A stretch of DNA of 61,736 bases from a bacterium (GTDB taxonomy: Bacteria > JAHJDO01). Positions 1 through 61,736 of the stretch are shown here, piece after piece (position 1 is the first letter of the stretch; each line of letters begins with the position of its first letter). The stretch is taken from NCBI GenBank assembly GCA_030652805.1, contig JAUSPT010000092.1, positions 1-61,736 on the forward strand, in the 5' to 3' direction. The position numbers and the translations under genes are program-made. The notes under the pieces are model-generated. The model was not told the origin of the DNA. It did not search any database and saw only the letters and a list, made by a program, of their open reading frames with translations.

Positions 1-1
1 A

Positions 2-127
2 GGAGACAATGTAGATTTAGAGATAGAGTTAATAGCGCCGATAGCGATGGAAGATGGGTTAAGATTTGCGATAAGAGAGGGAGGTAAGACGGTAGGTGCT
101 GGTGTTGTATCTAAAATTATTAAGTGA
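2..127 (+). CDS. tuf: Elongation factor Tu, C-terminal fragment
   Basis: The window opens inside a reading frame whose last 41 residues match the C-terminal beta-barrel domain of EF-Tu, including [20 protein letters not shown] and a terminal SKIIK, followed by TGA at 125-127. EF-Tu is the GTPase that carries aminoacyl-tRNA to the ribosome. The rest of the gene lies upstream of the window. rpsJ follows 37 bases later on the same strand, the usual str-to-S10 junction, so the two are probably co-transcribed. The frame was read by hand from base 2. Confidence 0.95.
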
Positions 128-164
128 ACTTAGTAGATAGGGGTAATACTTATAGGATAACAAA

Positions 165-473
165 ATGCCAAAAGAAAAGATAAGGGTAAGTTTGAAAGCC
201 AATGACCATAAATTGCTTGACCAATCTGTTAAGGAGATAGTTAAAACAGTTGAGAAAACAGGTGCTGTTGTTATAGGACCTATTCCATTACCAACAAGAA
301 AGGAAAGATTTACAGTATTAAGATCCCCCCATGTTGATAAAAAATCACGTGAACAGTTTGAAATAAGAACACACAAAAGACTGGTAGATATTATAGATCC
401 GACTCCTAAGACTGTGGATGCATTGATGAAGCTTGACTTACCATCTGGGGTTGATGTTGAGGTTAAATTATAG
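165..473 (+). CDS. rpsJ: 30S ribosomal protein S10
   Basis: The 102-residue protein has normal S10 length and family signatures: an N-terminal [16 protein letters not shown] block, [31 protein letters not shown] in the centre, and a C-terminal [10 protein letters not shown]10 sits in the 30S head and in other bacteria also joins NusB in antitermination. It starts at ATG 165 behind a weak AGGATAA ribosome site. It is the first gene of the S10 segment here, directly after tuf and 14 bases before rplC. Confidence 0.98.
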
Positions 474-487
474 GAAATGAAATTATA

Positions 488-1129
488 ATGTTCTCTAGTC
501 TAATAGGTAGAAAAGTAGGCATGACACAGATTTTTGGGGAGAAGGGAGAAGTTATACCTGTTACTTTGATTGAAGCTGGGCCGTGTGTTGTTTTGCAAAA
601 AAAGGCATCAGATCAAGAAGGATATGAGGCTATTCAGTTAGGATATGAGGACATAAAAGAAAAGAAATTAACAAAATCCTTGAGGGCTAAGTTTACTAAG
701 ATAAAAGTAGAACCTAAAAGATATATAAGAGAATTCAGGGTGAATAATCCTAATGATTATGAAGTAGGACAGGAACTAAAGGTTGATATTTTTGAGGAAG
801 GAAGCTTTGTTGATGTATGTGGAACTTCCAAAGGAAAGGGGTTTGCTGGCGTAATAAAGCGATGGGGATTTAAAGGAGGGCCAAAGTCTCATGGCTCAAG
901 GTTTCACAGAGCTCCTGGATCCATAGGCGCTAGTTCTTCTCCCTCTCGTGTGTTTAAGGGACAGAAATTGCCGGGGCATATGGGAAACAAGAAAGTTACT
1001 ATACAAAGTCTTGAAATTGTGCGGTTGGATAAGGAGAAAAATTTATTAGTTATAAAGGGAGCTGTCCCTGGAGCGAGTAGAGGAATTGTGATAATAAAAC
1101 AGGCTATGAAGAAGGACAAGAAACAATGA
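488..1129 (+). CDS. rplC: 50S ribosomal protein L3
   Basis: The 213-residue product is full-length bacterial L3: it opens with [12 protein letters not shown] and carries the long central loop rich in Gly, Lys and Arg ([20 protein letters not shown], then [11 protein letters not shown]) that reaches toward the peptidyl transferase centre. L3 is an early 23S rRNA-binding assembly protein. Its TGA at 1127-1129 overlaps an ATG at 1126, so the next small reading frame could be translationally coupled. rplD, normally the next gene, lies nearly 800 bases away, so the usual rplC-rplD adjacency is broken. Confidence 0.98.
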
Positions 1130-1242
1130 CAGGAGTTGATAAAAAACTCTCAATATTCTTACTCGTATTTTCAATAATTTTAACCAGTGTAACTCCAGCA
1201 TATAGTTGGCCGTGGTCCAGAAGTCGCAAACCAGTTCGATGA
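1126..1242 (+). CDS. Predicted 38-residue signal-peptide mini-protein
   Basis: A short frame runs from ATG 1126 to TGA 1240-1242. It begins [17 protein letters not shown], a charged start followed by a hydrophobic stretch, then a TPAYS stretch that looks like a signal-peptidase region, and ends [11 protein letters not shown]. Its ATG overlaps the rplC stop and its stop overlaps the ATG of the nucleotidyltransferase at 1239, both as ATGA, so all three frames could be translationally coupled. I do not recognise a family. It may be a genuine tiny exported peptide, the leader of a decayed exported protein, or a non-functional bridge. Only the frame, the overlaps and the hydrophobic pattern are directly seen. 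Confidence 0.45.
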   Translation: MTGVDKKLSIFLLVFSIILTSVTPAYSWPWSRSRKPVR

Positions 1243-1523
1243 ATAGAGAAGAAATCTTTAAAAAGATTGCTCAGGAACTTAAAAATCAAGGGGCAAGCAA
1301 AATAGCTATTTTTGGTTCTTACGTTAGGGAAGAAGAAAAATCAGGAAGCGATATAGATATTATCGTGGAATTTTCAGAGAGAAAAAGCCTTCTTGAACTT
1401 GTAAGTATAGAGAGAGAGTTGCATGGAGTCCTGGGAGTAAAAGTGGATTTGTTGACGGAAAAATCTATTAGCCCATATTTAATTGATAGGATAAAGGAAG
1501 AGATGGAGGTAATTTACGGGTGA
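1239..1523 (+). CDS. MntA-like nucleotidyltransferase antitoxin
   Basis: The 94-residue protein is a minimal nucleotidyltransferase. It has the family signature GS-x10-DxD exactly: G26-S27 in [10 protein letters not shown], then D38 and D40 in SDIDI. In MntA-HepT pairs this enzyme AMPylates a tyrosine of the HEPN toxin and so neutralises it. A frame extension reaches back to 1206, but ATG 1239 is preferred because it overlaps the stop of the preceding mini-frame and begins [10 protein letters not shown], a typical start for this family. The HEPN gene follows with a 4-base overlap. The location inside the S10 ribosomal operon is very unusual. Confidence 0.88.
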
Positions 1524-1864
1524 TTAAAGATAATTCCGTTTATTTGAATCACATGTTAGACGCTATATCCAAGGTAGAAGAGTATACTCAGGGCGTAAAA
1601 TATGAAAGATTCATGGATAATCATCTTATACAGGATGGAGTAATAAGGCAAATAGAGATAATAGGTGAAGCTACAAAGAGATTATCTAAAGATATTATGG
1701 AAAGGTATCCTGAGATACCATGGAAAGATATAGCTGGAATGAGAGACAAGTTAATACACGATTATTTTGGTGTAGATCTGGATGCTGTCTGGGATACGGT
1801 TGAAAAGGATATTCCAGTTTTGAAAAACAGATTGCGAGATCTTATTGAAAAAGAGAAGAACTAA
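1520..1864 (+). CDS. HepT-like HEPN ribonuclease toxin
   Basis: The 114-residue protein belongs to the HepT/DUF86 HEPN family. The catalytic R-x4-H-x-Y motif is intact at R75, H80 and Y82 in [12 protein letters not shown], and [10 protein letters not shown] is another family block. HepT proteins are RNases whose motif tyrosine is AMPylated by the partner MNT enzyme. It starts at GTG 1520, overlapping the nucleotidyltransferase stop, so the pair is probably translated together. rplD begins 58 bases after its stop on the same strand. With no obvious terminator between, the toxin pair is probably transcribed with the ribosomal genes. Confidence 0.88.
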
Positions 1865-1922
1865 GCATGATTTATAGTTATATTCAGAATATTAAAACTA
1901 AAAGCATTTGTGGAGATAACTA

Positions 1923-2555
1923 ATGGCTATGATTCAAGTATACGATATTAATAAAAAAGAAGTTGACAAGATAAAAATAGATAGTAAAATCCTTGATAAA
2001 AAGGTTAATGAAGCAGTTATACAACAAGCAGTGAGAATGTATCTGGCAAACAGGAGAAATGGTTCTGCTAATACGAAGACAAGGGCTGAAGTTAGGGGAG
2101 GAGGCGCAAAACCTTGGAAACAAAAAGGAACAGGTAGAGCACGCGCAGGGAGTAATTCCTCTCCTCTATGGAGAAAAGGCGGCGTTACTTTTGGTCCGAA
2201 GCCAAGAGACTTTCATTACTCTATTCCTAAGAAAGTAAAGGATTTGGCTTTAAGGTCTGCAGTGAATATTAAGTATAAGGATAATCAAATAATGCTGATA
2301 GATAGCCTTGTTATTAAAAGTGGAAAGACGAAGGATGCAGCCAGCATTTTTTCTAAGTTTTGTCCTGGGAAAAAAGTTTTGGTTATAAAAGATAAAATAG
2401 ACGAGAGTACAGCCGGGTCTATTAGGAATTTGCCGGATATAAAAGTTATGAGTTCAGCAAATGTTAGTACATATGATATTTTAGCACATGATATTTTATT
2501 TTGCGACAGGGATAGCTTTGCTAATTTCTCAAATAGGATGATGCATAAAGAATGA
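1923..2555 (+). CDS. rplD: 50S ribosomal protein L4
   Basis: The 210-residue product is L4, with the hallmark loop NTKTRAEVRGGGAKPWKQKG followed by TGRARAGSNSSPLWRKGGVTFGPKPRDF, which lines the exit tunnel, and a C-terminal globular part. In many bacteria L4 also represses its own operon; no leader consistent with that control is visible here. GGAG at about 1913 precedes ATG 1923. It overlaps rplW by 4 bases. Unusually it follows a MNT-HEPN module and not rplC. Confidence 0.98.
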   Translation: MAMIQVYDINKKEVDKIKIDSKILDKKVNEAVIQQAVRMYLANRRNGSANTKTRAEVRGGGAKPWKQKGTGRARAGSNSSPLWRKGGVTFGPKPRDFHYSIPKKVKDLALRSAVNIKYKDNQIMLIDSLVIKSGKTKDAASIFSKFCPGKKVLVIKDKIDESTAGSIRNLPDIKVMSSANVSTYDILAHDILFCDRDSFANFSNRMMHKE

Positions 2556-2833
2556 AAAGCGTCTATGAAATTATAAAAGGTCCGCTGATTACGGAAAAGA
2601 GCACAGATCTTGGTGAGAAGCATAACAAATATGTTTTCAAAGTAGGTTGTAATGCAAATAAAATTGAGATCAGAAACGCAATAGAGAAGATATTTAACGT
2701 AAAGATAGAGAAAGTTAATACTGTAAAACTACAGGGTAAAAAGAAAAGGGTTAGGAAAGTTGAGGGAAAAACGCCTGATTGGAAGAAGGCTATTATAACA
2801 CTTAAGGAAGGCAATAAAATAGAATTTATTTAG
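2552..2833 (+). CDS. rplW: 50S ribosomal protein L23
   Basis: The 93-residue protein shows the L23 pattern: IIKGPLITEKST at the start, YVFKVGCNANKIEIRNAIEKIFNVKIEKVNT in the centre, then a basic loop KKKRVRKVEGKTPDWKKAIITL. L23 surrounds the exit tunnel and docks trigger factor and SRP. Its start overlaps the end of rplD in an ATGA arrangement, and rplB follows 9 bases later. Length and motifs are normal. Confidence 0.97.
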   Translation: MKSVYEIIKGPLITEKSTDLGEKHNKYVFKVGCNANKIEIRNAIEKIFNVKIEKVNTVKLQGKKKRVRKVEGKTPDWKKAIITLKEGNKIEFI

Positions 2834-2842
2834 CGAGTAATT

Positions 2843-3673
2843 ATGGCAATAAAAAAACATAAACCAACAACTCCAAGTAGAAGATTTGCGGAGCTGCCTG
2901 CATTTGATGAGCTTACAAAAAGCAAGTCTGAAAAGAGTCTCACTGTATCATTGAATAAAAATAGTGGGCGTAATGTTAGAGGCAAGATTACTGTAAGGCA
3001 CAGAGGCGGTGGGCATAAGCGAAAATACCGTATTATTGATTTTATGAGAAGCAAGAAAGATATAGAGGGGAAAATAGTTTCAATTGAGTATGACCCAAAC
3101 AGAACGAGCAGAATTGCTCTAACGCAGTATCTTGACGGCGAAAAGAAATATATAGTTGCGCCGGCAGAAATTAGAGTTGGTGACAAAGTTATATCTGGGA
3201 AAACGGTAGAAATAAAAGCAGGTAATAGTTTGCCTTTAAGAAATATACCTGCGGGTACTTTAATTCATAACGTGCAATTACATAAAAATAAAGGTGGTCA
3301 ATTAGCGCGTAGCGCTGGAGCAAGTGCTCAGTTAATGTCAAAAGAGGGGAACTATGCGCATGTAAGACTTCCATCAGGGGAGGTTAGAGCTGTTTTCCTA
3401 GATTGCATGGCTACTATTGGGCAGGTTGGTAATATTGACCATAACAGCATATCAAGTGGTAAAGCTGGTAGAAGCCGCTGGTTAGGTCGGCGTCCAAAGG
3501 TACGAGGTGTCGCTATGAATCCTGTTGATCATCCTCTTGGAGGTGGAGAGGGAAAGAGTTCAGGAGGACGACATCCTGTTTCCCCGTGGGGACAGCCTGC
3601 TAAAGGATTTAAAACAAGGAAGAAACGTAAAGAGTCTGATAAATACATTATAAAACATAGGAATAAAACATAG
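2843..3673 (+). CDS. rplB: 50S ribosomal protein L2
   Basis: The 276-residue L2 has [11 protein letters not shown] at its start, [15 protein letters not shown], the [12 protein letters not shown] block, and near the C terminus [20 protein letters not shown], which contains the histidine tied to peptidyl transferase function. L2 is a core 23S rRNA protein at the subunit interface. Length is close to the usual 275. It lies between rplW and rpsS with only a few bases between genes. Confidence 0.98.
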
Positions 3674-3675
3674 AA

Positions 3676-3978
3676 ATGTCTAGATCAATTAAAAAAGGGC
3701 CATATTTAGACCAAAGGCTGGTGAAGAAAATGGAAGAAGCCAAAAAATCTGGTAATAAAAAGATTATTCAAACATGGTCGCGCAGTTGTACTATTGTGCC
3801 TGATTTTGTTGGTCAGAGCATTGGTGTACATAACGGGATGAAATTTATACCAGTATACATAACAGAAAATATGGTGGGGCACAAGCTGGGCGAATTTTCC
3901 CATACACGCACATTTCGTGCACATAGTGGACAAAGGTCTAAAATAGAGAAAGAAAAAAAGGGATTGAAGAAGGAATAA
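3676..3978 (+). CDS. rpsS: 30S ribosomal protein S19
   Basis: The 100-residue protein starts [15 protein letters not shown] and contains [21 protein letters not shown] and [17 protein letters not shown], all diagnostic of S19, which forms a complex with S13 in the 30S head near the A-site tRNA. It begins 3 bases after the rplB stop. The basic C-terminal extension is within normal variation. Confidence 0.98.
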
Positions 3979-3988
3979 TAAAGACATC

Positions 3989-4447
3989 ATGTATGCAAGA
4001 GCGAAAGCACGATACATTCATGCATCTCCAAGGAAGTTGAGGGATGTAGTAAATCTTATTAGAGGCAGAGACGTAACTAAAGCGCTCAATATTCTTAAAC
4101 TTGTCTCAAGAACATCTGCTCCTATTGAAAAAGTTTTGCGCTCAGCAGTAGTAAATGCTGCACAACTAGCAAATATAAATGAGGAAGATTTATATATCTC
4201 CAAAATTACAGTTGATATAGGACCTGTTATGAAGAGATTTAGGGCTGCGCCAATGGGGCGGGCAGTCAAAATAAGAAAAAGGACGAGTCATATTAATATA
4301 GTACTGCAGGATAAAACTAAAAAGAAAGTATCAGTATTACAGAATAAGCAATCTAGGAAAGAGGGATCTTCTGATAAAATATTAAAAACTGAAGAGTCAG
4401 AAAAAGGAATACAGAATGGGACAAAAGGTTCATCCAGTAGGGTTTAG
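3989..4447 (+). CDS. rplV: 50S ribosomal protein L22 with C-terminal extension
   Basis: The first 110 residues are normal L22: ARAKARYIHASPRKLRDVVNLIRG, then RFRAAPMGRAVKIRKRTSHINIV, the hairpin that reaches into the exit tunnel. About 40 further residues form a charged low-complexity tail (KKVSVLQNKQSRKEGSS and onward), making 152 residues against the usual 110-115. The tail overlaps the start of rpsC by 32 bases, so the two genes share sequence in different frames. The tail probably reflects loss of an earlier stop; its function is unknown. Confidence 0.95.
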   Translation: MYARAKARYIHASPRKLRDVVNLIRGRDVTKALNILKLVSRTSAPIEKVLRSAVVNAAQLANINEEDLYISKITVDIGPVMKRFRAAPMGRAVKIRKRTSHINIVLQDKTKKKVSVLQNKQSRKEGSSDKILKTEESEKGIQNGTKGSSSRV

Positions 4448-5039
4448 ATTAGGGGGAATAAAAACCTCTCAGTCATGTTGGATTGGGAAGAAGAATTATG
4501 CATTCCTTATTTTAGAGGATGTACATATTCGTGAATATATTAACAAGAATTTAGAACATGCAGGTGTAGCTGATATAGAAATTCGCCGGTCATTAGGAAA
4601 GGCAACTATAGATCTTCATACTGCAAGACCAGGAGTTATTATTGGTAGAAAAGGTACGGAAATTGATCGATTAAGAGAGAGCTTGGAAAAGATGACAAAC
4701 AAGCAGATTGTTATAAATATTGTGGAAATTGAAAATCCAGCTATAAATGCGCAGTTGGTTGCAAAGGGCATAGGAGCGCAGTTAGTAAAAAGAATTCCAT
4801 TTAGAAGAGCAATGAAAAAAGCTGTCAGCTTAGCAATGCAATCTGGAGCGCAGGGCATGAAAATAGTTTGTTCCGGGCGTCTTGGAGGAGTTGAGATAGC
4901 ACGAAGGGAAACAGCAAAGGATGGAAAGATACCTCTGCATACTCTAAGAGCTGATATAGATTACGGTTTTGCAGAAGCACATACTACGTACGGGATAATA
5001 GGTGTGAAGGTGTGGGTATGCAAAGGGGAGATTATATAA
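4416..5039 (+). CDS. rpsC: 30S ribosomal protein S3
   Basis: The 207-residue S3 opens [12 protein letters not shown], has the type-II KH motif [15 protein letters not shown], and the C-terminal block [23 protein letters not shown]3 lies at the mRNA entry channel of the 30S subunit and contributes to helicase activity. It lacks the longer C-terminal tail of E. coli S3, as in many other bacteria. ATG 4416 lies inside the 3' end of rplV. rplP follows after one base. Confidence 0.98.
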
Positions 5040-5040
5040 G

Positions 5041-5469
5041 ATGGCATTAATTCCCAAACGCGTTAAACATAGAAAGATGCAGAGAGGACGTATGAAAGGA
5101 ATCTCCAGCAGAGGGCATAATACAAGTTTTGGAGAATATGGTTTAAAAGCTTTAGAATGTGCGTGGATAACTAGCCGTCAGCTTGAAGCTGCAAGAGTTG
5201 CAATGACAAGATATATTAAACGAGGTGGCAAGGTTTGGATAAGAGTAGTTGCTGATAAGCCTGTAACAAAAAAGCCGGCTGAGACTAGGATGGGAAAGGG
5301 GAAAGGAGCCCCCGAGTACTGGGTTTCAGTTATCAAGCCGGGTAGAGTCTTGTTTGAGCTAGGCGGTATTTCAGAAGATTTAGCACGAGAGGCTATGAAA
5401 CTTGCGGCAACAAAACTGCCTATAAAGACACGATTCATAGTCAGAGGAAAATTGGGTGTGACATCATAA
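5041..5469 (+). CDS. rplP: 50S ribosomal protein L16
   Basis: The 142-residue protein begins [20 protein letters not shown] and carries [29 protein letters not shown] and the [22 protein letters not shown] loop that contacts the A and P sites. L16 is a late-assembling 50S protein needed for peptidyl transferase function. The stop overlaps the start of rpmC by one base (TAATG). Confidence 0.98.
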
Positions 5470-5696
5470 TGAAGGTTAGTAAGTTTAGAGATATGACAAA
5501 TATAGAATTGGATCAAGAGCTTGTTAATTTAAAACAGGAAATATTCAATTTGAATGTTCGTTCATCTACAGGGCAATTGGAGGATACAAAAAGGACTGGA
5601 CGATTAAAAAAGGATATAGCAAGAATTAATACTGTCTTGAGAGAGAGACAGATAGAGGAAGAGAAAAGTGAGAAGGATTCAAATAAAAAAGACTAA
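5469..5696 (+). CDS. rpmC: 50S ribosomal protein L29
   Basis: The 75-residue helical protein has the L29 core: [29 protein letters not shown], then the [16 protein letters not shown] helix. L29 sits near the exit tunnel beside L23. It is slightly longer than the 60-70 typical because of a charged tail that overlaps the start of rpsQ by 29 bases. Confidence 0.96.
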
Positions 5697-5928
5697 AGCA
5701 GGTGTTGTTGTTAGTGATAAGATGGATAAGACGGTTGTCGTTTTAGTAGAAAGGCTGGTTTCACATTCAGTCTATAAAAAAAAAGTTAGAAGATTCAGCA
5801 GGTTTAAAGCCCACGATAAAGATAACTCTGCGCATATAGGCGATAGAGTGGAAATTAAGGAAACCAGGCCGCTAAGTAAAGAAAAAAGATGGTATATTTC
5901 AAGGATTATAGAAAGGTCTAATAGCTGA
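5668..5928 (+). CDS. rpsQ: 30S ribosomal protein S17
   Basis: The 86-residue protein carries the S17 OB-fold features: [21 protein letters not shown], then [27 protein letters not shown]17 is a primary 16S rRNA-binding protein. It starts at GTG 5668 inside the rpmC tail; an ATG at 5722 would cut off the conserved first beta strand. rplN follows after two bases. Confidence 0.96.
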
Positions 5929-5930
5929 AT

Positions 5931-6299
5931 ATGATACAAGCGCAAACCATTCTCAATGTAGCTGATAATTCAGGAGCAAAAAAGTTGATGTGCTTCAAGG
6001 TATTAGGAGGCACACGCAGAAGGTATGCCCGAATAGGCGATATTGTAGTAGCGTCTGTAAAAGAGTCAACTCCTGAGGGTGTTGTTAAAAAGGGGGAGGT
6101 AGTAAAAGTTGTTATTGTGCGAACAAGAAAAGAAATTAGAAGAGAAGATGGTTCCTATATAAAGTTTGATAAAAATGCTGGTGTTATAATTGATGCTCAG
6201 AAGAATCCGATTGGGACAAGGATTTTTGGACCAGTTGCCAGAGAATTGCGGGATAAGGAGTTTACTAAAATTATTTCATTAGCTCCTGAGGTTATTTAA
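5931..6299 (+). CDS. rplN: 50S ribosomal protein L14
   Basis: Exactly 122 residues, the universal length. Signatures are [20 protein letters not shown], the [20 protein letters not shown] block, and a C-terminal [21 protein letters not shown]14 lies at the subunit interface, where it forms a bridge with 16S rRNA and binds the silencing factor RsfS. It is placed between rpsQ and rplX as in most bacteria. Confidence 0.98.
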
Positions 6300-6319
6300 A
6301 AGGAAAAGTGAAGAATTAA

Positions 6320-6652
6320 ATGGCTAAAGAACATAATTATATTAAAAAAGGTGATCAAGTTGTGGTTATATCAGGGAAGGAGAAGGGCAAGACAGGGCGT
6401 GTTTTGCGTGTATTTCCGAAGAAACAGAGAGCTATTGTAGAGAGAGTGAATTTTGTTAAGAAACACACAAAACCTTCACAGAAGAATCGACAAGGGGGGA
6501 TAATAGAAAAAGAGGCGTCTCTGCATGTGTCTAATTTATTGTTATATTGTGTGCGATGTGAAAAAGGGTCGAGAATCGGATTCAAAATGTTGGAAAATAA
6601 AAACAAAGTGAGATATTGCAAACGTTGCAATGAGTTAATTGACAAGAGTTAA
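6320..6652 (+). CDS. rplX: 50S ribosomal protein L24
   Basis: The 110-residue L24 has the KOW motif [20 protein letters not shown] and the conserved [12 protein letters not shown] with [17 protein letters not shown]24 starts 50S assembly by binding the 5' part of 23S rRNA. The C-terminal segment contains a C-x2-C pair and CKRC, a possible zinc ribbon seen in some bacterial L24 proteins. rplE starts two bases after its stop. Confidence 0.97.
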
Positions 6653-6654
6653 AG

Positions 6655-7203
6655 ATGACGCGATTAGAAAAGAAATATAAAGAAGAAGTAGTATCCAAAA
6701 TGATGCGGAAGTTTGGGTATAAAAATAAACTGCAGGTTCCGAAATTGGAAAAGATTGTGCTTAACACATGTCTAAAAGAGGCTATAGAGAATAAGAAGGT
6801 TTTGGATAGTGCATGTTTAGAACTGGGAGCAATAACAGGGCAAAAACCAGTTATTACAAAGGCAAAGAAGTCTGTGGCAGGATTTAAACTTAGGGCAGAA
6901 ATGCCAATAGGTGCTAAAGTGACTCTACGGCGAAGTAGAATGTATGAATTTCTTGATCGCTTGTTAAATATAACTCTGCCACGTATAAGGGATTTTAGAG
7001 GAGTTTCTCCGAAATCTTTTGATGTTAGAGGAAACTATACATTAGGCATTAGGGAACAAATTATATTTCCAGAGATAGATGTTGATAAAACAGAGAAAGT
7101 ACATGGTTTAGATATTACAATTGTAACTAGTGCGAAAACTCCTGACGAAGGGAGAGAGTTGTTAGGATTGTTAGGTATGCCTTTTACTAGAGATGATACA
7201 TAA
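6655..7203 (+). CDS. rplE: 50S ribosomal protein L5
   Basis: The 182-residue product is L5: it contains [33 protein letters not shown], the [21 protein letters not shown] block, and the C-terminal [15 protein letters not shown]5 binds 5S rRNA together with L18 and contacts the P-site tRNA. It starts at ATG 6655, two bases after the rplX stop. Confidence 0.98.
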
Positions 7204-7218
7204 GAAGGAAAAAGAGAT

Positions 7219-7404
7219 ATGGCAAGAAAAGCACTTATAGCAAAAGCCCAAAGAGAGCCGAAGTATAAAGTGCAAAAATACAATAGGTGTAATTTGTGTG
7301 GAAGACAGCGAGGATATCTAAGAAAATTCGGATTATGCAGAATATGCTTTAGAAAATTAGCTCTGAGTGGAAAACTTCCTGGAGTTATAAAAGCCAGTTG
7401 GTAA
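7219..7404 (+). CDS. rpsN: 30S ribosomal protein S14, zinc type
   Basis: The 61-residue form is the short zinc-binding S14. Two CxxC knuckles are visible, [10 protein letters not shown] and CRICFR, followed by the conserved [15 protein letters not shown] end. S14 sits in the 30S head next to S3 and S10. GGAAAAAGAG precedes ATG 7219. The short zinc form is typical of Gram-positive bacteria and many deep lineages. Confidence 0.98.
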
Positions 7405-7419
7405 TTTGGGAGGATAAAA

Positions 7420-7815
7420 ATGCCTGTAACAGATCCAATATCAGACATGCTTACATCCATTAGAAATGCTTATATGGCTAATAAAAGCCATTTATCTGTA
7501 TCAGCCTCTACATTGAAAGCGGATATAATAGAGATTCTAAAAAAAGAGGGGTTCGTTCAGGATTATAAAGTTGAGGCTAATAATAGCCATAAAATCATAG
7601 AAATAGATTTGCGCTATGATAAAAAAGAACCTATGGTAAGAGGTTTAGAAAGAGTAAGTAAACCAGGTCTACGTATATATGTCCCTGCTTCTAAAATCCC
7701 CAGAGTAAAGAGAGGCTCAGGAATAGCCATCTTATCTACTTCAGAAGGCATAATGACTGATAAAGAATGTCGAAGAAAGAAAATTGGAGGCGAGGTTATT
7801 TGCTATGCATGGTAG
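7420..7815 (+). CDS. rpsH: 30S ribosomal protein S8
   Basis: The 131-residue protein begins with DPISDMLTSIRNAYMAN and ends with the S8 C-terminal pattern RGSGIAILSTSEGIMTDKECRRKKIGGEVICYAW. S8 binds helix 21 of 16S rRNA; in E. coli it represses the spc operon. GGGAGG lies 8 bases before ATG 7420. Its last bases approach rplF, which starts after 6 bases. Confidence 0.98.
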   Translation: MPVTDPISDMLTSIRNAYMANKSHLSVSASTLKADIIEILKKEGFVQDYKVEANNSHKIIEIDLRYDKKEPMVRGLERVSKPGLRIYVPASKIPRVKRGSGIAILSTSEGIMTDKECRRKKIGGEVICYAW

Positions 7816-7821
7816 GAGGAA

Positions 7822-8376
7822 ATGGTGTCTAGAATAGGATATATGCCAGTAGATGTTCCGGATGGTGTTAAGGTGCAGATAGATGGAAATCTAATTAAGA
7901 TTAGCGGGCCTAAAGGGACTCTGGAACATAAGTTAAGCTCAGAGGTGTCTGCAGTTGTAGAGGATAACAAGATTATTGTAAAGAGAGGATCAGATAGAAA
8001 ATCAGCAAGGGCAAAACATGGATTAAATAGAGCTTTAATCTCCAATATAGTGTCAGGAGTAACTACTGGGTTTGAAAAAATTCTGGAAATCAAGGGAGTA
8101 GGATATAGAGCTCAAGTCCAGGGGCAGAAGTTGCAGTTGCAATTGGGATTTTCACATCCAATAGTATATGAGATTCCGTCAAATATAGAAATCGAAGTAA
8201 GGAAAAATAATCAGATTGTGGTGAAAGGAATTGATAAACAGTTGGTAGGCGAGGTAGCTGTCACAATTAGGAATATGAGAAAGCCAGAACCATATAAAGG
8301 AAAGGGGATTCGCTACTTAGGCGAGTACGTTAGACATAAGGTTGGTAAGACAGCTACAGCTGATGCGAAGGCATAA
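7822..8376 (+). CDS. rplF: 50S ribosomal protein L6
   Basis: The 184-residue protein shows the two alpha/beta repeats of L6 and the signature RKPEPYKGKGIRYLGEYVRHKVGK near the C terminus. L6 lies near the sarcin-ricin loop and the factor-binding site. AGGAGG at 7813-7818 is close to ATG 7822. rplR follows 12 bases later. Confidence 0.98.
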   Translation: MVSRIGYMPVDVPDGVKVQIDGNLIKISGPKGTLEHKLSSEVSAVVEDNKIIVKRGSDRKSARAKHGLNRALISNIVSGVTTGFEKILEIKGVGYRAQVQGQKLQLQLGFSHPIVYEIPSNIEIEVRKNNQIVVKGIDKQLVGEVAVTIRNMRKPEPYKGKGIRYLGEYVRHKVGKTATADAKA

Positions 8377-8388
8377 AGGATACTGCTG

Positions 8389-8742
8389 ATGAAATTAGAA
8401 GGTAGAGCTAGAAGACATAAAAGAGTAAGAAAAAAAGTTATTGGTACAGCTCAAAGGCCAAGGTTGAGTGTCTTTAGAAGTTTGGGGCATATATATGTTC
8501 AATTGATTGATGATGAGAATAGTAAGACAATGCTTTCAGTATCAACTCGTTCAAAAGACTGTAGGGGGGAAATAAAGTACGGAGGAAACGTAGCAGCAGC
8601 AAAAGCTGTGGGAAAGATGCTGGGGGAGAAGGCGTTAAATAATAAGATTACAGATGTTGTGTTTGATAGGGGGGGATATTTATATCATGGTCGCATAAAG
8701 GCTTTAGCAGACGCGGCCAGAGAAGCTGGGCTTAAGTTTTAG
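8389..8742 (+). CDS. rplR: 50S ribosomal protein L18
   Basis: The 117-residue L18 includes [33 protein letters not shown], and the C-terminal [28 protein letters not shown] block. It binds 5S rRNA and joins it to the central protuberance. The order rplF-rplR-rpsE is canonical. Length is normal. Confidence 0.98.
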
Positions 8743-8759
8743 CGTGAGGAGGAACTGGT

Positions 8760-9251
8760 TTGATAGAAAATAGAAGAGAAGAGGATGCAGATAGGCAGGA
8801 GCTAATAGAGCGGGTTGTGAGTGTAAATAGAGTTGGGAAGGTTGTAAAAGGTGGAAGAAAGCTTGGTTTTAGTAGTCTGGCTGTAGTAGGGGATGGAAAT
8901 GGAAAAGTAGGATACGGCATAGGTAAGGCAAATGCAGTACCTGAGTCAATAAAAAAGGCTGTCCAATCAGCAAAAAAGAATATGATAGATGTTTTAGTTG
9001 TAGATACAACAATCCCGTTTGAAGGGGTAGGTCATTATGATGCAGCAAGAATTATGTTAAAACCTGCTTCAAAGGGAACAGGTGTGATTGCAGGAAGCGC
9101 GGTTAGAGCTGTATTGGAAGCTGTTGGTATTCAAAATGTTTTGACAAAATGTTTGGGATCCACTAACCCGATAAATGTTGTTAGAGCAACAATAGAAGGT
9201 TTGAGAAATATATCAGAGATTTATGAGTTATCAAAGAGAAGGCTCAGATAA
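8760..9251 (+). CDS. rpsE: 30S ribosomal protein S5
   Basis: The 163-residue S5 has the double-stranded RNA-binding fold start VVSVNRVGKVVKGGRKLGFS, then VVGDGNGKVGYGIGKANAVP and GTGVIAGSAVRAVLEAVGI. S5 helps translational accuracy at the mRNA entry channel. Translation probably starts at TTG 8760 after GAGGAGG at about 8746. The next gene is rplO and not rpmD; the L30 gene that commonly separates these two is missing here. Confidence 0.97.
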   Translation: MIENRREEDADRQELIERVVSVNRVGKVVKGGRKLGFSSLAVVGDGNGKVGYGIGKANAVPESIKKAVQSAKKNMIDVLVVDTTIPFEGVGHYDAARIMLKPASKGTGVIAGSAVRAVLEAVGIQNVLTKCLGSTNPINVVRATIEGLRNISEIYELSKRRLR

Positions 9252-9252
9252 A

Positions 9253-9693
9253 ATGACATTAAGCAATTTGAAAGTTCCTGAGGGTGCTAATAAGAGAAGA
9301 AAAATAGTTGGACGCGGCAATGGTTCTGGCCATGGGAAAACCGCTTGTAAGGGGGATAAGGGGCAGAAAGCTAGATCTGGCGGCAAAATTCGCCGTGGTT
9401 TTGAAGGCGGACAAATGCCTCTATATCGTAGAGTACCAAAAAGAGGATTTACAAGTCGCTCAAGGGAGAAAATAGTAGTTATAAATATAGAGAAACTAAA
9501 TTGTTTTAAGGACGGTTCAGTTGTGGGTCTTGAGCATCTTATAGAGAAAGGGTTGCTAAAGTCTCAGAATGTTTTAGCCAAAATTTTAGGTATGGGAGAG
9601 TTAAAGAAAAAGTTAAACGTAAAAGCGCATAGCTTTAGTAAGAGTGCTATTAAGAAGATTATAGATGCTGGAGGAACTGCAGAGGTTATATAA
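9253..9693 (+). CDS. rplO: 50S ribosomal protein L15
   Basis: From ATG 9253 the protein is 146 residues, the usual length, with L15 marks: GRGNGSGHGKTACKGDKGQKARSGG and GFEGGQMPLYRRVPKRGF. A frame extension to 9223 would overlap rpsE and adds residues not seen in L15, so 9253, one base after the rpsE stop, is preferred. L15 is an intermediate 50S assembly protein. Its stop TAA overlaps the secY ATG by one base. Confidence 0.96.
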   Translation: MTLSNLKVPEGANKRRKIVGRGNGSGHGKTACKGDKGQKARSGGKIRRGFEGGQMPLYRRVPKRGFTSRSREKIVVINIEKLNCFKDGSVVGLEHLIEKGLLKSQNVLAKILGMGELKKKLNVKAHSFSKSAIKKIIDAGGTAEVI

Positions 9694-11006
9694 TGCTATC
9701 AGGATTTCGAGATATATTTAGAATACCAGAATTAAAGAAAAGGGTTTTGTTTACTTTAGCTATTATAGCTGTTTTTAGAATAGGTGCTTTTGTCCCAACT
9801 CCAGGGATAGATACTAGTGCATTAGTTGACTATTTTGCCAGAATGCAGGGCACTCTCTTTGGAATGGCAGATCTGTTTTCAGGAGGAGCGTTACGAAAAC
9901 TATCCATATTTGCCCTGGGCATAATGCCATATATTAGTGCTTCAATCATAATGCAGTTATTGACTCCAGTTATCCCTTACTTAGAAAAATTGTCAAAAGA
10001 AGGAGATTTTGGACGAAAGAAGATAACTCAGTATACTAGATATGGAACAATAGTAGTGAGTATAATTCAATCCATTGGTATTAGCTTGTGGTTGTCTAAT
10101 CCACATAGTTTTGGGGGATTAAAAATAGTTCCTAATCCAGGGTTTTACTTTCACTTCATAGTTGTAATAACTCTTACTACAGGAACAGTGTTCATTATGT
10201 GGCTGGGAGAACAGATAACTGAACGTGGGATAGGCAATGGAATATCACTTATAATTTTTGCAGGAATTGTTGCTGGAATGCCTGGAGATCTACGCAGGAC
10301 TTGGGGATTGCTTGATACCGGGCAGATGAGGTTCTTTACATTAATATTTCTCATAGCAATTATGATTGTAGTTATTGCGGCAGTGGTCTTAATTACACAA
10401 GGATATAGGAAGATACCTGTTCAATACGCAAAGCGTATTGTTGGAAGGAAAATGTATGGAGGACAGAATACGCACATCCCTTTACGTGTAAACCAGGCAG
10501 GAGTGATCCCGATTATATTTGCAGTTTCTATTATGATGTTTCCGCAGACGATAATGACCTTTTTACCAGCTAAAAGTTCAATAATTGGAACCATTGTTTC
10601 CTATTTTTCGATGAACCAATGGCCTGGTATGATAATGTATGTTGTTTTAATTATATTATTCACATACTTTTACACAGCTATTACTTTTAATCCTGTAGAA
10701 ATGGCTGATAATATGAAGAAGTATGGTGGATTTGTTCCTGGTATAAGACCCGGCAAACCAACTGCTGAATATTTTGATAGGATAATGACTAAAATTGCTT
10801 TCGCAGGAGGTATATTTTTAGGGGCTATAGCAATCTTACCAACCTTGCTGACAAAGTGGCTGAATATTCCATTTTATTTTGGAGGAACTTCACTTTTAAT
10901 AGTTGTCGGAGTTGCTCTGGATACAATGAAGCAGGTAGAATCGCACCTGTTAATGAGACATTATGAAGGGTTTATGAAAAAAGGAAGGTTGAGAGCGCGA
11001 TACTAG
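9693..11006 (+). CDS. secY: Preprotein translocase subunit SecY
   Basis: A 437-residue, ten-helix membrane protein. The plug region GTLFGMADLFSGGALRKLSIFALG follows the first helix, and the cytosolic loops YRKIPVQYAKRIVGRKMYGG and NPVEMADNMKKYGGFVPGIRPG bind SecA and ribosomes. SecY is the central channel of the Sec translocon in the inner membrane. It begins on the last base of the rplO stop and is followed by adk after 18 bases. Length and motifs are normal. Confidence 0.98.
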   Translation: MLSGFRDIFRIPELKKRVLFTLAIIAVFRIGAFVPTPGIDTSALVDYFARMQGTLFGMADLFSGGALRKLSIFALGIMPYISASIIMQLLTPVIPYLEKLSKEGDFGRKKITQYTRYGTIVVSIIQSIGISLWLSNPHSFGGLKIVPNPGFYFHFIVVITLTTGTVFIMWLGEQITERGIGNGISLIIFAGIVAGMPGDLRRTWGLLDTGQMRFFTLIFLIAIMIVVIAAVVLITQGYRKIPVQYAKRIVGRKMYGGQNTHIPLRVNQAGVIPIIFAVSIMMFPQTIMTFLPAKSSIIGTIVSYFSMNQWPGMIMYVVLIILFTYFYTAITFNPVEMADNMKKYGGFVPGIRPGKPTAEYFDRIMTKIAFAGGIFLGAIAILPTLLTKWLNIPFYFGGTSLLIVVGVALDTMKQVESHLLMRHYEGFMKKGRLRARY

Positions 11007-11024
11007 AGAGGTAATAAAGAAGGC

Positions 11025-11684
11025 ATGCATATAATTCTATTAGGGGCTCCAGGAGTAGGTAAAGGAACACTAGCTAAAATGATTGCGAGAAAATTTGATA
11101 TACTTCATCTATCTACAGGGGATATTCTTAGAGATAATGTTAATAAGAAAACTTATGTGGGAAATCAAGCTAAAGAGTATATGGATAATGGAAAACTGGT
11201 TCCCGATGATATTATGATACAAATGGTAAAAGGAAGAGTTCTTGAAGAAGATTGTAAAACTGGTTTTATATTAGATGGGTTCCCCAGGACTATAAAACAA
11301 GCCGAGGCATTGAAATTGATATTCGATAAACTTAATATAGTTGTTGACGCGATTCTTAATTTAAAAGCATCTCAAGAGATAATTATAGAAAGGCTTTCTG
11401 GGAGAAGGACGTGTAAGAATTGCGGGGCAATTTATCATATTAAGAATATTCCTTCCAAGGTTGAGGACAAGTGTGACAAATGTGCTAATAGGTTGTATCA
11501 GCGTGATGATGATAAAAAAGATATTGTGAAAGAGAGATTGATGGTGTATAAGACACAAACAAAAAAATTAATTTCATATTATGAAAAGCAAGATTCATTC
11601 TGTGAAATTGATGCTAATAAGAAAGCTGGTGAAATGTTCGTAGAAGTCTGTAACTGCTTAGAAAGAGTGAGTAAAAGTGGGTAA
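11025..11684 (+). CDS. adk: Adenylate kinase with zinc-binding lid
   Basis: The 219-residue enzyme interconverts ATP, AMP and ADP. The P-loop GAPGVGKGT is at residues 7-15, LSTGDILRD and GFPRT bind AMP, and the lid carries CKNC and CDKC, a four-cysteine zinc site found in many Gram-positive and thermophilic enzymes. The gene lies between secY and infA; map, which often follows adk, is absent. The end overlaps the infA start by 8 bases. Confidence 0.98.
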
Positions 11685-11895
11685 AGAAGAAGCAATAGAA
11701 GTAAGGGGCAAAGTAGTAGATTCATTACCCAACACAATGTTTAGAGTAGAGTTAGAAAATGGGCATAAAGTGCTGGCTCATCTTGGCGGTAAGATGAGAA
11801 TGCGATATATAAAAATTCTTTCAGGAGATGAAGTAAGTGTTGAGCTTTCTCCTTATGATTTAACAAGAGGACGAATCATATACAGGTTTAAATAA
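11677..11895 (+). CDS. infA: Translation initiation factor IF-1
   Basis: The 72-residue OB-fold protein contains [41 protein letters not shown] and [15 protein letters not shown], a near-perfect IF-1. It binds the 30S A site during initiation. The start is GTG 11677, inside the last codons of adk, which suggests translational coupling. rpmJ begins 2 bases after its stop. Confidence 0.97.
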
Positions 11896-11897
11896 TT

Positions 11898-12011
11898 ATG
11901 AAAGTAAGAGTTTCAGTTAAGAGAATATGTGATCAGTGCAAGGTAGTAAAAAGAGGTCGTGTTCTTAGGATTATTTGTAAGAATCCAAAACATAAGCAGA
12001 GACAGAAGTAG
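11898..12011 (+). CDS. rpmJ: 50S ribosomal protein L36
   Basis: A 37-residue protein read directly from ATG 11898 to TAG 12009-12011. It begins [15 protein letters not shown] and ends [10 protein letters not shown]. The zinc ligands of the C+ form are present: C11, C14, C27 and H32. L36 is the smallest 50S protein and binds domain VI of 23S rRNA. Its place between infA and rpsM is canonical. Confidence 0.97.
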
Positions 12012-12031
12012 AAAGCATAGATAGGAATAGA

Positions 12032-12430
12032 ATGGCTAGAATTCATGGTGTAGATTTACCAAAAGATAAGAAAGTCGTAATAGGATTAACATATATTTAT
12101 GGTATAGGTAGGGCGTTATCCATAAAGATTCTGAAGATTGTGAATGTTTCTCCAGACAAGCGAGTGAAAGATTTAACAGAAGATGAAATAAGTAAGATTG
12201 CCTCTATAATGCAGGAAGGTTATGAAATAGAAGGTCCCTTGCGTCGCAATGTGGCTTCCCATATTAGAAGGTTGATTGATATAGGCTCATACAGAGGCAC
12301 AAGACATCGTAAAAATTTGCCGCTTAGAGGCCAAAGAACGAGGACCAATGCAAGAACTAGAAAGGGTCCAAGAAGGATAGTAATGAGAGCTAGACAAAAG
12401 GAGTCTAAACCTGCTGTTGGGAGCAAATAA
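12032..12430 (+). CDS. rpsM: 30S ribosomal protein S13
   Basis: The 132-residue protein has the S13 pattern: [76 protein letters not shown]13 lies in the 30S head and forms bridges to the 50S subunit. The C-terminal tail is slightly longer than usual. rpsK begins with a one-base overlap (TAATG). Confidence 0.98.
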
Positions 12431-12828
12431 TGGCTAATGTGAAGAAAAAGGCTAAGAAGTCTGGTAAGAAAGTAACTAAAAATGTTCCTTCTGGTATTGT
12501 TTATATTCAGGCAACATTTAATAATACAATAGTTACTATAACAGATCTTTCAGGTAATGTTGTATCATGGGCAAGCGCTGGGAGCAGTGGCTTTTCAGGT
12601 TCAAGAAAAAGCACGCCGTTTGCAGCGCAAGTAACTGCTGGAGCAGCTGCACAGAAGGCTATTGCGTATGGAATGAGACAGGTTGAGGTTTATGTAAAAG
12701 GACCTGGAAGTGGTAGAGAAACAGCAATAAGGGCTCTCCAGTCAGCAGGATTAGGAATAAATTCAATAAAAGATGTAACGCCTATACCACATAATGGGTG
12801 CAGGCCGCCTAAAAGAAGAAGAGTCTAA
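12430..12828 (+). CDS. rpsK: 30S ribosomal protein S11
   Basis: The 132-residue S11 contains [30 protein letters not shown], the [15 protein letters not shown] block, and a C-terminal [18 protein letters not shown], all diagnostic. It contacts the mRNA in the E site of the 30S platform. It is preceded by rpsM and followed by an AGGAGG ribosome site at 12833 for rpsD. Confidence 0.98.
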
Positions 12829-12847
12829 TTAGCAGGAGGTTATAAAC

Positions 12848-13474
12848 TTGGGTAGATATATTGGGCCGGTTTGTAGATTGTGTAAGAGAGAGGGAGAAAA
12901 GTTGTTTTTGAAAGGCAGAGTTTGCAATACGGAAAAATGTGCATTGGAGAAAAGAAATGCTGCTCTAGGTAAGCGCGTTCAGAGAAAACGAAAGATGTCA
13001 GATTTCGGCTTAAGGTTAAGAGAAAAACAAAAAGCAAAGAGAATATACGGTATTTTAGAGAAGCAGTTCAAAGGATATTATAAAATAGCTGCTAAGAGCA
13101 AGGGTGTAACAGGAGAGATATTGTTAGAGTTATTAGAGAGGCGTTTAGATAATGTTATTTTTCGCTGTGGTTTTGCAACGACTAGAAGAGAGTCAAGGCA
13201 ATTGATAAGACATGGTCACTTTCTTGTAAATGGAAGAGTGGTAGATATTCCCTCTTATTTGGTGAATCCGAATGAAAAAGCACAGATAAAAGCGAAAGAT
13301 AAAGAATGTGATTTTTTTAAAGATATAATTGAGCTAACAAAGGAAAAAGAGATTCCTCCTTGGCTGGAAGTTGATAAGAAAGATCTCACAGGGAAGATAC
13401 TCAGGATTCCATCTCGTGAGGAAATGGGGGTGTCCTTAAAAGAGCAACTGATTGTTGAATTGTATTCAAAATAG
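12848..13474 (+). CDS. rpsD: 30S ribosomal protein S4, zinc form
   Basis: The 208-residue S4 starts at TTG 12848 behind AGGAGGT. An N-terminal cysteine cluster, CRLCKREG followed by C-x4-C, marks the zinc-binding C+ form. The S4/Hsp45 RNA-binding domain is clear (LERRLDNVIFRCGFATTRRESRQLIRHGHFLVNG). S4 is a primary 16S rRNA assembly protein and in E. coli the repressor of this segment. It lies between rpsK and rpoA. Confidence 0.97.
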   Translation: MGRYIGPVCRLCKREGEKLFLKGRVCNTEKCALEKRNAALGKRVQRKRKMSDFGLRLREKQKAKRIYGILEKQFKGYYKIAAKSKGVTGEILLELLERRLDNVIFRCGFATTRRESRQLIRHGHFLVNGRVVDIPSYLVNPNEKAQIKAKDKECDFFKDIIELTKEKEIPPWLEVDKKDLTGKILRIPSREEMGVSLKEQLIVELYSK

Positions 13475-13483
13475 GAGAAGAAT

Positions 13484-14512
13484 ATGCCTTTAAAGTTAAA
13501 AGATTTCGAGATGCCCCAAAAAGTGGAATGTGATGATAAAGTGTCTAATAATACATTTGGGAAATTTACAATAGAGCCTTTTGAGCGTGGGTTTGGTACA
13601 ACCATAGGTAATGCGCTTCGTAGAGTTATGCTTTCTTCGTTAGAAGGTACGGCTGTAAGAGCTGTCAGAATAAAAAATGTTCTTCATGAATTTTCTACAA
13701 TAAAGGGTGTAAAAGAGGATGTTGTTGAGATAATTTTGAATTTGAAACAGTTAATTGTAAAGAGTTCTGGGGATTCTCCTAAAGTACTGGCTCTTAAGGT
13801 GAAAGGCGCTAAAGAGGTAAAAGCATCTAATATTAAAGTAAGCAGCGGAATAGAGCTTATTAATCCGGATTTACATATAGCTACGCTCAATAAAAATGGT
13901 GAGTTGGATATGGAGATTCATGTTGCTAAAGGAAGAGGATACATAACTGCAGAAGAAAATAAAGAGAAAAAGCAGCCAGTCGATTTAATAAGTATTGATT
14001 CGTTCTTTTCCCCAGTAAGACGAGTGAATTATACTGTAGAAGATGCAAGAGTTGGGCAGCGGACAAATTATGATAGACTAATCTTGGAAGTACGGACAGA
14101 TGGAACTATTTCTCCATATGATGCTATTGTTTCTGCTGCAGAGATTATTAATGAACATTTGATGTTATTTATAGCTCCTGAAAAGATAAAAACTGAGGAA
14201 GTAGAGCAAGTTAGTGAAGAGGAGAAAAAAAGAGAGAGGTATTTAAAGCAGAACATAAACGAATTAGAATTATCTGTTAGAGCGTCCAATTGTCTGAGGG
14301 CAGCAAATATTAAAACAATTGGAGAACTTGCACAAAAAACAGAAGCTAACATGCTCAAATATAGAAATTTTGGGAAGAAATCTTTGAATGAAATAAGGGG
14401 CATTTTGAGTAAAATGGGATTAGATTTTAAGGGCAAGTCAGAAGCCTCAAAGGATTTGAAAGAAGAGAAAAAAGAAGAAAAATCAAAAACGCAAACTAAA
14501 AAGAAGAAGTAA
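13484..14512 (+). CDS. rpoA: RNA polymerase alpha subunit
   Basis: A 342-residue alpha subunit. The N-terminal dimerisation domain includes TIEPFERGFGTTIGNALRRVMLSSLEG; the C-terminal domain (about residues 258-320) has ELSVRASNCLRAANIKTIGELAQKTEANMLKYRNFGKKSLNEI, which binds UP elements and activators. A Lys/Glu-rich tail of about 20 residues follows. The order rpsD-rpoA-rplQ is canonical for the alpha operon. Confidence 0.98.
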   Translation: MPLKLKDFEMPQKVECDDKVSNNTFGKFTIEPFERGFGTTIGNALRRVMLSSLEGTAVRAVRIKNVLHEFSTIKGVKEDVVEIILNLKQLIVKSSGDSPKVLALKVKGAKEVKASNIKVSSGIELINPDLHIATLNKNGELDMEIHVAKGRGYITAEENKEKKQPVDLISIDSFFSPVRRVNYTVEDARVGQRTNYDRLILEVRTDGTISPYDAIVSAAEIINEHLMLFIAPEKIKTEEVEQVSEEEKKRERYLKQNINELELSVRASNCLRAANIKTIGELAQKTEANMLKYRNFGKKSLNEIRGILSKMGLDFKGKSEASKDLKEEKKEEKSKTQTKKKK

Positions 14513-14517
14513 AAAAA

Positions 14518-14871
14518 ATGCGGCATAGAAAAGCGGGTAGAAAATTGGGGCGAACCTCAAGCCATAGGCAAGCTTTGTTTATGAATTTATTATGTGCTCT
14601 GTTTGAGCATGAAAAGATTAAAACAACAGAGTCAAAAGGCAAAGAGATCAAAAGATTAGGTGATAAATTAATCAGTTTAGCAAAAAGAGGGGATTTACAC
14701 GCCAGGCGCATGGCGGCAGCTACAATTGTTAACAAAAAAATATTAACAAAGTTATTTAATAAAATAGCTCCTGAGCTTAAAGATAGGCAAGGGGGATATA
14801 TACGTTTGATAAAGATAGGTGCACGTCTCGGAGACGCCGCTCCACAGGTTATTGTAGAAATTGTTAAGTAA
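14518..14871 (+). CDS. rplQ: 50S ribosomal protein L17
   Basis: The 117-residue protein starts MRHRKAGRKLGRTSSHRQALFMN and carries the L17 core EHEKIKTTESKGKEIKRLGDKLI and GGYIRLIKIGARLGDAAP. It surrounds the exit tunnel. It is the last ribosomal gene of the cluster; the following hairpin may mark the transcript end. Confidence 0.98.
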   Translation: MRHRKAGRKLGRTSSHRQALFMNLLCALFEHEKIKTTESKGKEIKRLGDKLISLAKRGDLHARRMAAATIVNKKILTKLFNKIAPELKDRQGGYIRLIKIGARLGDAAPQVIVEIVK

Positions 14872-14892
14872 AGAGTTTTAACTCTTTTAAGT
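14868..14892 (+). terminator. Possible hairpin after rplQ
   Basis: Directly at the rplQ stop the sequence AAAGAGTT-TT-AACTCTTT forms a short inverted repeat and is followed by TTAAGTATTATT. It could be a weak intrinsic terminator of the ribosomal cluster, but the stem is AT-rich and there is no clean T run, so partial read-through into the EtfA gene is likely. Confidence 0.3.
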
Positions 14893-14916
14893 ATTATTTC
14901 AGAGGTTAATCAAGCA

Positions 14917-16104
14917 ATGTCAATAAAAATTATTCTTAACAAATGCACAGGTTGCAGAAAATGCATCCCTGTCTGTCCATTCTCTGCTATAGAGGTAGTA
15001 GAGAAAAAAGCTAAAATTCTGGATAATTGCACATTATGCGGAGCATGTGTGGATGCATGCAGATTTGATGCAATAGTTTTGGACAAAGAAGAGAAAAAAA
15101 TATTAACTGATGAATATAAAGGTGTATTGGTTTTTGCAGAACAAAGACATGATGAACTTCAGACTGTAACACTGGAACTATTAAATGAGGCAAGGAAATT
15201 AGCAGATATATTAAAGGAAGAATTATCAGTAGTTTTGCTTGGAAATAAAGTTGATAAAATTGCCAAGGAGCTGATATTCTTTGGCGCAGACAGGGTATAT
15301 CTGGCAAGTGATCCTAAATTAGAATCTTATAAGAATAGTGTGTATACGGACGTTCTAGCGCATGTAATTAATAAATATAAACCGGAGATTTTTCTTATTG
15401 GCGCAACGACAATAGGCAGGTCTTTAGCTCCAAGAGTAGCTGTGAGGATTCAGACTGGTCTAACAGCGGATTGTACAGGGCTAAGTATTGACATCAATAA
15501 GAGACTGTTATTACAAACTAGACCTGCATTTGGCGGTAATATTATGGCAACAATTATATGCCCTCAGCATCGTCCTCAGATGGCAACAATTAGACCTAAA
15601 GTTTTTAAAAAGCCAGAGAAAAATCCTGATAGAAAAGGAGAGATAGTCAAAATAGGGTTTGAGCTAAAGATTGATGATTTAGTTGCAAAGATTGTAGATA
15701 CAATCGTAGTGGAATCCCAGGTAGTCGACCTGCAAGAAGCAGAAATCATTGTTTCTGGTGGACGAGGATTGGGTAAAGCTGAGAATTTTAGCTTAATAAG
15801 GGAACTTGCCAGTAGTATTGGCGGAGCAGTGGGTGCGTCAAGAGCAACAGTTGATGCAGGATGGATACCTTCTTATCATCAAGTAGGCCAGACAGGGAAG
15901 ACAGTTCAACCTAGACTGTATATCGCATGTGGAATATCTGGAGCAGTTCAACACTTAGTTGGCATGCGTTCGTCTGATATAATTGTAGCTATTAATAAAG
16001 ATCCAGATGCCCCCATATTCCAAGTTGCAACTTATGGAATTGTCGCAGATCTGTTTGATATAGTTCCAGCTCTTACTAGTAAACTAAAACAAGTTTTATC
16101 TTGA
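14917..16104 (+). CDS. etfA: Ferredoxin-EtfA fusion, electron transfer flavoprotein alpha subunit
   Basis: The 395-residue protein has two N-terminal [4Fe-4S] motifs, CTGCRKCIPVCP (about 9-20) and CTLCGACVDACR (about 38-49), followed by an EtfA domain. The FAD region is clear: SGGRGLGKAENF, TVDAGWIPSYHQVGQTGKTV, ACGISGAVQHLVGM and INKDPDAPIF. Ferredoxin-EtfA fusions occur in anaerobes and take part in electron transfer or bifurcation with EtfB and a dehydrogenase. No etfB is adjacent, which is unusual. It may pair with a distant EtfB. The end overlaps the ftsY start by 4 bases. Confidence 0.93.
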   Translation: MSIKIILNKCTGCRKCIPVCPFSAIEVVEKKAKILDNCTLCGACVDACRFDAIVLDKEEKKILTDEYKGVLVFAEQRHDELQTVTLELLNEARKLADILKEELSVVLLGNKVDKIAKELIFFGADRVYLASDPKLESYKNSVYTDVLAHVINKYKPEIFLIGATTIGRSLAPRVAVRIQTGLTADCTGLSIDINKRLLLQTRPAFGGNIMATIICPQHRPQMATIRPKVFKKPEKNPDRKGEIVKIGFELKIDDLVAKIVDTIVVESQVVDLQEAEIIVSGGRGLGKAENFSLIRELASSIGGAVGASRATVDAGWIPSYHQVGQTGKTVQPRLYIACGISGAVQHLVGMRSSDIIVAINKDPDAPIFQVATYGIVADLFDIVPALTSKLKQVLS

Positions 16105-17033
16105 AACATAATCTAAATAACGCACTTTTCAAAACAAGATCTCGTATACTCTCAGGATTAAAGAAAATAAAGAGTGTTTTGGGACCACATCTAAAACATG
16201 AGATTCTGGAGAAATTGGAAGAGATCTTGATAACAGCTGATATTGGAGTTAGGACAACCCATAAGATCATAAATAATTTAGAAAACTCAATACATAATAC
16301 TGATAAAAATGATTTTCAGGCTATTTTGTGTGCATTAGAAAGAGAATTACTAAAGGTTTTTGAAAGAAATAATCAGAGAGAAATTCTTCCACAACACCAG
16401 TTAACCGGATGTAAAATGCCTTTGAAAGTTATATTAGCTATTGGTGTAAATGGGGTTGGCAAAACAACCAGTATTGTAAAGATTGCACATAGACATAAAA
16501 AGCAGGGAAAAGAGGTTTTACTTGTTGCAACAGATACATTTAGAGCAGCAGCAAACGAGCAGATAGAGATATTGGCTAACAGGGTAAATTTGGAACTTAT
16601 AAAGTCTCAATATGGAGCTGACCCTGCTTCTGTTTTGTATGATGGGATAATATCAGCGGAAAAGACCGAAAAGGATATTGTGTTGGTTGATACAGCCGGC
16701 AGATTACATACAAAAACAAATCTAATGGAAGAAATGAAAAAGATGAACAGGGTAATATGCAAAAATATACAACCGTCTAATGTTGAAGTGCTATTAATGA
16801 TAGACTCTACAGCAGGACATAATGCTGTGTATCAGACAAGGATTTTTTTAGAGAATCTGGGAGTTACAGGCATAATGTTAACAAAGTTGGATGGCACAGC
16901 AAAAGGAGGAATAGTTATTGCTATTGAGGACGAATTAGAAATACCTGTGAAACTTGTTGGTACAGGAGAGGGAATAGATGATATAGAGGATTTTGTGCCT
17001 GCCGACTTTGTAAAGGCAATATTGTATGAATGA
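16101..17033 (+). CDS. ftsY: Signal recognition particle receptor FtsY
   Basis: The 310-residue protein is an SRP GTPase NG domain without the long acidic A domain of E. coli FtsY. Motifs are G1 GVNGVGKTTSIVKIAH, TDTFRAAANEQ, DTAGRLHTKTNLMEEM and TKLDGTAKGG. FtsY receives ribosome-SRP complexes at the membrane and passes them to SecY. Translation appears to start at TTG 16101, overlapping the etfA stop. A small membrane protein gene overlaps its end by 8 bases. Confidence 0.96.
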   Translation: MKHNLNNALFKTRSRILSGLKKIKSVLGPHLKHEILEKLEEILITADIGVRTTHKIINNLENSIHNTDKNDFQAILCALERELLKVFERNNQREILPQHQLTGCKMPLKVILAIGVNGVGKTTSIVKIAHRHKKQGKEVLLVATDTFRAAANEQIEILANRVNLELIKSQYGADPASVLYDGIISAEKTEKDIVLVDTAGRLHTKTNLMEEMKKMNRVICKNIQPSNVEVLLMIDSTAGHNAVYQTRIFLENLGVTGIMLTKLDGTAKGGIVIAIEDELEIPVKLVGTGEGIDDIEDFVPADFVKAILYE

Positions 17034-17259
17034 AAAAGCAAGCGGACGTATTGAAACAATACTGATATTTCTAGCAATATTTAGCGTATGGCCAACTGTT
17101 TTTAGAATAAATAATATTTATTCCAAAATCGGCATGTATGTGTTTTTAATCATTATGTTAATTGTATTTTTTAAAAGAATAAAGAGAATCAGAACATATA
17201 TGAGGGACTATTCGGATTTTAAAAAGAAAAAAGTGATACATTCAGAGAAAAGCGATTGA
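17026..17259 (+). CDS. Small two-helix membrane protein, unknown function
   Basis: A 77-residue protein with two hydrophobic stretches (about residues 10-25 and 34-48) and a basic Lys/Arg-rich cytoplasmic tail with FKKRIKRIRTY. I do not recognise a family. The start ATG overlaps the end of ftsY, so it is probably co-translated with it. The positive-inside rule would place the tail in the cytoplasm. Confidence 0.7.
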   Translation: MNEKASGRIETILIFLAIFSVWPTVFRINNIYSKIGMYVFLIIMLIVFFKRIKRIRTYMRDYSDFKKKKVIHSEKSD

Positions 17260-17309
17260 CTAGTATTTAAAATATATGTTAGTATTTTTGTGTTTATGGA
17301 GTAATTAAA

Positions 17310-20300
17310 TTGAATAAGTTCAGAGTCTTGAAGTCAGTATTCTTTTTTCTATGTTGTACAAGTTTGCTGGTTGGAATATCTTTTTCTTCTATATATAGTG
17401 ATGTAAACTTGGCTAAAGTCGCTCAAGAAGTAGATGAGCAATATATAAAGACTATAGTTTCTGATTTATCTAATCTTAAATCTAGGGTTCCTGGTTATCA
17501 AGGTAATGAGGAAGCTTCAGAATATATAGAAAATATTTTCCAAAAGATTGGCCTTGAGAATGTAAAAAGGGAAAGTTTCCCAGTCACGGTTCCAGTAGAT
17601 AAAGGAGCCTCTCTAGTTATTTCTAATACCAAGAAAGAACTTTCGCTGTATTGTTTATGGCCAAATCTTATCAGAACTCCCACTCTTTCACCGTCTGGTA
17701 TAAGGAGCCAAATAATTGATGGGAAAACAGGAAACTTTGAGGATCTTAACGGCAAGACCATTCAGGATAGGATTGTCTTACTTGATTTTAACTGTGGAAA
17801 TAGATGGCTCGATATTTCAATGCTTGGAGCCAAGGCGTTTATTTTTATAGAGCCAGAGGATACAACGCGTGTTGAAGCTGAGAAGAAGTATCTGAATCTG
17901 CCATTAAATATACCAAGATATTGGATATCCAGGCAGGATGGGCTTTATCTCAGAAAATTAATAGAAGAAAGTGATGAGAAGTTAGATGTTCATCTTAAGG
18001 CAAAGATGGACTGGGAAAGAAAGATTACTAAAAATGTGCTTGGATGGATTTCTGGAAGCGATTCTGAACTCAAAAAAGAAGTTATAGTTATAGAGGCATA
18101 TTATGACAGTATCTCTGTTGTACCTTCTATAGCACCTGGAGCGGATAGCGCGTGCAGTATAGCCGCTCTTATTCAAATAGCAAAGATTCTCCGTAACAAC
18201 CCTCCTTCAAGAACAATTCTGTTTTTAGCTACGTCTGGACATTTCTTAGAACGACGTGGGATAGATGCCTTTTTGCAGGCCCACTGTAGATTGGAAGAGC
18301 CGTTTAAAAGCAAGATTACAGACCCCATGGATATAAAGCTTTTCTTGTGTATAGATTTATCAAGCCATAACGACGAGCTAGTAATATATCATGATGCGGA
18401 TGAAAATCCTGGATATTTTGCTAGTTTTGGCAAGACATTTATGTCTTTTGCAACTGAAATTGGGAAAATATTCAGTAAATCCAGAGACAATGTTCTAATT
18501 AATGGCATTAGCCCGGAAAAGGGACTGAACATAGATTCAATAACTGTTGGAGAGATTAATACAGACGCAGGCATAATAGGAGCATGTGGAATCCCTGCGC
18601 TTTGTTTTATAACTGCGCATGACAGCAGAAGATTAGTAGATACTCCATTGGATAGACTGGAAACTGTTGACTTCAAAAATCTTCTTACACAGGTTAAGCA
18701 TATTAGTTGTCTATTCTATATGGCATTGAATAAAAAGGAATTTTTTCCTGATGTTAGGGCTAAGTTTAAGGATAATTTATGTACTTTGAAAGGTAGCATA
18801 GTAACTTTTGATCCTAGAAAAAGCTTTGTGCCTGATCAGCCTGTTTCAGGAGGATTAGCTGTTTTGAAAGTGCTTGATAGACCCGTGGAAGTTCTTAAGG
18901 GCGTAAGACCAGAGTTGATAGAACTAACAGACGAGAATGGTTCGTTTGAAATATCTAGGACAGAAGGGGGTGAATCCCGATTAGAAGCATACTCTTTGGA
19001 CTCTGAATCCGGGGATATAGTCTATGCTCCGGATATGGGTGTTTATGGAGATGAAATGTATCCAATAGAATTTGAAATAGATTGGAGACTTGTCGAACAT
19101 ACTATTGTTCTGTTTCCATGTATAGCCACTAATGTTTACGAACTATTAGATCCAAGGTATTTGACGCAGCTTGATAATATTGATGTATTTGAAGAAGGGA
19201 ATAGTATTCCTTCTTCATATGGGTATTCATTTATAAAGGTAAAACCTTGGGATTGGACGTCTTCTATAGAAACATACGGGGTGGTTTATTCCTCTCCAAA
19301 TACACGTATAAAGCTTGCTTTTGGAGCAGGCCCTCTTGGAATGCGACTGCTCTTGTTAAATTCAAAAGACACGGAAAATAAAATTCATTCTGAAGGCGAT
19401 GGATTTTTGATATCTAAAGATGGAACAATCGGAAATACTTCATTTCAGGCAGCAAAGGATATGCTGCTTTTAAACCAGTTCAGAATGGAGAACCTAGAAA
19501 AATATGGAATATCGAATGACAGGCTTTGGCATTTACATAAAAAAGCTGAACAAGCTCTGCAAAAGGCTACTAAGTCTAAGGAGAATAAAAAATGGGATGA
19601 ATTTGTAAAGCATTCAAGAAGAGCAGTTGGAATAGAATCCAGGGCGTATCCAGACGTAAAGGCTACAGCAAATGATGTAATAAAAGGTATTATATTCTAT
19701 CTTGCACTTCTTATCCCATTTGCTTATTTTATGGAGCGGTTGCTATTTGGGTTTGTAGATATTAAAAAGCAAATTGGCGGAGTAGCAGGAATATTTATCG
19801 CGATATATATGATCATGCGTTTTGTTCATCCTGCATTTAAGTTAACAAATGCCCCAGAAATAATTCTTCTTGCATTCATTATAATGATGCTTTCTGTGAT
19901 TGTTTTATTGATAATAAGCTCTAAATTTGAAGAGCGAATGCAGAATTTAAAGCGAAAAATGACAAGGTCTTATGAAAGCGATGTTAGCAGAGCAAGTGCA
20001 TCAGCTGCTGCATTTTCCTTGGGTATTTCTAATATGAAAAAACGTAAGATTAGAACTTTATTAACCTCTACAACACTTATTCTTCTCACATTTACAGTGC
20101 TTTCATTCACGTCAGTAAAGTCATTTATGAAGTTTAATCAAGTTCCTAGGGATAATAATCCTCTTTACGAGGGAGCCATGATAAGAGATCGAACTTGGAA
20201 TCCGATAGAAGAACCTGCTTATGAATATATAAAAGCTGAATTCAAGGATGTAGCTGATGTGTCTCCAAGAGCATGGTATATTCCTAATAAGGATTTTACC

Positions 20301-21824
20301 AAAGGTAAGAGCTACATTAAGGTGAATAATGGGGATAAATCTGCTTATGTACTTGGATTAATTGGCTTAACTCCTCAAGAAGAAAGAATTACAGGTATTA
20401 GTAAGTATCTTAAGTATGGAGACTGGTTCAATGATAGAGATAAGAATGTATGTATTATTTCAGATAAGTTGGCAGAGTTAATATCAATATCTTCAAAGGA
20501 TGTAGGGAAAAGCTATATACAGATGTTTGGAAATAAACTATTAGTTAAGGGAATATTTAATGCGTCAAGTATGTTTGATCTTAAGGATCTTGACGATGAG
20601 AGGCTGACTCCCGTTGATTTTATGATTACAGATCCTGAATCAATAAAGAAGTTTAAACAGCCAAAAGCTGAAAGGATGAGTATTGGTGGAGGAGGCACGT
20701 TAGAATCATTTAATCATTTAGAATATGAAAATGTTGTTATGGTTCCATACAAATTAGTGCAAGAGCTGGGAGGCACTATACAGTCAGTTGCGATTAAGTT
20801 TAATGAAAGTGTAGATGTAAGAGAAAACATAGAGAATTTTATATCCAGATTGGCAGTTACTCTTTTTGCAGGAATTGATGGAAAGGTTGCAATATATAGT
20901 TCATTAGGACTTAGCTCATTGTCAGGTATGGGGAATTTGTTTATACCAATTCTTATTGCTTCTCTGATAGTTCTTAACACTATGATGGGATCTGTATATG
21001 AGAGATTTAAAGAGATTGGAATTTATTCCTCAGTTGGGCTAGCTCCTGTTCATATTTCAGCCTTATTTATAGCAGAATCATGTGTATATGCCGTCTTGGG
21101 AGCTGTATCAGGTTATTTGCTTGGACAGGTAGTAGCAAAGGTTTTAACTGTTTTTGACTTATTAGGGGGATTAACTCTAAATTATTCCTCTACCTCAGCA
21201 GTAGCTTCTACATTAATTGTAATGGCAACAGTGATTTTATCTACTATCTATCCTGCTAGAAAGGCAGCAGAACTCGCTGTCCCTGATGTAACTAGAAAAT
21301 GGGAAATTCCCGAGCCAATAGGAGATAATTGGGAATTTGATTTTCCATTTACAGTAAGTGGCACAGAAATTCTGGGGTTGAATGTGTTCTTGAAAAATTA
21401 TTTTGCATCCTACGAAGAGGAGTCTGTAGGAGATTTCTATACAAATGGAGCAAATCTGTATACTTCCAAGGAGAAAGAAGAAACAGGGTATGCATTAAAG
21501 ACAAGAACATGGTTGGCTCCATTTGATCTAGGAGTGAGTCAGGATTTTCAGTTAAAAGCAATTCCTGCAGGAGAATACAATGTGTATAATATAAAGTTAT
21601 TGATTGTGAGACTAAGCGGAGAAACAGGTGCGTGGAAGAGATTAAACAGGCATTTTCTGGACACATTGAGAAAACAGTTTCTTGTGTGGAGAACCATTAG
21701 TCCAGAGATAAAGAATGAATACAAAGAAGAAGGAGAGAAACTAGAACTAAAATTCGAAGCACGAAGCACGAAATACGAAACAATATCAAATGACAAAAAT
21801 ACAAATGCTCAAAACAATGTTTAG
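17310..21824 (+). CDS. Giant M28-like peptidase domain fused to FtsX-type ABC permease
   Basis: A 1504-residue protein. It has a signal peptide/anchor (about 8-28), an M28/PA-type ectodomain (about 40-480), a carboxypeptidase-regulatory-like beta segment, three helices near 790-880, then an FtsX/MacB permease: helix at about 920, a periplasmic domain, and three C-terminal helices with VYERFKEIGIYSSVGL. The M28 zinc site looks damaged: EAYYDS has Tyr where a ligand His is expected, and SGHFLERRG lacks the usual Glu pair, while PGAD and ITAHD remain. It may bind peptides without cutting them. The final residues (FEARSTKYE and beyond) are encoded by a dispersed repeat. OPT, PqqD-like, FtsX and ATPase genes follow on the same strand. 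Confidence 0.82.
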   Translation: MNKFRVLKSVFFFLCCTSLLVGISFSSIYSDVNLAKVAQEVDEQYIKTIVSDLSNLKSRVPGYQGNEEASEYIENIFQKIGLENVKRESFPVTVPVDKGASLVISNTKKELSLYCLWPNLIRTPTLSPSGIRSQIIDGKTGNFEDLNGKTIQDRIVLLDFNCGNRWLDISMLGAKAFIFIEPEDTTRVEAEKKYLNLPLNIPRYWISRQDGLYLRKLIEESDEKLDVHLKAKMDWERKITKNVLGWISGSDSELKKEVIVIEAYYDSISVVPSIAPGADSACSIAALIQIAKILRNNPPSRTILFLATSGHFLERRGIDAFLQAHCRLEEPFKSKITDPMDIKLFLCIDLSSHNDELVIYHDADENPGYFASFGKTFMSFATEIGKIFSKSRDNVLINGISPEKGLNIDSITVGEINTDAGIIGACGIPALCFITAHDSRRLVDTPLDRLETVDFKNLLTQVKHISCLFYMALNKKEFFPDVRAKFKDNLCTLKGSIVTFDPRKSFVPDQPVSGGLAVLKVLDRPVEVLKGVRPELIELTDENGSFEISRTEGGESRLEAYSLDSESGDIVYAPDMGVYGDEMYPIEFEIDWRLVEHTIVLFPCIATNVYELLDPRYLTQLDNIDVFEEGNSIPSSYGYSFIKVKPWDWTSSIETYGVVYSSPNTRIKLAFGAGPLGMRLLLLNSKDTENKIHSEGDGFLISKDGTIGNTSFQAAKDMLLLNQFRMENLEKYGISNDRLWHLHKKAEQALQKATKSKENKKWDEFVKHSRRAVGIESRAYPDVKATANDVIKGIIFYLALLIPFAYFMERLLFGFVDIKKQIGGVAGIFIAIYMIMRFVHPAFKLTNAPEIILLAFIIMMLSVIVLLIISSKFEERMQNLKRKMTRSYESDVSRASASAAAFSLGISNMKKRKIRTLLTSTTLILLTFTVLSFTSVKSFMKFNQVPRDNNPLYEGAMIRDRTWNPIEEPAYEYIKAEFKDVADVSPRAWYIPNKDFTKGKSYIKVNNGDKSAYVLGLIGLTPQEERITGISKYLKYGDWFNDRDKNVCIISDKLAELISISSKDVGKSYIQMFGNKLLVKGIFNASSMFDLKDLDDERLTPVDFMITDPESIKKFKQPKAERMSIGGGGTLESFNHLEYENVVMVPYKLVQELGGTIQSVAIKFNESVDVRENIENFISRLAVTLFAGIDGKVAIYSSLGLSSLSGMGNLFIPILIASLIVLNTMMGSVYERFKEIGIYSSVGLAPVHISALFIAESCVYAVLGAVSGYLLGQVVAKVLTVFDLLGGLTLNYSSTSAVASTLIVMATVILSTIYPARKAAELAVPDVTRKWEIPEPIGDNWEFDFPFTVSGTEILGLNVFLKNYFASYEEESVGDFYTNGANLYTSKEKEETGYALKTRTWLAPFDLGVSQDFQLKAIPAGEYNVYNIKLLIVRLSGETGAWKRLNRHFLDTLRKQFLVWRTISPEIKNEYKEEGEKLELKFEARSTKYETISNDKNTNAQNNV

Positions 21825-21885
21825 AATTTTTAAAATTGAGATTTTGAATTTGTTTAGGATTTTGAATTTAGAATTTCGGGTTTCC
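21813..21885 (+). repeat. Dispersed AT-rich repeat, copy A
   Basis: This segment supplies the stop codon of the preceding giant gene and the spacer before the OPT gene. It shares an 18-base block (AACAATGTTTAGAATTTT, 21813-21830) and a 16-base block (GATTTTGAATTTGTTT, 21840-21855) with 27925-27942 and 27900-27915, where they occur in reverse complement. Together with further similar TTAGAATTT motifs this indicates a family of dispersed intergenic repeats. Confidence 0.7.
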
Positions 21886-21904
21886 CGAACGAAGTGAGGT
21901 AGGT

Positions 21905-23896
21905 ATGGATAAAGAATTTGAACCTGAAGTAAAGCAGGAATCAGAAGAATTTCTAGACGGATTTAATGTAAAAACCATAATTGCTGGTATTTTTATCGGT
22001 CTTATAATGTTGCCGGGATCTATTTATCTTGGCTTAATTACAGGTGGTATTATCCCAACTATGTGGGTAACCATGATCTTGTTTGTTGAAATAGCGAAAA
22101 GGTCATTTATTAAGCTAAAGAAACAAGAAATATACATAATTGGATATGTAGCAGCAACCTTGGTTGCTGCTGGCATGACAATGGGCGCAGCCAGTCTGGT
22201 TCTTCAGGGAGGTATATTTAGCGAAAAGATCTGGCAGCAGTATTTTATAAGAACTCCGCAAGCGCACTATTTTGGGATTGACAAATTAATTCCTTCATGG
22301 GTAGTCCCGTCTCCTGATTCAGGAGTTTTGGTGAAAAGAACATTTTTAGACTCTGCGTGGATAGTTCCATTACTGATTCTTGTTGGAAGCAATATCTTAT
22401 TTAGGTTAACTCAATTTGGTCTTGGATATGCCTTATTCAGAATAACTAATGATGTTGAAAAGCTAGAATTTCCAATGGCGCCAGTTATATCAGAGGGGGT
22501 TATGGCTCTTGAGGATATGAGTGCGAAAAAAGACAGTTGGCGTATGCAGGTATTTACTATTGCAGGTATGATAGGCATAGTCTATGGATTAATTTATGTT
22601 GTGATCCCGACTCTAACAGGACTTGTTGCAGCAAAGCCTTTGATGTTGATTCCTATTCCTTGGGTTGATGCAACAGCGAAGATAAGCAGCTTTCTTCCAG
22701 GCGCTATATTGGGATCAATGACAGATCTTGGATTTCTCTTTGCTGGCTTTGTCCTACCGTTTTGGGTAATGGCAGGAGGTTTTATAGGCTCTATTTTAGC
22801 TAATGTTGTTGGGAATCCCATTTTGCACAAATTTGGATTAATTCCACATTGGACGGCAGGTATGGATGTAAGGCAAACAGTTATAGCAACAAGAATGGAT
22901 TTCTGGATAAGTATTACAATTGGACTTGGTATTGTAGTAGCTCTTATAGGTATAGGTGGATTAGTAATGAGTATAATAAAAAAGAAAAGAAGCCAAGGAG
23001 TCAATAAGACAGTAGTAGACAATTACAGACCTCCAAAGGGTAGAGGAGATATTCCTATATGGGTGGCTCTAGGTATCTGGATATTTGCAACCATAGGATA
23101 TATTTTACTTTGCCATAAACTTGTTCCTAGCTTTCCAGTATTATTATTAGTATTGTTTGGCTTTATTCTGACACCGCTTCTCTCATATATATCAGCAAGA
23201 CTTTTTGGTATAGCAGGTATGCCAACAGGTGTTTCATTCCCGTATCTTAGAGAAGGGATATTCATTAAAAGTGGATTTTCTGGGATAGCTATATGGTTTG
23301 CACCAATACCATTTTTTAATGTAGGTGGATATACACAAAAGTTTAAAGAACTTGAATTAACAAGAACAAAGCTGAGCAGTCTGATAAAGGCTGAGCTGTT
23401 CTCTTTTGTTATTATGGCATTTTGCAGTTTTCTTTTTTGGGAAGTAATATGGCGGATGGGTCCGATTCCTGCTGCAGCTTATGCATATATAAATAAAATG
23501 TGGCCTCTTACAGCAACGTTTCAGGCATTATGGGTTTCCACAACAATTAAAGGAGGAAATCCATGGATGCTGGAAGCTATTAAATTATCCAATATTACAT
23601 GGAGCATGGTAGCTGGATTAGGAGTGTTTGGTTTAATAAGTATTTTAAAATTACCTATTACGCTTTTTTACGGAATAATTGTAGGGATAACTGGTTGGTG
23701 GCCGCATCATATAATTCCTATGTTTATTGGCGCCCTATTAGGCAGATTCTATTTTGCTAAGAAATTTGGTGAGAAAAGATGGAGATCGTTTACGCCATTA
23801 CTGGCTGCAGGTTATGCTTGTGGAGTTGGATTGATAGCTATGGTATCAATAGCCATTGCGCTTATTTTTAAATCAGTGTCACAGATTATATTTTGA
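21905..23896 (+). CDS. OPT-family oligopeptide transporter
   Basis: A 663-residue polytopic membrane protein with about 14-16 hydrophobic segments. Family features include the N-terminal GIFIGLIMLPGSIYLGLITG, EFPMAPVISEGVMALEDM and NVVGNPILHKFGLIPHWTAGM. OPT proteins import oligopeptides or metal complexes by proton coupling. It lies between a peptidase-like permease and a PqqD-like gene and overlaps neither. The cluster suggests peptide handling at the inner membrane; substrate is unknown. The next gene begins directly after its stop. Confidence 0.88.
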   Translation: MDKEFEPEVKQESEEFLDGFNVKTIIAGIFIGLIMLPGSIYLGLITGGIIPTMWVTMILFVEIAKRSFIKLKKQEIYIIGYVAATLVAAGMTMGAASLVLQGGIFSEKIWQQYFIRTPQAHYFGIDKLIPSWVVPSPDSGVLVKRTFLDSAWIVPLLILVGSNILFRLTQFGLGYALFRITNDVEKLEFPMAPVISEGVMALEDMSAKKDSWRMQVFTIAGMIGIVYGLIYVVIPTLTGLVAAKPLMLIPIPWVDATAKISSFLPGAILGSMTDLGFLFAGFVLPFWVMAGGFIGSILANVVGNPILHKFGLIPHWTAGMDVRQTVIATRMDFWISITIGLGIVVALIGIGGLVMSIIKKKRSQGVNKTVVDNYRPPKGRGDIPIWVALGIWIFATIGYILLCHKLVPSFPVLLLVLFGFILTPLLSYISARLFGIAGMPTGVSFPYLREGIFIKSGFSGIAIWFAPIPFFNVGGYTQKFKELELTRTKLSSLIKAELFSFVIMAFCSFLFWEVIWRMGPIPAAAYAYINKMWPLTATFQALWVSTTIKGGNPWMLEAIKLSNITWSMVAGLGVFGLISILKLPITLFYGIIVGITGWWPHHIIPMFIGALLGRFYFAKKFGEKRWRSFTPLLAAGYACGVGLIAMVSIAIALIFKSVSQIIF

Positions 23897-24265
23897 ATGA
23901 GAAGAATATCGAAGAAGGAAAGACTTTTAATGTCAAGACCGATCAGGAATGAGGCAGTGAGTGCGAAAAAAGTCGACAATGATAAATTAGAAATTACTAT
24001 ATATAGAAAGAAAACAAAATTAGTGATTTTATTATCAAAGTTGTTTAGATTACCTGAAACCAGAAAGATTATTTTAGATAAAATAGGCGCTTGTGTGTGG
24101 ACATTGTGTGATGGAAGCAGAACCGTAAATGATATAATAAAAGTATTTAGTAAGAAGTATAGCTTAGGCAGAGAAAAAGCAGAAAGATCACTCTTAGTAT
24201 ATTTAGAGCAGTTAGTACGTAGAGGACTTATAGCAATCGCAGCGCCTAAACAGGAAAAAATCTAA
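23897..24265 (+). CDS. PqqD-like peptide-binding (RRE) protein
   Basis: A 122-residue protein with the PqqD family pattern: LDKIGACVWTLCDGSRTVNDIIKVFSKKY followed by LLVYLEQLVRRGLI. PqqD domains bind leader peptides of ribosomally made, modified peptides, but many occur as orphan modules. Start ATG 23897 is immediately after the OPT stop; an internal ATG at 23930 (MSRPIRNEAV) is an alternative. It overlaps the FtsX gene by one base. No precursor peptide or modifying enzyme was recognised beside it. Confidence 0.75.
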   Translation: MRRISKKERLLMSRPIRNEAVSAKKVDNDKLEITIYRKKTKLVILLSKLFRLPETRKIILDKIGACVWTLCDGSRTVNDIIKVFSKKYSLGREKAERSLLVYLEQLVRRGLIAIAAPKQEKI

Positions 24266-24912
24266 TGACAGATCAAAAAGAGAAGATTGGAAAGCAAGTA
24301 ATTCTTCCGCTAAGTAAAGCTGTTGAAATAAGTGTAAAGAGTATAAAAACAAGGCTGGGACGTTCTATGATAACAGCAAGCGGTATAGTGCTGGCAATAG
24401 CATTTTTAATGTCTATCTTTGTGTCTGGTTCAATAAATAAGGCATTGCTTGAGAAAGGCTCTGTGGAAGTCAGGGTTCAATTACAAAACCTGGGTGGCGA
24501 AGAAGAACAGGGTAAGCAAATATGGCTTGTGGTATTATCACTCATGGTTTGTGTTGTTGGAATCGCAAATGCAATGTTAATGTCAGTTACTGAGAGATAC
24601 AAGGAAATAGGAACAATGAAGTGTCTTGGAGCTCTGGATATATTTATTATTAAATTGTTTCTGCTGGAGTCAGGTTTTATGGGATTATTTGGCTCAATTG
24701 CAGGTGCATTATTAGGTGGTTTGCTTATGACTATTGTATCAAGTATAAATTATGGATTAGAGGTTATTACTAAGTTTCCAATAGTTAGTTTTCTATATTA
24801 TTTTGTAATTGCGGTAATTTTGGGCACAGTATTAGCTGTTATAGGAGCTATATATCCTGCTTATACTGCTGCCAGGATGGTCCCTGCCGATGCAATGCGC
24901 TCGGAAATATAA
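24265..24912 (+). CDS. Short FtsX/MacB-type ABC permease
   Basis: A 215-residue permease with four predicted helices and a much shortened periplasmic domain. The C-terminal block NAMLMSVTERYKEIGTMKCLGA and the terminal IYPAYTAARMVPADAMRSEI are standard for LolC/MacB permeases. It overlaps the PqqD gene by one base and precedes a LolD-type ATPase by 15 bases. It could pair with the FtsX part of the giant protein as the second half of an exporter or mechanotransmission complex. Confidence 0.88.
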   Translation: MTDQKEKIGKQVILPLSKAVEISVKSIKTRLGRSMITASGIVLAIAFLMSIFVSGSINKALLEKGSVEVRVQLQNLGGEEEQGKQIWLVVLSLMVCVVGIANAMLMSVTERYKEIGTMKCLGALDIFIIKLFLLESGFMGLFGSIAGALLGGLLMTIVSSINYGLEVITKFPIVSFLYYFVIAVILGTVLAVIGAIYPAYTAARMVPADAMRSEI

Positions 24913-24927
24913 AATGTAAGGAGAAAT

Positions 24928-25659
24928 ATGGATGAAGCAAATGTTGTAAGAACAAGGAATGTAAAAAAGGCTTTTATGATGGGTGGTGTTTCTTTGGAGG
25001 CATTAAAAGGTATTAATCTGGAGATAAAAAGAGGCGAATACATCTCTATAATGGGCCCTTCAGGCTCAGGTAAGTCCACCTTATTCAATATGATAGGAGG
25101 ACTTGATAAGCCAACAGAGGGAAAAGTGTATATAGATGAAGTAGATGTCGCTCAATTAGATGCATACGAATTAGCATGGCTTAGGTGTCGAAAGATAGGG
25201 TATATATTCCAAACATTTAATTTGATTCCTGTTATGACATCTTTAGAGAATGTTACTTTGCCAATGACTTTTGCAGGAATGTCAACAGATGAGTCAATAG
25301 ATAAGGGAATAAGACTTCTTACAATGGTAGGGTTAGGAGATAGGATTCAGCACAAACCAATTGAATTATCAGGCGGACAGCAGCAAAGAGTGGCTGTAGC
25401 CAGAGCATTGGCAAATGATCCTGCTATTGTTCTAGCGGATGAACCAACAGGGAATTTGGATTTAAAAACAGGTAAAGAGATTATAGACCTTCTGCGTAAG
25501 ATGAACAAAGAGAAAGAAGTTACTATTATTTCTGCTACCCATGATTTAAAGATGCTGGATGTTTCTGATAGAGTTTTCTGGATTCGTGACGGGAAAGTAG
25601 AAAGAGTTGAAAGGCGTGCTGATCTTGATCTTAATATTGGTACTGTTGAGGGAGAGTAG
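24928..25659 (+). CDS. LolD/MacB-type ABC transporter ATPase
   Basis: A 243-residue ATPase with Walker A GPSGSGKST, Q-loop YIFQTFNLIPVMTSLENV, signature LSGGQQQRVAVARAL, Walker B IVLADEPTGNLDLKTG and H-loop SATHD. The NLD box and length place it in the LolD/FtsE/MacB group. It has AAGGAG 7 bases before ATG 24928. Its permease partners are probably the FtsX proteins encoded just upstream. All catalytic residues are present. Confidence 0.94.
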   Translation: MDEANVVRTRNVKKAFMMGGVSLEALKGINLEIKRGEYISIMGPSGSGKSTLFNMIGGLDKPTEGKVYIDEVDVAQLDAYELAWLRCRKIGYIFQTFNLIPVMTSLENVTLPMTFAGMSTDESIDKGIRLLTMVGLGDRIQHKPIELSGGQQQRVAVARALANDPAIVLADEPTGNLDLKTGKEIIDLLRKMNKEKEVTIISATHDLKMLDVSDRVFWIRDGKVERVERRADLDLNIGTVEGE

Positions 25660-25674
25660 CAAATTAATACTTTC

Positions 25675-26778
25675 GTGATATTCGGGATTATATTGTTATC
25701 TGTTGTTCTTATATGGCATGTTTCCTATACGAATTTGCACAAAAGGCTGGCAATCTTGCGTCGCGAGCATGAAAAATTGGAGCTGCTTTTAATGGATAAC
25801 CGTAGGCAGTCATATATCTTGAATGTTATAAAGCAAGCTATAGATGTATTTGGAGAGGATCAAAATTTAGAACAAGTATTAAGAAGAATAGTAGATGCTG
25901 TAGCTAAGATATTACAGGTAGATGTAATTATTCTACAACTATATAGTGATGAACAACAAGATTTCTTTATGCGGGTTATAAAAGGAAGAAAAGAATTGAC
26001 TCTTGGAGAGCAGATAAAAGAAGATGTAATAAATAAGGGGCAGTCACATCTGATAAATGATTTATCATCTTTTCCCAAATATAAGTTTTTGAGTGATCAG
26101 GGCATAAAGTCTTTGATTGTTGCGCCTTTGCGAAGGAGAAAAAAGGTTATAGGATTAATAGGAGGATTAGCAGATAAGCCGCGTGATTTTACCGGAGAAG
26201 AGCTGGATCTTCTAACAACTGTTGCAAGTCAGGCAGGGTTATTAGCAGAAAATGCTCAGCTATTAGAAAAAACAAAGTTGCTTTCAATTACAGATGGATT
26301 AACTAATTTATATAATCATCGCCATTTTCAGGAGAAACTAATGGTTGAAGTAAAGAGAGCAAAAGAGGAGAAGAAGCCTCTTTCACTTATAATGGGAGAT
26401 GTTGATGACTTTAAGCATTATAATGATACTAATGGTCATCCTGCCGGTGATGAAGTGCTGCGACAGATTGGAAGGATATTAAAAAATAATACTAAAAGAG
26501 GGGATATTGTTGCCCGTTATGGCGGGGAAGAGTTTGTTATAATCCTTCCGGATACCTCAGGAAAGAGCGCTAAAATTGTAGCAGAAAAGTTGAGAAAATC
26601 TGTTCAAGAATATAAGTTTGTTAACGAAGAAAGTCAGCCAGGCGGTAAAGTTACAATAACTTTTGGACTTGCAGATTATCCTGAAGACGCAGATTCAGCA
26701 AGAGGGGTTATGAAGAAAGCAGATAATGCTCTATATATGGGCAAAGAGTCTGGTAAAAATCAGGTTGTTGCTGCCTAA
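25675..26778 (+). CDS. GAF-GGDEF diguanylate cyclase
   Basis: A 367-residue protein: one N-terminal helix (about 1-18), a short coiled coil, a GAF domain (about 55-200) and a GGDEF domain with YNHRHF, MGDVDDFKHYNDTNGHPAGDEVL and RYGGEEFVII. The active-site GGEEF is intact, so it should make cyclic di-GMP. The usual RxxD product-inhibition site before GGEEF reads KRGD and may be lost. Start is GTG 25675. It ends 3 bases before the convergent lptG gene. A PilZ-MlaF fusion about 8 kb away is a possible c-di-GMP receptor. Confidence 0.93.
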   Translation: MIFGIILLSVVLIWHVSYTNLHKRLAILRREHEKLELLLMDNRRQSYILNVIKQAIDVFGEDQNLEQVLRRIVDAVAKILQVDVIILQLYSDEQQDFFMRVIKGRKELTLGEQIKEDVINKGQSHLINDLSSFPKYKFLSDQGIKSLIVAPLRRRKKVIGLIGGLADKPRDFTGEELDLLTTVASQAGLLAENAQLLEKTKLLSITDGLTNLYNHRHFQEKLMVEVKRAKEEKKPLSLIMGDVDDFKHYNDTNGHPAGDEVLRQIGRILKNNTKRGDIVARYGGEEFVIILPDTSGKSAKIVAEKLRKSVQEYKFVNEESQPGGKVTITFGLADYPEDADSARGVMKKADNALYMGKESGKNQVVAA

Positions 26779-26781
26779 AAC

Positions 26782-27867
26782 TTATTTTCTTGCCTTAATT
26801 AGTATTCCGAGATGAAGAAGTGCAAAAATGATATTAGCCAACCAGGCAGCCAGCCAGGGATTAATAGCTCCATCTCTTCCAATCGCTAATGTAATAGGAA
26901 TTGCTATACCATAATAGATAAATCCAATACTTAGAGCAATTCCAATGCTTTCCTTTTTCCCCTTTTTGCCCATAACTAGCATTATAGAAAAAGCGATAAT
27001 TATCATTACAAGATTTGAAAATGGAAGCGATATTCTTGAATGCAGCTCTGTCAATTCCCTATATGGGTAGCATTTGATTTTCATTAAACTTTTAATGCGG
27101 AGCTTTAGAAGCTTTATGTCTAGATACGGTAATTCAGCTTGTTTAATTAAAAGATCACGAGGTGTTTCTGTAATGGCAGATACTAATTGTTTAAAGTTTT
27201 CGGTTTTAATAATAGAGCCCTCTGTATCAAATACACGGATCAGCCCATTAAAAAGTATCCATTTCTTATTTATCCATTTTGCCTCTTTAGCATTAATTGT
27301 ATTTTTAATATTATAATTTTTATCATACTGAGTTATTTTAATATTATGCATATATTTATCTTTAGCATTAAAAAAACCCACGTGAACGATTCTGTTTTTT
27401 ACATCCAAAAATGCGAAATCAGTCCATACTTTCTTTTTAAGTTGGTATTGTTTGCCAATATTAACTTTCCATATATAGCGCGCTTTTGACATTGATTTGG
27501 GAGCAATATTCATACTTACAGGTATAGATGCTAAACTTATAATTGCAGAAACCAACAAAAATGGCATTAAAATTTTTGTAGAGCTTACTCCACTAGCCCA
27601 CAATGCTGTTAGCTCATTATATTTATTAAGATAGTTCAAGATTATTATTATGCCTATAAGAGTTGAGATGGGCATGATTTTTATATATATATCTGGCAAC
27701 AGGTTTCTGTAATAGTTTAAAATGTCAGTGAATTTTGCGCCTTCTGCTACAAATTCGTCTGTATTACTTATCAGGTCTATTATCAGATAGAGACATATAA
27801 ATGCTGTTAGGCAGTAGAATAACGAACACAAAAAGCTTTTTATAAGATAGCGATCTATAACTTTCAT
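26782..27867 (-). CDS. lptG: LPS export permease LptG-like (YjgP/YjgQ family)
   Basis: A 361-residue protein with the LptF/LptG layout: three N-terminal helices, a periplasmic beta-jellyroll region (about 115-255) and three C-terminal helices. VIDRYLIKSF, LNKYNELTALWASGVS and a final PWLAAWLANIIFALLHLGIL fit LptG. With LptF and LptB it extracts LPS from the inner membrane. Its partner lptF lies 4.1 kb upstream in transcription, separated by a restriction-modification cassette. Confidence 0.9.
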   Translation of the reverse strand: MKVIDRYLIKSFLCSLFYCLTAFICLYLIIDLISNTDEFVAEGAKFTDILNYYRNLLPDIYIKIMPISTLIGIIIILNYLNKYNELTALWASGVSSTKILMPFLLVSAIISLASIPVSMNIAPKSMSKARYIWKVNIGKQYQLKKKVWTDFAFLDVKNRIVHVGFFNAKDKYMHNIKITQYDKNYNIKNTINAKEAKWINKKWILFNGLIRVFDTEGSIIKTENFKQLVSAITETPRDLLIKQAELPYLDIKLLKLRIKSLMKIKCYPYRELTELHSRISLPFSNLVMIIIAFSIMLVMGKKGKKESIGIALSIGFIYYGIAIPITLAIGRDGAINPWLAAWLANIIFALLHLGILIKARK

Positions 27868-27871
27868 TGTA

Positions 27872-27945
27872 AAATCCCAAATTCTAAATCCGAAACCCGA
27901 AACAAATTCAAAATCCTAATTTCTAAAATTCTAAACATTGTTCTC
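27872..27945 (-). repeat. Dispersed AT-rich repeat, copy B
   Basis: Reverse-complement relative of the 21813-21885 repeat, with blocks at 27900-27915 and 27925-27942 identical to copy A over 16 and 18 bases. It contains CCGAAACCCGAAAC, typical of this repeat type. It lies just upstream of lptG at the left edge of the inserted cassette. Confidence 0.7.
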
Positions 27946-27960
27946 TATTTATAATTTTCT

Positions 27961-28012
27961 CATTGCGAACAAACTCCGCTACCGGTCATTGCGAATGGAG
28001 TGAAGCAATCTC
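27961..28012. repeat. REP-like sequence at left edge of restriction cassette
   Basis: CATTGCGA occurs twice (27961-27968 and 27987-27994), and the element ends GTGAAGCAATCTC at 28012. Read on the minus strand it is GAGATTGC...CGCAATGA, the same end pattern as the hairpin element at 31928-31966 on the other side of the cassette, in opposite orientation. Confidence 0.6.
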
Positions 28013-28069
28013 ATAGTCATATCCTATATACCTTCAAGTTGAGATTTGTAGTAGAGTATGTAATCACGC

Positions 28070-28609
28070 CTATCTTATCTTCTTTTGCAAAAGTTCCACT
28101 TTTTCGTTTACCATTTTTTTGAGAGAAGATAGGATCTCTTTAATGAAGGTCTCTTTTAACTTTATTTGTGTCGGCAAACTGAGTTTTGACCATCCTGCTT
28201 TATTGCTTTCAACTTCTCTAATTTTATACCAAGCCATGAATTTAGCCATTATGTCGTAATAGGTTACATCAGCCCAATAGAGATTAGCTTCCAATATTTC
28301 ATAGATTCTGTCGGCTTGTTTCCACCATTCTTCTATCCACGCATTTCGGACTCCAACATCTTTTAGAAAATCTTCCCCTTCTTGGGATTGTAAAGTCTCT
28401 TGACTTTTTCTAATTTCAACTTCTCTTTTATCTATAATGTGCATGATTTTCAAGTGAACAGAAAGTGGACCGTAGAGATGCAGAAGTTGGCTATTCCAAA
28501 AATCTTTTTCCTTTTGCTTTTTGAATAAGAACCAATGCCAAAGAAAAGTTACTATTGAAGCAGTAAGACCAGAAGTGAAAACAACAAAAATCCAATTAAC
28601 TTTATTCAT
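28070..28609 (-). CDS. Single-helix membrane protein next to type IIG enzyme, unknown function
   Basis: A 179-residue protein with one N-terminal membrane helix (about 6-27: WIFVVFTSGLTASIVTFLWHW), then a charged, mostly helical cytosolic region rich in Trp, Lys and Glu. I do not recognise a family. It is the last gene of the cassette and is on the same strand as the restriction enzyme, with a GGGGAAG ribosome site before ATG 28609. An accessory defence role is possible but rests on position only. Confidence 0.65.
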   Translation of the reverse strand: MNKVNWIFVVFTSGLTASIVTFLWHWFLFKKQKEKDFWNSQLLHLYGPLSVHLKIMHIIDKREVEIRKSQETLQSQEGEDFLKDVGVRNAWIEEWWKQADRIYEILEANLYWADVTYYDIMAKFMAWYKIREVESNKAGWSKLSLPTQIKLKETFIKEILSSLKKMVNEKVELLQKKIR

Positions 28610-28685
28610 ATTTCTTCCCCAAAAATTTTAACCATTGCTTTCTCGCAAATCTCAAATTTTTTTTTAATGACTTTTCCAAGATCAC
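28602..28685 (-). CDS. Possible 27-residue coupled mini-ORF
   Basis: A basic frame from GTG 28685 to TAA 28604-28602 links the type IIG gene to the membrane protein gene. GGAG lies 5 bases before the GTG, which overlaps the enzyme stop, and its end overlaps the next ATG. It begins MILEKSLKKNLRFARKQW. It may serve for translational coupling, or be chance. Confidence 0.25.
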   Translation of the reverse strand: MILEKSLKKNLRFARKQWLKFLGKKYE

Positions 28686-31600
28686 TTCTCCTCAAATTCA
28701 ATGACTTCCCTTTCAATCTCAGGATACAGATTATCTATCTCTTTTTGTATTTCAATGGTCTTTTTTAGGGCTGTGGATATCTGGCAATAGTGTTTTATGT
28801 CATCAAGAGACAAAGTCCTTTTCTTTCTATCTTTCAGCCATTTGTTTAATACTTGATAGCCTCCGATTTGATATTCCCAGATTTCTTTTTCTATTCCTTC
28901 AAAATATTGGTTTTGGTTGATATAAATTCTCGGCAGGTCACAACCTGCCTCTACAGGTTCGTATATCAATTTTTCTACTCTGTTATCACCCTTACCCTGA
29001 AACTTTGCAATTGATGTGTCAAGCTCCGCTGATTTAAGCAGGTGCAGGTCAGAGAGTCTCTTGCCATATTTAGCTATTTTACTGAACAGTTCATAATTTT
29101 TCGTAAAAGGAACTCGTGGGAAATCTATCTTTAAAAATTCAGCGTATTTTGCGCGGTAGATATTGGAATAGAGAACTGCGTATATGTAATAAAAAATTTC
29201 TTCGGGTAAAAGTGTTTTATTAAAAGCGTTATTTAATTGATCAACTATTGCCTGAGAAAGATTTGGCCTTTTCACTTTATAATTTTCTTGAGGCTCAAAA
29301 AGCATCATCACCGTGCCTGAAGACTTCTTTTTTGGAGTAGGTTTTTCTGGATATAGATAGAGGGGGAAGAGATTAGAAATTGAAACAGCAGAAGTTATTG
29401 AATGAGCATCTATTATTGAACTGGTTACAAAAACAGGTTGTATTCCTGATTTATCCATTTGTCTCGCAGTAATCAACCCCAAATTCTCCTGCATCATATG
29501 TCGCATGACTCTCTTTACTGTTCTCCAGACGACTGAATCATGATAAAAAATCCACTGAATATCAAAAGGACGGTAAATTACTGGGAACACAAGATCATTC
29601 AAATCAGAATCAGAAACATCTTGTAACATTGTCCATGCTTTTCTTATATTCCAGCCTTTCTTCTTCCTTATTTGAGAAAATTCATGAAGCTCGTTGTCAG
29701 AGTATTTGCTGTGCTTGAACAGACGTATTCTATTGATTAATGTATTTTTATTTGTGTCTATGACAAAATGGTCTCTGGCCGTAGTCATACCAACGCCATT
29801 TAGTGAAAAAACGTCGGTTATTTTCGGAAACTTTTCATACTGTTCCAGAAGTTTTTCATCGCGTGGAATAAAAAGATAAAATTCCTGCTTTGGAATTATT
29901 TTTTGCCATTTAGTTGTTTTGATATCATTATTTGCGAGCCAATCGTATTTTTTCTTTCTCAAGCCCCATATCTCAGAATGGAAAACTTTTCCATCTTTTT
30001 TGTTATTATAGCCTTTTTTCTTTATAAACAACGCAATGGCTGTGCCTTGACGTATGTCAAACACGTTTTCATCCTTTGAACCGTCCTTGCATTTTTCCTT
30101 TTTCAAACTGTTACCGTGCAAATCAAGCAGATATATTTCATTAAAACTGTTCATCAGCGACCTGCGCATCCCTCTGAAAGTGGGATTGTCAAGATAGCTG
30201 TGATTAGTGATAAAACCCATGACTCCTTCGCCAGCCTGATCTATCTTCCACTGGGCAAAACGGATAAACTTTACATAATCATCCTGTAGCCATTTTGGAT
30301 TTTTTTCTCCAAGAGGTTTACCATCAACTTCATAATATGTCTTAATTTCCTTAGAAATCCACTCGCCGACATTAGAGGAATGTCCTGAGTAAGGCGGATT
30401 GCCAAGGATAACTAAGATCGGGATTTTCTTCTTTACTTCTCCTGCCAAGCGGGATTCTTCAGCTAATGACGACATGCCCGGAAGATAGCTCTGCTCCAAT
30501 TCTTTCATTTCAAGAGTATTTGTAAGGTAGAGTTTGAATCGTTCATCTTTTTTTAGCTTATATCCAAGTTCTTCCAATAGAAAAGACATCTTCAAATGAC
30601 CCACAGCATAAGGAGCCATCATTAGTTCAAAAGCGTAGAAATTTTTAAGAATATGCTCTTTAATAAACTTTTCCTTGGAGCCTTCACCGTATTTAAAGAC
30701 AAATTCTTCTACAGCCAATTTAGATGCCTCTGCTAAGAAAGTTAATGTCCCAGAGGCGGGGTCAAGAACGCGAACACTATCGGAAGAAAAGCCTCCCGGA
30801 CTTTCAAAATGCTCTTTCAGGATAATATTAAGAGAGCGGGCGATGTAGGAGACCACTGGTTCCGGCGTGTAATAAACTCCTCTGCGTTCTCGTTCGGAAG
30901 GATTATACTCTATCAAAAACGTCTCATAGAAATGGATAATGGGGTCTTTTCCTTTGCCTTCGTGAAAATACTTATGCAGGATTTTATTTACATCTGCAAC
31001 TGCCAAAACCTCTGAAATATCGTCCACAATCCATTCCATTTGTTTGGGTAAATCACCACGGGAAATGAACTCAAATACATCTCTTAAGATTCCAATAGTA
31101 GGAGGAATATTGTCATAGGCTAATTTCCGATTGAAGCCGTTTTCTGAGCGTGTGCGAGCGGCAAATAATCCATAAGTAATAGTTTGGGAATAGAGGTCAG
31201 CAAAGTCTTCCTTGGTAAGTCCGGAGATGAGATATTTTTGAAACGTCTCATAAAATGCGAGAATATGTCCTTTGCCCTTCTCTGTTTCCTCTTTTAATTC
31301 TTCAGCAATGACTTGGTCCTTTAAGAAACGCGTTCGTTTAGCCAGCTCAGTGGCCAAGGACTTTGCCGTATATGTTCTGGGAAGGGAGAAAGAGAAAAAT
31401 TGATCTAAGAGATTGAGGAATTCTTCTTTCTTTTCTACTGGTGGCGTCGTCTTCAGTTGATGGACAATAAAAGGCCGTGCAACCAAAACTTTATTAATCA
31501 ATTGTCCATTACGATATAAACGAAATTCAAAGAAGTTAGTCAGAATCAGATTAGGGAAGGTTTTGCGGTATCTTTTAAGCTGTTCAGTATCTTCGATATA

Positions 31601-31867
31601 ATCAAGGCTTTTCTCTGTCGGCTTCTTCGCTTCTATGTAACCCACAATATTTTGCTTTCCGTCCCAGATACGGAAATCAGGATTTCCTGCCTCGGTCTTC
31701 TTTGGCAGTGTAGTTATTTGAATCCCTTTTTTGCCTGTAGATTCAGCGTAGCTCTTAAGCAATTCATCAAGACAGGAATAGAAGCTTTCTTCTCTTGCAT
31801 CGCCCCTTTGGGCAACATTGAGTATCTTTTTGAAATATTCTTTAAGGTTACAGTTCATCTCGCCCAT
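28682..31867 (-). CDS. Type IIG-like restriction-modification enzyme
   Basis: A 1061-residue fused enzyme. The N terminus holds a PD-(D/E)xK nuclease: D64 in NPDFRIWDG and E79-A-K81 in GYIEAKKP. A gamma-type N6-adenine methyltransferase follows with motif I DPASGTLTFLAEA (about 369-381) and catalytic NPPY (490-493). The rest should include a target-recognition domain. No helicase motifs are seen, unlike longer type ISP enzymes. It is probably a single-chain enzyme that both cuts and methylates. A second in-frame ATG lies at 31858. The gene is flanked by REP-like elements between lptF and lptG. Confidence 0.88.
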   Translation of the reverse strand: MGEMNCNLKEYFKKILNVAQRGDAREESFYSCLDELLKSYAESTGKKGIQITTLPKKTEAGNPDFRIWDGKQNIVGYIEAKKPTEKSLDYIEDTEQLKRYRKTFPNLILTNFFEFRLYRNGQLINKVLVARPFIVHQLKTTPPVEKKEEFLNLLDQFFSFSLPRTYTAKSLATELAKRTRFLKDQVIAEELKEETEKGKGHILAFYETFQKYLISGLTKEDFADLYSQTITYGLFAARTRSENGFNRKLAYDNIPPTIGILRDVFEFISRGDLPKQMEWIVDDISEVLAVADVNKILHKYFHEGKGKDPIIHFYETFLIEYNPSERERRGVYYTPEPVVSYIARSLNIILKEHFESPGGFSSDSVRVLDPASGTLTFLAEASKLAVEEFVFKYGEGSKEKFIKEHILKNFYAFELMMAPYAVGHLKMSFLLEELGYKLKKDERFKLYLTNTLEMKELEQSYLPGMSSLAEESRLAGEVKKKIPILVILGNPPYSGHSSNVGEWISKEIKTYYEVDGKPLGEKNPKWLQDDYVKFIRFAQWKIDQAGEGVMGFITNHSYLDNPTFRGMRRSLMNSFNEIYLLDLHGNSLKKEKCKDGSKDENVFDIRQGTAIALFIKKKGYNNKKDGKVFHSEIWGLRKKKYDWLANNDIKTTKWQKIIPKQEFYLFIPRDEKLLEQYEKFPKITDVFSLNGVGMTTARDHFVIDTNKNTLINRIRLFKHSKYSDNELHEFSQIRKKKGWNIRKAWTMLQDVSDSDLNDLVFPVIYRPFDIQWIFYHDSVVWRTVKRVMRHMMQENLGLITARQMDKSGIQPVFVTSSIIDAHSITSAVSISNLFPLYLYPEKPTPKKKSSGTVMMLFEPQENYKVKRPNLSQAIVDQLNNAFNKTLLPEEIFYYIYAVLYSNIYRAKYAEFLKIDFPRVPFTKNYELFSKIAKYGKRLSDLHLLKSAELDTSIAKFQGKGDNRVEKLIYEPVEAGCDLPRIYINQNQYFEGIEKEIWEYQIGGYQVLNKWLKDRKKRTLSLDDIKHYCQISTALKKTIEIQKEIDNLYPEIEREVIEFEEK

Positions 31868-31927
31868 TTTAATTTCTTTCAGCTTTCACATCTCTCATTC
31901 TATATCAAAACAGAGTTTAAGTCCATT

Positions 31928-31972
31928 GAGATTGCCACGAGCCGATTTTATCGGCTCTCGCAATGACAAGCG
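31928..31972. repeat. REP-like hairpin at right edge of restriction cassette
   Basis: GAGATTGC (31928-31935) is followed by a perfect 8-base stem, GAGCCGAT at 31939-31946 and ATCGGCTC at 31950-31957, then CGCAATGACAAG. The outer GAGATTGC...GCAATGA pattern matches the element at 27961-28012 in inverted orientation. Confidence 0.65.
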
Positions 31973-32008
31973 AAGAAGTTTGTATACTTGGACGTGTATT
32001 CTATTTTT

Positions 32009-33100
32009 CTACTTATGACTATAACTAGTTTTGAAAATTAAATATACACCCGCTGCCGCAATTATAATATTTGGTAGCCACATTGCTACAGCAGGTGGCA
32101 TGTAGCCTTTTTGCGCTATTATTGATCCTGATATCATTAATAAGTAGTGAAGAAGAATAACAGGCATACCTATTCCTATAGCTGCAAATTTACTGCTGCG
32201 GTGATATCTAATACTCAAGGAAATGCCGATTAGGATAAATGGAATAAATGAAAAAGAAAGAGAAGTTTTTCTGTATAATTCCACATATAATTTATTCGTA
32301 TTAGCCTTTGCATTTGTAATTTTGTTTTTCAAATCACTAGAAGTCATTTCAATAGTACTCTTTTCTAACTTAATCGCATCATAAGCAATAGAGCTAAAAT
32401 CTATAGGGTATATTTTAAAAGAGCCTTTAAAATATTCGTTTGGATTTTTGGGGTTGAACTCTTCAGTAAACACATCCTCTAATTTGAGTACTAGACTTTG
32501 GTCTTTTGGGTTAGATATAAAACGTCCTTGTTTTGCAGTTATTGTTCTTGCAGAAGAGTCCGGCTTTAGCTGGTAAATTACCACATTGTACAGAATATTA
32601 TTTCTAATTTTATCTGCATAAAAAGTGTATCCTTTGAATATCTTCATCGGTTTTTTTTCTTCCAGAAGAGCTGAGGGATTCAAAATACCGATTTCTTTGA
32701 ATAATTTTTTTGAAGAGAAGTTTGCCTTAGGAGCAATTGTATTATTTAACGGCAAAGAGACTAGACACAATATTATAGCAACAGCAAGGATGGGAGGCAT
32801 GATTATTCTATAAGGATTTATCCCATTTGCTTTCATGGCAGTTATTTCATTGTCAGAAGAGAGCCTGCCAATAGAGGTAAGAGTAGCCACCAGCATTGCC
32901 ATTGGCAGGGTATAGGTTAGGATAAAAGGGAGAAGATACACAACTAGTTTTAATACGCTAAGCGTACTAATTCGCTCACCAACAAGCATATTTGCCAGTC
33001 TAAACATGTTTCCCAGAAATAGAATAAAGGTAAAGACGCACAGGCTTGAGAAGAAGGGGTCTATAAATTCTCTTAGGATATAGCGTGTTAATATTCGCAT
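32009..33100 (-). CDS. lptF: LPS export permease LptF-like (YjgP/YjgQ family)
   Basis: A 363-residue protein with three helices at each end and a periplasmic beta-jellyroll between. It contains RILTRYILREFIDPF, the family block LSSDNEITAMKANGINPYRI, and FSFIPFILIGISL. LptF-LptG-LptB2 drives LPS to the outer membrane. The gene follows mlaD by 19 bases on the minus strand; lptG would be expected next but is displaced by the restriction cassette. Confidence 0.9.
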   Translation of the reverse strand: MRILTRYILREFIDPFFSSLCVFTFILFLGNMFRLANMLVGERISTLSVLKLVVYLLPFILTYTLPMAMLVATLTSIGRLSSDNEITAMKANGINPYRIIMPPILAVAIILCLVSLPLNNTIAPKANFSSKKLFKEIGILNPSALLEEKKPMKIFKGYTFYADKIRNNILYNVVIYQLKPDSSARTITAKQGRFISNPKDQSLVLKLEDVFTEEFNPKNPNEYFKGSFKIYPIDFSSIAYDAIKLEKSTIEMTSSDLKNKITNAKANTNKLYVELYRKTSLSFSFIPFILIGISLSIRYHRSSKFAAIGIGMPVILLHYLLMISGSIIAQKGYMPPAVAMWLPNIIIAAAGVYLIFKTSYSHK

Positions 33101-33119
33101 AGAAAAAATAGGGGTGTTG

Positions 33120-34376
33120 TTATCTTGCTACGCCCATTAAGCCAACAAGGTATTTGAGATCCTGGTCATTATATTCTATTTTTACACCTGCTATAAATGA
33201 CGGTCTGTCCAGAATATCTTCTGCTCCAGCAACTATATAGTAGCTTTTATCTTCCCATATTTTATAGCTCAGACTTGTTCTAAGAAAGAATGGAGAGCTG
33301 TAAACAGCACTATGCCCTTCAACTGTAATGCTGGTTTTTTTATCAGGAAGTATATAGTCCGCTCCCAGCCCTGCGCCTGAGTTTATCAAACCGCCTCTGA
33401 CTGTCAGATTATTGTCAAAGAATTTTAATGCAAGCTGTACATCATATTCAATTTTATGTCTATTTTCTTTCGAATTGCCTGTGCCTAGCTTGCTTGCTCC
33501 CACAAGATAATATTTATCCTCAGCAGGTTCAATCCTTATATAACCTTTATTTCTAAAAGCTCCCTCTCTGGCAGAATATACGCTTTCGACGCCTAACCAA
33601 GTTTTTATTTCTCTCATTTTGCCCAGTACATCTTTTGCACCTTCAGAGGCAGCCTTTGCTGATTTCATAGTTTTTCTAGCGTCATTATACAACTCCTCGT
33701 CATAAATTAGTTTCCCAACAGTACCTTCTCCTTTATCAATTTTTTTTACAATTTTTTTAATTGTTTTAATTGTCTCTTTTGCTTCTATACCAACCTCTTG
33801 GAATTCATCCATAATTTTTTGTGCTTTATCAGACGTTTCCTTTGCAGACTTCATAAACTCGGAAGTATTCTTATAAAGTTCTTCGTCAGTTAAGAGTTTT
33901 CCTGCTGTTCCCTCTCCCTTTTCAATTTTCTCCACAAGTTTCCCAATACTATCTGATATTTCCCCTGCTTTAGTAAAGAGCTGATTCAGCTGATAGGAAT
34001 CTCTACCATCAACAATACTCCCGGGCTTTAGAACAGAGCTATCTGTAGTTCCCATTGTAATGCCAACATATTTGCCTCCCATGAGACTTACATCGTTAAT
34101 GCTGAATATAGAGTTTTGCCTGAGTATTGTTTCTTTTTTTATCCACAAAGAAACCTGTATTTTATTATCTTTTATATCAAAGCCTTCAACACGTCCTACC
34201 TTCATTCCAGCCAGTGTTACCGTATCTCCTCCTTTGAGCCCGCCTATCTGGCTAAAGTTAGCTTTTATTATATATCCATTTTCAAACAATCTGATTTTCC
34301 CTATCCAAAAGGTTAGAGCCATAAGCAGTACGATGCCTACAAAAAATGCTATACCGACCTTCTTTTCAATATTCAA
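33120..34376 (-). CDS. mlaD: MlaD-like MCE protein with repeated helical linker and beta-rich C terminus
   Basis: A 418-residue protein. One N-terminal helix (about 7-25) anchors an MCE domain (about 36-120: FSQIGGLKGGDTVTLAGMKVG). Two 61-residue-spaced repeats follow (KGEGTAGKLLTDEELY at about 153, KGEGTVGKLIYDEELY at about 215), predicted helical. The last 150 residues are rich in alternating strands (YDVQLALKFF, LTVRGGLINS, FFLRTSLSYKI), suggesting an outer-membrane beta-barrel. That would let one protein bridge both membranes; barrel status is inference. It is downstream of the MlaF and MlaE genes and carries phospholipids in the family model. Confidence 0.88.
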   Translation of the reverse strand: MNIEKKVGIAFFVGIVLLMALTFWIGKIRLFENGYIIKANFSQIGGLKGGDTVTLAGMKVGRVEGFDIKDNKIQVSLWIKKETILRQNSIFSINDVSLMGGKYVGITMGTTDSSVLKPGSIVDGRDSYQLNQLFTKAGEISDSIGKLVEKIEKGEGTAGKLLTDEELYKNTSEFMKSAKETSDKAQKIMDEFQEVGIEAKETIKTIKKIVKKIDKGEGTVGKLIYDEELYNDARKTMKSAKAASEGAKDVLGKMREIKTWLGVESVYSAREGAFRNKGYIRIEPAEDKYYLVGASKLGTGNSKENRHKIEYDVQLALKFFDNNLTVRGGLINSGAGLGADYILPDKKTSITVEGHSAVYSSPFFLRTSLSYKIWEDKSYYIVAGAEDILDRPSFIAGVKIEYNDQDLKYLVGLMGVAR

Positions 34377-34395
34377 AACATACCTCCATATTCTT

Positions 34396-34423
34396 TAAAC
34401 CCACGATTTAAATCGTGGGTTTA
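34396..34423. repeat. Perfect 28-base palindrome between mlaF and mlaD
   Basis: TAAACCCACGATTT is followed directly by its exact reverse complement. It lies 20 bases before mlaD and 10 after the PilZ-MlaF stop, inside the operon. It may form an mRNA hairpin that protects the transcript or tunes downstream expression; on the plus strand it is followed by a T-rich tract. It may also be a mobile REP-type element. Confidence 0.7.
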
Positions 34424-34432
34424 GTTCCGTTT

Positions 34433-35566
34433 TTAAGTTATGGGACCCACATTACTTCCTGTAATAAACTGTTTGACAATGGGATTATCCGTATTTTTAA
34501 TTTCCTGAACAGTTCCCACCTGAATAATTACGCCATTATATAACATTGCTATGCGATCTGCAATCTGATATGTGCTGACCATATCATGAGTTATTACTAT
34601 TGATGTGGTATTTAATGTATTTTCAAGCTCCAAAATAAGTTTATTAATAGAATCTGCTCTAACTGGGTCAAGTCCCGTTGTAGGTTCATCATAGAGTATA
34701 ATTTCGGGGTCCATACTAATTGCTCTTGCAAGCCCAACTCTCTTTCTCATACCTCCACTCAAGTCAGCAGGTTTTAATCTTTGTGCACCGTCTAATCCAA
34801 CTATTCCAAGCTTATTTTTGACTATTTTATCCATATCTTCTTCGCTCAGGTTTGTGTGCTCTTGCAATCCCAGTTTTATGTTTTCTTCAACAGTAAGAGA
34901 AGCAAGTAATGCAGCAGATTGAAAAAGCATGCCGAATTTTCTTCTGACATTATCAAGTTCATTATCCGAAATTTTTGAAATGTCAACACCGTCCACTTCT
35001 ACTATGCCAAAATCGGGTTTTATAAGACCAATTATGTGTCTTAAAAGCACGGTCTTGCCGCATCCGCTACATCCAATAATAACAATTGTTTCTCCACGTC
35101 TGATTTTAAGATTAACGCCTTTTAATATCTTTTTATCTCCAAAACTTTTGTGCAGTTCACTAATCTTAATTATTATTTCTTTAGTTTTTACAAATTCAAT
35201 AATTCTTTGCTTTGCGTTTTTCTCTATTTGCGCAAATTCCAGTCCTGTTTCATAGTATTTTTCTCCACTTGAAATCACCATTGTTCTCTGCCGTTTCACA
35301 ATACCACTTGCAGATATTTCTTCTTTACTACTGCCAGGAAGGGAGAACCTTAAATGTATCAGAGAATTAGCTTTCATCTGCTTTTTAGTCTTAAAACAGA
35401 TGCCTCCACCGCTTATATCTTTGGATTTTCTTTCTTCTTGGTGTGCAAAGGCTGTATGTTCGGGAGGCTCAGTGCTTATTGATACGTTTATTTCAATTGG
35501 CAAACGAGAATATCTTCTGCGTTCATGAAAACTAATTTTTTCATCCAGCTTGTCTATTTCTATCAT
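34433..35566 (-). CDS. mlaF: PilZ domain fused to MlaF-type ABC ATPase
   Basis: A 377-residue fusion. Residues about 12-125 are a PilZ domain with both c-di-GMP motifs: RxxxR at R17-R21 in RRRYSR and DxSxxG at D50-G55 in DISGGG. Residues about 131-377 are an MlaF ATPase: Walker A GCSGCGKT (165-172), MLFQSAALLASLTVEEN, LSGGMRKRVGLARAI, LYDEPTTGLDP and ITHD. It should power MlaE-mediated lipid movement. The fusion suggests control by cyclic di-GMP, since all binding residues are present; that is inference. The gene starts 4 bases after mlaE and precedes mlaD. Confidence 0.93.
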   Translation of the reverse strand: MIEIDKLDEKISFHERRRYSRLPIEINVSISTEPPEHTAFAHQEERKSKDISGGGICFKTKKQMKANSLIHLRFSLPGSSKEEISASGIVKRQRTMVISSGEKYYETGLEFAQIEKNAKQRIIEFVKTKEIIIKISELHKSFGDKKILKGVNLKIRRGETIVIIGCSGCGKTVLLRHIIGLIKPDFGIVEVDGVDISKISDNELDNVRRKFGMLFQSAALLASLTVEENIKLGLQEHTNLSEEDMDKIVKNKLGIVGLDGAQRLKPADLSGGMRKRVGLARAISMDPEIILYDEPTTGLDPVRADSINKLILELENTLNTTSIVITHDMVSTYQIADRIAMLYNGVIIQVGTVQEIKNTDNPIVKQFITGSNVGPIT

Positions 35567-35570
35567 TTTA

Positions 35571-36344
35571 TTAGCTCTTTTGAAAAAACATTCTGGTTAA
35601 GAAGTAATCAAACACTATAATCAATAGAAACGAAATAACAACAGAGGCAGTAGTTGATTTACCAACACCTTCAGCTCCGCCTCTGGTTCTAAATCCCTGA
35701 TAACATGATATTATTGAGACAACTATGCCAAAGACAAATGCCTTTACCAATCCGCTATATACGTCCTTTATTGTTAAGAAGTTTTTAATGCTGTCTAGGT
35801 ATGTACTGGTGTCTACGCCTATCTGAAATTTTGATACAATAAATCCTCCTGCCATGCCTACGCAATCTGAGTATATAACCAGAATGGGAAGCATAATTAT
35901 GCATGCCAGAAATCTGGGCATTACCAAGTATCTGATAGGGTTTATTGCCAGTGTTTTAAGCGCGTCTATCTCCTCAGACACCTGCATTGTTCCAAGTTCT
36001 GCTGTCATTGATGCTCCGACTCTTCCTGCAACTATAAGCCCGGTAAGCACAGGCCCCATTTCTCTGCACATGGATGCTGATACTATTGATCCTATCAGGT
36101 GCTCTATATGATATTTTGAAAGTTCAGTTCCTGTCTGGAGTGCGAGCACCATTCCTGTGAAAATCGACATTAAAGATGTGATAGGAAGCGTATAAACGCC
36201 CATTTCCAGCATTTGTTTTGCAATAGGTTTTAGATTTTTAAATGCTGATTTACACCAATATACAGTTTTTGCCAGTAATATTAAGACTTCCCCTGTATAA
36301 TCCAAAGCGTCTGCAATTCTGCTATATATACTTGGCTTCATCAT
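35571..36344 (-). CDS. mlaE: MlaE-type lipid transport permease
   Basis: A 257-residue permease of the MlaE family with typical GLIVAGRVGASMTAELGTMQVSEEIDALKTLAINPIRYLVMPR and five helices. MlaE forms the membrane core of the complex that moves phospholipids between the membranes. It is the first gene of the mlaE-mlaF-mlaD-lptF unit on the minus strand and has the tRNA genes upstream. Confidence 0.95.
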   Translation of the reverse strand: MMKPSIYSRIADALDYTGEVLILLAKTVYWCKSAFKNLKPIAKQMLEMGVYTLPITSLMSIFTGMVLALQTGTELSKYHIEHLIGSIVSASMCREMGPVLTGLIVAGRVGASMTAELGTMQVSEEIDALKTLAINPIRYLVMPRFLACIIMLPILVIYSDCVGMAGGFIVSKFQIGVDTSTYLDSIKNFLTIKDVYSGLVKAFVFGIVVSIISCYQGFRTRGGAEGVGKSTTASVVISFLLIIVFDYFLTRMFFQKS

Positions 36345-36373
36345 ATTAATTCAAAATTTGCAATTTTTTTTAG

Positions 36374-36447
36374 TACGCCTGGCCCGATTCGAACGGGCGA
36401 CCTTCAGATTCGAAGTCTGCCGCTCTATCCAGCTGAGCTACAGGCGC
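36374..36447 (-). tRNA. tRNA-Arg (UCG anticodon)
   Basis: The minus strand folds as a tRNA: acceptor GCGCCTG pairs with CAGGCGT, the D arm has AGCTCAGCTGGATAGAGC, the anticodon stem-loop CAGACTTCGAATCTG gives anticodon TCG, and the T arm contains GTTCGAATC. CCA is not encoded. TCG reads CGA arginine codons. Confidence 0.95.
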
Positions 36448-36451
36448 AGGT

Positions 36452-36529
36452 TGGGGTGAGTGACGGGAGTCGAACCCGCGACTTCCAGAACCACAATCTG
36501 GCGCTCTAACCAACTGAGCTACACCCACC
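36452..36529 (-). tRNA. tRNA-His (GUG anticodon)
   Basis: The minus strand gives acceptor GTGGGTG with an extra 5' G pairing to discriminator C73, the hallmark of tRNA-His, a D arm AGCTCAGTTGGTTAGAGC, anticodon loop TTGTGGT (anticodon GTG), T arm GGGTTCGACTCCC, and an encoded CCA. It lies 4 bases upstream of tRNA-Arg, so both are probably one transcript. Confidence 0.95.
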
Positions 36530-36596
36530 ACGACATTGAATGATACTAATATATAGGAGTAGGAAAAGCAAGGTATTAATTCGGCGTCAGTAGAAG

Positions 36597-38786
36597 CTAC
36601 ATTTTGGATTTCGCCTCAATTGCAAATATTGTTCCTGGATAATCAGTGATTATTTGTCTGTAAAGTTTATCTGCTTCTGAGGAATTTCCTGTAGCTCTGT
36701 AGCAATGAGCAAGGAATAATTTGGCTTCTTGGAGTATGGTGCTTTCAGGATTGATTTTCATCAACATATTTAGCTCTTTTATTGCTTCTGAATAGCATTG
36801 TGTATAGTAATAACACTCAGCTTTATATAACGAACTATATCCTAGTTTACTCATAGGATACTGATCTTCCCATTTTTTTATTTTTTCCATAGCATCACTG
36901 ATCTTTTTTCTTTTTATATAGTTTGAGATTGTATGCATATAGTAACCTTGCATATAAATATCTTTTTTACTGGATGCACTAATGATGTAGTATTTAGTTG
37001 CATTATTAATGTCACCCAGAGCCTTATAAGAATCTCCAAGATTAATGAGAATTTGTTTTGTCTCCTCATTTTTTTTATTTTCATATTCTTTCAGGATATT
37101 TTTATATTCAATAATAGCTTTGTCATAGTTTTTAAAGTCAAAGGCTACTATATCTGCCATTTTCCGCCTTGCAAGTAAAACTGTATTTTTCTCATTAGAA
37201 ATGTGTAAAACTTTTTTATATGTTTCAAAAGCTTGTTTGGGATTTTTTTTGCTGTTTTTATAAAAGTCACCCAAGATTATAAACACTTTGGCAATTTGAG
37301 TTGGATCCAGGTTGCTAAACTGTTCTAGAAACAAGTTACATGCTTTAGCAGTAAGGGAATCCTCTCCAACTTGCAAAAAGAAGTTTATGCTTGCCATGAG
37401 TGTTTTTGGAGAATCGCATTTATTTAAATATTCTGAGATAATCTTAGTATATTTTCTAGAGCGGTTTTTATAGTCTTCGTCCTTATTAAAAAAAACATCC
37501 ACGGTTCTTATGTTTTGGCTGGTAGTGTCTGATATGTCTTTTTCTATTGACCGAACCTCTTTAGCTGGGAATAAACATGTTCCATTTGGGATTTCAATTT
37601 CAAGAGCAGGAGAGATACTTTTAATTTGTCCTCTGATTTCTCTAGCATCTTTAAGAATTACTTTATCTGCTATTATTTTGAGTTTAACTTTATATTCTCC
37701 AGGTTGAAGGTAGACATGTAGAGGATTTGTCTTTTTACTTGTTGTTCCGTCTCCAAAGTCCCAGATGCAGAGACCTCCAAGTTTTTGGTCTCCTGATAGA
37801 TTATAGAATTGTAAGCATGAGTAAATATTTTTATCTATTTTATAATTGCTTATTTGCTCCCATGTAAAGTCAGCCGCTATAGGATTATCATACTTCTCAA
37901 AGTTTGTTACTTTAGTATGAATGGGTGATAAAAACGCTTGAGCAGGTATAAGCTTAAAGTATTTATCCTCAGGTTTCTTCCATCCTGCTACAGCAGTGGT
38001 AAGACCGCTGAATTGAGTATGATAATAGTCAATCTTGTGTATGCCCGCCTTAAGATGAATTTTCCCTCTGTAATTGCCATAGATTCCTTCAGATGCCCCA
38101 TGAGCTCCAGGCCACTGTGTAATAAGTCTATTATCTATGAATAAGAAAGAGGCATCATCAGAAGCAGTTGCAAACCAGTGCACACCTGTTTGGGCGCAGT
38201 ATATATATCCACTGTAGATGCTAATAAATCTTTCAGATGGACCAAATAGATTATAGCCCTGAAAAATATTAGGAACATATCCTTTCCCGTATATCTGCTT
38301 ATTCCTATCTAGTAATCTTTTCATTTGGTGCCAATTCTTGCAGTATCCTGAGCCAAATTTTCTGGTTTCCAGTAAAAGTCCTGTATGTAGAGGATCCCAG
38401 TTATGGTTCGCAGGTTGTGCGTTTGGATTATTGAAATAAATGTAGTAATTTTCAAAACTGGTTTTATCCTCAAATATGATCTTTGTCTTGCCAAATGGGT
38501 CACAATGTATCAATTTATGCGGCACAATATTGCCCAAATTATCTATTACTCTTATGTCAGAACCATTATCATTTATAAGACCACCAGTAGTAAAGATTGT
38601 GTATACTATGCCAGAGGATTGTTGGGTCTTTTCCCATAAAAGTGGATAAACAGTCTTTCTGCATTTAAAATCAGAATTCCACCATTGGATATTAGAAGAA
38701 GAGCGTTCAGGGAGCGGTGAAGCGAGAGTAGGGAAAATAGAGAGGCAAAGAATTAATAATGTAAGGATAATGGTTTTATACTTCAT
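36597..38786 (-). CDS. Exported PA14-like, PKD and TPR protein
   Basis: A 729-residue protein with a signal peptide (MKYKTIILTLLILCLSIFP). Around 190-270 is a PA14-like lectin fold (HWFATASDDASFLFIDNRLI, GKIHLKAGIHKIDYYHTQF), then a PKD domain (CIWDFGDGTTSKKTNPLHVY, about 340-375), then roughly 300 residues of TPR-like helices, many with the small-residue/aromatic pattern. It is probably periplasmic or surface-exposed and binds carbohydrate or protein partners. Neighbours are a carbohydrate-binding TPR protein and a glycosidase-like propeller. Exact function is not known. Confidence 0.85.
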   Translation of the reverse strand: MKYKTIILTLLILCLSIFPTLASPLPERSSSNIQWWNSDFKCRKTVYPLLWEKTQQSSGIVYTIFTTGGLINDNGSDIRVIDNLGNIVPHKLIHCDPFGKTKIIFEDKTSFENYYIYFNNPNAQPANHNWDPLHTGLLLETRKFGSGYCKNWHQMKRLLDRNKQIYGKGYVPNIFQGYNLFGPSERFISIYSGYIYCAQTGVHWFATASDDASFLFIDNRLITQWPGAHGASEGIYGNYRGKIHLKAGIHKIDYYHTQFSGLTTAVAGWKKPEDKYFKLIPAQAFLSPIHTKVTNFEKYDNPIAADFTWEQISNYKIDKNIYSCLQFYNLSGDQKLGGLCIWDFGDGTTSKKTNPLHVYLQPGEYKVKLKIIADKVILKDAREIRGQIKSISPALEIEIPNGTCLFPAKEVRSIEKDISDTTSQNIRTVDVFFNKDEDYKNRSRKYTKIISEYLNKCDSPKTLMASINFFLQVGEDSLTAKACNLFLEQFSNLDPTQIAKVFIILGDFYKNSKKNPKQAFETYKKVLHISNEKNTVLLARRKMADIVAFDFKNYDKAIIEYKNILKEYENKKNEETKQILINLGDSYKALGDINNATKYYIISASSKKDIYMQGYYMHTISNYIKRKKISDAMEKIKKWEDQYPMSKLGYSSLYKAECYYYTQCYSEAIKELNMLMKINPESTILQEAKLFLAHCYRATGNSSEADKLYRQIITDYPGTIFAIEAKSKM

Positions 38787-38857
38787 GTTTTATTTTTTCT
38801 TGCTCTTCTATATTAGGCTATTCTTTAGCATACATATAGCTTTTTCTGATAAATCCA

Positions 38858-40288
38858 TTACCCGAAGGTAGCAATAACTTTAACATTCCTAACTTCTTGG
38901 TCTGTGTCCTCATTTTTTACAGTTACTTTTACAAACCTGGCTCCTATTGAGATGTCTCTAGTTGTTCTTTCTATATTTCCTGGGCTGAATGCCATATTGC
39001 CAAAAACCGGTTTGCCAGAATTATCTTTCTGCTCCTCAGTATCCCAGTTTTTTCCATCATAACTGGTATAGACATGAATCTTAGCCGGATGCGATGCTTT
39101 CTTGTGATATGTACATTCGCAAGTGAGGGCAAGCTTTTCTCTTGGCTCAAGACGGATTGCAGGGTAAGAGTCGCTTAACTTTGTGCTCCTGTGAGGTTTC
39201 AAAATGGGCTCATCTACAATGATATTGTAAGGCTTCCCAATATACGGGACTTTAGCCAAACAAAACCTGTTTGGCTTGCCATGGTCGTAAACAAAATAAG
39301 CCCAGCCTGACTCAGTAACTAAAGGACTGAGATGACTGTATAGAAAATCTTCATCAGGATGAGTATCCCAAACACTCCTTAGGCTACCATACCAGTTCTT
39401 TATATCCCTGGAGACTAACCAGCGTTCAGGCCAGTTCGAATTACCGTTGAAGTCATAAGCATGCCCACTATCATGAGTCACGAGTAAAAAATACCAACCA
39501 AATAGAGGAACAAGCCCATGCGGGTCATAGATAGAACCTGACATATCCTGTGGAATGATTACTTTTTTAAATGAATAATTTTTCCCATCAACAGAGGTCG
39601 CTAAACCTGTAAAACCCTCATTTTTTGTGTGCTTCCTCATTAAAGAAGCGGCAAAAATAAGGTAGTATTTTCCTTCTTCAACATTATAATGCAGGACAGG
39701 CTTTTGCGGGAAATAAGTGTTTTGACCTATTTTGAATTTCTTAAAGACCTGTTTTTTATTTGTCCAGTTTTTTCCGTCAGTTGAAGTAACCTTCCCGGTA
39801 GAGGAAACCCGACAGCGGTTCTGGCCATATATTTCGGTGGTACAAGCAGTGTATAGCATCTCATAAGACTTTGTACCTGGAACACGAATAACATAGGGGT
39901 TGTGGTTAGTAGGAACATTTTCCCAATTCTCTGTCATCTGGACAACAGGATTACCATCATGCTTTCTAAGATTCTCTAAGCTGCTACCATAGGCAAGACC
40001 TATATGCATCTTTCCATCAGAATTTTGTCCCGAATAATAAAGCTTGAACTTTTCGTCCTCAGGAGCATCGTAGTCATAAAACAGCATTGGATCTCTGATA
40101 AGAGCTTCATCCCATTCTCTGGAAGTTCCCTTCTCAAGTATAGGATTTCCATGCCAACGGAAGGAGTTTAGAGAGCGGTTAAGCGGAAATTGTTCAAGGG
40201 CTCGCATATGTTCAGAGACCATTAAGGGATTCTTATTATCGATGTCCACTCCATTTTTCAGAACATCTCTAATGGTTTTATACTTCAT
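38858..40288 (-). CDS. GH43/GH32-like five-bladed propeller protein with discoidin-like tail
   Basis: A 476-residue protein from ATG 40288 (an earlier ATG at 40330 overlaps the preceding gene). Its core shows the glycoside hydrolase propeller pattern: LIRDPMLFYDYD, KFKLYYSGQ, a KVTSTDGKNW motif, SGSIYDPHGLVPLF. The last 120 residues look like a beta-sandwich (RLEPREKLALTCE, VTVKNEDTDQEVRNVKVIATF). No signal peptide is apparent although the neighbours have one. The catalytic acids cannot be assigned with confidence. It begins with the same 19-base sequence as the next gene's start. Confidence 0.75.
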   Translation of the reverse strand: MKYKTIRDVLKNGVDIDNKNPLMVSEHMRALEQFPLNRSLNSFRWHGNPILEKGTSREWDEALIRDPMLFYDYDAPEDEKFKLYYSGQNSDGKMHIGLAYGSSLENLRKHDGNPVVQMTENWENVPTNHNPYVIRVPGTKSYEMLYTACTTEIYGQNRCRVSSTGKVTSTDGKNWTNKKQVFKKFKIGQNTYFPQKPVLHYNVEEGKYYLIFAASLMRKHTKNEGFTGLATSVDGKNYSFKKVIIPQDMSGSIYDPHGLVPLFGWYFLLVTHDSGHAYDFNGNSNWPERWLVSRDIKNWYGSLRSVWDTHPDEDFLYSHLSPLVTESGWAYFVYDHGKPNRFCLAKVPYIGKPYNIIVDEPILKPHRSTKLSDSYPAIRLEPREKLALTCECTYHKKASHPAKIHVYTSYDGKNWDTEEQKDNSGKPVFGNMAFSPGNIERTTRDISIGARFVKVTVKNEDTDQEVRNVKVIATFG

Positions 40289-40292
40289 ATTA

Positions 40293-41873
40293 TTATTCAA
40301 ATACCAAGTATCCAAATCTCTCTGGGACATGAAATGATTCTAATGTAAGTGACCAGCAGCTGAGTTCTGTTTGGCCAGCTCTGCGAGCTCTATTAAAATT
40401 TATTCCCCAGACTTCATTATTATAAATAGGATGTTTTACATTTAAGGAAGAATAACTAATGCTTGCCTCACCTGTCCAATAACCTTTTGAACTCTGAATT
40501 TTGGCTTTCCTGTTCCAGGTTCCATTCCAAGCTTCTGAATAGGACTTATATCCACCAGGTGTGAACGCATCATAAAAAACTTCCTTTGGATTCATGATAA
40601 AATGGTAGTAACTATAATAATCTCTTTTGGTATCCAGAAAAAGTTCTACACAGTCATCACCCCAAACCTTGCCGTCTCTGGTTTTGGCTTTAATAAGTAG
40701 CTTTGATAGATTTTCTTCATATAAAATAAATCCAAAGTATATTTTTTTATCATCATAAGTAACCATAGCTACACTCTGTGAAGAAGCCTTTTTATTGGTT
40801 GTGTATTCAACATAGTCAGTAGCTTTCTGGGCTTTGCTCCAGCAGGCATCAGATAGGGATCCATCTATTTTAGGCGGAGAGGAAGTTCTTTTTGCAATAT
40901 ATACTCGTTTGGGACATTTGAGAGAGCGGTCACGTACCCAGAGCTCTCCCATCGCATTTTTTGCCCAGATTGTATCTGGACTATTGATTATAATATCATT
41001 ATATATTTTAATTGCAGCACTTGATCTACCTAGTTTTTCTTCTGATTTGGCGACATGGAAATTAATCAAGGCTATTTGTTCTAAAATCCGCATTTTATCT
41101 TTTTCAACTGTGGATGATTCTAATGCGTTATTACATATATTGATCGCTTCTGAATATTTCCCCTGAAAAGAGAGAATGCTGGATTTTGATAGATATATTT
41201 CCACAATATCTTTTTCTATATCCATGAAGTCCTTAAGTATCTTATCATAGATTTCAATTGCTTTTTGGTTATCTCCTGATTCAAAATATGCTTTTGCAGA
41301 CTTTTTAAGAATGTTTAATTGTTCCTTTCTTGAGGCATATTTTGCAGCTATTTCATAGAATTTCAGAGCTTCTTCTTTTTGTTTTCTATCCTCCAGCATT
41401 TTAGCATATTCCTTGTATACATCTGCCATACGCCTATCATCAGGAAATCTTTTACTCACATCCCGATAAACTTTAAATAAAGCTGATTTTTTATCTTTAA
41501 GTGAATTCATAAGAAGCAGGTAGATTTTTATGATCTCAGGATTATTTCCCTCTTTTCGAATGGCAGATTTATATGTCCAATATGCTTCTCGTCTTGATTT
41601 TATTTGCTCAAAAATTTTACCAAGCTCGATATATTTATTTATTACTTCGGGAGTATGTGGATGCTTTTTAATGAATTTCCTCAGCTCTTTTATTTGCTCC
41701 CGTTTGGACATGTATGGCTGCAGGTAACCCTCTGTTCCTTTCTGGCTGATTTCTATAAGCAGCGCAAATTTAAATTTTTTTGATAAATAATTGTTGATAA
41801 CAACCAGACAGAAGACCAATATAAGCAGTGTTATAAGAATGGACAGATTCCCTTTATCCCTAAAATTGATCAT
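40293..41873 (-). CDS. TPR protein with C-terminal CBM9-like carbohydrate-binding domain
   Basis: A 526-residue protein with an N-terminal membrane segment (about 9-29), about 290 residues of TPR helices (for example AYWTYKSAIRKEGNNPEIIKIYLLL), and a C-terminal domain like CBM9/DOMON: PPKIDGSLSDACWSKAQKATDYVEY, DDCVELFLDTKRDYYSYYHFIMNP and VWGINFNRARR. Such domains bind sugars in exported proteins. The preceding gene on this strand is GlmU-like and the next is the propeller protein. It probably works at the cell envelope; direct activity is unproven. Confidence 0.82.
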   Translation of the reverse strand: MINFRDKGNLSILITLLILVFCLVVINNYLSKKFKFALLIEISQKGTEGYLQPYMSKREQIKELRKFIKKHPHTPEVINKYIELGKIFEQIKSRREAYWTYKSAIRKEGNNPEIIKIYLLLMNSLKDKKSALFKVYRDVSKRFPDDRRMADVYKEYAKMLEDRKQKEEALKFYEIAAKYASRKEQLNILKKSAKAYFESGDNQKAIEIYDKILKDFMDIEKDIVEIYLSKSSILSFQGKYSEAINICNNALESSTVEKDKMRILEQIALINFHVAKSEEKLGRSSAAIKIYNDIIINSPDTIWAKNAMGELWVRDRSLKCPKRVYIAKRTSSPPKIDGSLSDACWSKAQKATDYVEYTTNKKASSQSVAMVTYDDKKIYFGFILYEENLSKLLIKAKTRDGKVWGDDCVELFLDTKRDYYSYYHFIMNPKEVFYDAFTPGGYKSYSEAWNGTWNRKAKIQSSKGYWTGEASISYSSLNVKHPIYNNEVWGINFNRARRAGQTELSCWSLTLESFHVPERFGYLVFE

Positions 41874-41889
41874 TTTTGATACTTGGCAT

Positions 41890-43374
41890 CTAATCCTTAT
41901 CTAGTGATTCGAGAGAATCAATTCCCTGAGGGAGCGGAAGAATATATTTTACTTTTTGTATGCTACCATCTTTTCTTATTGTTCTGCATACGCGCTGCTT
42001 TATAAGGACAGAATGTTCAATCCAGTTATCTTTTTCTATTATTGATCCAAAGATATAACTAGTTCCTTTGATCAGACAATTATCATTAATACGTGTAGGG
42101 AATTCGTCGCTGCCTGTTATATTAACTCCGGATTCAATCCTAGCATTTTCCCCAATAACAGTATTCCCTTTAATAATATCTCCCTGCAATATCATGGAGT
42201 TTTCTCCGATTTTTAGTGTTTGATTTGAATACGTTGAAATACAGACATTTTTATCAATCCACGTATTTTCTCCAAGTACAATATTGCCATCAAGCACAGT
42301 ATGATTACCTATGACAACCCCCCTGTTTAACTTAACGCTGCCTGAAATATAAACATCCTCTCCTATTGAAATATCCAAAGGCCCATATTTTTTATCCTGT
42401 TTAATAATATCTTTTATTACCTGTTCGTGTATAAAGAATTTTTCTTCGTCCTGAATAGTTATTATATTCTTTAATTGCTCATAATATTTTTTCCTTAGAA
42501 TTGATTCCATATATTTAAGAACAGTTTTGTTGTTGAAAGCAATGATTAAATCTTCATTCTCTATTTTAAAACCGTCTACAGAAAGCTCTAATCTGTTATA
42601 AATTTTTACCATATCAGTGAGATATCTCTCTCTTTTTACATTATCTGTCCCTATCTTATTAATATGTTTAATGAGTTCATTTATTCTGAAAGCATACATT
42701 CCTGAGTTGAATTCGCTGTTCTGGAGAAGTTTTTCTTTTGAAAAAGAATATTTCCTGTTTTTATATTCAATATCATGCTTCTGGCTATTTGTAAGCTTAA
42801 GTATATCTTTATATTCGATAAGGTCTATTATTCTGTAATTTTGCGAATCGTCAGGAGCTCTTAGTATTCTGCCATAATAATTTAGCTCGGGAGGTCCAGT
42901 ATAGATGCCAGTAGCAAACATCATATCTGAGTTCAGGGACTCAAAGTATTTGGCAAAGCTTCTGATTGTGTCCGAGTCCATAAGACACATATCCCCAGGA
43001 AATATAAACACACTGCCTTTAAACTTGTTTTCCAATGCATCAAGAGCTATTTTCACAGCATGGCCCGTTCCTTTTTGCTCTGGCTGATAAACAAAAACTG
43101 TGTTTTTGGTCTTGCCTATTGTATCAATTACTTCAATAGCCTTATGCCCAACAACAATGATCTGATTTTTGCATGCAAGACCTTGCTTAACAGATTCTGA
43201 TATTCTTTTTACAGAAGGTATTCCCCAGACTTTATGCAGTACTTTCTGCGATTCTGTTTTAAGCCTTTTTCCATGACCAGCTGCAAGAATTATTGAAACA
43301 ATATTCTTTGAATAATCAATGTTATCCGAATATTCTGATATGTATTTCTGGATTTCTTTATTATTATTAACCAT
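41890..43374 (-). CDS. GlmU-like UDP-sugar pyrophosphorylase/acyltransferase
   Basis: A 494-residue protein. Residues about 28-260 are a nucleotidyltransferase fold (SIILAAGHGKRLKTES, GTGHAVKIALDAL, NSGMYAFRINEL); the usual LAAGxGTRM has Lys for Thr. Residues about 345-470 form left-handed beta-helix hexapeptide repeats (GSVKLNRGVVIGNHTVL, GENTWIDKNVCIS, GENARIESGVNI). This matches bifunctional GlmU, but the N-terminal extension and divergence leave a different sugar possible. Minus strand, divergent from an ABC ATPase gene. Confidence 0.8.
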   Translation of the reverse strand: MVNNNKEIQKYISEYSDNIDYSKNIVSIILAAGHGKRLKTESQKVLHKVWGIPSVKRISESVKQGLACKNQIIVVGHKAIEVIDTIGKTKNTVFVYQPEQKGTGHAVKIALDALENKFKGSVFIFPGDMCLMDSDTIRSFAKYFESLNSDMMFATGIYTGPPELNYYGRILRAPDDSQNYRIIDLIEYKDILKLTNSQKHDIEYKNRKYSFSKEKLLQNSEFNSGMYAFRINELIKHINKIGTDNVKRERYLTDMVKIYNRLELSVDGFKIENEDLIIAFNNKTVLKYMESILRKKYYEQLKNIITIQDEEKFFIHEQVIKDIIKQDKKYGPLDISIGEDVYISGSVKLNRGVVIGNHTVLDGNIVLGENTWIDKNVCISTYSNQTLKIGENSMILQGDIIKGNTVIGENARIESGVNITGSDEFPTRINDNCLIKGTSYIFGSIIEKDNWIEHSVLIKQRVCRTIRKDGSIQKVKYILPLPQGIDSLESLDKD

Positions 43375-43381
43375 AAACTTA

Positions 43382-43411
43382 TTGCTAACTATATGTTTAA
43401 CGAATTATAAT
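43382..43411 (+). promoter_or_regulatory. Candidate promoter for the orphan ABC ATPase
   Basis: TTGCTA at 43382-43387 and TATAAT at 43406-43411 are 18 bases apart on the plus strand. On the minus strand TGGACA at 43432-43427 and TATAAT at 43409-43404 are 17 apart and could serve the GlmU-like gene. Both use the ATTATAAT core at 43404-43411. Confidence 0.4.
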
Positions 43412-43488
43412 ATATATAGGTATTAGTGTCCAATGAAAATTGCTTTGTCATTTATCCATTTCTGACTTATAATCAAAAAGGGTTGGTT

Positions 43489-44226
43489 ATGAATATAAGA
43501 CTAAAAGATATCTCGAAAGTATTAAAAGAGAGAAACGGAGTTGAGAAAGTTATCCTTGATAAGGTTAATCTTGAAATTAACGAAGGAGAAATTGCATGTA
43601 TTATGGGTCCTTCAGAGTCTGGGAAAACGTATCTATTAAAAGTACTTGCTGGTTTAGAACCCTTTGATAGTGGAGACATATTTATTGATAACATTCACGT
43701 GGATCATCTTCCTAAAGATAAATGGCCTATTTGCACAGTATATGAGGATTACTTTTCCTATAAAAAGTGGAGAAAACGTAAATTCTCACTCCCTTATTTT
43801 TTAGCCATTAGGAAATGGAGAAAAAACACAATACCTGAAAGGGTGAAAACTGTTACAAATTTTATGTGTATTAATAAAATGGAACTATTAGATAAAATGC
43901 CGCATAAACTATCTAAAGGCGAGCAACAGAAGTTAGATATTTCAAGATATTTAATAACAAAACATCATGCCTATTTATTTGATAACCCTCTTGCTGCGCT
44001 TGATACAAGGACAAAACTTGAAGTACAACAGCAGTTAAGACAGATTATAAAAACTCTAAATGTTCCAAGTGTGTATGTCAGCTATATGCTGGATGAAGCC
44101 AAGGCTCTGAGTGATAAGATTATCATAATGAATGAAGGCAAAATCGAACAGATAGGAAAATACGCCGAAATCGTTTCACATCCTGCTAATCACTTTGTAT
44201 CTGATTTTATTGGATGTCTTTCCTGA
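43489..44226 (+). CDS. Degenerate MalK-type ABC ATPase
   Basis: A 245-residue ATPase beginning MNIRLKDISKVLKERNG. Walker A GPSESGKT and the signature LSKGEQQKLDISRY are recognisable. The usual Q-loop glutamine is replaced (VYEDYFSYK), and Walker B reads AYLFDNPLAALD, with Asn for the catalytic Glu. The H-loop is VSYMLDEA and not a His. These changes predict weak or no ATP hydrolysis. A frame extension to 43426 lacks a ribosome site. No permease is adjacent; it is convergent with the TPR gene at 44234. It may be a structural or regulatory ATPase-like protein. Confidence 0.8.
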   Translation: MNIRLKDISKVLKERNGVEKVILDKVNLEINEGEIACIMGPSESGKTYLLKVLAGLEPFDSGDIFIDNIHVDHLPKDKWPICTVYEDYFSYKKWRKRKFSLPYFLAIRKWRKNTIPERVKTVTNFMCINKMELLDKMPHKLSKGEQQKLDISRYLITKHHAYLFDNPLAALDTRTKLEVQQQLRQIIKTLNVPSVYVSYMLDEAKALSDKIIIMNEGKIEQIGKYAEIVSHPANHFVSDFIGCLS

Positions 44227-44233
44227 TTGATTT

Positions 44234-44932
44234 TTACAGAATTCCTTTTATTACTCTATCAGCTTTATTTCTTAATTTGTTATCAGTTGAAGTCTTAAGT
44301 ATTTCTGCAGCAACTCGAACCAGTTCCCTTCTCGCTATTTGCACACTAGCCGAATCTGAGGAGTTGTATAATGATTCCCACAGTATCAGAGCAGTGCCTA
44401 GATCCCCTGCTCGGGCTTTTGCTAAAGCTTGCATTCTTTTTAAAAACATTGGACTGTCTTTTACTTCTGAGGCGAGAGCAAAGTACTTAGCGGATTTATC
44501 ATAATTTTTCATATTATGCATACTTACAACTCCTGCGAACATAGGTATACGCCAACCTATATTGGGATTGTGAGCAATAGCTTTATCAAATAGTATTAAG
44601 GATTTTGCAGGAGCCTTGTTTGATATTACCAATCCACCAAATGTGTATGCTGTAGTAAACAAAGGATCCAGATCTGTTACTCTTTCAAACATTTGATAGA
44701 TTATATCAGCTGATTCAACATCCATTTTTTCCACACCCGCCATGTATTGTATTGTTTTAATCCATAATACGTCTGAAGCAATATTATCAAAACCCAATGC
44801 AGGTCGCTGAATAAACCTGTCCGCTAACCCAGCATCCTCTTTTATGTCATTTAGAATATTTCCCAGCGGCATTAACCCAACAAGTAACATAATTGCTATA
44901 ATTATCTGAATTGAGACTTTTGAAGATTTCAT
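44234..44932 (-). CDS. Membrane-anchored TPR-like protein of exporter operon
   Basis: A 232-residue protein starting at ATG 44932, which has AGGAG 8 bases before it; an earlier frame start at 44965 overlaps the permease. One N-terminal helix (VSIQIIIAIMLLVGLMPLG) precedes helical repeats with ERVTDLDPLFTTAYTFGGLV and NPNIGWRIPMFAGVVSMHNM. Proteins with this pattern accompany ABC-2 exporters in several bacteria. It is the last gene of the three-gene unit with the ABC-2 permease and ATPase. Confidence 0.72.
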   Translation of the reverse strand: MKSSKVSIQIIIAIMLLVGLMPLGNILNDIKEDAGLADRFIQRPALGFDNIASDVLWIKTIQYMAGVEKMDVESADIIYQMFERVTDLDPLFTTAYTFGGLVISNKAPAKSLILFDKAIAHNPNIGWRIPMFAGVVSMHNMKNYDKSAKYFALASEVKDSPMFLKRMQALAKARAGDLGTALILWESLYNSSDSASVQIARRELVRVAAEILKTSTDNKLRNKADRVIKGIL

Positions 44933-44957
44933 AATTATTTCTCCTTGTTTTTTTTGT

Positions 44958-45725
44958 TTATGCAAAATCTTTATTCTTAAATATTGCGAGTGAAACCAGC
45001 AACATTATCGCAGTATATATAGCTCCATACAGAATAACACCAAATATCAATCCCCATGGAACATAAATTCCATGAGCGACTGGAGCCTTTATATTGAAGT
45101 ACTGAAAGTTCGGTAATGCATAGTAGAGAAGTAGTCCTGCGAACTTAGTTACTACATTACCTGCCTTTTCCACTAGAAATGGTATCTGATAGGACAGATG
45201 TCCGGCTATATAAACCACTATAGCTAATATGGAACTTACCATGGATGAACAAAAAGTAGAAAAAAGTACAGACACTGCTACCAGAATCATGGCTTCAAAA
45301 CAGATAAGTATCAATGGCTTAAACATAACTAAATTTAGAGCGTGAGTTTTTATAGCTAGGATTACTATAAACCCTACAGCCATTATAGCTATTGAAAGTA
45401 ATGCAACGTATACTGCTCCCAGGAATTGTCCAAGGATAAATTCATGCTTTCTTACAGGTTTTGATATTAATGTTTGAATCGTTCTTGATTCTATCTCCGT
45501 TGGAATAGCTGTAGAACCCACCATAATTGATATTAGCATTGCTGCTACAGCAATGCCTGCCAAGCCAATATCTTTCATAAGCTTTGTCTCTTCACCTGCT
45601 GTAACTGCACTATACAATGTAGAATATGCTATAGCAAACAAACAAAAAACGACTATTACATAGAGAATTCTACTTTTTATCACCCTTTGATATACACCTT
45701 GCGCAATCGTTAAGATAATGTTCAT
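44958..45725 (-). CDS. ABC-2 type permease
   Basis: A 255-residue membrane protein with six predicted helices and the ABC-2 pattern AVTAGEETKLMKDIGLAGI, PTEIESRTIQTLISKPVRKHEFILGQFLG. It overlaps the start of the ATPase gene's stop by 4 bases. With the CcmA-type ATPase it should form an exporter or membrane-remodelling complex; the substrate is unknown. Confidence 0.87.
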   Translation of the reverse strand: MNIILTIAQGVYQRVIKSRILYVIVVFCLFAIAYSTLYSAVTAGEETKLMKDIGLAGIAVAAMLISIMVGSTAIPTEIESRTIQTLISKPVRKHEFILGQFLGAVYVALLSIAIMAVGFIVILAIKTHALNLVMFKPLILICFEAMILVAVSVLFSTFCSSMVSSILAIVVYIAGHLSYQIPFLVEKAGNVVTKFAGLLLYYALPNFQYFNIKAPVAHGIYVPWGLIFGVILYGAIYTAIMLLVSLAIFKNKDFA

Positions 45726-46648
45726 GCTTTCTCTCCTCCCTTTTTTTCTATTGATTTCAAAAAATACTCTTCTAATGATTCCTTGTGTGACGTTACAGAG
45801 ATTCTTTTCCCATTATTAGCTTCCATTATATCTTCAATCTCCGAAACTTGCCCTATGTCATTAACAGTAACAGTCACTATATCTCCATCAATTCTAAATC
45901 CATCTACTTTTCCTCTTACCATATCAAGTCCTTTTTTGTCAAGCTTTTCTACAGATATTTCTATTTCTTTTGCTTCGAGCAAATCTTTTAGTTTGCCAGA
46001 GACAATAAGTTGTCCTTTATCCAGAATCCCTATACTGTCACAGAGCATTTCTACATCATGCAGAACATGAGAACAAAAAAAGACTGTTCTACCCTGCTTC
46101 TTTATATTAAGTATCGTATTCATTACCTCCTTTCTCCCCACTGGGTCTAATCCCGTGATTGGCTCATCAAAAAAAACTAAATCTGGATCATTAATCAATG
46201 TCTGAGCAATACCAATACGTTGAAGCATGCCTCTGGAAAACTTTCTTAAAGGGATTTTTCGACTGTCTGTTAATCCAACCATGTCCAACAACTCCTCGAT
46301 TTTCTTGTATCGTTCTTTTCTTGGGATTTTAAATATCTTGCCATAAAAATTTAATAACTCAACAGACGAAAACGACTCATAAAAATAGGGGCTCTGTGGA
46401 AGAAATCCTATTTTTTGCTTTATTTCTATATCCCCAATTTGTTTTTCTAAAATCCAGGCTGTACCAGCTGTAGGCGCAGTAAGACCCAGCAACAGATTAA
46501 TAGTTGTTGTTTTGCCTGCTCCGTTTGACCCTAAAAATCCATATATTTGATTAGGAGAGACTTGAAGATTCAAATCTTCAAGAGCCTTTGTTTCTTTTCT
46601 GCTACCTTTATAAATCTTGGTAAGATGCTCTGTCTTTATAGCTAACAT
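45722..46648 (-). CDS. CcmA/NosF-type ABC ATPase
   Basis: A 308-residue ATPase with Walker A GSNGAGKTT, signature FSRGMLQRIGIAQ, Walker B LVFFDEPITGLDPVGR and H-loop FCSHVL. A C-terminal domain of about 90 residues follows the core. The IGFLPQSPYFYESFSSVEL Q-loop fits ABC-2 exporters. It is the first gene of the exporter unit. Confidence 0.93.
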   Translation of the reverse strand: MLAIKTEHLTKIYKGSRKETKALEDLNLQVSPNQIYGFLGSNGAGKTTTINLLLGLTAPTAGTAWILEKQIGDIEIKQKIGFLPQSPYFYESFSSVELLNFYGKIFKIPRKERYKKIEELLDMVGLTDSRKIPLRKFSRGMLQRIGIAQTLINDPDLVFFDEPITGLDPVGRKEVMNTILNIKKQGRTVFFCSHVLHDVEMLCDSIGILDKGQLIVSGKLKDLLEAKEIEISVEKLDKKGLDMVRGKVDGFRIDGDIVTVTVNDIGQVSEIEDIMEANNGKRISVTSHKESLEEYFLKSIEKKGGEKA

Positions 46649-46718
46649 TATCCAGTAAAATTTATTTATACTTTTTTAATGCTACTAATAAATCTTTCTA
46701 AAAGCAAGTGATTTTATT

Positions 46719-47645
46719 TCAAGGTGTCACCTCTAACATTCTATCTACTGCTCTCTTGGCTCTGATTTGAATATCTTCAGGGACTTTGACCTCATAACGC
46801 ATATCTTCTAAGCACCATAATGCTTTTTCCAAGGTGGTCAGTTTCATGTTTGGGCATATGGCTTGAGCTGAAAGAGGGTAGAATTTCTTTTCAGGGTTTT
46901 CTTTGCGTAATCTATAGAGCAGTCCTACCTCAGTGCCTACAATTATCTCAGAAGCTCCGGACAGTTTTGCGTACTCACACATTCCACTGGTAGAGAGAGC
47001 TTCATCAGCGAGTTGAATTACTTTGAGTGTGCACTCAGGATGAACAATAACTTTCGCTTCAGGATGGGCTTTTCTTTGTATTGTAATATCATCAGGTAGA
47101 ATCTTAGAGTGAACAGGACAATAACCATCCCAAAGAATTAGATTTCGATTAACTTTTGTAGACACATAATGTCCCAAATATTTATCAGGGACAAAGATAA
47201 TCTCTGATGCATCCTTTAAGGACTCTATTACCTTAACGGCATTTCCGGAAGTACAGCAGATATCAATCTCTGTCTTAACCTCAGCAGAAGTATTGACATA
47301 ACCTACTACAGTTGCTTTTGGATGTGCTTTTTTAAAAGCTTTTAGCTCGTCTCTGGTAATCATATCAGCCATAGGACACCCGGCATTTATATCAGGCATA
47401 AGAACTAGTTTGTCCGGACAAAGGATGGATGCTGTCTCAGCCATAAAACGGACGCCGCAGAAAACGATTACATCAGCATTGGTCTTGCTGGCTGTTTGAC
47501 TTAATCCTAAAGAATCACCAATATAGTCAGCAATATCCTGCACTTCACCTATTTGGTAATTATGGACAAGGATTACAGCATTCCTTTTCTTTTTTAATTC
47601 TAATATCTTTTCTACTAAATTTTTATTTATTTTTAATTTTTGCAT
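46719..47645 (-). CDS. nadA: Quinolinate synthase NadA
   Basis: A 308-residue enzyme with AVILVHNYQIGEVQDIADYIGDSLGLSQ, FCGVRFMAETASIL and the [4Fe-4S] cysteines in INAGCPMADM, HPECT and AICPNMK. It condenses iminoaspartate with dihydroxyacetone phosphate to quinolinate for NAD. It follows mnmA by one base. Its Fe-S cluster may be supplied by the upstream cysteine desulfurase. No nadB or nadC was seen in the window. Confidence 0.96.
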   Translation of the reverse strand: MQKLKINKNLVEKILELKKKRNAVILVHNYQIGEVQDIADYIGDSLGLSQTASKTNADVIVFCGVRFMAETASILCPDKLVLMPDINAGCPMADMITRDELKAFKKAHPKATVVGYVNTSAEVKTEIDICCTSGNAVKVIESLKDASEIIFVPDKYLGHYVSTKVNRNLILWDGYCPVHSKILPDDITIQRKAHPEAKVIVHPECTLKVIQLADEALSTSGMCEYAKLSGASEIIVGTEVGLLYRLRKENPEKKFYPLSAQAICPNMKLTTLEKALWCLEDMRYEVKVPEDIQIRAKRAVDRMLEVTP

Positions 47646-47646
47646 T

Positions 47647-48747
47647 TTAATTTTGTATTATCGTTCCTCCTCCGATAACTTCTTCCCCGTTGTAAAATAC
47701 CACTGCCTGCCCTGGTGTAACTGCTCGCTGAGGAGCATCAAACTTTACCTTAACCTTGCCTTCGTTTAACGGAATGACAGTTGCCTGCGAGGGCTGATGC
47801 AGGTATCTTATCTTTGCTTCCACTTTAATAGGGGTTTCCAATTTACCTATATTTATAAAATTCATATTATCGGCAATTAATTCATTTGTATAGAGCTCTT
47901 CTTCCTTGCCTGCCCTAATGGCATTGTTCTTCTTGTCAATAGCAATTACGTATAAAGGGTTCTTATCCGCTATCCCCATTCCTTTGCGTTGTCCAATGGT
48001 ATAAAAAATAATTCCTCTGTGCTCTCCGATAACTTTCCCTTCTTTATTTATGATAGGACCGGGTTTTATCTCTTCAGAAACACATTTCTTAACGAACTCT
48101 CCATAGTTATTATCAGGAATGAAACATATTTCCTGAGATTCCGGGCTATTGACCACATGTAAATTTTTCTCTTTAGCAATCTTCCTTACTCGCTCTTTAG
48201 TAAGATCTCCCAGAGGCATTAAAGTGTATTTCAACTGTTCCTGAGTCATTGTATATAACACATAGGACTGATCTTTTTTAGTATCAATCCCTTTTTTAAG
48301 GACATATCTGTCCTCTGCCCTCTGTCCTCTGCTCTCCATCCTCTGTATCCTTGAATAGTGGCCTGTAGCGATATAATTTGCACCTAACTCTTTTGCTTTT
48401 TTAGCTAAAGCGTCAAACTTTATGTATTTATTGCATCTGATACAAGGGTTTGGTGTTCTTCCTGCCTTGTACTCCTCGCAGAAGTTGGAAATCACCATAT
48501 CTTGAAAAACATCCCTGAGATTTAACACATAATGAGGGATTCCCAACTTGTGAGCTACTCTCTTTGCATCCTCAATGCCCTCTGCGCCGCAACAGCCATC
48601 CCAATCTTTGGAACGCTCCCAGATATGCATAGTAATGCCGATAACTTCAAATCCCTCATCTTTAAGTAAAGCGGCAGTAACAGATGAATCCACTCCACCG
48701 CTCATTGCCACAACTACTCTTTTTCCCATCTTTATCCATTCTTCCAC
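47647..48747 (-). CDS. mnmA: tRNA 2-thiouridylase MnmA
   Basis: A 366-residue enzyme with the PP-loop AMSGGVDSSVTAALLK, the nucleophile in GRTPNPCIRCNKYIKF, the partner Cys in ESQEICFIPD, and IGQRKGMGI. It thiolates U34 of tRNA-Lys, -Glu and -Gln using sulfur from a desulfurase. Its first codons overlap the end of the cysteine desulfurase gene; a later start at 48729 (MGKRVVVAMS) is equally plausible. Confidence 0.95.
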   Translation of the reverse strand: MEEWIKMGKRVVVAMSGGVDSSVTAALLKDEGFEVIGITMHIWERSKDWDGCCGAEGIEDAKRVAHKLGIPHYVLNLRDVFQDMVISNFCEEYKAGRTPNPCIRCNKYIKFDALAKKAKELGANYIATGHYSRIQRMESRGQRAEDRYVLKKGIDTKKDQSYVLYTMTQEQLKYTLMPLGDLTKERVRKIAKEKNLHVVNSPESQEICFIPDNNYGEFVKKCVSEEIKPGPIINKEGKVIGEHRGIIFYTIGQRKGMGIADKNPLYVIAIDKKNNAIRAGKEEELYTNELIADNMNFINIGKLETPIKVEAKIRYLHQPSQATVIPLNEGKVKVKFDAPQRAVTPGQAVVFYNGEEVIGGGTIIQN

Positions 48748-49895
48748 AATGGCGACATAGAACGGAGCTTCTCTACAATTCTTGGCAATACTTCTAAAAC
48801 ATTATCAATATCCTTCTCCTCGGTATATCTGCCCAAAGTAAACCTCAAAGAGCCATGTGCTAATTCATGTGATAACCCCAGTGCCAGTAAAACATGCGAT
48901 GCTTCAAGGCTTGAAGATGTACAGGCAGAACCTGTAGAAGCAGCAATCCCTTCCATATCCAGATTAAGCAGTAAAGATTCTCCTTCTACAGATTCAACGG
49001 AGACATTTACATTGTTAGAAAGTCTTTTTGTGGGGTGGCCGTTCAGGCGGACATGGTTTATCTTTTTGAAGATACCCTTTATTAATTTATCTCGCAAAAT
49101 GGTTAATTCTCTTCCTTCTTCCTTCATCTTCTCTTGAGCAATCTCCACCGCTTTACCGAATCCAACAATAGCCGGTACATTTTCGGTAGATGCACGACGG
49201 TTCTTTTCCTGATCCCCTCCGTGCATAAACGAGACCATTCTCGTACCCTTTCTTACATAGAGCGCTCCAATTCCCTTAGGTCCGCAGAGCTTATGGCCGG
49301 ATATACTGAGTAGATCTACATTAAGCTCATCAACATTTATTGGGATGTGCCCAAAGGTCTGAACAGCGTCTGTGTGAAAACAAATTTCCTTTTCTTTAGC
49401 GATTTTACCTATTTCTGTTATTGGTTGGATTGTCCCTATCTCATTATTGGCGTGCATAATAGAGATAAGAATAGTTTTATCATTAATCGCTCTTTTTACC
49501 TCTTCCGGATTAAGAAGACCATCCCCATCTACAGGAAGGTAGGTCACTTTAAAGCCCCTCTTTTCTAAAAACTTACAAGGCTCAATTACGCAATGATGTT
49601 CAATAGACGAAGTAATTATGTGATCTCCCTTATGCTGATTGGCATAGGCTACACCTTTAAGAGTAAAATTATTACTTTCTGTCCCTCCACTGGTAAAGAT
49701 GATCTCTTCTTGTTTTGCACCTAATAGAGAAGCTATCTTTTCTCTGGCTTCCTCTATTGCTGCTTTGCCTTCCTGTCCAAAGGAGTGAATGCTTGAAGGA
49801 TTACCAAATTTATCAGTAAAATACGGTAACATGGTCTTTACTACTTCCGGGTCTGTAGGCGTAGTAGCCGCATAGTCGAGATATATTCTCCTCAT
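48732..49895 (-). CDS. Cysteine desulfurase (NifS/IscS family)
   Basis: A 387-residue PLP enzyme: RRIYLDYAATTPTDPEV, SGGTESNN, the PLP Lys in SISGHKLCGPKG, and the persulfide Cys loop in STGSACTSSSLEASHVL. It removes sulfur from cysteine for Fe-S and tRNA thiolation. The gene order larE-desulfurase-mnmA-nadA fits shared sulfur supply. The end of larE overlaps its start by 4 bases. Confidence 0.95.
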   Translation of the reverse strand: MRRIYLDYAATTPTDPEVVKTMLPYFTDKFGNPSSIHSFGQEGKAAIEEAREKIASLLGAKQEEIIFTSGGTESNNFTLKGVAYANQHKGDHIITSSIEHHCVIEPCKFLEKRGFKVTYLPVDGDGLLNPEEVKRAINDKTILISIMHANNEIGTIQPITEIGKIAKEKEICFHTDAVQTFGHIPINVDELNVDLLSISGHKLCGPKGIGALYVRKGTRMVSFMHGGDQEKNRRASTENVPAIVGFGKAVEIAQEKMKEEGRELTILRDKLIKGIFKKINHVRLNGHPTKRLSNNVNVSVESVEGESLLLNLDMEGIAASTGSACTSSSLEASHVLLALGLSHELAHGSLRFTLGRYTEEKDIDNVLEVLPRIVEKLRSMSPLWKNG

Positions 49896-50710
49896 CTTTT
49901 AGTATCTCCTTTCAAAGTTTCATTCATACTACCTGTTCTATATCCTTCTAAATCAACTGTCACATAAGTATAACCTAATTTCTTGAATTTAGTTATAATC
50001 TTATCCATTGTCTCTTCTTTTAATAACTTGGGTATTTCATTTTTATAAACTTCTATTCGTGCAATCTGATCATGGTGCCTTACTCTAACCTGGGTTATGC
50101 CAAATTTTCTTAAGAATGCCTCTGCTTTATCAACTTTGGCAAGATTCTCTTTGGTTATCTTCATTCCATAGGGAAAACGACTGGCAAGACAAGCAAAGGA
50201 TGGTTTGCTCCATGTAGGTAATCCAAGCCTTTCTGATAAGCTACGAATTTCATCCTTACCAAAACCTGCCTCTTCAAGCGGGCTCCTTACACCCAATTCA
50301 CTCGCTGCTTTCATTCCCGGTCGGAAGTCCTTTGTGTCATCATAATTCGAACCATCTAAAACATAGTTTAATTTATATTCCTTAGCTAATGCAATTAATT
50401 TGGAGAACAATTCCTTTTTACACCAATAACATCTATCAGCAGAATTCTCTACAAATTTCTGATTTAAAAATTCATCGGTTTTAATAACTAAATGTCTCAC
50501 CATTAATCTCTTTGCTATGGTTTTAGCATCTTTTATTTCACAGGCAGGATAAGTTAAAGAAGTTGCAGTGACAGCCACTACTTTATCATCATCTAATACA
50601 TCTTTGGCTACTTTGAGCAAAAAAGTGCTATCCACACCCCCTGAATAGGCTATTAAAACACTCTCCATCTTACTCAAAATTTCTTTTAGCTGCTGCATTT
50701 TTCTATTCAT
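49892..50710 (-). CDS. larE: LarE-type sulfur transferase
   Basis: A 272-residue protein from ATG 50710; an upstream frame extension to 50782 has no support. It has a PP-loop LIAYSGGVDSTFLLK, the RCYWCKKELF cysteine pair, GSNYDDTKDFRPGMKA and a SFACLASRFPYG block. LarE adenylates and sulfurates a nicotinic acid-derived cofactor precursor for Ni-pincer enzymes, but homologues occur without lactate racemase. It is divergent from the XRE gene of the restriction system and heads the sulfur gene cluster. Confidence 0.87.
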   Translation of the reverse strand: MNRKMQQLKEILSKMESVLIAYSGGVDSTFLLKVAKDVLDDDKVVAVTATSLTYPACEIKDAKTIAKRLMVRHLVIKTDEFLNQKFVENSADRCYWCKKELFSKLIALAKEYKLNYVLDGSNYDDTKDFRPGMKAASELGVRSPLEEAGFGKDEIRSLSERLGLPTWSKPSFACLASRFPYGMKITKENLAKVDKAEAFLRKFGITQVRVRHHDQIARIEVYKNEIPKLLKEETMDKIITKFKKLGYTYVTVDLEGYRTGSMNETLKGDTKR

Positions 50711-50773
50711 TATAGAAAATATATCAAAGATTGCTTGTTGTGTCGATATTTTTTGCGATGTTGTTCTATGGTA

Positions 50774-50807
50774 ATATTCCAATTTGGCATATTACAAAAT
50801 GGAATAT
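50774..50807. promoter_or_regulatory. Inverted repeat before the XRE regulator, possible C-box
   Basis: ATATTCCA (50774-50781) and TGGAATAT (50800-50807) form a perfect 8-base inverted repeat with 18 bases between. It lies directly in front of the predicted XRE start at 50826, where operators of restriction controller proteins usually lie. Function is inferred. Confidence 0.5.
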
Positions 50808-50825
50808 AGTATAAAGGATATCATT

Positions 50826-51047
50826 ATGAAGAAAGCTTTATATTCAGAAGAGCATAAATATTTAGTTGATCGATTAAAGCAGGCTCGGAAAGATGCTGGG
50901 ATTGATCAAATGCAGGTTGCTAATTTGTTAGATGTTTCTCAATCTTATATTTCTAAGGTAGAAGCCGGGCAGCGTCGTATTGATGTAATTCAATTGAAGG
51001 AATTTGCAAAGATCTATAAAAAAACACTGAACTTTTTTATAAAGTAA
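50826..51047 (+). CDS. XRE-family regulator, restriction controller-like
   Basis: A 73-residue single-domain helix-turn-helix protein: MQVANLLDVSQSYISKVEAGQRRIDVIQLKEFAKIY. AAGGA 7 bases before ATG 50826 decides the start; ATGs at 50784 and 50799 fall inside the inverted repeat. Small XRE controllers time restriction enzyme expression. The endonuclease gene starts one base after its stop. The protein could bind the inverted repeat at 50774-50807. Confidence 0.85.
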   Translation: MKKALYSEEHKYLVDRLKQARKDAGIDQMQVANLLDVSQSYISKVEAGQRRIDVIQLKEFAKIYKKTLNFFIK

Positions 51048-51048
51048 T

Positions 51049-51750
51049 ATGGATTTAAAAGAGCTAAAACAAAAACTTCAACAAATAAAAAAAGAAGGAT
51101 TCATCAAAACCCACCGCATTAGTGACACGGGAATTGGTAAAACCTTAGAAGATTTACTCGATATACCAGAGAACAATATTCCTCTCCACGATATTGCAGG
51201 TGTTGCTGAACTAAAAGCGTACCGCAAAGAAGCAAAATCCATGTTGACACTTTTTACGCTAGAACCATTACCAAAAGGCGGAGATAGAGATAGATTGCTG
51301 CTAGATAATTTTGGTTACTCTCGCAGAGATAATAAACGTTCAAAAGAGTTACACAGCACGCTTTCATGCAAAAGATACAATGCCCAAAAATTAAGATTAT
51401 CCGTTAGCAAAGATAAGATCAAAGTTAAAGGAGAAGGAAAACGATTAAATATCTATTGGGACATTGAATCGGTAAAAAAGAAATTTGAAGCTAAATTACC
51501 GGCTCTTGTTTATGTTTTGGCTGATAAAAAAATCATAAATTCGTTTGAACATTTTCACTTCAATGAAGCTTATTTATTGAAGGATTTTAGTTTTGAATTA
51601 TTTAAGAAGATGGTCAAAAAAGATCAGATAGTAGTTGATTTTAGAATGTATTATAGACCTAATGGGACGGTAAGAAATCACGGAACAGGTTTTAGGGTTA
51701 AGATCAATAGACTGTATGACTGCTTCAAAACCAAGATTAGATTGGTTTAG
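51049..51750 (+). CDS. MvaI/BcnI-family restriction endonuclease
   Basis: A 233-residue nuclease of the MvaI/BcnI family. The catalytic residues fit D48, E54 and K56 in LHDIAGVAELKAYRK; further family blocks are SKELHSTLSCKRYN and YYRPNGTVRNHGTGFR. MvaI cuts CCWGG and BcnI CCSGG, so a CC-N-GG type target is likely but not determined. It is co-directional with the XRE gene, and its stop overlaps the stop of the convergent LexA-methyltransferase by 3 bases. Full length for the family. Confidence 0.9.
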   Translation: MDLKELKQKLQQIKKEGFIKTHRISDTGIGKTLEDLLDIPENNIPLHDIAGVAELKAYRKEAKSMLTLFTLEPLPKGGDRDRLLLDNFGYSRRDNKRSKELHSTLSCKRYNAQKLRLSVSKDKIKVKGEGKRLNIYWDIESVKKKFEAKLPALVYVLADKKIINSFEHFHFNEAYLLKDFSFELFKKMVKKDQIVVDFRMYYRPNGTVRNHGTGFRVKINRLYDCFKTKIRLV

Positions 51751-53612
51751 TTCTTCCTCAAAACAACGATGCTTTCCTTTGTCATTGTTTCTTCCAGTTC
51801 TCCTGCGATATTTGTAGGAGAATTTTTTGAAGGCATTCTTTTGCCGGGGATATTTCTAACAAAGATATCTTCACAGGTAAAACCAATTTTTTCGCATAAT
51901 TCTGCGATGATGAAATCAGTCGGTATGCGTACCTGCTTTACTAATCGATTGCCGATGACTAGGCAAAAATATTTTTTTCTTTTCAATATCTCATAGGATT
52001 TCTTTAGACATTCATTTAAATCTATATAAAAGCTTAATACATCCCTTGCTCTCTTTTTATCCATTTCTTGAATTCTTTCTAAAGATTCCCTTAAGTGAGA
52101 AGATTCAAGAGAATGAAGCAGATTGCCAGTTGGTTTACCTCCCAATAATTTATTGTCAACGCCTGATGCAGTGTTTGGATCTTCAAAAATGTCAATCCAC
52201 TGAGCAGATAATCTTGAGAATTGTCCATATGCCACAGTTGTTCTGCTGTCGCCATAGGGCGGAGATGTTATAATGCAATCTATGGAATCGCTTTTTATTG
52301 TGCTGATTAGAGAAGTATCCTCATAGATGGGTTTAGTCCATGTATTTTTGTCAACTTCTTGATAGAACTTTCTCATCCCTTCAATATTTAATTCGGTTTT
52401 TTTTCTAAAAATGTCAAGCACATTAGGATTGTGATTTTTCAGTTTATCAGCTTTTATTCGCACAAGTTTAAATTCCCCGTTCTTTGTATTTGAAGAAAGT
52501 CTAACTGCTTCGCTAAAGGAAACTAAAAAAAAGTTTTTAATCTTTTCATTTTTTGTATCATTAATAGCCTTTTTCAATTTTGCCAATTTCAAAATAACTT
52601 TCTCTTTAAACCAAAAGTCCACATTCATAAAGTCTGGCAGTACGATTTTATCGTTTTTTATATGGTCAAACCTATTAAGTAAATTGAAATATTCTTTTGT
52701 AAGCGCAGATGGGTTTATTTCAGTTGTTTTTACTTTTGCTAAGAATATAGCAAATGGATTTAGATCAATTCCGTAAGCATTTCTACCTAGTAACCTACTC
52801 TCAACTAAAGCGGTTCCAGAGCCGCAAAAGATATCGCAGATAGTATCGCCTTTCCTGCTGTACGTCTCTATCAGACGTCTTGCGACCTGAGGGATGAACA
52901 TTGCTGGATAACCGTGCAAACCATGAGTATAAGATTTTGTTTTCTCACCTCTATAATCCCATGAATAGTCAATGCGCCTTTTTAGTTTTGCATCCTTATA
53001 TTTATCTTTTTCTAAAAGAGGTTCTAGATTTCTAATTATCTTTACAACGATACCTCTAATTTCGACCTCCTGCCTATAAATTGGCAATAGCGTAAGATTT
53101 GCAGGTTGTAATCTGAATTGGTTATTTTCTCGGTAAAGTTTTTTTAATGTGGCTTCATTTTCATCGATTATCGCTACAACGGTTTGGCCATTGTCAGCAG
53201 TTTCTTGCTTTTTAATAACAACTATATCGCCATCAAAAATGCCCTCTTCAGTCATGCTATCACCAGTAACGCGCAAAGCATAATATTTACCTGCCCTGCT
53301 AGTTTCATTTCTGGAAAGAGTGATTGTTTTATCGGATAGTTCAATTGCTTCAATTGGCTGGCCGGCAGCAATAGTGCCGACTATGGGTATTTCGATAGAT
53401 TGGGCATTCTTTTTAGGAATCAATGCTCTAGGTTGATTATCTTCTTTGTGTAAGTAACCCATATTCTGAAGAGCTTGGACGTGATAGTGAGCAGTTGAAA
53501 CGGAGGAAAGCAGTAAGTGTTTCTTGATTTCCTCAAGAGAGGGAGCGTAGTCGTGCTTAGTGATATATTTTTTTATGTATTCCAATACTTGCTTTTGTCG
53601 TTTTGTGAGCAT
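51747..53612 (-). CDS. LexA repressor fused to a TSPPY-type DNA methyltransferase
   Basis: A 621-residue fusion. Residues 1-196 are a complete LexA: a winged helix (TKRQKQVLEYIKKYITKHDY and SSVSTAHYHVQALQNMGYL), cleavage site Ala83-Gly84 in TIAAGQP, Ser119 in TGDSM and Lys157 in ATLKKLY. Residues about 225-621 are a DNA methyltransferase with motif I DIFCGSGTALVES (260-272) and TSPPY (449-453), the type seen in N4-cytosine enzymes. GGAGG before ATG 53612 sets the start; a GTG at 53618 lies inside that ribosome site. It is convergent with the endonuclease and presumably protects its sites. RecA-driven self-cleavage and damage control are inferred. Confidence 0.93.
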   Translation of the reverse strand: MLTKRQKQVLEYIKKYITKHDYAPSLEEIKKHLLLSSVSTAHYHVQALQNMGYLHKEDNQPRALIPKKNAQSIEIPIVGTIAAGQPIEAIELSDKTITLSRNETSRAGKYYALRVTGDSMTEEGIFDGDIVVIKKQETADNGQTVVAIIDENEATLKKLYRENNQFRLQPANLTLLPIYRQEVEIRGIVVKIIRNLEPLLEKDKYKDAKLKRRIDYSWDYRGEKTKSYTHGLHGYPAMFIPQVARRLIETYSRKGDTICDIFCGSGTALVESRLLGRNAYGIDLNPFAIFLAKVKTTEINPSALTKEYFNLLNRFDHIKNDKIVLPDFMNVDFWFKEKVILKLAKLKKAINDTKNEKIKNFFLVSFSEAVRLSSNTKNGEFKLVRIKADKLKNHNPNVLDIFRKKTELNIEGMRKFYQEVDKNTWTKPIYEDTSLISTIKSDSIDCIITSPPYGDSRTTVAYGQFSRLSAQWIDIFEDPNTASGVDNKLLGGKPTGNLLHSLESSHLRESLERIQEMDKKRARDVLSFYIDLNECLKKSYEILKRKKYFCLVIGNRLVKQVRIPTDFIIAELCEKIGFTCEDIFVRNIPGKRMPSKNSPTNIAGELEETMTKESIVVLRKN

Positions 53613-53635
53613 TCCCACCTCCGCAGAAAAGATTC

Positions 53636-53664
53636 TTGACTTTCGATTTATTTTCGATTATAAT
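53636..53664 (+). promoter_or_regulatory. Consensus promoter for the SNase-like gene
   Basis: TTGACT at 53636-53641 and TATAAT at 53659-53664 are separated by 17 bases, a near-consensus sigma-70 promoter. Transcription would begin near 53671, giving a 35-base leader before ATG 53706. This argues against the longer SNase frame starting at 53673. Confidence 0.75.
53641..53659. promoter_or_regulatory. TTTCGATT direct repeat, candidate LexA operator
   Basis: TTTCGATT occurs at 53641-53648 and 53652-53659, 11 bases apart, giving TTCG-N7-TTCG. The spacing is the same as the direct-repeat LexA box GTTC-N7-GTTC of alphaproteobacteria. It lies inside the plus promoter spacer and across the start of the minus transcript, so binding there could block both. 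Operator function is inference. Confidence 0.5.
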
Positions 53665-53685
53665 ACGATGCATTGGATGAGTCAA
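53657..53685 (-). promoter_or_regulatory. Consensus promoter for the LexA-methyltransferase gene
   Basis: On the minus strand TTGACT at 53685-53680 and TATAAT at 53662-53657 are 17 bases apart. The -10 overlaps that of the opposite promoter in the palindrome ATTATAAT (53657-53664). Start would be near 53650, about 38 bases before ATG 53612. RNA polymerase cannot occupy both promoters at once. Confidence 0.75.
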
Positions 53686-53705
53686 TAAAAAAATGGAGGT
53701 ATAAT

Positions 53706-53981
53706 ATGTCAAAAGGGAGAGTAACGGAAATTATTGATGGAGATACTTTTAAGGTAGTAGGTGGAAAAACTATTCGTCTTGCAAGTGTGAGGGCGCCAGA
53801 GATTGGGACTAAGGGAGGTGCTAAGGCAAGAAATGATTTGGAGAATATGATAGGGGACAAGACGATTAGTTACGATACAGTAGCCAAATCCTATGGAAGA
53901 AATGTTGCTGAAGTAAAACTTGCAGGAAAGTCAGTTAATCAAGGGATGAGAAATAAAGGCTATAGAAATAAAGGTATATAG
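53706..53981 (+). CDS. Small thermonuclease-like (SNase) protein
   Basis: A 91-residue protein from ATG 53706 after GGAGGT at 53695-53700. SNase features are GRVTEIIDGDTFKVVGGKTIRLASVRAPE and YGRNVAEVKLAGKSVNQGM. It is shorter than the usual 130-150 residues and seems to lack a signal peptide, so it may act in the cytoplasm or be a minimal form. It shares overlapping opposite promoters with the LexA-methyltransferase. I infer it belongs to the same defence unit. Confidence 0.83.
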   Translation: MSKGRVTEIIDGDTFKVVGGKTIRLASVRAPEIGTKGGAKARNDLENMIGDKTISYDTVAKSYGRNVAEVKLAGKSVNQGMRNKGYRNKGI

Positions 53982-54009
53982 ATTATGCAAGAGAAATTTA
54001 TATATCTTC

Positions 54010-54969
54010 ATGCTTCCTAAATACCTAGAAACCTATAAATCTGGTCTTCTGGAAGAAAAAGTTAAGAGAGCTCATGAAATTCTTTCTTCATGCACTCTCT
54101 GTCCTCGTAACTGCAGGGTCAACAGGCTAAAAGATAAAAAGGGATTTTGCAGATCTGGTAAGGATTTGATTGTCTCAAGCGCCGTGGCGCATTTTGGGGA
54201 AGAGCCGCCAATATCGGGAACAAGTGGTTCTGGAACAATATTTTTTTCGAATTGCAATCTTAAATGTATCTTCTGTCAGAATTATCAAATTAGCCAGCTG
54301 GGTATGGGGAATAAAGTAACAACAGAAGAGCTTGCGGATATGATGCTCTCTCTTCAAAATAGAGGCTCTCATAATATAAACTGGGTTTCTCCCACCCACT
54401 TCCTGCCACAAATACTCGAGGGATTATATAAGGCGATAGGGAAGGGATTGAAAATCCCGATTGTTTATAATACAGGAGGTTATGACTCTCTGGAAATTAT
54501 TAAGCTCCTTGATGGTATAGTTGATATATACTTACCTGATATGAAGTATTCAGATAATCCAACAGCAGAAAAACTCTCTTCAGCACCCGATTACCCACAG
54601 CACAACCAAGCTGCTATTGTGGAAATGTTTCGCCAGGTTGGAAACCTTAAAGTTGATAAAAGTAAAGTAGCAGTAAGCGGTCTTTTAATAAGACATCTTA
54701 TTCTGCCGGATGACCTTGCTGGTAGTTACAATACGCTGTCTTTTTTAGCAAATAAAATTTCCAGGGATGTATTGATTGGACTGATGAGTCAATATCATCC
54801 CTCGCACATGGCAAATAAAGACAAAAGACTAAATCGAAAAATTACAGGCAAAGAATATAAGAAAATCATTAACTGGGCAGAAGAGCTAGGATTTAAGAAC
54901 TGCCTGATTCAAGGAATGGATAGTTCGGATCTGTTCCTGCCGGATTTTGAAAAAGACCAGCCGTTTTGA
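54010..54969 (+). CDS. Radical SAM protein, PflA/PflX-like (COG1313 type)
   Basis: A 319-residue radical SAM protein with the cluster motif C-x3-C-x2-C in NCNLKCIFCQNYQIS (about 92-101) and an N-terminal cysteine group CTLCPRNC. YNTGGYDS and YLPDMKYSD are family blocks. COG1313 proteins resemble pyruvate formate-lyase activases, but their targets are mostly unknown. It lies 28 bases after the SNase gene and is convergent with cysK. Confidence 0.85.
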   Translation: MLPKYLETYKSGLLEEKVKRAHEILSSCTLCPRNCRVNRLKDKKGFCRSGKDLIVSSAVAHFGEEPPISGTSGSGTIFFSNCNLKCIFCQNYQISQLGMGNKVTTEELADMMLSLQNRGSHNINWVSPTHFLPQILEGLYKAIGKGLKIPIVYNTGGYDSLEIIKLLDGIVDIYLPDMKYSDNPTAEKLSSAPDYPQHNQAAIVEMFRQVGNLKVDKSKVAVSGLLIRHLILPDDLAGSYNTLSFLANKISRDVLIGLMSQYHPSHMANKDKRLNRKITGKEYKKIINWAEELGFKNCLIQGMDSSDLFLPDFEKDQPF

Positions 54970-54990
54970 AAATTTCCAGTAGCACAAGTT

Positions 54991-55920
54991 TTACTGTTCT
55001 TGGAATAAACCGGTGCTTAAATAGCGTTCGCCTGTATCAGGGAAGATTACAACGATAAGTTTGCCTTTGTTTTCTTTTCTTTTACCTATTTCTATCGCTG
55101 CCCAGGCTGCCGCACCAGAGGAAATACCTGCAAATATACCTTCTTCCTTAGCTAATCTTCTTGCGGTCTTAGCAGCATCTTCATTGCTTACCTTAACTAC
55201 TTCATCAACTAAATCCATTCTTAAGACATCAGGCACAAACCCTGCCCCAATACCCTGAATTTTATGCGGACCAGGTTCTCCGCCGGACAGGACTGGCGAA
55301 TCTTTGGGCTCAACAGCAATTGCTTTAAACTCGGGCTTTCTTTTCTTAATTACCTCAGCTATCCCGGTAATAGTTCCACCTGTGCCCACACCACTGACCA
55401 ATATATCTATCTTGCCATCCGTATCGCGCCATATCTCCTCGGCTGTAGTCTCTCTATGAGTCTTAGGATTAGCTGGGTTTTTGAATTGCTGCGGCATAAA
55501 TGAATTTGGAATGCTCTTTAGGATTTCTTCTGCCTTTTTCACTGCGCCGCTCATACCTTCCTGCCCGGGGGTCAGAATAACCTCTGCTCCAAGTATGGAT
55601 AGTAACTGTTTGCGTTCAACAGACATCGTATCAGGCATGGTTAAAATCAGGCGATAACCTTTTGCAGCGCAGACAAAGGCTAAGGCAACTCCTGTATTGC
55701 CGCTCGTCGGCTCAATAATTGTAGTATCTTTTTTAATTAGTCCTTTGCTTTCTCCATCCTCAATCATAGAGACCCCAATTCTGTCTTTTATACTGGATAA
55801 TGGATTAAAGGATTCAAGTTTTGCTGCAACAGTTGCATATGTACCTTGTGTAATCTTATTTAACTTTACCAGAGGTGTATTTCCTATTAGTCCGGTTACA
55901 TCATCTGCTATCTTGGACAT
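54991..55920 (-). CDS. cysK: Cysteine synthase
   Basis: A 309-residue PLP enzyme beginning [20 protein letters not shown]. The PLP Lys is in [10 protein letters not shown], the substrate loop is [12 protein letters not shown], and the phosphate loop is [11 protein letters not shown]. It makes cysteine from O-acetylserine and sulfide. ATG 55920 is chosen because it gives the standard N terminus; a TTG frame start lies at 55941. It is the last gene in the redox cluster. Confidence 0.95.
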
Positions 55921-55937
55921 TATTACTGCATCTCCTT

Positions 55938-56138
55938 TCAAACAATTCTATTTAGATCCTCTAACAAACTTTTGGCATCTATGCCATACATTTTACAAAC
56001 TTCGCCTATCTTTAACTTTTCCATTTCCATCTTTGCCATAGGGCAGTGTAAACACGGCAACTGATATTTAGCGAGCATTTTTTCAGCACCTTCAATTTTT
56101 AGTATATCAGATAATGTTGTATTTTCATTTACTTCCAT
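55938..56138 (-). CDS. DUF1858-like small protein
   Basis: A 66-residue protein from ATG 56138 after GAGGAG. It contains [39 protein letters not shown] and a helical end, the DUF1858 (hybrid-cluster-associated) pattern with a CxxC-like pair. It may bind a metal or act in redox. It starts upstream of cysK with 17 bases between. Confidence 0.75.
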
Positions 56139-56205
56139 TTTTTTGCTCCTCTGATAAATTGTCAATTAACTATTTTGTTCTCGTGATTCCTTCCTTTTCA
56201 AGAAC

Positions 56206-56234
56206 AAAGGCAAGGGGTAAATAACCTTGCCTTT
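56206..56234. terminator. Hairpin between the Cys-rich and DUF1858 genes
   Basis: AAAGGCAAGG (56206-56215) and CCTTGCCTTT (56225-56234) form a perfect 10-base stem with a 9-base loop. It follows the Cys-rich gene on the minus strand and may end or attenuate its transcript. No long T run follows on that strand, so strength is uncertain. Confidence 0.5.
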
Positions 56235-56253
56235 ATATCTTTCTACTTAATTA

Positions 56254-56412
56254 TTACGAACAGCAGGAGCAGGAATCATCTTTTTTAACCATCGGCTTTC
56301 CACAGCATTCTGGAACAGGCTGGCATTCTTCAACTTCTATTGTTTTGTCGCAGCAATTGTCAGCGCATTTGTACTTTATCTTTTTCTTAGGCTCTGAACC
56401 GCAGCATCCCAT
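56254..56412 (-). CDS. 52-residue cysteine-rich protein
   Basis: A frame from ATG 56412 to TAA 56254 with GGAGGTGAG before the start. It encodes 52 residues with 11 cysteines, beginning MGCCGSEPKKK and ending SCSCCS, with paired motifs CADNCC, ECCGKP. It is probably a metal-binding or thiol-reactive protein. It lies between the thiol-redox genes and the DUF1858 gene. No family was recognised. Confidence 0.7.
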   Translation of the reverse strand: MGCCGSEPKKKIKYKCADNCCDKTIEVEECQPVPECCGKPMVKKDDSCSCCS

Positions 56413-56491
56413 CTGACTCACCTCCTTTTAAACTCTTTACAAGCTTAATAATATCACACTTTGACCGCTCCTTCAAACAAATGCAGGGGTC

Positions 56492-57193
56492 TTAACAACT
56501 CCAGATTAGATATATTCCGCCTAATAGAACAAGAACTCCGCAAATCTTTTTTAAAATAATCGTACCTTTGGATTTCTCATTCCAGTTCAAATAATGCTGG
56601 ACAACTTCTGTAAAAGTTCCTGCGAAAACAATCACTGAACAATGACCAATGCCGTAAACAAATAGCAGTGTTACCCCGTAGAGAAACTGTGTCGATGCTA
56701 TCTTAAATGCAATGCCAAGCATAGGCGCCATATAGGCAAAAGTGCATGGCCCGAGGGCAATGCCAAAAACGAGGCCAAGTATAAACCCAGCTAATAGACC
56801 TTTCCTCTTAAACGCAGGCTGACTTGATTTTCCGAGAAAAGGAAGAGGAATAATTCCTAAAAGATGAAGACCTATGATAAAGAATATTACGGCTACAATA
56901 TAGTTTCCATAAGGCCCTATATCACCCAGCATTCGTCCAAAAAGTCCGGTAATTAATCCTATTGCAGCAATAGTTATTAAGATTCCCGAAGAAAAAAGCG
57001 ATGCTATAAGAAATGCTCTTTTTGTGGATATCCTTCCCTGTTCATCAATAAAACCTACAATTAAAGGAATGCTTGCCAGGTGGCAGGGACTCAATAAGAT
57101 ACTTAATACTCCCCAGACAAAAGAAGCGGTTAAGGCAATAATCGGGCCTGATTGAAGAGAATTAGATAACCACTCAAACATGGCTCTTATCAT
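56492..57193 (-). CDS. CcdA-type thiol-electron transporter
   Basis: A 233-residue membrane protein with six helices. Family marks are SILLSPCHLASIPLIVGFI and GIALGPCTFAYMAPMLG, with a Cys in each of the two reactive helices. It moves reducing power from cytosolic thioredoxin to extracytoplasmic thiols. The start overlaps the end of the lipoprotein thioredoxin gene by one base, a natural donor-acceptor pair. An ATG at 57181 is a possible alternative start. Confidence 0.88.
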   Translation of the reverse strand: MIRAMFEWLSNSLQSGPIIALTASFVWGVLSILLSPCHLASIPLIVGFIDEQGRISTKRAFLIASLFSSGILITIAAIGLITGLFGRMLGDIGPYGNYIVAVIFFIIGLHLLGIIPLPFLGKSSQPAFKRKGLLAGFILGLVFGIALGPCTFAYMAPMLGIAFKIASTQFLYGVTLLFVYGIGHCSVIVFAGTFTEVVQHYLNWNEKSKGTIILKKICGVLVLLGGIYLIWSC

Positions 57194-57636
57194 TATTCAA
57201 CTCCCTGCTTCTTTAGTATCTTAACTATTTCTTCTTTAGAGAAGAAGCCCATATGCCGGAAAAATTCTTTTCCGTCTTTGTCAAGAAAAACCTGTGTTGG
57301 AATCGCTCTGATACCATACTTCTGTCCGTAAGGTCTTCCTTCAGAAGTCCAGACATCGTAAAAGATTACTTTTACATCAGGATATTCCTCTTCGATTTCC
57401 TTCATTATCGGCTGCATCATCTTGCAGGGAATACAGTTAACAGAACCAAGTTCTATAAAAGTAACCTTAGTAGTTTTGCTTTCCTGCGCAGGAATCTCTG
57501 TCTCTGTTTTGGAATTTAACTGTTCTTCCTGATGAGTTTGCTTTTCCCCATTACAACAACTGCTACAGCCTAGAACAGAAAAAAGCAAAGTAGACACTAC
57601 TATAAAACAGATATTTCTTGCCAGCTTATGATGCAT
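57193..57636 (-). CDS. Thioredoxin-fold lipoprotein
   Basis: A 147-residue protein with a lipoprotein signal (FSVLGCSSC, Cys after LG) and a thioredoxin domain: VTFIELGSVNCIPCKMMQPIMKEI (active-site CIPC) and YGIRAIPTQVFLDKDGKEF with cis-Pro. It is probably a periplasmic thiol reductase fed by CcdA, with which it overlaps by one base. It overlaps the small thioredoxin gene upstream by 11 bases. Confidence 0.9.
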   Translation of the reverse strand: MHHKLARNICFIVVSTLLFSVLGCSSCCNGEKQTHQEEQLNSKTETEIPAQESKTTKVTFIELGSVNCIPCKMMQPIMKEIEEEYPDVKVIFYDVWTSEGRPYGQKYGIRAIPTQVFLDKDGKEFFRHMGFFSKEEIVKILKKQGVE

Positions 57637-57874
57637 TTTGTCCCTCCTTTAACCAGTTTTTAATTTCTTCTATGCTTGGTATTTTACCAGCGCTCTTAAC
57701 TTCTCCGTCAATGACCAAGGCAGGAGTTAACATTACTCCACGATTCATAATTTTTTTAATCTCTGTTACTTTGGTTATCTCCGCTTCAATTCCAGATTCT
57801 TTCACTGCCTGCCCGGCAAGCTCAGCCAGTTTCTTACACTTCGGACAACCTGTTCCCAAGATTTCAATCTTCAT
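57626..57874 (-). CDS. Small thioredoxin-like protein (thioredoxin_3 type)
   Basis: An 82-residue glutaredoxin-size protein: MKIEILGTGCPKCKKLAELAG with CPKC active site, then GVMLTPALVIDGEVKSAGKIP. These are commonly encoded beside DUF318/ArsP permeases. It lies between the permease and the lipoprotein and probably transfers thiol electrons to one of them. Confidence 0.9.
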   Translation of the reverse strand: MKIEILGTGCPKCKKLAELAGQAVKESGIEAEITKVTEIKKIMNRGVMLTPALVIDGEVKSAGKIPSIEEIKNWLKEGQNAS

Positions 57875-57894
57875 TTCTAATCACCTCCTTGATT

Positions 57895-59037
57895 TCAGCT
57901 TACAATGTATCCAAATAAAATGCCGCTTATCGTAGCCATAATGACTACTAACCCTACGTACACGACTGTTTTTTTTGTTCCAATAACCCCTCTGATAACC
58001 AGCATATTAGGCAAACTCAATGCCGGACCTGCTAACAACAAGGCTAAAGCAGGCCCTTTCCCCATGCCCGCTCCAATAAGGCCTTGTAAAATTGGAACTT
58101 CAGTTAATGTTGCAAAGTACATAAACGCCCCTACTATAGAGGCAAAGAAATTGGCCAAAATTGAATTGCCGCCAACAGCTTTGACAATTATCCATGAAGG
58201 AATTAATCCCTCATGATCAGGTCTTCCCAAAAGAAGACCTGCTACGATTACACCCGCTAAAAGCAAAGGCATAATCTGTTTCGCGAACCCCCATGACATA
58301 ATAGTCCATTCCTTTAGCTCTTTCCGCTTGAACCACCTTATGAGCATTATTAACAGTGATAATAAGAAAACTGCGGTTATTATCCATTTATTTTCTGCTT
58401 GAACTTTACTCCAATTAGCGAATACAAGCACTCCTATCATAGAAGCAAAATAGAAAGCGTTTTTCCAGAGAGGTCGAGCTTCTTTTTCTTCTCCGGACTG
58501 AAAAGCGCCATTGGCATGTCTTGCTCTTTCCTCCTTAAGAAATATAAGGTGCATCAGAAAGCCAACGACTATGCTGAAAACTATTGCTCCGATAGCTCTT
58601 GCTAATCCTAACTGCCAGCCCAAGATACGAGCTGTCATTATAATCGCTAATACGTTAATGGCAGGACCTGAATAGAGAAATGTTGTGGCAGGACCTAACC
58701 CAGCACCTCTTTTATAAATTCCTGAAAATAGCGGCAAAACCGTACAGGAACAAACCGCGAGTATTGTCCCTGAAACAGAAGCAACGCTATAAGCTAAAAA
58801 TTTGTTTGCCTTTGCCCCGAAATATTTGATCACAGAAGATTGACTCACAAAAGCAGAAATGGCTCCGGCAATAAAAAACGCAGGCACCAGGCAAAGCAAA
58901 ACATGTTCTCGCGCATACCATCTGACCAAAGCCAGTGCTTCAAACACAGGATTTCTAAACGGCAATGCCTCAACAGGAAGATAAAAACACCCAAAAAATA
59001 CCGCAGTCATCAATAAAAGTTTTTTGCTCTCTTTCAT
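57895..59037 (-). CDS. DUF318/ArsP-type permease
   Basis: A 380-residue membrane permease with about ten helices and the family block TILAVCSCTVLPLFSGIYKRGAGLGPATTFLYSGPAINVLAI, mirrored by LTEVPILQGLIGAGMGKGPALALLLAGPALSLPNML. ArsP exports methylated arsenicals, but other members carry different substrates. The neighbouring thioredoxin-like and Cys-rich proteins fit thiol chemistry on metals or metalloids. Substrate is not determined. Confidence 0.87.
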   Translation of the reverse strand: MKESKKLLLMTAVFFGCFYLPVEALPFRNPVFEALALVRWYAREHVLLCLVPAFFIAGAISAFVSQSSVIKYFGAKANKFLAYSVASVSGTILAVCSCTVLPLFSGIYKRGAGLGPATTFLYSGPAINVLAIIMTARILGWQLGLARAIGAIVFSIVVGFLMHLIFLKEERARHANGAFQSGEEKEARPLWKNAFYFASMIGVLVFANWSKVQAENKWIITAVFLLSLLIMLIRWFKRKELKEWTIMSWGFAKQIMPLLLAGVIVAGLLLGRPDHEGLIPSWIIVKAVGGNSILANFFASIVGAFMYFATLTEVPILQGLIGAGMGKGPALALLLAGPALSLPNMLVIRGVIGTKKTVVYVGLVVIMATISGILFGYIVS

Positions 59038-59059
59038 CTTTATGATCTCAGGATGGGTT

Positions 59060-59536
59060 TCAACTAAATCGTGATGCTATCCAGTCGCCAAGATAATGAG
59101 TTAGGACTATAACTATCAAAGCTATAACCAAGTGCTCTGCAATCACCTTCCATGGATTTATTTTCTGCTCCATGGCAATTCTATAACTAAGAAGACATAA
59201 TATTGATAATCCCCAAATTATGCTTATCATGATTGCTGTTAGAAGCTCAAAAAATAAAAGTGGAATAATGAAGGTTAAGGCAAAAATAAACTTAGATAAA
59301 AAAGTGGCAATTGTCGCCGCCCATATCTGCTTTGCATTATGTTTATTTTCAAACTCCTCAGAAATATGAATACCCAGTGCATCTGAAAACGCATCAGCTA
59401 TTGCTATTGTCAATACACCGCCAATAACGACAACCTTCGAGTGAGTTCCAGAATGCAAACCGACCATTAACCCAAGCGTTGTAATTATTCCTGAAGTTAC
59501 ACCAAAACTAAAACCCACTTTTAATGAATGTTTCAT
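59060..59536 (-). CDS. VIT1/CCC1-family-like membrane transporter
   Basis: A 158-residue protein with five predicted helices, beginning with KVGFSFGVTSGIITTLGLMVGLHSGT and IADAFSDALGIHISEEFENKHN, which resembles the VIT/CCC1 family of iron and manganese exporters. It is shorter than typical members. The start overlaps the phosphomutase stop by 4 bases and the permease follows 22 bases later. Confidence 0.77.
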   Translation of the reverse strand: MKHSLKVGFSFGVTSGIITTLGLMVGLHSGTHSKVVVIGGVLTIAIADAFSDALGIHISEEFENKHNAKQIWAATIATFLSKFIFALTFIIPLLFFELLTAIMISIIWGLSILCLLSYRIAMEQKINPWKVIAEHLVIALIVIVLTHYLGDWIASRFS

Positions 59537-61503
59537 AATAACGCTTCCAAATTCTCAATTTCTTCAATTGCATTAGTAAACAAATTATAGATTACTTTGT
59601 ATTTTTTCTCAAGCATTTGCTTTGTTCGAGGATCAGATTGAATATGAGACAGACTTACTCCTCTTCGCATCAATCCTTTTTCAGTAAGTGATAATCTAAA
59701 CCAGATCCATCCAATGAGATATTTCATATCTTTTTTATAAAAGAAGAATTCAATCTTATAACCTCCAATCTGTGTTTTTCTATTTCCTTTACCTCTCAAT
59801 TCTTCTGTACCTTCATAGTTTGTAAATTCATAAGATAAACGTCCTTCATATGTATCTGATAACTCTTTTTTAATTTTTGGCCATAGGTTGACAGGGAAAT
59901 AATCATCAAAAATTTGCTTAAATCTGTGTTGGTCTATCGGTTTTGCTCTGTATTCACCTTCTTTAGTAAAAAAGTCTGTGTCAATAGAGGTAGGTAGGGT
60001 ATTTAGTATATTATAGAAAAGGCTTTGTATATTTTGAGGAGAGTGCCAGTCCAGAATGCTTTCGGGACAGTTATCTGGTATATTAATTTTTTCCATTAGT
60101 ATTTTTATAAGATTTGGCCGTGTTATAAGATTTATAATAGTTCTAATTGTATGAATAGGTTCTCTTACCATAAAATCAAGTGTAAAGGTCCCTCCATTAC
60201 TTGCTTCTCCCATTATAATGACTTCTGTATCTTCTTTTGAAAGTATCTCTCCTCCACCGGCAACAGCAGCTTCTCCTGTGTCTGTTCTCTTCAATGCAAT
60301 ATTAAAGAGACTACATATTTGCTCCATAAGAGAAGAAGATGCATCATTAACTACAATGCCATATTTCCCATCAACAAGTTTACCCTTATCTGCAATGTCA
60401 AGAATAGATGCAAGCACATCCAATGCAAATATCTTTTGAACACCTGGAACAAAAGGGTCTCCATTTTTATCTATTAGAACTACGTTTTTTCTGTCTCCAT
60501 CAGTATCAAAGACAAAGAATGCAATAATCTTCTTTTCAGATGTTGTCATTCTGCTAAGTGCTTCTTGAGCTTGTTTTGTAGCATCAGGAGTTGGAGCAAG
60601 CTGATGATTCATATCTTTGCGATATTCTGAATTTATCTGAACAATATTAAATCCCCACGACTCCAGATATTCCTTGTCTCTTCTCGCTCCACCATTTGGG
60701 TCAAGCCCAATCCATAGCTTCATAGAAGATATTTTTGATTTGATATCATCTTTTATACGTTTTACTTCTTGAGTATCTTTAGATCCAGTTATAATAGAGT
60801 CGCAAAGTTCAGAGTAAATTTTCTCAGATTCCTCTCCAAAAACAGATATATTTCTAAAGATCCCCTCAATTCTCTGAGAGGACACACCGTTGAGTCCAAC
60901 TATGACGTCTCTTATTACAGCTGGGTTAGTCAACTCAGATTCGTATTTTTCAATAAATGATTGGGCAAGTCCAGCGGATAATACTCTGCCGTCAGAAAGT
61001 CCCAGTTTTAAGCCATTATATCCTATTGGATTATGACTTGCGCTTATATATAAGAATCCATCAGCAGTTTCTCTGGAATAAGCAGCAATTCTTGTAATAG
61101 GAGATACAAATATATATTTCACGTCTACATCACACCAGATGAGAGTTCTTATTGCAATATCACAAATAGCAGGACCGCTGTGGCGTGTATCTATGCCAAC
61201 AACTATAACAGGTTTTTTCTTAGAGGATTTGTTTTTAACAAGATCAGCAAAATTCTTTGTTATGATTGCAATATATACTTTAGCAGCCTCTGTTATACTT
61301 GTGGAGGTACCATCAAAGAAATCAGGTTTGTCATCTCCATTTGTTGTATCAAATACCTGACGTATGCCTGATATTGAAGCAATTCCAAATTCTTTGCGTT
61401 TTCTTATATTGGTTATAAGCTGTTCAATATCTATTTTATTTAAATCAGAAAAGGGCAATACCTCTGGATTTCCGATATCTAAACCAGTTTTTTTGTCTAA
61501 CAT
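59533..61503 (-). CDS. Long phosphoglucomutase/phosphomannomutase-family enzyme
   Basis: A 656-residue alpha-phosphohexomutase. The phosphoserine loop is SASHNPIGYNGLKLG, the magnesium loop is DTDGDRKNVVL, and GEASNGGTFTLDF is the sugar-binding loop. It is longer than the usual 450-550 residues through internal inserts and a C-terminal extension. It interconverts hexose 1- and 6-phosphates; the exact sugar is unknown. It is first in the minus-strand cluster. All catalytic motifs are present. Confidence 0.88.
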   Translation of the reverse strand: MLDKKTGLDIGNPEVLPFSDLNKIDIEQLITNIRKRKEFGIASISGIRQVFDTTNGDDKPDFFDGTSTSITEAAKVYIAIITKNFADLVKNKSSKKKPVIVVGIDTRHSGPAICDIAIRTLIWCDVDVKYIFVSPITRIAAYSRETADGFLYISASHNPIGYNGLKLGLSDGRVLSAGLAQSFIEKYESELTNPAVIRDVIVGLNGVSSQRIEGIFRNISVFGEESEKIYSELCDSIITGSKDTQEVKRIKDDIKSKISSMKLWIGLDPNGGARRDKEYLESWGFNIVQINSEYRKDMNHQLAPTPDATKQAQEALSRMTTSEKKIIAFFVFDTDGDRKNVVLIDKNGDPFVPGVQKIFALDVLASILDIADKGKLVDGKYGIVVNDASSSLMEQICSLFNIALKRTDTGEAAVAGGGEILSKEDTEVIIMGEASNGGTFTLDFMVREPIHTIRTIINLITRPNLIKILMEKINIPDNCPESILDWHSPQNIQSLFYNILNTLPTSIDTDFFTKEGEYRAKPIDQHRFKQIFDDYFPVNLWPKIKKELSDTYEGRLSYEFTNYEGTEELRGKGNRKTQIGGYKIEFFFYKKDMKYLIGWIWFRLSLTEKGLMRRGVSLSHIQSDPRTKQMLEKKYKVIYNLFTNAIEEIENLEALL

Positions 61504-61552
61504 ATTTCAACTATATCAAATCTAATTTAATTAGCAATAACGATTTTAAGGT

Positions 61553-61623
61553 TGTAACACACATATGTTAATGTACTAAATGCGCTTGATAAAACACTGT
61601 AATACACAAATGATAATGTCCTA
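61553..61623. repeat. Imperfect direct repeats in IS left end
   Basis: Two 26-base segments, 61553-61578 and 61598-61623, differ at about 4 positions and share TGTAA and TAATGT blocks. AATGTCCTA recurs at 61615-61623 and 61639-61647. Such arrays occur at the ends of ISNCY-type elements as transposase binding sites. Exact IS boundary is uncertain. Confidence 0.55.
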
Positions 61624-61688
61624 TTTGGCACATTTAGAAATGTCCTAATTTAAAGAGGCTATAATACCCGATTTAATAGGAGGGTATT

Positions 61689-61736
61689 ATGGCAGAAAGG
61701 GATATTATCATGGCAAGTCAAAGAGAGCTAAAGCGG
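61689..61736 (+). CDS. Start of ISNCY-like transposase, cut by window edge
   Basis: ATG 61689 follows AGGAGGG and opens MAERDIIMASQRELKR, which resembles the first residues of ISNCY-family transposases. Only 16 codons are inside the window. The preceding repeats fit an IS left end. The element would interrupt or flank sequence right of the phosphomutase gene. Confidence 0.65.
   Translation, partial: MAERDIIMASQRELKR

Follow-up and report, generated by a model that had tools for sequence, protein, structure and literature searches.

A PilZ domain fused to the MlaF ATPase of a minimal phospholipid transporter: a candidate for direct control by c-di-GMP

In a 61,736-nucleotide stretch of DNA from a bacterium known from metagenome-assembled genomes (MAGs) only (contig JAUSPT010000092.1, hereafter the window), we analysed a gene that joins a PilZ domain to a complete MlaF ATPase. 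On balance, we favour the reading that its product is the ATPase of a minimal MlaEFD phospholipid transporter carrying a built-in N-terminal receptor for c-di-GMP, by which phospholipid traffic would be regulated. A single open reading frame fills positions 34433-35566 of the minus strand exactly, and the plus strand of this interval contains stops throughout. The gene and its parts are as follows.

34433..35566, minus strand: pilZ-mlaF gene, 377 aa, with an ATG start 4 bases past the mlaE stop codon
35189..35524, minus strand: PilZ domain, residues 15-126 (Pfam PF07238, E 4.1e-11)
35504..35518, minus strand: RxxxR motif, R17-RYS-R21, with R16 just before it (from the sequence)
35402..35419, minus strand: DxSxxG motif, D50-I-S52-GG-G55 (from the sequence)
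35174..35221, minus strand: predicted C-terminal PilZ helix, residues 116-130, entering the first ATPase strand (AlphaFold2, confidence about 60-67)
34436..35173, minus strand: MlaF nucleotide-binding domain, residues 132-377 (pLDDT mostly >90)
35051-35074, minus strand: Walker A, GCSGCGKT, residues 165-172 (from the sequence)
34748-34762, minus strand: signature LSGGM, residues 269-273 (alignment of 28 proteins)
34685-34702, minus strand: Walker B and glutamate, residues 289-294 (from the sequence)
34586-34588, minus strand: H-loop, H327 (from the sequence)

The PilZ domain scored 43.5 bits, above the Pfam cut-off of 22.5. An earlier note on this DNA had described both c-di-GMP motifs as intact ahead of a complete MlaF, and this was confirmed, including the numbering of the motif residues: the Pfam PilZ match is joined to an ATPase with every catalytic motif. 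The Pfam model ABC_tran covers residues 148-297 (E 2.8e-32), and in the 28-protein alignment all ATPase motifs are present, including the Mla-type methionine in LSGGM, a residue typical of Mla/TGD ATPases (PMC7367683). The top NCBIfam model was MlaF (residues 128-376), with 212.8 bits against an equivalog cut-off of 441, a shortfall expected for so distant a lineage; in our reading this cut-off describes the proteobacterial form, and the protein was filed as MlaF-type rather than as that equivalog. When aligned with E. coli MlaF, query residue 376 corresponds to residue 252 of 269, and the E. coli C-terminal 'handshake' tail finds no match, leaving the handshake residues Tyr261, Leu265 and Leu266 (PMC7367683) without counterpart. 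The top fold matches of the modelled MlaF domain were Mce1 and MlaF chains.

The junction between PilZ and MlaF spans about five residues, with no long linker. In the AlphaFold2 model, PilZ helix 116-130 is followed without a break by the first strand of the ATPase, from residue 131; the PilZ part itself is predicted to contain strands, at a pLDDT of about 44-72 and from a shallow alignment with only four rows over PilZ. Between residues 98 and 131 there is no ATG, GTG or TTG codon in frame, so that MlaF appears to be translated only together with PilZ, and its production alone from an internal start was ruled out.

Full-length PilZ-MlaF was found in all four other genomes of the genus that were searched (84-90% identical). 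The earlier note had named absence of the fusion outside this contig as an outcome that would refute it, and four other species do carry it; the search for the same architecture that the note had proposed succeeded within the genus alone. R17, R21, D50, S52 and G55, together with an ETGLEF stretch, are invariant in all five species.

The genes surrounding the fusion are the following.

35571..36344, minus strand: mlaE permease (Pfam PF02405, E 9.8e-85)
33120..34376, minus strand: mlaD, 418 aa, with an MCE domain (PF02470), a TM helix, a long helical region and C-terminal strands
32009..33100, minus strand: lptF, the next gene in the conserved operon
26782..27867, minus strand: lptG, split from lptF here by a restriction-modification gene

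The gene order mlaE, pilZ-mlaF, mlaD, lptF is shared by all three relatives in which it was read (L039, L040 and L041). The genome, which is 96% complete, contains no clear MlaE besides this one; with one MlaE system there would be no unregulated copy. The same genome gave no match to STAS, STAS_2 (MlaB-type) or MlaC. MlaD is modelled with about ten C-terminal strands (residues 258-403), predicted at moderate confidence to form a barrel; structural matches of its MCE part were with MlaD and Mce proteins, and C-termini of this kind also occur in MlaD of Nitrospirae, Nitrospinota and Endomicrobia loci. Given this long MlaD, combining MCE domain, helices and C-terminal strands, and the absence of MlaB and MlaC, the transporter is by its gene content a minimal MlaEFD as described in Veillonella, with a putative sensor added on the ATPase. 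It is not of the E. coli MlaFEDB type, lacking MlaB, MlaC and the MlaF handshake tail. MlaEFD of Veillonella parvula (PMC10665443) is likewise encoded by an mlaE-mlaF-mlaD operon without MlaB and MlaC, and its MlaD (419 aa versus 418 here) has the same MCE domain, long helical region and C-terminal strands. The two systems differ in that PilZ is fused to MlaF here and is not mentioned for MlaF in PMC10665443, and in their operon neighbours, tolC and tamB in V. parvula versus lptF and lptG. The findings in Veillonella favour retrograde movement of phospholipids (PMC10665443), and by likeness the direction may be the same here.

Some features of the locus lie outside the coding sequence of the transporter. 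A perfect inverted repeat, AAACCCACGATTTAAATCGTGGGTTT (34397-34422), separates pilZ-mlaF from mlaD; the gap measures 56 bases here versus about 13 in L039 and L040, and the hairpin would therefore seem to be particular to this species. Between lptF and lptG lie a single-chain type ISP restriction-modification protein and a small gene (28682-31867, minus strand); since lptG directly follows lptF in L039 and L041, the restriction-modification gene seems to have been inserted in this species. Two tandem tRNA genes (36374-36528, minus strand) stand directly upstream of mlaE; they were the only RNA matches in the window, which gave none to a c-di-GMP riboswitch.

E. coli MlaFEDB (PMC7367683) resembles the system described here in its MlaF-type ATPase with LSGGM, its MlaE, its MCE-domain MlaD and a small domain touching the ATPase. 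There, however, the small bound domain that regulates MlaF is a separate STAS protein, MlaB, seated on the helical subdomain, in addition to a C-terminal tail (PMC7367683, which presents MlaB as a possible regulator), whereas the candidate regulator here is a PilZ domain, by profile match, that is covalently joined to the N-terminal side of the ATPase. Both MlaB and the handshake are needed for assembly in E. coli (PMC7367683), and with STAS/MlaB absent from the genome and the handshake tail missing, PilZ could be mainly a structural or assembly module that lends stability to the MlaF dimer or to the way it docks on MlaE, c-di-GMP binding being secondary or absent. We consider this unlikely. 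MlaF of other phyla aligns only to the same end point, Veillonella has a working MlaEFD that lacks both MlaB and PilZ (PMC10665443), and the operons of the MlaB-less relatives L042 and L044 read mlaE-mlaF-mlaD with no gene in between; nothing obviously needed replacing, and PilZ looks like an addition. The idea that PilZ took the place of a lost MlaB was weakened by the same two operons. A structural role alone would, moreover, leave the five invariant ligand-motif residues unexplained.

That the PilZ domain binds c-di-GMP is very probable, because it has canonical ligand motifs that do not vary, and because its nearest solved relative is YpfA/MotI, itself a c-di-GMP receptor (PMC7288161). This B. 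subtilis structure (PDB 5vx6) was the closest to the PilZ family of the genome in a profile search (E 5.7e-9); it is a YcgR-like flagellar clutch without an ATPase, unlike PilZ-MlaF. A phmmer search of the PDB with the PilZ part alone gave no matches. R16, directly ahead of RxxxR and paired with R17, suggests the common intercalated-dimer mode of binding, with a dimeric ligand. Some PilZ domains are protein adaptors that do not bind c-di-GMP (PMC7288161), but the motifs kept in PilZ-MlaF are missing from these.

It is further probable that c-di-GMP controls the transporter. Two copies of PilZ-MlaF, and hence two PilZ domains, would lie beneath the MlaE dimer. On a rise in c-di-GMP, PilZ would bind the ligand, and its movement could be passed through the short C-terminal helix to the first ATPase strand; as the modelled helix runs straight into the ATPase, the ligand could act without a flexible tether. 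The outcome would be altered closure of the nucleotide-binding domains, ATPase rate or MlaE assembly, and with it a change in phospholipid traffic between the membranes, for which activation and inhibition are alike compatible. Alternatively, c-di-GMP-bound PilZ might recruit or localise the transporter by contacting a partner such as a complex at the cell pole or one for adhesion, with ATPase activity unchanged. C-di-GMP-dependent protein contact is common for PilZ, as for MotI/YcgR on the flagellar stator (PMC7288161), and the many PilZ proteins of this genome could share partners. The very short link to the ATPase nevertheless fits a direct effect better than a flexible tether, and no partner is evident; we regard recruitment as rather improbable.

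Across the five species PilZ as a whole changes faster than MlaF, which might be expected of a neutral passenger that has lost c-di-GMP binding or regulation. In pairwise comparisons of the five genus members, however, dN/dS of PilZ was 0.17-0.60, below 1 in every case, compared to 0.07-0.20 for MlaF. The PilZ part is, by this measure, under purifying selection, albeit weaker than that on MlaF, and as the ligand motifs are invariant in addition, a passenger role is very unlikely. An assembly or annotation artefact fusing two genes is practically inconceivable, given the identical architecture in five separately assembled MAGs, which excludes chance and assembly error, and the missing internal start codon; no point in its support was found. 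For a conserved fusion with intact motifs, second-messenger control of MlaEFD is thus the best reading of these sequences; its confinement to a single genus among the genomes searched, the faster change of PilZ and the low confidence of the modelled PilZ part count against it.

Proteins of c-di-GMP signalling were surveyed in the window and in the remainder of the genome.

25675..26778, plus strand: GAF-GGDEF protein with an intact GGEEF site, its gene running towards the operon
L126:3411-4601, minus strand: Ser/Thr kinase-PilZ fusion, same genome
L125:4445-5287, minus strand: PTS EIIA-PilZ fusion, same genome
L121:1942-2898, plus strand: PilZ-flavodoxin fusion, same genome
L122:2080-3081, minus strand: FHA-PilZ fusion, same genome

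A nearby active GGDEF cyclase gene had been put forward alongside the fusion. The gene does end 7.66 kb away and does retain its GGEEF site (its inhibitory-site position reads KRGD, not RxxD), but it lies convergently on the opposite strand and carries little weight. Two relatives have it about 3.5 kb away, adjoining lptG; the distance of 7.7 kb here is explained by the restriction-modification gene between lptF and lptG. Since the relatives are very close, this linkage by synteny alone tells little, and since the genome holds four clear GGDEF proteins (plus a weak one) and at least 12 PilZ matches, the neighbouring cyclase is no special evidence. EAL domains were not found in the genome, so that c-di-GMP breakdown may use HD-GYP. 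By the domain composition of its members, the PilZ repertoire is unusually promiscuous, and two YcgR-like proteins adjoin a GGDEF gene. One further PilZ-like protein (L125:2775-3197, minus strand; NRREYIR ... DICEGG) lies outside the Pfam matches of the genome and has Cys for Ser in DxSxxG.

The search was extended beyond the genus with a profile that covered PilZ and ran into the first part of MlaF, the PilZ and MlaF pieces having been joined for searching only. Against 385 genomes, the end-to-end matches were the five genus members only, the other matches listed covering one half, and three more phylum searches (6, 2 and 132 genomes) did not find the fusion; about 515 whole genomes were profile-searched altogether. 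We also scanned 84,980 species genomes with a pattern-based method that would overlook diverged fusions; this gave 80 loci, with full-length fusions in the genus alone, and recovered three of the four other genus carriers, MAGs called CSMAG. These negatives cover the genome collections searched. At the loci from outside the genus, the MlaF part alone was matched, save at L072, which matches query residues 74-370, yet its N-terminus is not PilZ. Long open frames 5' of mlaF (for example at L014, L026, L028 and L048) were likewise rejected as PilZ; we read them as mlaE, the adjacent gene, or as ORFs in another frame. Nor was mlaF seen to have a separate PilZ gene next to it at any of the 75-odd non-genus loci, within flanks of up to 8 kb and with a custom PilZ profile of limited sensitivity. 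The genus appears to be the sole member of its phylum among the genomes searched, as these include no relatives at any rank between genus and domain.

PilZ and MlaF are each known, and their combination appears to be new: no open-access paper was found that describes PilZ joined to MlaF or another ABC ATPase, in agreement with the earlier note, whose author knew of no well-described fusion. OpuA/OpuCA-type ABC importers carry CBS domains on their ATPase that are bound by c-di-AMP; they too have a cyclic-dinucleotide receptor fused to an ABC ATPase, but nucleotide, fold, ATPase end and substrate all differ. CsdK1 and CsdK2 of Myxococcus xanthus (PilZ-DnaK; PMC10313047) similarly fuse a PilZ domain with c-di-GMP motifs to an ATPase, in their case a chaperone instead of a membrane transporter. 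In the cellulose synthase BcsA, a membrane export machine under direct c-di-GMP control, binding of c-di-GMP to the PilZ domain relieves autoinhibition (PMC7288161); BcsA is a glycosyltransferase with a C-terminal PilZ, as opposed to an ABC transporter with an N-terminal one. Pfam lists 221 PilZ architectures (PMC7288161).

The regulation of Mla/MCE lipid transporters is an open question, and control of the active level of MlaB is called one in PMC7367683. The conserved fusion suggests that the genus may use c-di-GMP to set lipid traffic between its two membranes. We see an even chance that it represents the first direct covalent control of an MCE/Mla transporter by a second messenger, in which c-di-GMP would set lipid traffic and perhaps vesicle release, PilZ being the general switch module of this lineage, placed on a lipid ATPase, a protein kinase, PTS EIIA, a flavodoxin and an FHA protein. 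Such control would tie the messenger of sessile and motile life to the lipid balance of the outer membrane, given that V. parvula forms about 17-fold more vesicles once mla is lost (PMC10665443). With a putative c-di-GMP receptor covalently attached to the ATPase, regulation becomes testable in a purified three-component system with one defined ligand, for which the small proteins, sharp predictions and obvious point mutants are well suited.

Elsewhere in the window, a 623-aa protein (51747-53618, minus strand) fuses a complete LexA, with DNA-binding domain and S24 peptidase, to an N6/N4 DNA methyltransferase, and its gene adjoins one for an MvaI/BcnI-family restriction endonuclease (51049-51750, plus strand), a pairing that suggests an SOS-linked restriction-modification system. 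A 1504-aa open reading frame (17310-21824, plus strand) combines an M28 peptidase region with an FtsX-like permease C-terminus.

Follow-up and report, generated by a model that had tools for sequence, protein, structure and literature searches.

The window, by which we mean the whole 61,736-nucleotide stretch of bacterial DNA analyzed here, encodes a single polypeptide in which a complete LexA repressor is joined to a DNA methyltransferase. We propose that it modifies DNA for a Type II restriction-modification system, the complete LexA serving as an N-terminal control module. In the resting state, the LexA moiety would dimerize, occupy a direct-repeat operator at the fusion's promoter and hold methyltransferase synthesis down, while the endonuclease would be run by a separate HTH gene. 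DNA breaks and the ensuing RecA filaments would cause the LexA part to cut itself between Ala83 and Gly84, shedding the 83-residue DNA-binding domain and leaving an intact methyltransferase that keeps the protease domain; the freed promoter would then raise methyltransferase supply and shield new or under-modified DNA from self-restriction. We consider this proposal as a whole, a LexA-autorepressed methyltransferase derepressed by RecA-triggered cleavage, to be probable. To our knowledge, it would be the first case of an SOS switch and a modification enzyme in one polypeptide.

The gene lies on the minus strand and its parts are as follows.

51747..53612, minus strand: LexA-methyltransferase fusion CDS, 621 residues, ATG at 53612, delimited with orthologues
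53424..53609, minus strand: LexA winged-helix (wHTH) DNA-binding domain, residues 2–63 (PF01726 LexA_DNA_bind, 6e-17)
53043..53387, minus strand: peptidase S24 domain, residues 76–190 (PF00717, 4e-29)
53361..53366, minus strand: predicted self-cleavage pair Ala83-Gly84, kept in 83/83 readable fusions
53256..53258, minus strand: catalytic Ser119 codon, present in 84/84 fusions
53142..53144, minus strand: catalytic Lys157 codon, present in 84/84 fusions
51750..52967, minus strand: DNA methyltransferase part, residues 216–621 (PF01555 in two stretches; conservation)
52815..52838, minus strand: SAM-binding motif CDIFCGSG, residues 259–266, invariant or near-invariant
52254..52268, minus strand: catalytic motif TSPPY, residues 449–453, invariant

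An ORF check found all 621 codons open in an uninterrupted frame. The TIGR00498 lexA profile scores 181 bits over residues 2–196, against a cut-off of 111 bits, and the full-length winged helix and S24 domain, the cleavage pair and the catalytic Ser and Lys are all found. The C-terminal part matches N6_N4_Mtase (PF01555) at 1e-21, and this match is split because motif I (CDIFCGSG) precedes motif IV (TSPPYG; TSPPYGDSR in the window). The first-pass annotation had read a complete LexA and a TSPPY methyltransferase in one frame, with Ala83-Gly84, Ser119 and Lys157 in place, and the profile matches and the sequence agree with it on each point. A frameshift or assembly error at the domain junction, which it had named as the way its reading could fail, is ruled out by a congener (G002), whose own copy of the fusion is 96% identical and open over 636 codons, and by many independent genomes. 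The search for further LexA-methyltransferase fusions that it had suggested, here a scan of 84,980 genomes, returned ~50 more genomes with full-length fusions at 57–79% identity.

Full-length fusions thus occur in many uncultured bacteria, for the most part Patescibacteria, with some Omnitrophota and one genome labeled Deltaproteobacteria/Myxococcota; the same scan gave one partial fusion in Elusimicrobia. The window's own phylum is represented by five genomes, too few to inform on prevalence. LexA-only matches from 55 distant families sit in ordinary-length frames and were rejected as fusions in other phyla. We also rejected a virus-, plasmid- or phage-borne origin, as no relative was confirmed among viral contigs and no full fusion was present among plasmids and phages. 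Purifying selection acts as strongly on the two LexA domains as on the methyltransferase: in comparisons between pairs of fusions, omega is ~0.02–0.14 for both winged helix and S24, values as low as those of the methyltransferase part.

The fusion lies beside a restriction endonuclease, which is preceded by a putative regulator of its own.

51049..51750, plus strand: MvaI/BcnI-family restriction endonuclease, convergent with the fusion with a 4-nt stop overlap (PF15515, 1.8e-47)
50826..51047, plus strand: XRE-type helix-turn-helix gene upstream of the endonuclease, in a C-protein-like position (HTH_3, 7e-12)
50780..50808, plus strand: candidate control box of the HTH-endonuclease operon, TTGGCATAT / ATGGAATAT, period 15

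The nearest solved structure for the endonuclease is R.MvaI (2oa9, 1e-23), which together with the PF15515 match bears out the convergent MvaI/BcnI-type nuclease claimed earlier. A PF01555 methyltransferase thus adjoins a recognized PF15515 endonuclease, the arrangement of a Type II restriction-modification system. Upstream, an XRE HTH gene with its own candidate repeat box 5' of the endonuclease gives a putative C-protein-type layout, and period-15 repeats of the TTGGCATAT / ATGGAATAT type recur upstream of HTH genes at other loci. A convergent partner, endonuclease or other ORF, adjoins 76/87 fusions, mostly with a 4-nt overlap; because a few loci were taken twice (L047/L136, L075/L157 and L078/L138, and in the 92-promoter set L093/L146 and L094/L149), this and related counts include up to five duplicates. 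The first-pass annotation had advised a check of conservation beside MvaI-like nucleases; the nucleases that adjoin fusions span at least 11 families. Elsewhere in the same genome, a second methyltransferase (G000:C32:58657-59832, L002) has no LexA and resembles the C-terminal part of the fusion (32%).

Two promoters were read from the sequence in the region 5' of the fusion, one for each direction, together with a repeat that overlaps both.

53657..53685, minus strand: predicted sigma-70 promoter of the fusion (TTGACT 53685–53680, 17-nt spacer, TATAAT 53662–53657)
53636..53664, plus strand: predicted divergent promoter (TTGACT 53636–53641, spacer formed by the operator, TATAAT 53659–53664)
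53642..53658, no strand: candidate operator, period-11 direct repeat TTCGATTTATTTTCGAT, sole exact match in the genome, backed by enrichment and the recognition rule below
53706..53981, plus strand: small staphylococcal-nuclease-like (SNase-like) ORF under the divergent promoter (PF00565, 8e-5)

The TTCGATTTATTTTCGAT repeat covers the -10 and start region of the fusion promoter and fills the spacer of the divergent one, and a third half-site, TACGAT, lies beside it at 53664–53669. Among deduplicated upstream regions, perfect 7-mer repeats at period 11 occur in 44% of those of the window type and 55% of those of the other types, compared to ~0.5% of shuffles; other spacings show no enrichment. 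In its exact form, TTCxyT-N5-TTCxyT, the repeat occurs in 44/92 fusion upstream regions versus 18 times in 1.04 Mb elsewhere. A period-11 repeat is seen in most fusion promoters, and ~11/82 upstream regions carry no clear one. An operator common to the endonuclease gene was rejected, since the period-11 test was negative at 62 R and 10 HTH upstream regions.

The half-sites vary together with the protein. TTCxA half-sites pair with Tyr, Phe or His at residue 43 in 47/47 cases and TTCxG half-sites with Glu or Gln in 23/23 (Fisher 6e-19), while the sole TTCGC case among the fusions has Lys at this position, which aligns to Glu45 in the recognition helix of E. coli LexA. With the wHTH left out and the tree computed from S24 only, the half-site class shows at least 7 independent switches (11 by parsimony). 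Stand-alone LexAs, which were not used in finding the rule, fit it in 5/5 cases, including a Lys with TTCGC. This exceptionless covariation, held across at least seven switches and in stand-alone LexAs too, provides strong evidence that the fused LexA binds the period-11 operator, and the pairing of residue 43 with base 5 of the half-site amounts to a recognition code for direct-repeat LexAs that can be tested directly. Operators of the direct-repeat type have been described for some LexAs, and one paper cites a Patescibacteria study for them (PMC7739468). Because the operator overlaps the promoter, the prediction that the fusion represses its own promoter is strongly supported by the sequence.

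Several other features of these promoters were observed. The SNase-like gene and the fusion have the operator in common both in the window and at L031, where the SNase-like neighbor is also present, and at L147 (5843-7810) a LexA-methyltransferase carries an SNase domain at its C-terminal end. The DnaA box, in the exact form TGTGGATAA / TTATCCACA, is found in 47/92 fusion promoters versus 25 times in 1.04 Mb elsewhere; it sits ~20–25 nt 5' of the LexA operator (for example at L036, L040, L050 and L165, ~-50 to -80), is absent from the window and from the Omnitrophota loci, and at L143 lies between dnaA- and dnaN-like genes. A coupling to replication initiation is possible. In many Patescibacteria fusion promoters the start codon lies ~7 nt past the -10 box, which suggests leaderless transcripts.

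The cleavage apparatus of the fused LexA is preserved. The cleavage pair and the Ser/Lys dyad are kept in 83/84 fusions, across three methyltransferase folds, and the remaining sequence is masked; the fused LexA is thus apparently still self-cutting. The modeled protease domain (mean pLDDT 79) superimposes on RecA-bound LexA (8gms) with a TM score of 0.84 and an rmsd of 2.3. A recA gene was found in the window's own genome and in 34/39 hosts; the five host genomes with no recA match are incomplete assemblies. As a point against RecA dependence, some LexA-like proteins, such as IrvR, are cut without RecA (PMC7101444). On our proposal, cleavage would be triggered by RecA and followed by a rise in methylation.

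Three other readings of the protein have to be weighed. That the fusion is simply the organism's global SOS repressor, which happens to bear a methyltransferase, might be thought from its being the only LexA or S24 protein found in a genome that is 95.6% complete. Most other fusion hosts, however, have separate stand-alone LexAs, and the control of a gene set including recA that marks an SOS regulon is not seen: the genome holds a single exact copy of the operator, at the fusion, with near-matches at control level and none at recA, and the period-11 repeat was not found upstream of recA in 14 hosts. We regard a global role as extremely unlikely; with its operator unique and absent at recA, the fusion looks like a local controller and not a global SOS regulator. 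The earlier suggestion of a tie to the SOS state is well supported in one respect, the connection of methyltransferase expression to a repressor of SOS type: the cleavage residues are kept and the recognition helix covaries with a direct-repeat operator at the gene's own promoter. A genome-wide SOS role is not supported.

A purely homeostatic autorepressor, acting like the N-terminal HTH of M.SsoII or M.EcoRII with self-cleavage that is slow, residual or set off by a non-RecA signal, would account for the operator evidence, which requires repression alone; it is well established that some methyltransferases use an N-terminal HTH to shut down their own synthesis (PMC3874152). A plain HTH would suffice for this purpose, yet every readable fusion keeps the cleavage site and both catalytic residues in a highly constrained S24 domain, and we find this account unlikely. 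Less likely still is that cleavage destabilizes or inactivates the methyltransferase, leaving cells that are damaged or infected to die from restriction of their own chromosome. E. coli LexA fragments are degraded after cleavage, in keeping with such a loss of protection, and restriction systems can be addiction modules (PMC3874152). A cut at Ala83-Gly84 would instead fall N-terminal to the protease domain and detach the DNA-binding domain alone, with the protease domain staying on a whole methyltransferase, and would also derepress the gene and raise supply. LexA-controlled autorepression relieved by RecA-triggered cleavage remains our preferred reading.

The fusion was first seen as a single case. 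It proved real and part of a wider pattern that takes in several methyltransferase classes and endonucleases of many kinds. Host genomes contain additional long frames with LexA, and in a sample of 287 Patescibacteria genomes 17/17 of those fetched were LexA-methyltransferase fusions. Pfam places the fused methyltransferases in three groups, C5 (PF00145), D12 (PF02086) and N6/N4 (PF01555), and at least 11 endonuclease families lie beside them: BglII, TaqI, ScaI, PvuII (a weak match, 1e-5), MamI, EcoRV, NgoFVII, endonuclease VII, AlwI, MjaI and MvaI/BcnI; several partners have no Pfam match. A tree of 83 LexA domains groups every fused LexA in one clade (support 99/96, 56 rows), which contains one stand-alone member; 27 stand-alone LexAs branch outside it. 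C5 fusions nest within the window's type and D12 fusions require three label changes; the tree therefore indicates that one LexA lineage was joined to different methyltransferases several times. A stand-alone LexA belonging to the fused clade (L148:6392-7159) overlaps an ORF for a nuclease-like product (5358-6425), with an HNH-like ORF beyond. At L146 (11408-13504) a helicase-like protein has a C-terminal LexA-like S24 domain; its genome additionally encodes a LexA fusion to a C5 methyltransferase.

A restriction system has to leave its own chromosome uncut, most of all when DNA is being repaired or replication is under stress. If our proposal is true, a damage-cleavable repressor inside the modification enzyme is a direct route to more protection when breaks appear. 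That the module was taken up repeatedly by C5, D12 and N6/N4 enzymes, next to so broad a range of endonucleases, points to a general advantage in small-genome bacteria, about whose regulation little is known. On balance, we lean slightly towards the broader view that this is an as yet undescribed class of restriction-modification control, with the LexA lineage as a plug-in damage sensor for unrelated Patescibacteria methyltransferases, in which breaks from self-restriction would engage RecA, cleave the repressor and restore methylation in a closed loop.

Each component of this arrangement has a known counterpart. C proteins are established controllers of restriction-modification, and as in the C-protein Type II systems PvuII and Esp1396I, the endonuclease in the window is preceded by an XRE-type HTH gene that has a repeat box of its own; the window differs in that the methyltransferase gene is convergent and has a second, separate controller fused to it. 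In the MvaI/BcnI system of Latilactobacillus curvatus pL127-2 (L204), the methyltransferase is of the same family (44%) and is accompanied by an MvaI/BcnI endonuclease and an HTH gene, as in the window, whereas the layout is divergent and there is no LexA. Since an equivalent methyltransferase/endonuclease pair exists without it, LexA is best seen as an added control part. The fusion shares with the LexA SOS repressor (TIGR00498) its domain structure, cleavage site, dyad and a predicted autoregulated promoter; it differs in its permanent methyltransferase partner, its dedicated operator and the lack of any sign of a wider regulon in its own genome. Our literature search found no description of a LexA-methyltransferase fusion; a Patescibacteria SOS-network study (Sanchez-Osuna 2017) lay outside that search, and a prior description is possible. 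The closest parallels are M.EcoRII, M.SsoII, Ecl18kI and ScrFI, which have an N-terminal DNA-binding domain and an operator over their own promoter (PMC3874152), an anatomy that the fusion, with its candidate operator, appears to share. Those enzymes carry a short HTH, whereas the fusion has a complete LexA whose self-cleavage apparatus is conserved, and thus a possible damage input. Unlike in the SsoII/EcoRII type, a single LexA lineage here works with several unrelated classes of methyltransferase. Autoregulated methyltransferases are themselves known; what would be new is that the controller of such a modification enzyme is an SOS repressor able to cleave itself.
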